From Heterotrichella gracilis (lineage: Eukaryota; Sar; Xanthophyceae; Tribonematales; Xanthonemataceae), in the NCBI GenBank assembly GCA_032358255.1, contig JAULBX010027429.1:1-28542 (forward strand): 28,542 nt of DNA, written 5' to 3'. The notes below the pieces were generated by a model that was not told the DNA's origin, searched no databases, and saw nothing but the letters and a program-made list of their open reading frames with translations. The translations under genes were made by a program, and so were the position numbers. Numbering within the stretch: position 1 is the stretch's first letter; each line of letters starts with the position of its first letter. Shown in pieces: positions 1 to 28,542 of the stretch.

Positions 1-2
1 AA

Positions 3-98
3 TATGCGAGAATAAAGAGGTTGGACGCGCAGAAACAGGTCGTGGTAATGGAGCTAGTGCACCACAGGATATTGAACGATATACCACTGCCGGAATGA
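3..98 (+). CDS. possible 3' end of an upstream gene (31 codons)
   Basis: An open frame enters from the left edge and ends with TGA at 96-98. The visible tail is rich in charged and aliphatic residues (for example KRLDAQKQVVVMELVHHR), as in a real protein, but it is too short to identify. A second frame is open from base 2 to about 131 but runs into the C-run and looks less protein-like. If real, the gene ends just before the inverted-repeat element, which would then sit in an intergenic space without breaking a gene. Confidence 0.3.
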   Translation, partial: YARIKRLDAQKQVVVMELVHHRILNDIPLPE

Positions 99-111
99 AT
101 TTACTGGTGTA

Positions 112-300
112 CCCCCCCCCCCCCTTGCTTAGGCAAATCCTTTTTTCTCTTGTCCCATGGCCTGTTATATGCTGTATTTGTTACGTATTGTATTTTGTAC
201 CTGTTTACTTTTATTGAAGAAAAAATAAATTAAAATAACAATACTTTCAAAAAGGTTTTCTTAGAAGCGTAAAAATCGCGGGCTGTCCTAGCTTGTCCTA
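112..300 (+). repeat. left terminal inverted repeat
   Basis: The arm reads C-run (112-124), a 24-bp divergent spacer, then from CTTGTCCCA at 149 an almost perfect inverted match to 2649-2807. It ends with one full GGACAAGCTA unit (complement strand, 289-298) plus a half unit (283-288). The core is AT-rich and has no credible ORF. Just inside, 310-323 reads AAAAC-GATT-GTTTT, a small hairpin that overlaps the stop codon of the enclosed gene and could act in 3' end formation. Confidence 0.85.
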
Positions 301-321
301 AGCAGATTTAAAACGATTGTT

Positions 322-2598
322 TTATTCGATCTCTTTTTCGACGCACATGAGGTGTCTGATGACGCGTCTTGTCGACCTGTTGGCATTGTCGTAGTTTTCG
401 CAGCAGTCTTTTTGCGCCTCATTGAGACAGAACCTGCACACTTTGGTGTACACTATTTCGTAGCCGAGGCGTTTGAAAGCGGACAGATCGTTATCCCACT
501 TGTACTTTACATGGGGGTGCCTGAAGCGCATGTAATTCATGAATTTTTTCTTAAAGTCTTCAAGCAGCATGCATTCGTTTTTAACCTTGACAAAATACAT
601 GACCTTGTTCGACCACGCGTTTTCGTCTGGTCCGAGCGTAAGAAACATGTGAACGTAATCCGTGCTTTGGCTCATGTCGTCCCTTGTTTCCCTGAAGTAG
701 TCAGAGCACGTGTTCCAGAAGCCCCTGCTTCCTGCGTGATCTATGAGCATCCTGTACGCCTTCAGGGACTTCACGATGATCTTGGACAGCTCAGTGTCAA
801 TAATATTCTGTTTCAGGGAATCGTCCATGTTGGCGACGTACCTGTCGAACCTGAAGATGGCAAGACGTTTTGAAATGGATCCCCTGTCGTCGTTGTAGCT
901 GAGATACCTGTTGCCGCACATGAACATCGGCACCTTCCACTTTACTGACGTCGCTAACCCGTGCTTGACCGGGAGGTTAACGGACTCGCCAGAAACCATC
1001 TTTTTGAAGAGGTCAGATGCCAGCTGCTGTGCCATTTTGTCGGTTATTTCCGGTGCGACGAGGATCTCTTTGTCGTGCTTTGACTGCAGCCCAAATACCA
1101 TTTCGTGGCTCGAGTCCAGTACGCCGACGCTGTTAGGCGAGAACATGGCGCATATGATGTCGACGAGCGTGGACTTGCCGGTGTTTGTATCTCCTATTAC
1201 GAACGGAATAATGTCAAAGCTGTCGAACTGCCCCACGTCGTAGAACAACCTGCCGATGAGCGCCAGCATGTAGGTGTACACCTCGTCAGATTCCAGCTGG
1301 TATTTCAGTATTCTGTCCAGCAGCGACGTGTCCGTGTCATCCAGGTCGCAGTATTGATCTATGTAGTGCCTGGGCACGACACCAAGTTCAAGAACGCCGT
1401 GCCCTACGAGTTCCCCGCTCACGATGTCCAGCAAACCGTTGGAGAAGCCGATGTACCTCCTGTCGCGCCTTACGAACGGAAAGTCTTCATGGTCGACGTT
1501 CGTCATGTAGGTCATCACATCGTTGAATCTCCTTGGTTGCTCTATCAGCGCCTGGTTGTTCGTGAGCGTCGATCTGACGAATTCCCTGTACTGGCCAACG
1601 TTCTCGTACTCGTATGTATCACCAATGCGTCTCAACACGCAGCCGTTCTCTCTTACGAGATTTTTGGATTTTGCAACTTCCAGTATCTCCCTTGTGAGTT
1701 TTGCAATCGCCCCCTTGCCATCCTCGGCAAGATCAAAGAATACTTCCCTTATCGATCTCGATATGCCTCCCTGCAACACCCGCTTTCCGTGACTGAAGCA
1801 GTGGCATACCGCTGATGATTTATACACGTATACGCAGCTGTGACCGCCTGTGGTATGTTGATGGCCCGGCACAACACAGCATTCACGAGTGTCTGCAGTA
1901 AGCTGATACGATGCGTTGTCCAGGTTTTTCACCTTCCATGTCGTTCCGCTCCATCCGATGGCGTTGTTGATGCGCTGCGACATGTCGCACCTGTCTATCA
2001 CTCCTGTTATGACGTTCTGCTGCTGCACGTTCTGTTGGTTGATAGTCCCTAGGTTCAACACGTTGTTGTTAACAATAAAGTTTATCACTGATTTTGGCGG
2101 CGGCCGTGGAACGATCCTGTTGATGATCTCATAGCCCTCGCCGAATGTGAACCCCCTCTTGTTGAACAATATGTCGCACAGGACGAGCGGCTTCAGCATC
2201 CCGCTCTTGATCTTCCCGTCCAGCTCAGGCGTGTGCAGATACACTTTGTGGTACCCCCCGCTGATCGTGCGCGATGTGAACGTATCCGCCGCATCGACCG
2301 GCCCGCACCAATCCTCGAAAAACTCGATGCCGTCGACCTTGTCATCGTGATCATGGCGGTTTACATTTTTCTTGTCCAAATCTATGGCGAACAGCCCCGT
2401 GCTTTCCCCCGTAACGAACATGAAGTGCCGCCATTCAGGAGTCAGCTCAAAGCCCTTCGACTGGTCTGGCGTCACGGACGTCCATTTCGATATCAGCGGA
2501 ACCTTTGTGTGCCTGCCCTTTGCCGAATCAAACTCGACCTTAACGGGTACAAACCTGTCGCAAAAAGACCTTACAAATTCAAGATCCGAAGATGCCAT
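322..2598 (-). CDS. primase-helicase: PrimPol (AEP) fused to SF3 helicase
   Basis: The 758-residue protein combines an archaeo-eukaryotic primase-like N-terminus with a D5-type SF3 helicase and should start and unwind DNA during replication. Residues 71-75 (AIDLD) supply the acidic pair and SGGYH at 113-117 the conserved His motif of the PrimPol fold. A Cys/His cluster at about 240-270 looks like a zinc-binding module. The SF3 ATPase has Walker A GDTNTGKST at 469-477, an acidic Walker B near 511-518 (EILVAPEI), and motif C ending in MCGN near 560. A Cys-rich patch lies near the C-terminus. It is the only gene between the inverted repeats. The promoter octamer 42 nt upstream supports this ATG. 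The virus has its own, different D5 helicase at 4834-6834 and a separate primase at 10305-11141, so this is a second replication module, not the core copy. Confidence 0.85.
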   Translation of the reverse strand: MASSDLEFVRSFCDRFVPVKVEFDSAKGRHTKVPLISKWTSVTPDQSKGFELTPEWRHFMFVTGESTGLFAIDLDKKNVNRHDHDDKVDGIEFFEDWCGPVDAADTFTSRTISGGYHKVYLHTPELDGKIKSGMLKPLVLCDILFNKRGFTFGEGYEIINRIVPRPPPKSVINFIVNNNVLNLGTINQQNVQQQNVITGVIDRCDMSQRINNAIGWSGTTWKVKNLDNASYQLTADTRECCVVPGHQHTTGGHSCVYVYKSSAVCHCFSHGKRVLQGGISRSIREVFFDLAEDGKGAIAKLTREILEVAKSKNLVRENGCVLRRIGDTYEYENVGQYREFVRSTLTNNQALIEQPRRFNDVMTYMTNVDHEDFPFVRRDRRYIGFSNGLLDIVSGELVGHGVLELGVVPRHYIDQYCDLDDTDTSLLDRILKYQLESDEVYTYMLALIGRLFYDVGQFDSFDIIPFVIGDTNTGKSTLVDIICAMFSPNSVGVLDSSHEMVFGLQSKHDKEILVAPEITDKMAQQLASDLFKKMVSGESVNLPVKHGLATSVKWKVPMFMCGNRYLSYNDDRGSISKRLAIFRFDRYVANMDDSLKQNIIDTELSKIIVKSLKAYRMLIDHAGSRGFWNTCSDYFRETRDDMSQSTDYVHMFLTLGPDENAWSNKVMYFVKVKNECMLLEDFKKKFMNYMRFRHPHVKYKWDNDLSAFKRLGYEIVYTKVCRFCLNEAQKDCCENYDNANRSTRRVIRHLMCVEKEIE

Positions 2599-2640
2599 CT
2601 TGAACGGTTCTGTTTCGATTGTAAAAACACGACGTTTTAT

Positions 2641-2648
2641 TCAATTTA
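2641..2648 (-). promoter_or_regulatory. AAAATTGA-type promoter of the element's primase-helicase
   Basis: On the minus strand it reads TAAATTGA, 42 nt before the ATG at 2598, directly against the innermost iteron of the right arm. The corresponding place in the left arm reads TAAGCAGA, so the motif exists only on the side where a gene starts. Confidence 0.6.
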
Positions 2649-2674
2649 GGACAAGCTAGGACAAGCTAGGACAG
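2649..2674. repeat. GGACAAGCTA iterons at the inner edge of the right arm
   Basis: Two head-to-tail copies of GGACAAGCTA are followed by GGACAG. The left arm has one full copy plus the half copy in inverted orientation (283-298). Short iterated decamers beside a primase-helicase gene are the kind of site a replication initiator could bind. That role is inference; only the repeats are seen. Confidence 0.6.
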
Positions 2675-2842
2675 CCCACGATTTTTACGCTTTTAAGAAA
2701 ACTTTTTTGAAAGTATTGTTATTTTAATTTATTTTTCTTCAATAAAAGTAAACAGATACAAAATACAATACGTAACAAATACAACATGTAATAGGCCGTG
2801 GGACAAGGACATATGGTAATATACCCGAGGAGGGGGGGGGGG
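2649..2842 (-). repeat. right terminal inverted repeat
   Basis: This is the inverted partner of the left arm. It starts with two full GGACAAGCTA units (2649-2658, 2659-2668) and a half unit, runs through the same AT-rich core to 2807, then the 24-bp divergent spacer and the G-run at 2832-2842. All eight base substitutions between the arms that I can align are transitions. It lies upstream of the enclosed gene, whose promoter motif abuts its inner edge. A short hairpin-like AAAAC...GTTTT sequence at about 2623-2637 mirrors the one inside the left arm. Confidence 0.85.
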
Positions 2843-2901
2843 AGGCCTGGCCCTGGCCGCCTGCAACACGGGGTAGGCCTGGCCCTAGCCGCCTGCAACA
2901 C
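2843..2901. repeat. GC-rich tandem repeat, period 32 bp, two copies
   Basis: A 27-bp unit beginning AGGCCTGGCCCT occurs at 2843-2869 and 2875-2901 with one mismatch, separated by GGGGT. It abuts the G-run that ends the right arm. No gene is visible between 2599 and 3059: that stretch holds a promoter, the right arm, this repeat and another promoter. Confidence 0.8.
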
Positions 2902-2995
2902 TGGTGGCGTGTGTCGTAGCTTGAGATTACCAGTGCTTCGCCCCTTTCGACGATGACGCGCGGGTCACTATGAAGCATATACCTCTTCCTGAGTA

Positions 2996-3003
2996 AAAAT
3001 TGA
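2996..3003 (+). promoter_or_regulatory. AAAATTGA promoter of the PD-(D/E)XK-like gene
   Basis: A perfect AAAATTGA lies 56 nt before the ATG at 3060, in an AT-rich stretch following the GC-rich repeat. Confidence 0.6.
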
Positions 3004-3059
3004 TAAATTTCAATCTGTAAGTGAGACAGTAAAGCTAGCTTTGCTCATTAGAAGCTACA

Positions 3060-3929
3060 ATGTCCAGACGACTCAGGCCTCGTTCAGAATTCGACTACAG
3101 CAGTGAAAACAGGAGCGATGCCGTTTTTACTGTTGGGTCAGCCAGCAAGTGGGAAGAAAACACCTCACGGTATATGAAAATAAGGGTGAATGATGCGCAC
3201 AATATGTTTCCAAAAGGACGTGACCTACCAGACGAAGCAAAATCTTTACTAATACCAGAATGGACTGACGGAGAATGGTTAAAACATATTGATATAAAAA
3301 CTGCACATTATAGCAACAAAATAAGGACTCTGATAAGCAAAATCAGAAAAGTCTTCATGTCTGAAGAAGAGAGCATAACAGAGGTAATCGTAGATGGATT
3401 CATGGACAGTTTGCTTCACATCCTCTGTTTTGATGATTATCCGTGCTCCTTGTACCCTCAGTACGATTATTTTGCGCAAATAGGACCAGACAGCCGCCGT
3501 GTCAAAGCTAAACCGGATTTTAGCGTGCTGTCAGAAGGAAACAAAATAATGCTTGTTATAGAAGACAAAACTGTCACAAGCGCCACATATGCCAATAACT
3601 GGAAGGAGGACCAGGTACTGGGAGAGCTCTTTGCAGCCGTGCACTATGTCGTGACCAAGTCAAAGGTGACATTAACGTACCCAGTGACCGTATACGCAGT
3701 CAGAATCGTAGGTACAAAGTTCACGTTTTACAGAGCAGACGCGACGCTAGAATATATAAAAGAAAGTGCCAAGCTGGGTCTATCTATTGAAAACGAGATG
3801 GTAGTACAGCGGTATCCTCCCGTAGCGGACGATCCGTCTGTATTAACTGCATACAATATATGCAACAAGAATGAAAGAATGCGCATATTGGAATGTCTGT
3901 GCTTTATCAGGCAGTTTATATGCTGCTAG
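3060..3929 (+). CDS. PD-(D/E)XK nuclease-like protein
   Basis: The 289-residue protein has the signature of a restriction-endonuclease-like fold: KPDFSV at 151-156, then a hydrophobic strand and the E-D-K of LVIEDK at 165-170, with a helix carrying Q185 and E189 after it (EDQVLGEL). An acidic residue at E108 could complete the site. The family includes many nucleases of mobile elements and effector-like proteins in fungi, oomycetes and giant viruses; which subgroup this belongs to cannot be told by eye. It lies just outside the inverted-repeat element, with a perfect AAAATTGA promoter 56 nt upstream. By inspection its codons are more A/T-rich than those of the core genes, suggesting later acquisition. 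The last residues (FIRQFICC) end abruptly, so a slight C-terminal truncation is possible. Confidence 0.6.
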   Translation: MSRRLRPRSEFDYSSENRSDAVFTVGSASKWEENTSRYMKIRVNDAHNMFPKGRDLPDEAKSLLIPEWTDGEWLKHIDIKTAHYSNKIRTLISKIRKVFMSEEESITEVIVDGFMDSLLHILCFDDYPCSLYPQYDYFAQIGPDSRRVKAKPDFSVLSEGNKIMLVIEDKTVTSATYANNWKEDQVLGELFAAVHYVVTKSKVTLTYPVTVYAVRIVGTKFTFYRADATLEYIKESAKLGLSIENEMVVQRYPPVADDPSVLTAYNICNKNERMRILECLCFIRQFICC

Positions 3930-4100
3930 CTGTTATGGCTGTCTGGAGGAAAGTGCGTGACGCTCATAAGATTTCAAAACATGTAACAGATATATGCAAG
4001 CAGACAACAACCTTGTACCAGGTGACCGTATCTTGGTGCCTACGTCGAATAGCTCGTCAATGAAATACACGTCGTCGCAAAGCCTCAATACGTTTTAAAA

Positions 4101-4775
4101 TCAGTCCCTGTGGGCCAGCGGAAAGTTCTTAATCTCTTCGTGAATGTACATCTGGGACACCTGTACGCGAATTTTCATTTCTTTGGGCGTTTTAGGATTC
4201 TTGATGGCGGACAGAAGGAAGGCAGGTCTGACCTTGGATTTTCGAACCTCGAGAATGTCGAGCTGTTCGTCTGCTGTGTACGCCGAAGAGAACATCCTGC
4301 CGTCGTTTGAGTGGATGAGGTTAGTGTACAGGATAGAGTAGCCATCCATGTCTTTAATGGGAAACGTGACGGTTGCACCGGTGAGGTCCTGGAGTTTGGC
4401 GATGACCTTTGCAAATGTCTCATACAAGGCGATGTGGTAAGGGTTATCGGCGTCGAGCACGAACTGCGCGCCGTATTTGTTCGTTTCAATCTTGTGCTCG
4501 CCTTTGGTGAAGAAGTCTTTTTGGACGCCTCTGCAGGTGATGTACGCGTCTGGTTTTCTGGGCACTGTCAGGACGAGGTCTCTGGTGGGTGCGCCGCTCT
4601 GGTACTGGTACAGGATTTTGCTCCTGTCGTACATGTCAGCTGCAGATTTTGTAGTGAGGGGCGATATGGTTATCTGTTCCTCGTCGAACGTGCTCGGGGT
4701 TGCCCATGAGATTTGGTAGATGTCTGGTTGGCCCGAACCGTTTTCCATTTTGTCGGAGTCAGAAGTGCCGCCCAT
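4101..4775 (-). CDS. putative viral ssDNA-binding-like protein (uncertain)
   Basis: A 224-residue soluble protein with no signal peptide or membrane segment. Its central pattern, two beta-rich stretches with a tyrosine-rich YQYQSGAP segment followed by LVLTVPRKPDAY, resembles from memory a conserved phycodna/mimivirus protein family (DUF5871-like) suspected of binding single-stranded DNA. That assignment is weak. It has a perfect AAAATTGA 42 nt upstream of the ATG and lies directly downstream of, and on the same strand as, the D5 helicase, which suits an early replication role. The 171 bp between 3929 and 4101 separates it from the convergent nuclease gene and holds nothing I recognise. Confidence 0.4.
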   Translation of the reverse strand: MGGTSDSDKMENGSGQPDIYQISWATPSTFDEEQITISPLTTKSAADMYDRSKILYQYQSGAPTRDLVLTVPRKPDAYITCRGVQKDFFTKGEHKIETNKYGAQFVLDADNPYHIALYETFAKVIAKLQDLTGATVTFPIKDMDGYSILYTNLIHSNDGRMFSSAYTADEQLDILEVRKSKVRPAFLLSAIKNPKTPKEMKIRVQVSQMYIHEEIKNFPLAHRD

Positions 4776-4817
4776 GTCAACGAGTGTGTTATCTTAGGTA
4801 GGAGACAAATCGCAGTT

Positions 4818-4825
4818 TCAATTTT
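4818..4825 (-). promoter_or_regulatory. AAAATTGA promoter of the 4101-4775 gene
   Basis: A perfect AAAATTGA on the minus strand, 42 nt before the ATG at 4775. It lies in the short spacer between this gene and the stop of the D5 helicase gene, implying separate transcription. Confidence 0.65.
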
Positions 4826-4833
4826 AAAAATAT

Positions 4834-6834
4834 TTAATTCGCGAGCTCTCCCGTGTACGACACGAACACGTTCTCAGTAACGCCCTGTCCGTCATCCTGG
4901 TATCCCTCGTTCGTGAGCTCCTGGGTGAACTTTTCGAAATCCTGCACGCGTTTGCCCGGATACGACCTCCTGAACCACTCCTTGAAGCATTCGTAGATTT
5001 CTGTCGTTGCGACGTACGAGCCCGGAGTGTAGTACACGAAGAGGCTGATGAACCTGAGCGGGTAGTTGTTTCTCGTCGCGTAGTCCTCGGTGATGGCCCT
5101 GATGACCGGGGGGATTTTGAGGAACATGTTCGACTCGTGCTTCAGCTCGTTGTACTTTCGGCACAGCAGGTACATGAAAGCCGATTTGCAGTTCAGCAGC
5201 TCCTGTTCTATAGAGGGGTCGATAATTTGCGTGCCCTCTTCGAGCGTGCCTTTGGCCTGCCTGGACTTGTACTCGTTCGCGTCGAGGAACGTGCTCGTGA
5301 ACGGTATCACGACCATGCGCCGCCTGATGGCCGCGTCCATTCCAGGAATTTCGATGATGTTGTTGCACACGATGACGAACTTCGCTTTCAGCGTCATTGT
5401 CTTTCCCGACTTGAACAGCTGGCGCACGTACATCACGTCGTTACCAGTCATCTCTTTCATCTGTCCGGCCTTTATTTTCTCGTCGGGGTTGGGCTCCTGG
5501 AGGAACACGACGAGTCGCCTTTCGACGTGGCACAGCTCAGGCGTCGCGTTCGACGAGCCTCCCCTTTTGCTGGTAACGAGCGACGTCGGGGCAGAGCTGC
5601 AGTACTCACCGAACGTCTTCATGACGAGCGTCTGCACGAGCGATTTGGCGTTGTTGCCCATGCCCCACCAGATGAAGAACACCTTTGGGCTGTTGTACCC
5701 CTCGAGGAACGTCGCGCACGACAGGATGAAGAAGTCCAGAACGTCCCTGTTCGGAAAGATCGATCCGAGGATGTCGAGTAGCCGCAGCATCTCTATCGAT
5801 TCCATGTCGGTCACCTGGTAGGGCACGCCTGTGGTGACCGACGTGTAGTCAGACGGCACGGGGTGCGACAGCTGCATCGTATCGGTGTTGTACACGCCGT
5901 TGGTCATCCTGATGATGTTCCTCTTCGCGTCGAGAAGCCCGTAGAAGTTGTCGTCCTGTATCCGCATCTTGATGTCCTTCAAGATCTTGGACCGGACGTG
6001 GACGGACATCATGTGCAGCGCTATGTCCCCCGCGTCTTTCGACTCGAAATATTCGATGAGGTCGGTCGTGAGAAAGTTCCATATGTATCCGTCGAACGAG
6101 CACTCCTGCCACAGCCCGTTGATGAAGCACCAGAGCACGCCCATGCAGTTCACGACGTTGTCGCACAGTATTTCGTACGCCAGGCTTGATATGCCGTATT
6201 CCATTTCTGCCTTTGATCTCGAGCATTCTACTATAGATGAAAGCATCGATTCGACGAGCTGCATCTTGTACAGCCTGTACAGATCGCTGTTGCACCTGAG
6301 CATTTCCGATCGAAGCTCGAGTTTGGAGTATCTCGAGCACTCGAACCCGCTGAACATGATGTTGTCGTATCCCCTGTCTGCCATCATCTTGTTTATGTAC
6401 GACTTTAGAACGTCCGCGTCCTGCTCGCGGTAAGCCATCTTTGCGAACAGGCACAGGCGTTTGATGTCGGGGTCGACGCTGTTGTACAGGGACACGTGCT
6501 TCAGAAGGCTGATGACGTCTGCCATCGTGACGTCCTCTAAGAAGGCACCAGAGTACGGCATGTCGGCCACGCCAAAGAAGTCACCCAAGCTGGTTTCTGA
6601 CATGTCGACCTCTGGTATGCTGTACACTGGAGTCGATTGCATTTCGGGGATGCTTTCTGGCAGAATAGAAGAAATGTCGCCATTGATATCAGGCGCGTAT
6701 ACGACAGAACCATTTGAAGAGTTTGAAAAAATGAGGCACCTACCCGGTACATCTTCTAGCTTCTCCGCTATCTCTACCTTCCACTTTTCAAACAAATCAT
6801 ACGGTGCGCTGGTCGGGACGTAAAACAGCGACAT
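4834..6834 (-). CDS. D5-type SF3 replicative helicase (no primase domain)
   Basis: The 666-residue protein is the core viral replicative helicase. Walker A is GMGNNAKS at 391-398, Walker B lies in RRLVVFLQEPN near 439-449, motif C is FVIVCNN around 486-492, and an arginine cluster RRR at 504-506 supplies the arginine finger. The 200-330 region fits the D5_N domain before the ATPase. The first 200 residues show no DxD or SGGxH primase motifs, unlike the fused enzyme at 322-2598; the primase is a separate gene at 10305, as in phycodnaviruses. A weak promoter match GTAATTGA lies 47 nt upstream, inside the 3' end of the TFIIS gene. Confidence 0.9.
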   Translation of the reverse strand: MSLFYVPTSAPYDLFEKWKVEIAEKLEDVPGRCLIFSNSSNGSVVYAPDINGDISSILPESIPEMQSTPVYSIPEVDMSETSLGDFFGVADMPYSGAFLEDVTMADVISLLKHVSLYNSVDPDIKRLCLFAKMAYREQDADVLKSYINKMMADRGYDNIMFSGFECSRYSKLELRSEMLRCNSDLYRLYKMQLVESMLSSIVECSRSKAEMEYGISSLAYEILCDNVVNCMGVLWCFINGLWQECSFDGYIWNFLTTDLIEYFESKDAGDIALHMMSVHVRSKILKDIKMRIQDDNFYGLLDAKRNIIRMTNGVYNTDTMQLSHPVPSDYTSVTTGVPYQVTDMESIEMLRLLDILGSIFPNRDVLDFFILSCATFLEGYNSPKVFFIWWGMGNNAKSLVQTLVMKTFGEYCSSAPTSLVTSKRGGSSNATPELCHVERRLVVFLQEPNPDEKIKAGQMKEMTGNDVMYVRQLFKSGKTMTLKAKFVIVCNNIIEIPGMDAAIRRRMVVIPFTSTFLDANEYKSRQAKGTLEEGTQIIDPSIEQELLNCKSAFMYLLCRKYNELKHESNMFLKIPPVIRAITEDYATRNNYPLRFISLFVYYTPGSYVATTEIYECFKEWFRRSYPGKRVQDFEKFTQELTNEGYQDDGQGVTENVFVSYTGELAN

Positions 6835-6881
6835 CTTTTCTACTCAGAGAGAAGGTAAGCGCAAAAAGAGGACAAAACGGT

Positions 6882-6889
6882 TCAATTAC
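6882..6889 (-). promoter_or_regulatory. AATTGA-core promoter of the D5 helicase
   Basis: Minus strand GTAATTGA, 47 nt before the ATG at 6834. Six of eight positions match AAAATTGA, with the AATTGA core intact. It falls just outside the TFIIS stop codon. Confidence 0.45.
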
Positions 6890-6892
6890 AAT

Positions 6893-7192
6893 TTACCACT
6901 TTCTGCCACATGCCTTGCACACGCGTACAACCGAGCTGCCTTCATCTGCAGATCTCAGCTGGACCTCCCTCACCGTAATGAGCCTGCTTCCGCACGAGCA
7001 TTTGTAAATTGAAGATTCGAGCTGATAATTATTGTCTTCATTTCTACTTGAGATTAAAGCACAAACTTTTTCTGCTGTCAGTTTATCGTTCTCTTTTATT
7101 GCAATACCCTGTTCCATCAGTATCTCTACAAGATATGCTTTGTCCTTGCTGAGCAAAAGCTCTACAGTCTTTCTCGTGTAAGCTTCATCCAT
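6893..7192 (-). CDS. TFIIS-like transcription elongation factor
   Basis: A 99-residue protein ending in a TFIIS-type zinc ribbon. Cysteines at 65 and 67 pair with 92 and 95, and between them lies VQLRSADEGSS, the RSADE motif whose Asp-Glu pair (D83, E84) enters the polymerase active site and triggers transcript cleavage. The first cysteine pair is C-x-C, not the usual C-x2-C. The N-terminal 60 residues are helical and unlike the full-length eukaryotic domain II, as is common for viral TFIIS. The frame stays open upstream to 7285, but that part reads as the Arg/Pro-rich shadow of the divergent gene; ATG at 7192 is chosen. It would act with Rpb1/Rpb2 encoded downstream. No ATTGA-core motif precedes it. 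Confidence 0.85.
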   Translation of the reverse strand: MDEAYTRKTVELLLSKDKAYLVEILMEQGIAIKENDKLTAEKVCALISSRNEDNNYQLESSIYKCSCGSRLITVREVQLRSADEGSSVVRVCKACGRKW

Positions 7193-7209
7193 TTTTGCCT
7201 TTTTTCGAT

Positions 7210-8142
7210 ATGGCATCCAAGAAGCCCAGCTTTCCTCAGTTTTTCGAGCATGACGAGGAGCTCGACGCCGAGCCGCGCCAGGCACGTGGACGGGGTAGCA
7301 TGGGGGGCATCGGCGGTCTCGGTGGGCTTGGAAGCGGTGGTGGCATTGGCGGCCTGGGAAGCGCGAGCGGCGGTGGTGGACTCGGTGGGTTCGGAGGAAA
7401 CTCAGGGGGCCTAGACAGCGCAGGCGGTGGTAAACTCGGTGGGTACCCGGGCGGCGGTGGTGGCCTCGGTGGGTTCGGAGGAAACTCGAGCGGCCTCGGT
7501 GGTCTCGGTGGACTCGGAAGCGGTGGAAGTGGTGGTTTTGGCGGCAGCGGTGGTGGACTCGGCAGTTTGGGAGCGGCAGCGCCTCGCCCTGGAGGACGAA
7601 GCGGCGGTCTCGGTGTTCTTAGCGGGCTGAAACAGAGCCCCCAGAAGAAAATTCAGGCGAAAAGCCAGCCTGCAAAACCAGCAGAAAACGACGCACACGC
7701 CATAGAAGAAATAACAAAGAGCATGTCGCACCTGCAGCTCGAGCTGACCGCGCACCTGTCAGAAATGTCGAAGCAGCAGAATAAGCTGTTCACTGAAAAC
7801 ATCAAACTGTTGCAAAGCCTGAGCGACAAGACGATCGAGGGGTTTTCGAGGCTCACGAAGAGCGGCGTACCTCAGGGAGATACTTCTGAAGAAGTTCAGA
7901 AAGCCCTCAACAGCATGATCGAAGGCATCGACGAAGACATCAGAGCGCACCCCAACAAGGCGTATGTCGTCATCCCAACAAGCGAGACCGCCATCGTGAG
8001 CATCGACAGTCTGGTGAACCTCCTGAAGGACCGGGTTGTGTATGTCGTGAACGGCCTCGCGTCGATCGCCGATGTCATCGAAGGACACGACGAAGACCCC
8101 GATAACGAGGATGACGAGGATGACGAGGATGACAACGAGTGA
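7210..8142 (+). CDS. Gly-rich repeat protein with coiled coil and acidic tail
   Basis: A 310-residue protein from the first ATG (7210). After a short N-terminus (SKKPSFPQFFEHDEELD), about residues 25-140 are low-complexity Gly/Leu/Ser repeats built on GGLGG, GGFGG and GSGG. A Lys/Gln/Pro linker follows, then a heptad-like helical segment (about 165-215), a folded C-terminal part, and a tail of Asp/Glu repeats encoded by tandem GATGACGAG units near 8101-8135. There is no signal peptide or catalytic motif. Such a mix suits a structural or DNA-associated virion protein, but no function is shown. It lacks the ATTGA-type promoter and begins 17 bp from the divergent TFIIS start, so it may be a late gene. 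Confidence 0.75.
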   Translation: MASKKPSFPQFFEHDEELDAEPRQARGRGSMGGIGGLGGLGSGGGIGGLGSASGGGGLGGFGGNSGGLDSAGGGKLGGYPGGGGGLGGFGGNSSGLGGLGGLGSGGSGGFGGSGGGLGSLGAAAPRPGGRSGGLGVLSGLKQSPQKKIQAKSQPAKPAENDAHAIEEITKSMSHLQLELTAHLSEMSKQQNKLFTENIKLLQSLSDKTIEGFSRLTKSGVPQGDTSEEVQKALNSMIEGIDEDIRAHPNKAYVVIPTSETAIVSIDSLVNLLKDRVVYVVNGLASIADVIEGHDEDPDNEDDEDDEDDNE

Positions 8143-8160
8143 CGACGAGCTTTTTAAAAG

Positions 8161-8865
8161 TCACGATAGCCATCTGATCGGAACCATCCCCTTTTCTATC
8201 ATCGCAATGGATACCCTTGAGAACACACACGATCCGCTCCAAGGAGTAGACGTCTCTTTCCGAGCCACAGGATGAGACACTTTTATACAACACGAAGCAG
8301 ATATGCTGCTTTCATACTTCCATGCATCCTTGCCCACTAGAACAAAAATCGGATCAAGTTCCTTCGCAATGGCAGTTAGTATATCATGCATGGGTTCTTC
8401 CCATAGTATTGAATGGTCTTCCAAATACGCCGGACAATTCGTCCCTAGAGTGAGCGACGCATTCAAAAGCATAACACCCTGGTCTATCCAGTCAAGCAGC
8501 GTCTCGGAAGGCGACCGCGTGACTGGCTTCGACAAGTCCCTGGATGCCTCCTGAATAATGTTTCGCAGAGTAGCTGGAGTCGAAACGCAACCCGGAGATG
8601 GTAAAAAAGCCGGGCCAAAGGCGTACGGCACTTTTGATACAGGGCAGCATCCTGGATACGGAGACTGCCCGACGAAAACTACTCTGACTTGATCTGGTCG
8701 CAACATTCTAAACATGTTGAATATATTACAGGGGCTTGGCAAAGTGTCGTATTTCTGCAAAAAAAGTTCGAGATCATGCAGTGCAAAATGCAGCCTTGGA
8801 CTGTCCAGAATTAAATTTTTCCACTCCTGTTCAGAAGCTTTCCGCGCGTGCTGTGATAGCGACAT
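8161..8865 (-). CDS. uracil-DNA glycosylase-like protein, catalytic Asp replaced
   Basis: A 234-residue member of the UDG superfamily. The uracil-pocket motif is VFVGQSPYPG at 63-72, where the family consensus is GQDPY; the DNA reads TCT, so the catalytic water-activating Asp is Ser at 68. The second motif LLNASLTL (133-140) and the DNA-intercalation motif with SHPVARK (197-203) are recognisable, and the general His (H198) is kept. The HPxAR form resembles the poxvirus D4 subgroup more than cellular HPSPLS enzymes. In poxviruses the UDG also serves as part of the polymerase processivity factor, independent of catalysis. The gene overlaps the 127-codon gene upstream by 35 bp on the same strand and ends 18 bp from the convergent Gly-rich gene. 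Confidence 0.75.
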   Translation of the reverse strand: MSLSQHARKASEQEWKNLILDSPRLHFALHDLELFLQKYDTLPSPCNIFNMFRMLRPDQVRVVFVGQSPYPGCCPVSKVPYAFGPAFLPSPGCVSTPATLRNIIQEASRDLSKPVTRSPSETLLDWIDQGVMLLNASLTLGTNCPAYLEDHSILWEEPMHDILTAIAKELDPIFVLVGKDAWKYESSISASCCIKVSHPVARKETSTPWSGSCVFSRVSIAMIEKGMVPIRWLS

Positions 8866-9214
8866 TCCTCAGCAGGGCAAAGTCGACCTTCGTTGCATCA
8901 ATGACGAAGTTATTCCGCTTCTTCTTTTCGGGGGACGACGTTGCCTCGTTACAGTACGCCACCTTTCCGTCGGCGTTCATTTTAATGCCATATATGCGAG
9001 ATATGACGCTGTCGCTGTGCCAAATAATGCTTGCCTTCGACAAGTGGCCGTTCTCGAGCAGCTTTGCCAGCAGCTTCGTGTTCGCTTTTTCAGTGTCATA
9101 TGTCCCACCGTATTGCAGCCTGAGCGTGCAGAAGAACTGCTGCAGTGGGTCTTTCGCCGAAGTAGTCGCAGGGTCGCCGCTGACGTCGACCTCGACGTAC
9201 GAACGTCTCGTCAT
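8831..9214 (-). CDS. hypothetical protein, 127 aa, coupled to the UDG-like gene
   Basis: I do not recognise this protein. It is soluble, with Lys/Glu/Asp content typical of a real gene and an SPEKKKRNN basic patch near residue 93-101; no signal peptide or membrane segment is visible. It overlaps the start of the UDG-like gene by 35 bp on the same strand, suggesting one transcript. No ATTGA-type promoter precedes it. Long plus-strand ORFs over the same bases are rich in Ser, Cys and Phe and look like shadows. Confidence 0.5.
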   Translation of the reverse strand: MTRRSYVEVDVSGDPATTSAKDPLQQFFCTLRLQYGGTYDTEKANTKLLAKLLENGHLSKASIIWHSDSVISRIYGIKMNADGKVAYCNEATSSPEKKKRNNFVIDATKVDFALLRNVAITARAESF

Positions 9215-9342
9215 GTCACGAAATGTGTTTCACGCTTTAGCAGAAGAAATTGTCGAAACCGCAGAGTTACCGTTTCAAAATACACTTCGTGTATTCTGGT
9301 ATGACACCAGAAGTCATTTTATGAAATTATCGCGTTCCATTT

Positions 9343-9350
9343 TAAATTGA
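9343..9350 (+). promoter_or_regulatory. AAAATTGA-type promoter of the FEN1-like gene
   Basis: TAAATTGA, 55 nt before the ATG at 9406, in the 191-bp divergent spacer 9215-9405 that otherwise shows nothing recognisable. Confidence 0.6.
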
Positions 9351-9405
9351 CATTCTTGTGTTTCCAGCCGAGTGATATGCGCCCTGATACAAAAGTCCTT
9401 CAGAT

Positions 9406-10323
9406 ATGTCATGCATCGAGCTCAACTCGAGCTGGAGCTCGACGTACAAGAACCTTGCGAGGAAGGCGGAGTCAAGGGAATGCCAGACGGCAGATAAACC
9501 CGTGTCGGCCGTCGTGGTCGACGTTCGGTCGAGGCTGTTCAGATTCCTTCGAAAGGTCGTCCCGAACAGGCCGCTCGACCAGAAAATTAAATGCGTATTC
9601 GGCCTGCTGAGGGACAAGTACGTCGAAGAAGAAAAAACGTCCGTGGAGGCGTGGGAATACATCACAGGAGAGGTGGCCCTCCTGTCGCCGCAAAAATGCA
9701 CGTACGTTATGTGCTCAAAGCAAGACTGCCCGTTCAAGGTTCCCATGAAGGAAAAAAGGAAAGACGAATTGGAAAGAATCAAAATTAAGTTACACGACTC
9801 GATTCACAAATTCAGACACAACATCATGGACATCAGCTTTTTGCTCGAGTGCCACACGGCGTTCGAAAGCTTTTTGCTGGCCAACGTGGAAGAGATGTGC
9901 CTTATTTTTGACACTCACGTCAAAGAGCACGTGCTCCCGGCAAACGTGGATTATTACGAGTCGGACAGGGTTTGCGCCGATCTATCCATCGAGGGGTCCC
10001 AGGCAATCCTGTCAGAAGACTTCGACTGCGTTGCGCTGTTCGGCGCGCGAATGATGATTCGCGAGGTGTTCACTGGCTTTTTCACGTACACGTCGCTGAA
10101 AGACGTGATGGACGTGTTTGCGGCGAGCTCGCGCCTCAACCTCGTGCACAAATGCTGTATCATCGGAACAGACTACAATCTGGGCGTCAAAGGTATAGGC
10201 CCGGTGAAAGCCTCGCAAATTGACGAGATAAATGCCCAGGAAAAGTTCGAGGCTTGCATGGCCGCACAGGGTATCGACGTTTTTAGCATCCTAAAATTCT
10301 TCAAATGCCCCTTTTCTTCTTGA
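9406..10323 (+). CDS. FEN1/XPG-family flap endonuclease
   Basis: A 305-residue structure-specific nuclease likely to remove flaps and primers during viral replication. The N-terminal nuclease motif is AVVVDVRSRLFRFL at 35-48, with D39 matching the first metal ligand. The internal domain has ESDRVCADL (185-193) and ILSEDFDC (201-208), giving E185, D205 and D207. The H2TH-like segment is GTDYNLGVKGIGPVKA at 254-269, with D256 as the last metal ligand. It lacks a PCNA-interaction tail. Its 3' end overlaps the primase start by 19 bp in another frame, so the two are probably co-transcribed. Confidence 0.85.
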   Translation: MSCIELNSSWSSTYKNLARKAESRECQTADKPVSAVVVDVRSRLFRFLRKVVPNRPLDQKIKCVFGLLRDKYVEEEKTSVEAWEYITGEVALLSPQKCTYVMCSKQDCPFKVPMKEKRKDELERIKIKLHDSIHKFRHNIMDISFLLECHTAFESFLLANVEEMCLIFDTHVKEHVLPANVDYYESDRVCADLSIEGSQAILSEDFDCVALFGARMMIREVFTGFFTYTSLKDVMDVFAASSRLNLVHKCCIIGTDYNLGVKGIGPVKASQIDEINAQEKFEACMAAQGIDVFSILKFFKCPFSS

Positions 10324-11141
10324 AAAAGAGAATATACTACCGCCTTGCAGATATACCGGAAAATGCACGGTCAGTGTTCTGCGTCGACAAGGGATCGTAC
10401 AGGTTCTTCGTCTGTTTCGGATCAACCGAGGAATTTTTAGAATGGCAGCACAGACTTGACGACAATCACAAAACGATGAACGAGGTAGTCAGGTCAGACA
10501 CCAGAAAGCTGGTGTTGGACATAGACAGCCCGGATGACAGCGAACTGTCCATGTTCCAAATGTACGATTTCGAGAGGCACGTAGGCGACAGAATACGAGA
10601 GGTCTTTCGGGCGCTTGACATAGGATGCCCTGAAATACTGTTCTACAGTATGTGTTCAGACGACAAAATTTCCCACCACGTCGTCGTGCCAAACTTCGCT
10701 TTTTCGGCACGTACGTGCGCAGGGCTATGCATGATACTATCGAAGGACCAGATATGGGACGGGCTCGTCGACACTAGCGTGTACAAAAACATCCAGTGCA
10801 TCCGCCTCGAAGGCCACACAAAATTCGGGGAAAAGAGGTGGAAAGTGAGGTCTGACACGACTGCGTGTTCGAGCTACAGAAGGGGAATTATTTCTGACCT
10901 GGAGGGTGCAGAGGTATCGGCGTTTGAATGCAGCGTCTCTTCGCCAGTTCGAAGCGAAATACATTTTTCGGGACACTACATGCGCAACTTTGAAATACGA
11001 AAGGTGTCTGCTGACGGAAGAACGGCCTTCCTGCGCAGGACAAGCCCGGGCTACTGCGCCCAATGCCGCAGGACGCACGACAGGGAGAACGCTGTAATTA
11101 TCAACGCCAGGTTCATCTGCTGGAGGTTCTACTACAATTAA
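10305..11141 (+). CDS. stand-alone archaeo-eukaryotic (herpes/phycodna-type) DNA primase
   Basis: A 278-residue AEP-superfamily primase. Catalytic acids sit in KLVLDID (D72, D74), the nucleotide-binding motif is SHHVVVP at 123-129, and the third motif is the IRLEGHTKFGEKR stretch near 166-178. A C-terminal zinc site is formed by C251, C254, H259 and C272 (CAQCRRTHDREN), as in the UL52-like primases of NCLDVs. It would prime synthesis for the helicase at 4834-6834. The start overlaps the FEN1-like gene by 19 bp; a CAAATTGA lies 81 nt upstream within that gene. The last codons (WRFYYN-stop) are repeated just downstream. Confidence 0.85.
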   Translation: MPLFFLKKRIYYRLADIPENARSVFCVDKGSYRFFVCFGSTEEFLEWQHRLDDNHKTMNEVVRSDTRKLVLDIDSPDDSELSMFQMYDFERHVGDRIREVFRALDIGCPEILFYSMCSDDKISHHVVVPNFAFSARTCAGLCMILSKDQIWDGLVDTSVYKNIQCIRLEGHTKFGEKRWKVRSDTTACSSYRRGIISDLEGAEVSAFECSVSSPVRSEIHFSGHYMRNFEIRKVSADGRTAFLRRTSPGYCAQCRRTHDRENAVIINARFICWRFYYN

Positions 11142-11244
11142 TCAGCGATATGCCGTACTGGTCTGCTGGAGGTTCTACTACAGATATGCCGTACTGGTCT
11201 GCTAGAGGTCAGCATCAAAACTAGATATGCCGTACTGGTCAGCC
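11116..11244. repeat. mosaic repeats made from the 3' ends of two convergent genes
   Basis: The end of the primase gene (TCTGCTGGAGGTTCTACTAC, 11116-11135) recurs at 11162-11181. A piece of the Rpb1 N-part gene (GATATGCCGTACTGGTC) occurs at 11147-11163, 11183-11199 and 11224-11240, the last being coding. The two modules are fused in the intervening copies. The last codons and stop of the Rpb1 gene (11202-11223) lie between copies. Confidence 0.8.
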
Positions 11245-13049
11245 ACAGTTCCGTTGTACTGAAGCTTCAGGTCCGCCATGATCTTGCATGCTTTTCTGTT
11301 GATATATCCCGTCGACGACGTCGATATGCCGGTGCTCACGACGCCCTCTCTCGCAGCCATCTGATGGCTAAAGAACTCGTCTGGCGTGAGCCCCTTGAGG
11401 TACGAGCTGTCACAAAACATGCCTTCTCTGCCACACACGTATTGCTGTCCGAGGGCCACCGCCATGTGAGACACGTGCAACACAGACCCTTTCGCGCCGC
11501 TGTTCACCATGTTCATGATACCCGTGTTCGACAGTTTGTCGACGACGTGAGTGTGAGACCTGTCCCTGAACGCATCGGGATGCTCGTCTTCTCCACGTGC
11601 GAGCGGAGGCACGTGCAGATCCCCGACTGGCACGGTCAAACCGCGCGTTGAAAGCCACCTTTCAACGACGTGCTGCAGCGTACATATGGCCCTCATTGCA
11701 TCGCTTGGTTTCATAGAACACAGTATGTTCTGTATATCTTCCTTTTTCAGTATGCCTCCGTTGTATTTTGGTACGCACATGTACAGCAGCCCTTTCGTCG
11801 TTCGTGCTGCTATATCCACGGCAGGAACGTCCGCAATAAAGACGCAGTCGTTCCACACGGCGTCAGACACGGGCTCGTCGCGCATGGACATAATGTGACA
11901 TCCAGTCACGAGGTCCTGCACCGGTTTTATGCCGCGTGTGAGACCGGATATATGACACAGCTCCATCATCTCTGCCCTGCTTGACATGAAGAAGAGGTTC
12001 ATCTCGTCCCCGTCAAAGTCTGCGTTGAACGGGGCTGTGACTTGGGGGTTTATTCCAAACGTCAGGTATTCGTCCGTCCGAATCCTCACTCTGAAGCACA
12101 CGAGCGACAGCCTCGACAGCGACGGCTGTCTGTTAATCATGACGAAGTCGCCGTTTTGCAGCAGCCTCTGGAACCTCATGCCTTCTATCACGTTTTTTTG
12201 ACAGACGGCATCGTGCGTGTCCGGCCACCACAGGCGTTCGTCGCCTGCTGCAGCCCTGAGTTGCGCGATGTTTGTGCAAGCGCACGTGACGTCCACGCGT
12301 ATCGATTCGGCTATTTGTTTCGGAACAAAGACTTCGTCTATCGCCAGGTTGGGATCGCCGGCGATGACGGCCCTCGCAGAATGCTCCACCCTTTTTCCCA
12401 TCATGATCTTTCTGAAGATGCCGTCTTTTCCCGACATGATGCCGACGATCGTGCTTACAATATCAGATATCGTATGGCATATCGATTCTGCTTTTTTCTC
12501 AGTTTGTTTTGACCTTATGACGTTCACAAGGCGGTCGTACAGCTTTTGCACGTCAGATGACCATTCCATTTCCTCAGGCGTCCTCAAGTGGATAGGCGGC
12601 ACGAGTATCGTCGACAGGATGTACCCGTCAGGAAAAAGGCCTTCAGGCATGTCCTGTATGCGTATTTGCCCTGTTCCCCTATGCCTCGTCGCTACTGTAG
12701 GGTTCTTCGGGCTTATTCTGTAATCTCCGTGGTTAGACTTGCCGCACTTGATACACTTTTTCGTCTGTGACCTGGATATCACAGGCAGCAAGGTCATGCA
12801 TCCGATGCACGTGCTGTTGAGTATTTTTTCCGCTTTTCCGTACACGAGCGGGTGAAACAGCTGCAGCCCAAGAGAGAGCGACGCGTGATGGCCCATGCAC
12901 ATCTCGCTCCTCATGTCACACGTCACGCACACGACCTCGGAGCTCCCCGCATTTCCGAACCTCGGGTCGTACAGGTCGAAGCTGTCCGAAATGTCGAACG
13001 AGGCGAGCCTTTTGACATTCTCGTCAGAGAGAAGCAAGAGGTGGGTCAT
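11202..13049 (-). CDS. RNA polymerase largest subunit, N-terminal part (Rpb1 / archaeal A' equivalent)
   Basis: A 615-residue protein covering the first two thirds of Rpb1. Near the N-terminus are a Cys/His zinc site with CMGHH and a CIGCM...CIKCG pair. Further on are KRVEHSARAVI, RQPSLSRLS, and the catalytic NADFDGDEM near residue 340 whose three Asp hold the active Mg. The bridge-helix region (FFSHQMAAREG followed by TGYINRKA) lies near 560-590, after which the protein ends. The trigger loop and everything beyond are missing here but present in a separate gene at 19183-20286. The frame is open up to 13220, but the extra residues are Ser/Arg-rich and unlike Rpb1; MTHLLLLSDENVKRL at 13049 fits the family start. 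Confidence 0.9.
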   Translation of the reverse strand: MTHLLLLSDENVKRLASFDISDSFDLYDPRFGNAGSSEVVCVTCDMRSEMCMGHHASLSLGLQLFHPLVYGKAEKILNSTCIGCMTLLPVISRSQTKKCIKCGKSNHGDYRISPKNPTVATRHRGTGQIRIQDMPEGLFPDGYILSTILVPPIHLRTPEEMEWSSDVQKLYDRLVNVIRSKQTEKKAESICHTISDIVSTIVGIMSGKDGIFRKIMMGKRVEHSARAVIAGDPNLAIDEVFVPKQIAESIRVDVTCACTNIAQLRAAAGDERLWWPDTHDAVCQKNVIEGMRFQRLLQNGDFVMINRQPSLSRLSLVCFRVRIRTDEYLTFGINPQVTAPFNADFDGDEMNLFFMSSRAEMMELCHISGLTRGIKPVQDLVTGCHIMSMRDEPVSDAVWNDCVFIADVPAVDIAARTTKGLLYMCVPKYNGGILKKEDIQNILCSMKPSDAMRAICTLQHVVERWLSTRGLTVPVGDLHVPPLARGEDEHPDAFRDRSHTHVVDKLSNTGIMNMVNSGAKGSVLHVSHMAVALGQQYVCGREGMFCDSSYLKGLTPDEFFSHQMAAREGVVSTGISTSSTGYINRKACKIMADLKLQYNGTVADQYGISSFDADL

Positions 13050-13193
13050 CTTGAACGTTTGTTTTGAGGGAATTATAAAAAGAAGAAAACTGTCAGTTTG
13101 TGCAACATGCGACCGGCTCGAGCGTCTCGATGATCCAGCCTTTGCTCTGTCAGAGACGCGCGTTACTGCTTGGCGGCTCTGCCCAGCGACGCT

Positions 13194-13209
13194 TAAATTG
13201 ATCAATTCT
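13194..13209. promoter_or_regulatory. two-way ATTGA-core promoter
   Basis: The plus strand has TAAATTGA (13194-13201), 45 nt before the ATG at 13247. The minus strand has AGAATTGA (13202-13209), 152 nt before the Rpb1 N-part start at 13049. The two meet in the palindrome AATTGATCAATT. The plus-strand role is well supported; the minus-strand role is less sure because of the distance. Confidence 0.5.
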
Positions 13210-13246
13210 TTCGCGAGCAAAACAAAGTTATTTAAGACGCTTTAAA

Positions 13247-15121
13247 ATGGGTATAACGGAGCTGTCTGTTTCTGTCCACTTGTCTGGAGAACCGTCTGCT
13301 CCAGTGTGCGATGACGTCCTCTATATGGTCGACTCGAGATTCGATGACCCCGCAGCACCAGGGAACACGGAAAGAGTCGTACACAGGTCGCAGCTCGGTT
13401 CCATCCCCGATTGGGTCACGAACTGCAAAAGAAAGACGCTGAAGTTCGTGTACGCGGCGCATGTGCAGAACGTGGAATGCACGTACTTGTCGAGGGCAGG
13501 CATACTCGTGTGCTCTAAAATAAAGTACGTAAACATGGACAGCATAGACTGGAGTGCCCTGGAAGGCATGTTGCGCGTCAGACTGAACGGCATTGCGGGG
13601 GTGAGGTTTAAAGCTGTGGAAACAATCGCCATATCGAGGCCATGGGACGGAAACATCATAGCCGAAATGATTACGAACGACCCGGAAATATCTCAGGTCA
13701 TGGCGCTGTGTGAAAGGTCGAACACCATTGGCAACAAAAGGCTGTTCTCCGTGGCAGTAGACGTTGGATCAGATGTGTACGCGAAAGCGGTATTGACCCG
13801 CGGTCCCACGCCGACGAGCATCATCATCATGATGTCGAAACTTCCGAACACCGCGACGTCAGAAATAATCGCGTCTGCGTTCAGAGACATTTTTACCAAG
13901 TACGAGGCTGTGTACGACGCGACTTTCGACGAAAAATTCAGTACAGACGACGAAGGAACTACAAGCGACAAAGTCGGCGGGATCAAACAGCTCAGGCAAA
14001 ATCTCCCAGAGCTCTTCGTGCATAATTACACGAGGGAGTCGCCAGTGCTGCCGCTGATGCTATCAGAACAAGATGCTGCTGCTTTTCCACCTGACAAGCG
14101 CGTCATATTTTATCCCAACGACGAAAAGTTTGGCCGCCTCTACGCCGCCCCAGATGGCTACTTTGTAGGACTCAAAAAGAACAGGCTGAAGAACAGCGAC
14201 ATGTTCCCGTATATAGTGACGTGCTACCTTTCTGACCACATGCACAGGCCTGGTTCTGAAACGCACAATTACTACAACGGAATAGAAGACGTCAGAAACG
14301 CGACCAGGACAAACAGGCCCATTCCTAGGGCCATCATCAGCAGGCACATGCGGTACCAGAGGAAAAAAGTAGGAGTTCCTTCGTTTGTGTCGGCCCTCGA
14401 GGCGGCGCTTGGCACGAGCATCGACGCGGGCGTTCTCCCCTGGTGCCCGCAGCTCGTCAGGCAAGAGATGTGGAAGGAATCAGACGAGGAAATCATGGCG
14501 AAAATACGTGATCCTATGAGCACGACGGGGTCGTCGACGTACAGGTATTTTGAAGAGCTGCTGCAGGTGTCGATACACGTCGTCGTCATACAACACGGCT
14601 CTTTCGATACGCTTGTTCCTCCGCACGAGGGCCCGTACTTGTGGGAACCGCCGTACGACCAGCACGTCCTTATATTCGAGAATTACAGGAAAACGTACGG
14701 TAACGCGTCATGCACATACGACGTCCTGACGCATTCTTCCACATCCGGCGACAGCACAGTGTTCGACACTCACGACCCCGTTGTTGAATCTGTCATATCC
14801 CAAAAGAGGGAATTATCATCAGAGCTGCCGCGCATCAACACGGACTCTGGCGTCACCGCGCAGGTAATCGACGAAACTGGAAAGTGCAGGCTGCTGGTTT
14901 TTCGCGACGGCTCTGCAATGGAGACGTACACACGTCCCATGTGCGCGGAGGTGATTGACACGCCAGTCTGCTTCTTCGACGACCACGTATCAAAATTGAA
15001 CACGGTGCGGGAAGCACTCGGCGTAAAAACAATAGACGCATCAAAAAGATCAAACAACAATATACTGTACTTTCCAAATAACTACTCTTTTGTGTACTGG
15101 ATTGAAAATGTCAGAAAATAA
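13247..15121 (+). CDS. A7-like early transcription factor large subunit (probable)
   Basis: A 624-residue soluble protein. The segment at about 304-325 (GLKKNRLKNSDMFPYIVTCY, then a D-x-x-x-R and paired Tyr) resembles the most conserved block of the poxvirus A7 / NCLDV early transcription factor large-subunit family, which with a D6-type ATPase recruits polymerase to early promoters. Flanking regions, such as VPSFVSALEAALG, also fit. This is recognition from pattern memory, not a catalytic motif, and the protein is shorter than most relatives. It is divergent from the Rpb1 N-part gene and its stop overlaps the start of Rpb2, so it sits among polymerase genes. A D6/D11-like ATPase that could be its partner is at 25420. 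Confidence 0.55.
   Translation: MGITELSVSVHLSGEPSAPVCDDVLYMVDSRFDDPAAPGNTERVVHRSQLGSIPDWVTNCKRKTLKFVYAAHVQNVECTYLSRAGILVCSKIKYVNMDSIDWSALEGMLRVRLNGIAGVRFKAVETIAISRPWDGNIIAEMITNDPEISQVMALCERSNTIGNKRLFSVAVDVGSDVYAKAVLTRGPTPTSIIIMMSKLPNTATSEIIASAFRDIFTKYEAVYDATFDEKFSTDDEGTTSDKVGGIKQLRQNLPELFVHNYTRESPVLPLMLSEQDAAAFPPDKRVIFYPNDEKFGRLYAAPDGYFVGLKKNRLKNSDMFPYIVTCYLSDHMHRPGSETHNYYNGIEDVRNATRTNRPIPRAIISRHMRYQRKKVGVPSFVSALEAALGTSIDAGVLPWCPQLVRQEMWKESDEEIMAKIRDPMSTTGSSTYRYFEELLQVSIHVVVIQHGSFDTLVPPHEGPYLWEPPYDQHVLIFENYRKTYGNASCTYDVLTHSSTSGDSTVFDTHDPVVESVISQKRELSSELPRINTDSGVTAQVIDETGKCRLLVFRDGSAMETYTRPMCAEVIDTPVCFFDDHVSKLNTVREALGVKTIDASKRSNNNILYFPNNYSFVYWIENVRK
14992..14999 (+). promoter_or_regulatory. 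AAAATTGA promoter candidate for Rpb2
   Basis: A perfect AAAATTGA inside the 3' end of the A7-like gene, 108 nt before the Rpb2 ATG. The spacing is about twice that at other genes, so it is a weaker candidate; read-through from upstream is the alternative. Confidence 0.35.
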
Positions 15122-17792
15122 AAGGGGGCTCATCGTGCGGGACTTCTTTAGGCACCACGGATGGACAGCCGACCTCAAAAAGAACTACGCGCACTATGTC
15201 CAGATGATGGCAGAGCTGGTGCGCGGTACGGTCGTCGGTCCAACGCGAGGTCCGGAAGCGTGCATCTTTGACATGACAACGTACGAACATTTGATAGTCG
15301 TCGATAGTAAAATCGTCTGCACGATTCCAGCCATGACAGACGACGGGTACTTCGTCATACAAGGCGCCGAAAAAGTGCTTGTCATACAAGAAACGAGGCT
15401 GCAAACAGAACCTTTCGTGACTCGCGATTCGTGCGAACTGTTCGTCAGCGGGGCTGCCGTTCCGACAAAAATACACGTAGTTGACGACTCGATCATCGAT
15501 TTGGACACGAGCATGATCCAGAACAACATGAGAAGCGTCAAGAGGGTCGGCATGTACGAGCTGCTCATGGACATGTTCATGTCGGACAGGGAAAGCCCTA
15601 CAGATAAGTACGTGTTCATGGACAGCCTGATGAAGAGCCACTGCGCGAACAAAAAGCTGGCAAACGCGTGCATGCTTTACGTTTTCTCTTCAACGCGCGG
15701 AACTGGAGATCTTCTCGTCGATCAGGACAGGGAGATAATCAGGTCGAAGATGTTCCGCGGCATGTCGAACGCTACGATCGTGGCTACGCTCGTCGTTATG
15801 ATATCCAAGCTTGTCGCCGTTTACCTCGGAATGGCAGACCCGACGGACAGGGACGATTACAGGTACAAATGCCTCAAAACTCCTGGAGAAATTATCTACA
15901 ACATATTCAGACGATGCGCCAACACGAGCAACCTCCAAGATGCGATACACAAGAAGGTGTATTCTGCGCTCAGGAAAGGAGAGTTCTCGATTGGCGGCAC
16001 GGTGTACAACAAGATGGCCATCCAGCTGTCGAAGAGATCAGTGATAGACAAAATTTCTAGCGTGCGAAAAATTATCGTTCCGTGCGACGAAAATAGTCCA
16101 AATATCGACATGCGACAGATACACTCGAGCCAGAAGGGATACGTGTGTCCGTGCGAGACCCCAGAAGGAAAATCCGTCGGAATCACGAAAAGCCTGGCGT
16201 GCTGCTGCCTCATATCAACGAGCTCGGACGTGTCGGAATGGGTACGCGAGAACTGCCGCCCAGGGCCTTTTCGGAGCTGCATGTGGGCGATCGTCGACGG
16301 GGCGGTTGCTGGTTGGTGCAAGAAAAATGCACCGTATCCTGAAAATGCCTCTTCGTGGAAAACAGCAAACTCTATCGTGATCAGGACAGTCAGTGGCAGG
16401 CCCATACGCCCGTTGATCGTGATTGACGGATACCCCGTCGACTGGAACGAGATCGGCGTGGCGCCTTTCACGCACAAATCTCCAAAAATAAAGTACCTTG
16501 ATCCGGCAGAGGTGAAGGAATCAACGATCTGCTCCATTTCATATGGCGGCGACTGGGAAAGCTTCCAATACGCCGAAATCCATCCGTGCACGATGCTCGG
16601 ACTCGCCGCATCCCTCGTGCCGTTTCCGGAGCATAACCAGTCAGCAAGAAACGTGTTTTCGTCTTCAATGATCAAACAGTCTATGCAGATGCACGACAGC
16701 GAGAAAACATGCAACACGCTCCAGAGGCCGCTCGTGTCGACGCTCGTGGGTCGAGAACTGGGGTACGACGAGAACCCGAACGGCGTGAACCTCGTCACGT
16801 GCATCATGTCGCTCACGGGGTACAACCAGGAAGACGCCATAATCGTCAAAAAATCTGCAGTCGACAGGGGCCTGTTTTCCTCGATCGCCACGTTCGTGAC
16901 GTCCGTCACCGTCGACAGCCCATGGGAAATATTCGAAAACGACAGAATATTAATCGTCCACGGCGGCGTCGAAAGGTCAATCATCGAGGCGATGCCGATG
17001 CTGTCAAAACCAAAGATAAAACACATTCGAGAGTTCATGGCAGAAAACGGCAAAACGAGGCTCGAAATCACGGTCACCGAACACCGCAACCTCCAGCTCG
17101 GCGACAAACTCTCGTCGAGGCACGCGCAGAAGGGTGTCGTCGGACTGCTCATGCACGAGGAAGACATGCCCTTCACGAGCGACGGCATCACCCCCGACAT
17201 CATCATCAACCCCCACGCCATTCCCAGCAGGATGACCGTCGGGCAGCTCATCGAAGGAGTGCTCGGAAAGTCAGCATCGATCACCGGCACGTTCGAAGAC
17301 GGCACGCCGTTTATCAGAAAGAACAAAAGGGACATACACGACATTTTGAACATGAGCGACACGGAAACCGTCACTCTCGGGACGACAGGCGAGATGGTCA
17401 GGACCCCCGTTGCCATGGGGATGGTGTACTACATGGCCCTCAAGCACCAGGCAGTCGACAAAGTGTACGTCAGGTCCGCTGGGCCAAAGAGCCTCATGAC
17501 CAGGCAGCCCATATCAGGAAGATCAAAAGGTGGCGGTCTCCGCTTCGGCGAAATGGAATACGATTGCCTCATATCCCACAACGCCTCCGGGCTCATCACC
17601 GAAGTGTCGAAGAACAGCGACATGGTTGAAGCCCCCTACTGCCCAAACTGCAAAATAATAGTTGATCTGTTCAGCGGGTCGTGCAAATACTGCTCAGGCA
17701 AAACTACAGTCGTAAACGTGCCGTTTTCTTACACCGTGCTAAAGGACCTCATGCTTTCAGCCAACATAGCACTACAAACCGATTACGCTTAA
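15108..17792 (+). CDS. RNA polymerase second-largest subunit (Rpb2)
   Basis: An 894-residue beta-like subunit starting at the first ATG (MSENKRGLIV); its start overlaps the stop of the preceding gene by 14 bp. Conserved blocks in order: CETPEGKSVGITKSLA near 348-363, GYNQEDAIIVKKSAVDRG near 570, GDKLSSRHAQKG near 665 with the following PDIIINPHAIPSRMTVGQ, and ISGRSKGGGLRFGEME near 805-820. A C-terminal zinc ribbon has paired cysteines in CPNCK and CKYCSG near 845-865. It is shorter than the roughly 1,100-1,200 residues of most Rpb2 proteins, mainly in the N-terminal lobe regions. Its last 21 bp overlap the convergent kinase gene. Confidence 0.95.
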   Translation: MSENKRGLIVRDFFRHHGWTADLKKNYAHYVQMMAELVRGTVVGPTRGPEACIFDMTTYEHLIVVDSKIVCTIPAMTDDGYFVIQGAEKVLVIQETRLQTEPFVTRDSCELFVSGAAVPTKIHVVDDSIIDLDTSMIQNNMRSVKRVGMYELLMDMFMSDRESPTDKYVFMDSLMKSHCANKKLANACMLYVFSSTRGTGDLLVDQDREIIRSKMFRGMSNATIVATLVVMISKLVAVYLGMADPTDRDDYRYKCLKTPGEIIYNIFRRCANTSNLQDAIHKKVYSALRKGEFSIGGTVYNKMAIQLSKRSVIDKISSVRKIIVPCDENSPNIDMRQIHSSQKGYVCPCETPEGKSVGITKSLACCCLISTSSDVSEWVRENCRPGPFRSCMWAIVDGAVAGWCKKNAPYPENASSWKTANSIVIRTVSGRPIRPLIVIDGYPVDWNEIGVAPFTHKSPKIKYLDPAEVKESTICSISYGGDWESFQYAEIHPCTMLGLAASLVPFPEHNQSARNVFSSSMIKQSMQMHDSEKTCNTLQRPLVSTLVGRELGYDENPNGVNLVTCIMSLTGYNQEDAIIVKKSAVDRGLFSSIATFVTSVTVDSPWEIFENDRILIVHGGVERSIIEAMPMLSKPKIKHIREFMAENGKTRLEITVTEHRNLQLGDKLSSRHAQKGVVGLLMHEEDMPFTSDGITPDIIINPHAIPSRMTVGQLIEGVLGKSASITGTFEDGTPFIRKNKRDIHDILNMSDTETVTLGTTGEMVRTPVAMGMVYYMALKHQAVDKVYVRSAGPKSLMTRQPISGRSKGGGLRFGEMEYDCLISHNASGLITEVSKNSDMVEAPYCPNCKIIVDLFSGSCKYCSGKTTVVNVPFSYTVLKDLMLSANIALQTDYA

Positions 17793-18383
17793 AACGTCTG
17801 TTGCAACACGCAGCTCATCCTGCCGTCCATCGATCCTGATTACGCGCCCCTTGAAATGCTTTAGCATACACTCGTGCTGCGCGTGGAGATTAACAATGTA
17901 CTTTCTGTTTATCAGCTGTTCTCCAGGCCTTGCACGCTTCGCTATTCTTTCAAGGCACACTTCTACGGGGGTATCGACGTATATCACCGTGCCTGGCTGC
18001 CAGCCGATGGCATCATACTGCGCCAACAGAGCCAGCCGTTCCATTTCAGTCATCATGCTGTCAATGAAGCACGAGGTCGCAAAGACGTCGATGCTCGACA
18101 TAGGCGACCGCTCGAACAGCGTGTGATTAGGCATGCTGCAAAAGTGCTGCAGTACGACGGTCTGAAGCACGAACGACCAGCGCTTCTTGTCCGCGTAAAA
18201 CAGCTCTAATATCGGCTGCCATTTTTCGACTGGCTCAGGAACAACCGTTTCGGCAAGATTCGGTTGCAGTAAAACGAGGTTTTTTATCAGCGTCGATTTA
18301 CCGCATCCTATGTTTCCCTCGATACTGATCGCATCATGACGAGCTGGTGCGCTGCACTTTGCAGACCACGATAGTTCTTGCAT
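17772..18383 (-). CDS. deoxynucleoside kinase (dCK/dGK/TK2-type)
   Basis: A 203-residue enzyme that phosphorylates deoxynucleosides for viral DNA synthesis. The P-loop is GNIGCGKS at 23-30. VPEPVEKWQ near 48-56 carries the family Glu and Trp that contact the base, ERSPMSSIDVF supplies the ERS motif, and RIAKRARPGEQ with the following helix forms the Arg-rich lid. Substrate preference cannot be read from sequence. A variant promoter ATGATTGA lies 51 nt upstream. Its 3' end overlaps Rpb2 by 21 bp. Confidence 0.85.
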   Translation of the reverse strand: MQELSWSAKCSAPARHDAISIEGNIGCGKSTLIKNLVLLQPNLAETVVPEPVEKWQPILELFYADKKRWSFVLQTVVLQHFCSMPNHTLFERSPMSSIDVFATSCFIDSMMTEMERLALLAQYDAIGWQPGTVIYVDTPVEVCLERIAKRARPGEQLINRKYIVNLHAQHECMLKHFKGRVIRIDGRQDELRVATDVLSVIGL

Positions 18384-18434
18384 CCTGGTGCGCTGCTTGC
18401 ATCTTGAAAGAATATCGCCTTAACAAGGCTCATG

Positions 18435-18442
18435 TCAATCAT
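18435..18442 (-). promoter_or_regulatory. ATTGA-core promoter of the nucleoside kinase
   Basis: Minus strand ATGATTGA, 51 nt before the ATG at 18383. The same variant octamer precedes the capping enzyme gene. Confidence 0.45.
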
Positions 18443-18496
18443 TTTAACAGAAATTACAGCTCATGCAACCAGTATCAGTTTTAAAAATACATATAT

Positions 18497-19063
18497 TTAG
18501 CGAGATACGCTGTCGAGGTCTATTGCTAGTCCGTACGACATGGCTATTTGGGCGTCTTTTACTGTGAGCTTGTCCGTGCTGTCCTCGGTCGCGACCATGA
18601 CGATCTTGTTGGTGAGGTTGTTCCGCACAGGGAAGCCCGTTGCAAGGCGCAGGCCCGCGGTGTACGAGAACTCGGGGCTATCGGGGTGTTCGAGCCACAC
18701 GAGGTTGGACGCCGCGTTTTTTGCCTTTCTTGATGCAGCTGTGAGGACATCTACAGGCTTGTTCTTGGCAGGCGCTTTTGCAGCCTTTGCCCTGGGCGCG
18801 GGCTTTTTGCGCACCTTGACGCCACCCTCCAGGTACTTCGCAATGACTGAATTTGCAGCATCGAGGGCCTTTGCCTGGTCGGCGCCTGCGGTCGTAATGA
18901 TCTCGTTCACGGTGTCGAATACAACCGTGTACATCAGATTGCTCACGGCATCAATCGCGGCTATGCGCAGCTGCTCGCGAGTCTTGTCATCTTCGGCCAT
19001 TTCTATCTTGAATCCGTGAGTATCTTCTGCCATCCTATTATTACGGGCATGATCTTCGGCCAT
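18497..19063 (-). CDS. hypothetical protein with repeated MAED N-terminus and basic linker
   Basis: A 188-residue protein I do not recognise. It has three in-frame ATGs each followed by Ala-Glu-Asp (19063, 19033, 19000), a helical segment to about residue 75, a Lys/Ala/Pro-rich linker (VRKKPAPRAKAAKAPAKNK) near 80-100, and a folded C-terminal part of about 80 residues. The basic linker suggests nucleic-acid contact, but that is inference. The first 21 codons arise from a 63-bp in-frame duplication. A TTTATTGA lies 52 nt before the first ATG, the normal spacing here, favouring 19063 as start; the ancestral start was probably 19000. Confidence 0.65.
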   Translation of the reverse strand: MAEDHARNNRMAEDTHGFKIEMAEDDKTREQLRIAAIDAVSNLMYTVVFDTVNEIITTAGADQAKALDAANSVIAKYLEGGVKVRKKPAPRAKAAKAPAKNKPVDVLTAASRKAKNAASNLVWLEHPDSPEFSYTAGLRLATGFPVRNNLTNKIVMVATEDSTDKLTVKDAQIAMSYGLAIDLDSVSR

Positions 19064-19102
19064 TTCTATCTTGAATCTGCGAGTCTATATTATTACGGGC
19101 AT
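18991..19102 (-). repeat. 63-bp imperfect tandem duplication at a gene start
   Basis: The block at 18991-19053 recurs from 19054 with a few changes and a deletion of about 14 bp in the upstream copy. The offset of 63 bp keeps the frame and adds 21 codons with two extra ATG-GC-GAAGAT starts. Confidence 0.85.
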
Positions 19103-19115
19103 GCTCCGCACAAAA

Positions 19116-19123
19116 TCAATAAA
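19116..19123 (-). promoter_or_regulatory. ATTGA-core promoter of the MAED-repeat gene
   Basis: Minus strand TTTATTGA, 52 nt before the ATG at 19063. It lies only 10 bp from the opposite-strand motif serving the Rpb1 C-part gene. Confidence 0.4.
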
Positions 19124-19133
19124 TAGCATGCAC

Positions 19134-19141
19134 ATAATTGA
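19134..19141 (+). promoter_or_regulatory. AAAATTGA-type promoter of the Rpb1 C-part gene
   Basis: ATAATTGA, 41 nt before the first in-frame ATG at 19183, which supports that start. Confidence 0.55.
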
Positions 19142-19182
19142 ATTTTAATGTCTCTGTTGTTGGACAAACCTTATGCGCAAAA

Positions 19183-20286
19183 ATGGAGCTATCCTGGAGC
19201 GACATCGTAAAAGGAACGTCGTGGGCCGATCTGGTCGAAGATGACCAAGCAGAGGAAAAACCGTGGAGGCACATCGTGTTGGATGGCGGGCCCCCTTCGG
19301 CCAACGAGCCGCCCCCCTCGGCCAACGAGCCAGGGGACCCAATCGGAATACGAGAAGTGCACACGATTATCATGCCTGCAACGCAGATGAACCTAAGTCA
19401 TTTTCACACTGCTGGCATGGGCCATAAAGAGGTGAATATCGTGTCGCCATCAGTGGAGGACGCGATGGTGTCAAAGTACAATAAAACAAACACCAGCATG
19501 ACGTTCGAGCTGATGCCAGGAACTGACGTGTATAGCCTGAGGGGGCAGCTCGTCGGAAAAACGCTAAAGGACTTCGTGTCGGCAGTCGGAAGCAATTTTA
19601 CAAAAATACCTGACAGGGAAAATATATGGTACGAGGCGCTGGGGAAGCCTGTTACTGAAGTTCCCATGATCAGGCTGTACGTTGATGTCGCAGCGATGAG
19701 ACACCACGGTTTTTCGCTCAACGATCTCGCGGAGGCGGCGTTCGGAAGCGACTGTATTTGGCAGACGTCTCCAGATTTTATGGGAATGATAGACGTCGAG
19801 TTTACGGGAACGTACCTTGCACCGTGGCTGTCGAGGATGAGCTCTGTGGTTGGCGGAACGCACGACATACTGTCGCTCGTCGCACCCGATGGAAAAACCG
19901 CCGTGACGACAGGGTCAGACATTTTCACCGCGACAACAACTCCTTGTGTCAAGAAGGAGACGATATGGTCGAACAATGTGAAGGACGTGTACGCGCATTT
20001 CGGCGTAGAGGCGGCAAATTTAGTGTTGCGAAAGCTCACAAGCAGAATAATATCCGATTTTATGACACGCACTGGGACCGTCGTGCCGTACACGAAGAAC
20101 AGCATCGAAGTGCGCCGCAAGGGGCTGCTTACTTCGATGGGATTCGAGCGGCCAAAGGAGGATATCAAGCACGAGCTGACGTCTGATAAGCGCTTTCCTT
20201 CGGGGAAAAAGTGCGTGTACACGTCAATCATGACAGGGCAGGACCCAGGCTACCTTTTCGATGTAAGCCATTTGTCTCTCACGTAG
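19183..20286 (+). CDS. RNA polymerase largest subunit, C-terminal part (archaeal A''-like)
   Basis: The 367-residue protein completes Rpb1. After a 55-residue Trp- and Pro-rich leader comes the trigger loop: MNLSHFHTAGMGHKEVNIVS at about 69-88, matching the TLNTFHxAG block of all Rpb1 proteins. Near the end, the block from SNNVKDVYAHFGVEAANLVL, through the F of LLTSMGFERP, to SIMTGQDPGYLFDV follows the order of conserved C-terminal Rpb1 motifs. There is no heptapeptide-repeat tail, as usual for viruses and archaea. The size is close to archaeal A''. The missing N-part is encoded on the other strand more than 6 kb away. The 3' end overlaps the DNA polymerase gene by 37 bp, tail to tail. Confidence 0.85.
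   Translation: MELSWSDIVKGTSWADLVEDDQAEEKPWRHIVLDGGPPSANEPPPSANEPGDPIGIREVHTIIMPATQMNLSHFHTAGMGHKEVNIVSPSVEDAMVSKYNKTNTSMTFELMPGTDVYSLRGQLVGKTLKDFVSAVGSNFTKIPDRENIWYEALGKPVTEVPMIRLYVDVAAMRHHGFSLNDLAEAAFGSDCIWQTSPDFMGMIDVEFTGTYLAPWLSRMSSVVGGTHDILSLVAPDGKTAVTTGSDIFTATTTPCVKKETIWSNNVKDVYAHFGVEAANLVLRKLTSRIISDFMTRTGTVVPYTKNSIEVRRKGLLTSMGFERPKEDIKHELTSDKRFPSGKKCVYTSIMTGQDPGYLFDVSHLSLT
19291..19331 (+). repeat. 21-bp in-frame tandem repeat in the Rpb1 C-part leader
   Basis: Two nearly identical copies (period 21 bp) encode PPSANEP twice, at residues 37-50, ahead of the trigger loop. This linker is not part of the Rpb1 family. Confidence 0.8.
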
Positions 20287-22625
20287 TCGTCCAGTCCTAT
20301 AACCGAAAGAATGTCGTCTATCTGTGTCACGATCTGTTTGGTTATGTAAAACATTCCGTCGACTTCGAGGCCTTCTTCCTCGACTTCTTCAGGGGTCCGC
20401 ATCTTGTCCGCCTGCGTGTCGAAGCCTTTGACGTACACGTACTCGAGCCTCGTGCCAGCCGTCACGTCCTTTCCGCTTTTCTCCGACAGCCTCTTCGCGA
20501 GAAGGACGTGCGGTTGCCGGACCTTGTACAGGTGCAGATCCCTTGCAAGCGATTTCGTGATGACGAGGTCCGCAATGTCGCACCGCCCGCAGTACAGCTC
20601 CAGGATGCTGTCGTCTATGTACCTGGCTATGTCGTCTGTGCTTTGTTCAGACGCTATCATTTCCACTATGTTTTTGTACATGTTCTTGGCGTACTTGCAG
20701 TAGTCCCGCCTCGCGTTCATGACGCCTTTGTACGATATGTGACCGTTTTCTACGAGGATATACCTTTTTTTGGACAGAAGCACGACCTTGTCATAGTGAG
20801 ATTCGAACATGAGGGCCATTGGTGGCGGCAGGCTGGAAGTGATGTATTGGCATATATATTGGCTCGTAGAAGCATAATTATTATCGTCGTTGAACCACAC
20901 CATGCACGAATCCGTGTCGCCGTAGATGACCTTCACAGGGAAGTCTCGTTCTATCTTGCAAATAGTCTGCTCGAGAAGCTCCCTGCCGACGCTCGTGACG
21001 GACTCCGCGCATCCCAGGTGGCCGAAGTATCTGCTGTTCTGAAATCCCATCATTCCGTATACCGAGTTTGCGCATATTTTCAAGGCGTTTTGTCTTCTGT
21101 CGAGGACGATATACTGTATTGAGTTTTTGTCGCACGACCTCATTTCTTTTTTGATGATTTTTCTCTCGTTGAGCACGCGCTGTATCATGCCCGGAAGCAA
21201 ACCTATGGGCTCTTTTCTGAAGCAGTGGTTTCCTAACTGGTGATGTGGTGCAAAAGTCTTCGTACCGGCGTACGTCGATGGGCATATGTTAAACGCAATG
21301 ATGATCGACGGATACAAGGACTGGAAGTCTAAAAGCGCGCAGTTCTCGTACAGCCCCTTGACCGGGTCCATGACGTACGCCCCCTCGTACTGTTTCCACG
21401 ATGACGGGGGCTGCGGCTGCAGAACAATGTCCCTGACGAAGCATTCCTTGACGCACTGAGACACCATCTTCATCTGTTCGCCCCTCGTGTAGATTTCTTC
21501 CATGCTGCAGTTCGTGATTTTTGCTATTTCGCACGCGTCTATCCACATCTGGACCTTGTCGAAAAGCCTAGCAACGAGCACGGAGTCCTGTATACAGTAC
21601 TCGGCGACCCTCACGAGCGCGTCCTTGTCTCTGGTCTCGAACGCCGCGGCCATTTCTGCGTACGGCATGCCGTGCTTTCCCTCGTCGAGGTACTTGTGCG
21701 ACACGAAGTCGAGACTGTACTTGTCCAGCTTGAGCCGCTTGAAATAAAGAAACATGTCCAGTATGACCCTTCCGCTTATAACAAGCCGCTCGTATCTGTT
21801 CTGGCCGTACGCGTCGCTCTGCCAGTCGACTTTGATAAGCTGTATTTCTCCGGTCTTTCCGCGAGCCACGTTTTCCACCTCTCTAAGCCGCAGCCTGAGC
21901 CTCGATACGAGGTATGCGATGTCGAACCCGAAAATGTTGAAGCCGGTAATGACCGTTGGATCCTCGTCCTTTATCAGCCGGAAAAATTTCTGGATGAGAT
22001 CCATTTCGTCGCTGCACATGACGTCAGTAACACCTGGTATTTTGAGAGGAAAGTCGTATATGTGGAGCATGTATTTTTTCATGCCAGCCTTTCCAGAGTG
22101 GTACGACAGCACGCTGATCATTTGCACTTCGTCGCCCAGCCGATGGGGCTTCGGCATGCCCAAATCGCACGATTTTACTTCGATGTCGAACACGAACACC
22201 TTCGGGTTCGCGTACGGGTCCATCTGCAACATCGGCCAGATGTCTTCTGGCCTGTCCACAGTCAGTGAAGGCGCTTGCACCCATCCAACGTGGTCGGCGC
22301 CTATTTGCGAAAGGAACAGCGACACCGGTTGCACGTCGGCCATGTAGCACCTGACCTCTGATGCGAACGCGTCCATGTCATTTTTGCTTCGAAATAATAC
22401 CTTAAAAAACGGGCTTTTTTTTGACACATCTCTCGACGTGGCCATGCGTCGCCTGACGACCCCAACAGGTACAACGTTCGACCTCGGCACGTCGTCCCCC
22501 TCGACGAAGCAATACGGATAAAACCCGTTGACCGTGAGGAGCGCATACTTTCCGTTCGGATCCAGACAGTGGCCGTATACCGTGGACCCAGTGTAGAACC
22601 AGCTGTACACGAAGAGGTCGCCCAT
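20250..22625 (-). CDS. family B DNA polymerase
   Basis: A 791-residue replicative polymerase. Exonuclease motifs: VFDIEV at 145-150, TGFNIFGFDI at 227-236 and YCIQDSVL around 343-350. Polymerase motifs: DFQSLYPSII (433-442, motif A), KICANSVYGMMGF (516-528, motif B) and YGDTDSC (568-574, motif C). All catalytic acids are present, so both proofreading and synthesis should work. No intein interrupts the motifs. It is compact compared with the 900-1,200 residues common in large DNA viruses. An ACAATTGA 51 nt upstream marks the promoter; the first 20 residues (LFVYSWFYTGSTVYGHC) fit a polymerase N-terminus. Confidence 0.95.
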   Translation of the reverse strand: MGDLFVYSWFYTGSTVYGHCLDPNGKYALLTVNGFYPYCFVEGDDVPRSNVVPVGVVRRRMATSRDVSKKSPFFKVLFRSKNDMDAFASEVRCYMADVQPVSLFLSQIGADHVGWVQAPSLTVDRPEDIWPMLQMDPYANPKVFVFDIEVKSCDLGMPKPHRLGDEVQMISVLSYHSGKAGMKKYMLHIYDFPLKIPGVTDVMCSDEMDLIQKFFRLIKDEDPTVITGFNIFGFDIAYLVSRLRLRLREVENVARGKTGEIQLIKVDWQSDAYGQNRYERLVISGRVILDMFLYFKRLKLDKYSLDFVSHKYLDEGKHGMPYAEMAAAFETRDKDALVRVAEYCIQDSVLVARLFDKVQMWIDACEIAKITNCSMEEIYTRGEQMKMVSQCVKECFVRDIVLQPQPPSSWKQYEGAYVMDPVKGLYENCALLDFQSLYPSIIIAFNICPSTYAGTKTFAPHHQLGNHCFRKEPIGLLPGMIQRVLNERKIIKKEMRSCDKNSIQYIVLDRRQNALKICANSVYGMMGFQNSRYFGHLGCAESVTSVGRELLEQTICKIERDFPVKVIYGDTDSCMVWFNDDNNYASTSQYICQYITSSLPPPMALMFESHYDKVVLLSKKRYILVENGHISYKGVMNARRDYCKYAKNMYKNIVEMIASEQSTDDIARYIDDSILELYCGRCDIADLVITKSLARDLHLYKVRQPHVLLAKRLSEKSGKDVTAGTRLEYVYVKGFDTQADKMRTPEEVEEEGLEVDGMFYITKQIVTQIDDILSVIGLDDYVRDKWLTSKR

Positions 22626-22676
22626 TGTTCAATGTCTCGAGTCAGCGATATCTTCTTTATGTTACAAGATTTAATT

Positions 22677-22684
22677 TCAATTGT
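22677..22684 (-). promoter_or_regulatory. AAAATTGA-type promoter of DNA polymerase
   Basis: Minus strand ACAATTGA, 51 nt before the ATG at 22625, in the 118-bp divergent spacer shared with the next gene. Confidence 0.55.
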
Positions 22685-22695
22685 TTTGTTTTACC

Positions 22696-22703
22696 ATAAT
22701 TGA
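22696..22703 (+). promoter_or_regulatory. AAAATTGA-type promoter of the 22744 gene
   Basis: ATAATTGA, 40 nt before the ATG at 22744, 11 bp from the opposite-strand motif of DNA polymerase. Confidence 0.55.
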
Positions 22704-22743
22704 TTTTCTGATATGGGAGCCACTTTAAAGAAGAAGTTGTTAA

Positions 22744-23418
22744 ATGGGGTCAGCAACCATGTTTCCGAATTTGACAAGCGGCATGTCCGCAATGATGAAA
22801 AAAACGCCCAAGATCGACACAGAGGAGCACGAGCCGCAATCGAAGTCAAAGGTAGTAAAACTCAGGTTCACGAACAGGCAATACGAAGCGTTTCGCGAAG
22901 CATGCAGGGCTTTCGAAGTCATGACAAGCGATCCCAACTTTTCGGAATTCGTGAAGAAGGTGTTTGGTGACATCAAAATGTCCACTGTGCCTAGCCAGCT
23001 CGTGAACCCGATCGTGGAGGCACCGACGAGGATTCCGATCAAGGTGCGCAGCACAAGGCCTGCAGGACAACCCGCAAAGGAGAGCTACTTCACACAGCCG
23101 ACGCCTGCAACGGACAGTGCAAAGCAGCTGTTTTCGAAAGCGGAAAAGTACGTCGACGAGGAAGCTCTGAGGCAGGACATTCTCAAAGGAACGACATGCA
23201 TAACGGACATCAGGATACTCATGAGCGCGTACATCAACGAGAACAACCTCAGGGTCGACGAGGGCGTCATCCTCGACAACTTCATCTTCAAGCTCGCACC
23301 GAATGTCGTCCAGGAATACAAGTCGGAGCTGCTCCGTGTCGACAACAAGTACGCCATCCCAAAGGGCAACAGGAAAATCATGACTGCTATTGTCAACGAG
23401 ATAACTTTTGGAAAGTAA
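22744..23418 (+). CDS. hypothetical protein, possible SWIB-like domain
   Basis: A 224-residue protein with a Lys-rich N-terminus, a helical segment (NRQYEAFREACRAF) near 45-60, a Pro/Thr/Arg-rich linker, and a compact C-terminal region. There the pattern RILMSAYINENNLRVDEG (about 157-174) followed by ILDNFIFKLAP weakly resembles the SWIB/MDM2 fold (YIK-x-NNLQ then I-x-D). SWIB proteins occur in giant viruses with presumed roles in chromatin or transcription. The match is loose and the function is open. It ends 8 bp from the convergent capping enzyme gene. Confidence 0.6.
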   Translation: MGSATMFPNLTSGMSAMMKKTPKIDTEEHEPQSKSKVVKLRFTNRQYEAFREACRAFEVMTSDPNFSEFVKKVFGDIKMSTVPSQLVNPIVEAPTRIPIKVRSTRPAGQPAKESYFTQPTPATDSAKQLFSKAEKYVDEEALRQDILKGTTCITDIRILMSAYINENNLRVDEGVILDNFIFKLAPNVVQEYKSELLRVDNKYAIPKGNRKIMTAIVNEITFGK

Positions 23419-23426
23419 ATGCTTTT

Positions 23427-25367
23427 TTAAAACCTCTCGTACACAAAAAGTTCGTACATAGACGACAGCAGTCTTTCGTCGACGGTCATGAACGCGTTTT
23501 TGTCGAGCGCATCGCGTCTCTGGAGGGACAAACCGCATCTGGACATGATCCTATCTAGTTTTATCGGGTCGACGGCCTTCTCGTTTATATTCTTGATTCT
23601 CGTTCCGTGGATAGTGATGTTGTACGCGCTGTTCTCTTTTGTGCGGAGCGTAAAGCACTGGCTGTCGTGCTCATTGGGCGTCGTGAGGGCTATGGCAATG
23701 AACCTGCACTTCTTTGATCCCATGCTTTTTATGGCATTTTCAAGCGCCGCCCAGTCCTTCTGTTCGAACATGTTCATGCAGAAGAATGCAGTGAATATGT
23801 CTATTTTGTGATCTATCAGGCTGAGGTTGATGTCGCGCAGCGGCACGTTAAAGGTTGTAATGGACGGTTTGTTGATAGATCTGCATCTTTCAAGCATCTC
23901 TGCGACGGCTTCTTGCGATGGCTCGACGCAGTAGACGAGGCTTGCTCTCTTCCACTTGGCGACGTCGCCGCCCTGGCCCGTGCCTATGTCGAGGATCGTC
24001 GCTCTCCCGTCGTTCGCGCTTCGTATGAGCTTCGTTTTTACCCTGTTGTGGTACTTTCTCATGAGCACACATCCTATCCCCGAAAACATGGTTCCTGGGG
24101 CTGCTCTAAAGAGGTTGTTGCTGACTATTTCCATGCTATTTGCCCTCTTTTTGTCGAAGCGGGACCTTGTTGGCGAAAGCGTTTTTGTTTCTTGATCGAA
24201 TTCAAACTCCCAAATGCCACAGTCTCCCGATACTTTTACAGGAATTTTCACGATGTAGCCATCGCACGTCTTGAGCCTGCCGTCTGTTGTCACTTCGAGG
24301 TCCACGCTGCTCGACATTTTCCATTTGAGGACCGGCGCCATGTATTCGCTGCTGTCGTGCGTAAATATCATGCCGTCGATTTTGTAGGTTTTCATAAACT
24401 CGGCGTACAGCGTCGCGAGGTCGTCGAACTTCGTAAACTCAGAATAGGCCTTCCGCATGTCCCTAAGTTCAGGTATATCTTCGAGCAGGTCGAGCCTGTC
24501 GGTGAGCGTCTCTTTTCCGACGTACTTTCCACCAAACACGGGTACGTCGAAAATGTGATATTTTTCTGCATATTCACAGTCTACTATAGTAATTTCTGTT
24601 AGCCCTCTCTGCAGAACGAGCTCGTATCTCACGTTTCCCTCGAGGTCCACTGAAAAAACCCTGTCATGCACGACGATGAGGAACCGCCTGAAGCCGTCGA
24701 CTTTCGGGGTGACGACTCCCGAAAGTTCATCTAGTCCGCTTATATGTCGCATCGTCATCGTGATAGGTTTTTGGTACATCTCGTTGTGAATACAAAACGG
24801 ACCAAACTTTGCGTGCGCTATGTGATTCACCACTTTCCAGTCGTAATACTCCAGGAACATCGGCGAATCCTGAAGTATCGTGCAGACTTCTGACGCGATA
24901 CCTACTAAAACACCAGGATCGTAGTCGCTCGAATCTGCCACTTCTATTTCTACACTCAAATTGTTCATCTCGTACTCAGTAATGTCGATATAGTGCGATT
25001 TATATTCCCCCCTGTACCGCACGACGAGCGCAGGGGGAACGTGCGCAAGAGACTGGAGCATCGACTGTATCGCGACTTCGGTGCTGACGTGCACTGTGCA
25101 CCACGTGCCGTTGATGTCCTCTTTTGCAATGGATGACTTGCACAAAACGTCGGCATTTCTCTGCCTGTACGTACATTTTCTGTTTGATTTTGATATTCTT
25201 TTCCGTTCGGCATAGTCGTACCTGGTCCACTGAATCTCCGCGATGGCAAGCAGCCTGTGCACGGACTCTGGTGTGATAAGCTGCTTTTTGATCCTCGCCT
25301 CTATTTCTACTTCGCTCGATTTGTAGCACTGCAGTAGCAGTTTTACTGCCTCAGAAAAGTTCTCCAT
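23427..25367 (-). CDS. mRNA capping enzyme: triphosphatase, guanylyltransferase, methyltransferase
   Basis: A 646-residue protein from ATG 25367. The N-terminal EVEIEAR (19-25) and SVEIEVAD (138-145) are the paired acidic strands of the tunnel-type RNA triphosphatase. The guanylyltransferase has TPKVDGFRR with nucleotidyl Lys222, DGMIF near 331, KWKMSSSVD near 348 and RFDKKRAN near 403. The methyltransferase has ILDIGTGQGGDVAKW near 458-472 for AdoMet. All three domains fit the poxvirus/asfarvirus large capping subunit plan, in a compact form. The frame opens at 25421 with an ATG that is itself part of an ATGATTGA octamer; that octamer is 46 nt from 25367, the usual promoter distance, so 25367 is preferred. 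Confidence 0.9.
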   Translation of the reverse strand: MENFSEAVKLLLQCYKSSEVEIEARIKKQLITPESVHRLLAIAEIQWTRYDYAERKRISKSNRKCTYRQRNADVLCKSSIAKEDINGTWCTVHVSTEVAIQSMLQSLAHVPPALVVRYRGEYKSHYIDITEYEMNNLSVEIEVADSSDYDPGVLVGIASEVCTILQDSPMFLEYYDWKVVNHIAHAKFGPFCIHNEMYQKPITMTMRHISGLDELSGVVTPKVDGFRRFLIVVHDRVFSVDLEGNVRYELVLQRGLTEITIVDCEYAEKYHIFDVPVFGGKYVGKETLTDRLDLLEDIPELRDMRKAYSEFTKFDDLATLYAEFMKTYKIDGMIFTHDSSEYMAPVLKWKMSSSVDLEVTTDGRLKTCDGYIVKIPVKVSGDCGIWEFEFDQETKTLSPTRSRFDKKRANSMEIVSNNLFRAAPGTMFSGIGCVLMRKYHNRVKTKLIRSANDGRATILDIGTGQGGDVAKWKRASLVYCVEPSQEAVAEMLERCRSINKPSITTFNVPLRDINLSLIDHKIDIFTAFFCMNMFEQKDWAALENAIKSMGSKKCRFIAIALTTPNEHDSQCFTLRTKENSAYNITIHGTRIKNINEKAVDPIKLDRIMSRCGLSLQRRDALDKNAFMTVDERLLSSMYELFVYERF

Positions 25368-25374
25368 AAATTGA
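25367..25374 (+). promoter_or_regulatory. AAAATTGA-type promoter of the D6/D11-like gene
   Basis: TAAATTGA, 45 nt before the ATG at 25420. Its first base is the first base of the capping enzyme start codon on the other strand. Confidence 0.6.
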
Positions 25375-25413
25375 AAATTTGCTTTTGTAATCTTTCGGCA
25401 GGTTTGCGTTATT

Positions 25414-25421
25414 TCAATCAT
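25414..25421 (-). promoter_or_regulatory. ATTGA-core promoter of the capping enzyme
   Basis: Minus strand ATGATTGA, 46 nt before the preferred ATG at 25367. It overlaps the start codon of the divergent D6/D11-like gene. Confidence 0.5.
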
Positions 25422-27957
25422 GGAACGGTACCCTGATCCTGATGACCCGACTTTTCAGTTTTCTGTGGCACAGATGCTGGAGTTCCGTAACCTCCACAAC
25501 GTGGACGGCCTGTACCCCCATCAGGAGTTCGTGCGTCGTTTCATGTCGCCGTACACGCCGTACACCTCGCTCCTCATGTACCATTCTCTCGGGTCAGGGA
25601 AATCCATAGCCTGCATCGTCGTTGCGGTGGATCATTACCTGCACGATGGCAAGAAGTGTATCATCGTCACGAAAGGCGACTCTGGCACAGACAACTTCAT
25701 CAAACAGATAAGGATGTTCCATGCGATGTCAAGCAGAAAAAACGAGTGGGACCCGTCGATCTTCCGCATGAAGCATTACATATCCCTGTCGAACCAGGTG
25801 AATCACATGTCAGACAGCGACATCGTGTCGTACTTTTCAAACAAGATAATCGTGCTCGACGAGGTGCACAACGTGCGGTACATCAAGAAGGTCACTGAGA
25901 GCAGCGTGTACGGCAGCATCCTTCGCATACTGCAGCTGTGCCACAACACCAAGATCATCATGGCGACCGCAACACCCATGACCGACAGCCACGAGCAGAT
26001 CAATTCTCTGCTGAGCATATGCAACTATTTCAGAGAAGACAGCCTGTCGATGAACGGCATCATATCGTACAATTCAATGGTGTTGAACAAGCCACAGTCA
26101 ACTGAAATTGGCACGGACGAGTACGTGACAGGTCAGCGCGTGTACGGATCGAACATGACGGGGCATCAGAGGGAGGTGTACAAGAAGGAAAACAAAAACA
26201 AGCCCCCTGATGACATATACCGGGAGCTCACGCACATATCGCTGTTCTGCTTTGCAGACGGGACGCACGGAAGGGACGTGACGGATACGAAGATGTTCGC
26301 TACGCGCCACAAGACGACCATTACGTCGATGTCTACAAAGCAAACCAAAGAGATAAAATATACGAAGTATCAGATATATCCTGAATTCGAAAACGAGCTG
26401 GTGGGCGAAAATCTGCGAAACTCAAGCTCAAAATACAGCGCTGTAGTAGACCTTATAAAAGAGTCAGAGGGCAACGTCTTCATCTTTCTCGAAGAGGTCA
26501 AAGGATCAGGACTGCTTCTTCTAGCTTCTGTTCTCGAGCAGCACGGCTACGAGATGTACGTCGGAGAGGATGTCGAGACAATCACACCGAAGCTGCGGTA
26601 CACGATGTGCGTTGGCAGCAAAGACATATGTCCCAACAACAACGACAGGCTCGACGGGTTCAACAGCGACTTGAACAAGGACGGCGCGTACGTTCGCATA
26701 TTGCTCGGCAGCAGGGTCATCGGTGAGTCGATCACGCTCAAGAACGTACGGCAGTTTTATTGCCTGACACCGCACTGGAACGACTCGACGGTAGACCAGG
26801 CGATCGGAAGAGTCGTGCGCAACGGATCACACACCGCGCTCGAGAAGGACAAGAGGCACGTGAACATCTACATACACGTGTCGATATTTCCTGACGATCC
26901 AGAGAGCAGCGTGGACATCAAAAAGCTCAAAAAGTGTAAAGAGAAGGAAATGAGCATCCAAAGGGTAACGAACATGATGATCGACGTGGCCGTCGACAGG
27001 CATTGCTTCCCTCAAGCCGGCTCATCAGGCGTCCCCGTGACAAGCGTTCTGAGCTTCGCTGCTGCGTATCTCCACAATCACCTCGACGAGATCAACCGCG
27101 CGTTCAGCAGATACTTTGCAAACTGCAGTTTTTTGTCAGTGAGCATCGACGACCTTGCCGACGCGCTGGACATCAACAGGATACTGTGCAGAGAGGCCGC
27201 ATGCCGCATCATCCACTCGAACACCCCCGTTGGTCGGCTTGGATTTATGAGAGCGTACGGCAACGCGGTGTTTATCGTGTCAGACCCGTCGCTTCCGTAT
27301 GTCATGTTCCCTCCGAGCAAAGACGTGTCAGTCAAGCGGTCGGTACCAAGGACGATCCACGTCGATATTCCAGAAACGGACGTCGTTAACGCGTTCAGGT
27401 ACATGCCCGTCAAGCACAAAGTCGCGTTCCTCGAGAAGTGCATTTCAGAAGAAATATCACACGCGCTTACAAGCATTGCAACAACGTACATTGTGCTAGG
27501 TGACACCGCGTACCATTTCCTGTTTTACAGGGACCTCGAAAGCTCCTACACGAGCGTCAACCCGGCGCCGAATAAGCTTCTTGGCAAAACGAGGATGTTC
27601 AAGGATGGCGTGTGGGGGTTCGCAGAAGACGAACAAACGGCCCTGAATGCGTACAGAAGCTCCGTCAGCAGACTTATGAACGCAGCTGACGAGCAATGTC
27701 CGATATACGGCATCATATCGACGATAGACGGCGATATGAGGGTGCGCCTGCGGAACATCGAAAACAGGAACAAGTCGCTGACCGACAACAGGTACGTCAG
27801 GCGCGGCAAAAACTTGAAATCGATCAAGAAGGAGGTGCTGCTGGAGATTCTCAGAGACATGTGCAACATGACGCACGTGGCATCCATGTCGACAAGCGAG
27901 ATAGTCGACAAAATCGACGGTTTGCTCGTGCGCTCGGATCTGTACATGGTCATTTGA
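25420..27957 (+). CDS. D6/D11-like SF2 ATPase (early transcription factor / NPH-I family)
   Basis: An 845-residue DNA-dependent ATPase. Motif I is SLGSGKS at 56-62, motif II DEVH at 147-150, motif III TATPM at 183-187, and motif VI QAIGRVVRNG at 460-469. About 375 residues follow the helicase core, helical and without known motifs. The family covers poxvirus D6, which pairs with A7 to recognise early promoters, and D11/NPH-I, which acts in termination; the presence of an A7-like gene at 13247 favours the D6-type role, but the two cannot be separated here. The start codon overlaps the upstream start of the capping enzyme frame on the other strand. Confidence 0.85.
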   Translation: MERYPDPDDPTFQFSVAQMLEFRNLHNVDGLYPHQEFVRRFMSPYTPYTSLLMYHSLGSGKSIACIVVAVDHYLHDGKKCIIVTKGDSGTDNFIKQIRMFHAMSSRKNEWDPSIFRMKHYISLSNQVNHMSDSDIVSYFSNKIIVLDEVHNVRYIKKVTESSVYGSILRILQLCHNTKIIMATATPMTDSHEQINSLLSICNYFREDSLSMNGIISYNSMVLNKPQSTEIGTDEYVTGQRVYGSNMTGHQREVYKKENKNKPPDDIYRELTHISLFCFADGTHGRDVTDTKMFATRHKTTITSMSTKQTKEIKYTKYQIYPEFENELVGENLRNSSSKYSAVVDLIKESEGNVFIFLEEVKGSGLLLLASVLEQHGYEMYVGEDVETITPKLRYTMCVGSKDICPNNNDRLDGFNSDLNKDGAYVRILLGSRVIGESITLKNVRQFYCLTPHWNDSTVDQAIGRVVRNGSHTALEKDKRHVNIYIHVSIFPDDPESSVDIKKLKKCKEKEMSIQRVTNMMIDVAVDRHCFPQAGSSGVPVTSVLSFAAAYLHNHLDEINRAFSRYFANCSFLSVSIDDLADALDINRILCREAACRIIHSNTPVGRLGFMRAYGNAVFIVSDPSLPYVMFPPSKDVSVKRSVPRTIHVDIPETDVVNAFRYMPVKHKVAFLEKCISEEISHALTSIATTYIVLGDTAYHFLFYRDLESSYTSVNPAPNKLLGKTRMFKDGVWGFAEDEQTALNAYRSSVSRLMNAADEQCPIYGIISTIDGDMRVRLRNIENRNKSLTDNRYVRRGKNLKSIKKEVLLEILRDMCNMTHVASMSTSEIVDKIDGLLVRSDLYMVI

Positions 27958-28023
27958 TAATACATGGCAACTACATGACGAACCTTCTGCAAGTACAACA
28001 TGTCGCACAATATGATATGCATA

Positions 28024-28031
28024 CAAATTGA
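28024..28031 (+). promoter_or_regulatory. AAAATTGA-type promoter of the Cys-rich gene
   Basis: CAAATTGA, 71 nt before the ATG at 28103; somewhat farther than at other genes. The rest of the spacer 27958-28102 shows nothing recognisable. Confidence 0.4.
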
Positions 28032-28102
28032 ATAGATGTGCATTTAAGTGGATTTGAGAGTGTTTCTTGCGGTGCTGGGCATACACAGCAATACGCTGCA
28101 CT

Positions 28103-28542
28103 ATGAACTCTAGGCTTATCATTATCTTTCTGTCGATAGGAACAACATTTGCCGGGTGTGGTAACGATTGTTCCGGTTGTACCAGTAAGCAATCGTGTAC
28201 CAATAGTAAAGCCAAGAGCAATTGCTGTTGGACAGGTACCAAGTGTACCAACAAGCTAAACGACGTTGCAAACTGTGGCACGTGTGGCAAGAATTGCCCA
28301 ACGAAGAGCAATGGTGTCACAACGTGTATTGCAGGAATATGTGGTTTTGCATGCACTTCTGGGTACACGAAATGCGGCAACGCTTGCGTGAACTTACAAA
28401 ACAATAACAAAAACTGCAACATATGCGGCCGCATATGTCCAACTACAAAAAATGGAAATGCAAGTTGCAAAAGAGGCAAATGTGTCGTTACATGCAATAG
28501 AGGATTTGATAAATGTGGCAACAAATGCGTCGATTTGAAGAG
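28103..28542 (+). CDS. secreted Cys-rich repeat protein (3' end cut by window)
   Basis: The 146 visible codons encode a hydrophobic signal peptide (RLIIIFLSIGTTFA, cleavage likely after residue 18 or so), then Cys-rich repeats of about 45 residues. Each repeat follows NC-x2-C-x3-C, a C-x2-G-x-C core, then GY/F-x2-CG-x2-CV. The pattern resembles Stig1-type and related extracellular Cys repeats found in fungi, plants and myxobacteria; disulfides would form only in the secretory pathway. The codons are richer in A/T than in neighbouring core genes, suggesting later acquisition. It is probably a surface or secreted host-interaction protein, though that is inference. Confidence 0.8.
   Translation, partial: MNSRLIIIFLSIGTTFAGCGNDCSGCTSKQSCTNSKAKSNCCWTGTKCTNKLNDVANCGTCGKNCPTKSNGVTTCIAGICGFACTSGYTKCGNACVNLQNNNKNCNICGRICPTTKNGNASCKRGKCVVTCNRGFDKCGNKCVDLK

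Follow-up and report, generated by a model that had tools for sequence, protein, structure and literature searches.

Results

An inverted-repeat block at the left end of the contig

The window, that is, the whole 28,542-nucleotide stretch analysed here, is one contig (C492) of a 68.5-Mb assembly of 903 contigs. At its left end lies a 2.7-kb block made of two inverted arms (112-300 and 2657-2845) around one intact gene. In the alignment of 112-300 against 2845-2657, the arms are identical in 169 of the 187 columns that have no gap. The local score was 267, whereas the best of 500 mononucleotide shuffles of the left side reached 35. Similarity is highest in the AT-rich left core (149-300, forward strand) and the right core (2657-2807, reverse strand), delimited by their alignment to each other: 143 of 151 positions are identical (94.7%), one 1-nt indel separates them, and all 8 core substitutions are transitions. 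The GC content of the arms is about 32%, against 51% in the gene. The initial annotation, made from the letters of the window, had described arms of about 190 bp with cores about 94% identical, and the alignments agree with it.

From the outside inwards, each arm consists of a C or G run, 24 unconserved bases, the AT-rich core and a set of iterons. Run counts gave a C13 run at the outer end of the left arm (112-124, forward strand) and a G11 run at that of the right arm (2832-2842, forward strand). These terminal runs, also part of the initial description, are the only C/G runs of at least 7 in the whole window; the runs in 50 dinucleotide shuffles reached at most 8. Both are placed symmetrically, 24 nt outside their respective cores. 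The outer 24 nt are unrelated in sequence between the two arms, yet the distance to the runs is equal. Each of these stretches holds a 4-bp stem (TTGC-TTAG-GCAA at 125-148, forward strand; GGTA-TAT-TACC at 2808-2831, reverse strand), a coincidence matched by 122 of 5000 shuffles. A repeat search also found two 32-bp GC-rich direct repeats (2838-2901, forward strand) that start inside the right-end G run.

Internal hairpins had been proposed for the arms; as a defining structure they were rejected. The best internal palindromes were equalled by 28/200 and 26/200 shuffles, and folding of the whole arms gave z values of -1.02 for the left arm (30/200 shuffles fold as well) and -2.35 for the right arm (3/200), which leaves this part of the description weak. 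Since the left arm lies 111 bp from the contig end, and the left flank is no longer than that, the left junction of the element has little support. A chimeric-assembly artefact was considered as well; the 8 differing sites of the arms and their dissimilar outer 24 nt make it unlikely.

The iterons sit at the inner edge of each arm. Exact motif searches located two copies of TGTCCTA, 10 bp apart, on the left (284-300, forward strand) and three with the same spacing on the right (2647-2673, reverse strand); such 10-bp-spaced repeats are absent from the rest of the window, so that the iterons first reported for the arms are indeed present and confined to them. The exact iteron pair (a 17-mer) was found nowhere in the 68.5-Mb assembly beyond the two arms. 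With 1-2 mismatches it occurred at 6 further places, compared with 10 for a reversed-pattern control, and the iteron 21-mer was present in 0 contigs of IMG/VR.

A single, probable primase-helicase gene between the arms

The space between the arms is filled by a single ORF of 758 aa (322-2598, reverse strand), an intact, putative PrimPol-SF3 primase-helicase gene according to the ORF and HMM matches, and no second gene lies inside. The SF3 core was recognised by PF19263 (2.7e-8) and phrog_1156 (4.8e-17); its Walker A motif was read by eye as GDTNTGKST, and the downstream SF3 motifs aligned. The N-terminal 266 residues matched the Prim-Pol family PF09250 with an E value of 0.0011 and 19.8 bits, below the curated cut-off of 22.8, and DxD and SGGYH motifs were seen by eye. 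The protein is an SF3 helicase with a probable PrimPol domain, the PF09250 match being sub-threshold. The annotation of a lone gene at this place was thus correct, and its reading as a primase-helicase is probable. No capsid protein, packaging ATPase or integrase is encoded between the arms, which enclose this one gene only, and neither an integrase nor a transposase was found inside the arms.

Searched alone, the 758-aa protein matched no PDB chain. A two-row profile combining its SF3 part with a phage primase matched 7ola ('DNA primase', 1.1e-17), a match to which the phage row contributes, because the protein by itself matches no PDB chain; 7ola is probably the SaPI5 protein. AlphaFold2, run on the single sequence, gave a mean pLDDT of 31.8, too low for the model to be informative.

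The contig encodes its own D5 helicase elsewhere, as had been claimed: a core D5-type helicase outside the element, supported by HMM matches (4834-6834, reverse strand). This protein scored 108.8 bits against TIGR01613 and 3.6e-44 against phrog_1156, compared with 32.6 bits and 4.8e-17 for the 758-aa protein; with PF19263 the order was reversed (34.9 bits for the 758-aa protein, 26.7 for D5). Aligned with each other, the two proteins matched out of register and over no more than 65 columns (28.9 bits). By these profile scores the 758-aa protein does not look like the lineage's core D5, an identity that would have spoken against a separate element, and appears to be an extra SF3 protein. The Walker A motif of D5, GMGNNAKS by eye, has an A where G is usual.

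A separate primase had also been claimed. A putative AEP primase gene is present outside the element (10305-11141, forward strand) and shows primase motifs by eye, which upholds the claim in part; its product had no meaningful match in Pfam. Directly after it, a 36-bp tandem repeat of 2.5 copies (11147-11240) overlies the 3' end of a part of the RPB1 gene.

The contig and its viral lineage

Pfam searches showed a giant-virus-type set of replication and transcription genes in the window. Matches above the cut-offs were: a TFIIS-like zinc ribbon, RPB1 (in two pieces), RPB2, DUF5757, a deoxynucleoside kinase, PolB, the methyltransferase part of a capping enzyme, an SF2 helicase and D5 (via D5_N); matches below them were to uracil-DNA glycosylase-like, XPG/FEN1-like and guanylyltransferase families. 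Two genes on opposite strands (11202-13220, reverse strand; 19138-20286, forward strand) each encode a part of the largest RNA polymerase subunit, the break falling within RPB1 domain 5. A cysteine-rich protein with a signal-like start by eye (28067-28540) is truncated by the contig end.

Whole RPB2 had no relative in IMG/VR in our scan, and a 57-aa RPB2 block matched 18 contigs. Against these, RPB2 (15111-17792) was 24-30% identical over alignments of at least 600 residues, and shorter conserved pieces reached up to 43%. Comparison of 21 window genes with the 18 IMG/VR loci, covering at most 10 kb on each side, found matches only to RPB2 (18/18) and to an RPB1 piece, RPB1a (4/18). The low RPB2 identity, together with the lack of any common gene but RPB1 in the compared stretches, places the contig, as judged from its protein sequences, in a deep, poorly sampled giant-virus lineage.

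DUF5757 was found only on C492 within the assembly. The capsid, A32 and VLTF3 families had no match in the assembly, the capsid and VLTF3 profiles being silent in the controls too; other contigs carrying the remainder of the virus may be absent from it. Among the other contigs are GC-rich ones (57-58%) whose PolB matches are short and exon-like, and two (C622 and C92, loci L005 and L006) that are low in GC (30-32%), carry PolB-like genes and look phage-like by eye. Since the two kinds occur together, the assembly is probably that of a mixed culture.

Promoter motif and codon usage

The heptamer AAATTGA occurs 10 times in the window (both strands), and 8 of these occurrences lie in sense orientation in the 100 bp before one of the 21 genes, where 0.37 were expected (Poisson 3.7e-9, uncorrected; the best among 7-mers seen at least 3 times upstream). 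One of the eight, before the primase-like gene, falls inside the preceding coding sequence. The looser AATTGA precedes 11 of the 21 genes. The motif resembles the AAAATTGA early motif that the available text of PMC11788076 attributes to several Nucleocytoviricota.

A motif search placed one AAATTGA before the PrimPol-SF3 gene (2641-2647, reverse strand; AATTGA at -48). As this is the contig's promoter motif, the gene is probably under viral-type control. The motif adjoins the right-arm iterons, so an initiator bound to these iterons would sit at its own promoter. Exact AAATTGA is absent from the left arm, and the arms are therefore not simply duplicated promoters.

Foreign composition as a sign of recent arrival was rejected, because the codon usage of the PrimPol-SF3 gene (-1.019) is that of the 12 core viral genes (-0.965 to -1.383); core-like usage is expected also of an old resident gene. 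Beside the element lies a 289-aa orphan ORF (3060-3929, forward strand) with a lower GC content (43%) and an aberrant codon usage, of which the assembly holds no other copy and whose KPDF...VIEDK stretch resembles PD-(D/E)XK nucleases by eye.

Copies, insertion traces and relatives

The arms, the 758-aa protein and its domain each occur once in the 68.5-Mb assembly, the second DUF5906 match being D5, and no empty site was found. The flanks (...CTGGTGTA and AGGCCTGG...), compared by eye, show no visible target-site duplication at the C/G ends, and no interrupted gene was seen in them. The heptamer ACTGGTG, present at 103-109 and 2900-2906, was considered as a target-site duplication and rejected, its recurrence being within chance for such flanks by estimate.

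In IMG/VR, neither the whole protein, its SF3 part, its PrimPol part nor the two-row profile found a relative, and the protein had none among GTDB genomes; both scans depend on exact matches of short peptides and detect only close relatives. A degenerate GDTNTGKST pattern occurred in 7 IMG/VR contigs, 0 of which carried an ORF resembling the protein at E 0.01. Plasmids gave no match. Among phages, one primase matched with 24% identity over 148 aa (20% of the query; E 7e-3), in 2 records of one genome. Other copies, which a mobile element might have left, were accordingly absent from the assembly, and IMG/VR, GTDB and the plasmids yielded no close relative; a sister genome did not turn up in these scans, most of which detect close relatives only. 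Among the matches listed, open-access titles and abstract openings described no inverted-repeat element of a giant virus with a PrimPol-SF3 gene as its only gene.

Discussion

Comparison with known elements

Mimiviridae transpovirons are described as linear elements of 7 kb with inverted ends of 380-520 nt (PMC7031253), and the pacmanvirus lostcity transpoviron as having inverted ends of ~150 nt and partial recombination with the viral genome (PMC11788076). In the available text of the two sources, transpovirons are linear dsDNA with a helicase gene, host-virus promoter motifs, 6-12 genes and free episomes; their core genes include a zinc-finger/HTH protein and a membrane protein, and that text mentions no transposase (PMC7031253, PMC11788076). 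Their helicase belongs to superfamily 1, going by a title cited in PMC7031253. The element shares with them its terminal inverted repeats and a host-virus promoter (AAATTGA, -48) upstream of the helicase gene. Unlike them as so described (~7 kb, 6-12 genes, a superfamily 1 helicase, free episomes), it measures 2.7 kb, its sole gene encodes an SF3 protein with a probable PrimPol domain, and it is known here only in integrated form. The element is thus smaller than the transpovirons of these published descriptions and has a different replicase. That it is smaller than any transpoviron, as initially stated, agrees with the 7 kb on record; the size as such is less exceptional, a 2-kb giant-virus episome having already been published (PMC11788076).

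That episome, the pacmanvirus PLE, is also integrated in giant-virus genomes and carries the AAAATTGA early promoter; it has three proteins of unknown function, and the available description includes neither a replicase nor inverted ends (PMC11788076). It is similar to the element in size and integrated form, and differs in having these three proteins where the element has one replicase gene. The submariner MITEs of Pandoravirus salinus, as far as described in the accessible part of PMC4495683, are non-coding inverted-repeat sequences in 30 copies with a TA duplication; the element is likewise an inverted-repeat sequence in a giant-virus genome, but it is coding, occurs once and has no duplication that could be seen. 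Compared with cut-and-paste DNA transposons and MITEs in general, it lacks both a target-site duplication and multiple copies in 68.5 Mb.

The P4-type primase-helicases of phages and plasmids (phrog_1156, TIGR01613, PDB 7ola) have the SF3 core and, probably, a PrimPol-like N-terminus in common with the 758-aa protein, from which they are very distant (24% over 148 aa for the one phage match); they are borne by prokaryotic elements. Polinton-like viruses and virophages carry a capsid, a packaging ATPase and an integrase, whereas the element has none of these and one gene only. Mriyaviruses, small relatives of giant viruses, are all stated to encode a HUH endonuclease in the available text of PMC10962738.

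A possible minimal replicon or a fixed viral module

We consider it about evenly probable that the block is a minimal transpoviron-like replicon with one gene, carried by a deep giant-virus lineage, and that its initiator would act on the iterons of its own arms. The argument for mobility or self-replication is drawn from anatomy: the outer ends match, the one gene is of initiator type, and the iterons occur nowhere but beside it. Symmetric arm limits, arm-confined iterons, an extra SF3 protein with a sub-threshold Prim-Pol match, the viral promoter motif and the precedent of the published transpovirons count in favour; a single copy, the lack of a visible target-site duplication, of an empty site and of a transposase or integrase, the core-like codon usage and the unconserved outer 24 nt count against. 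The first view of the block as a self-replicating or hitchhiking element has therefore held for the discrete, matched ends and the non-D5 gene, and is conditional where movement is concerned, given one copy and no visible target-site duplication. Because the arms differ by 8 transitions, the ends were not freshly copied in a recent insertion.

The single copy, the absence of an interrupted gene in the flanks, the 5% divergence of the arm cores, and the codon usage and promoter motif shared with the contig's other genes would also suit an immobile origin-plus-initiator module, in which the virus's second primase-helicase lies between two inverted copies of an origin that serves the whole genome. 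This explanation accounts for codon usage, promoter and single copy as well as a replicon does, and less well for symmetrical ends with C/G runs, which origin function does not need; the contig, moreover, already has a D5 and probably a primase. We regard it as the main rival, less probable than the replicon. It is improbable that the block is what decay has left of a larger invader (polinton-like virus, virophage or linear plasmid), with only the replicase and shortened inverted ends retained: cryptomonad PLVs do have terminal repeats, inverted or direct, and primase-helicase fusions occur in two of these viruses, the repeat type of the two being unspecified in the available text (PMC12747079), but the gene here is intact and fills the inter-arm space, with no second gene left. 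Most improbable of all is an ordinary viral gene caught in an unrelated inverted repeat, such as a flip-over or terminal-region duplication near the genome end. The left arm, 111 bp from the contig end with a weakly supported junction, would allow for it; it would make coincidences of the iterons beside an initiator-type gene and of the ends that match around exactly one gene, and the differing arms speak against a simple chimeric-read artefact.

If the block is a replicon, it would have lodged in, or been captured by, a deep-branching giant-virus genome. The viral RNA polymerase would transcribe the PrimPol-SF3 gene early, and the protein would bind the iterons on the inner side of each arm, melt the AT-rich arms, synthesise primers and leave their extension to the viral PolB. 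In this way the viral factory would replicate the element or the DNA next to it. Such an initiator would fit the iterons, the AT-rich arms and the promoter, and by binding beside the promoter it would also keep its own expression down. Lacking a transposase, the element would enter and leave the viral genome through recombination at its arms or ends, a route that the available text describes for the pacmanvirus transpoviron (PMC11788076). In its strongest form, which we put forward tentatively and hold to be the less probable side of the question, this reading makes the block the smallest known autonomous giant-virus replicon: an element with a PrimPol-SF3 gene as its only gene and iterons in its inverted ends, borrowing polymerase and transcription in the viral factory, a eukaryotic-virus counterpart of minimal plasmid replicons.

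Should the element replicate itself, it would mark how small a giant-virus passenger can be, broaden the transpoviron lifestyle to include a different replicase and a further deep lineage, and offer a compact test system for iteron-type initiation in viral factories. Should it be a fixed module, the locus would be a candidate for a defined replication origin, with its cognate initiator, of a giant virus.
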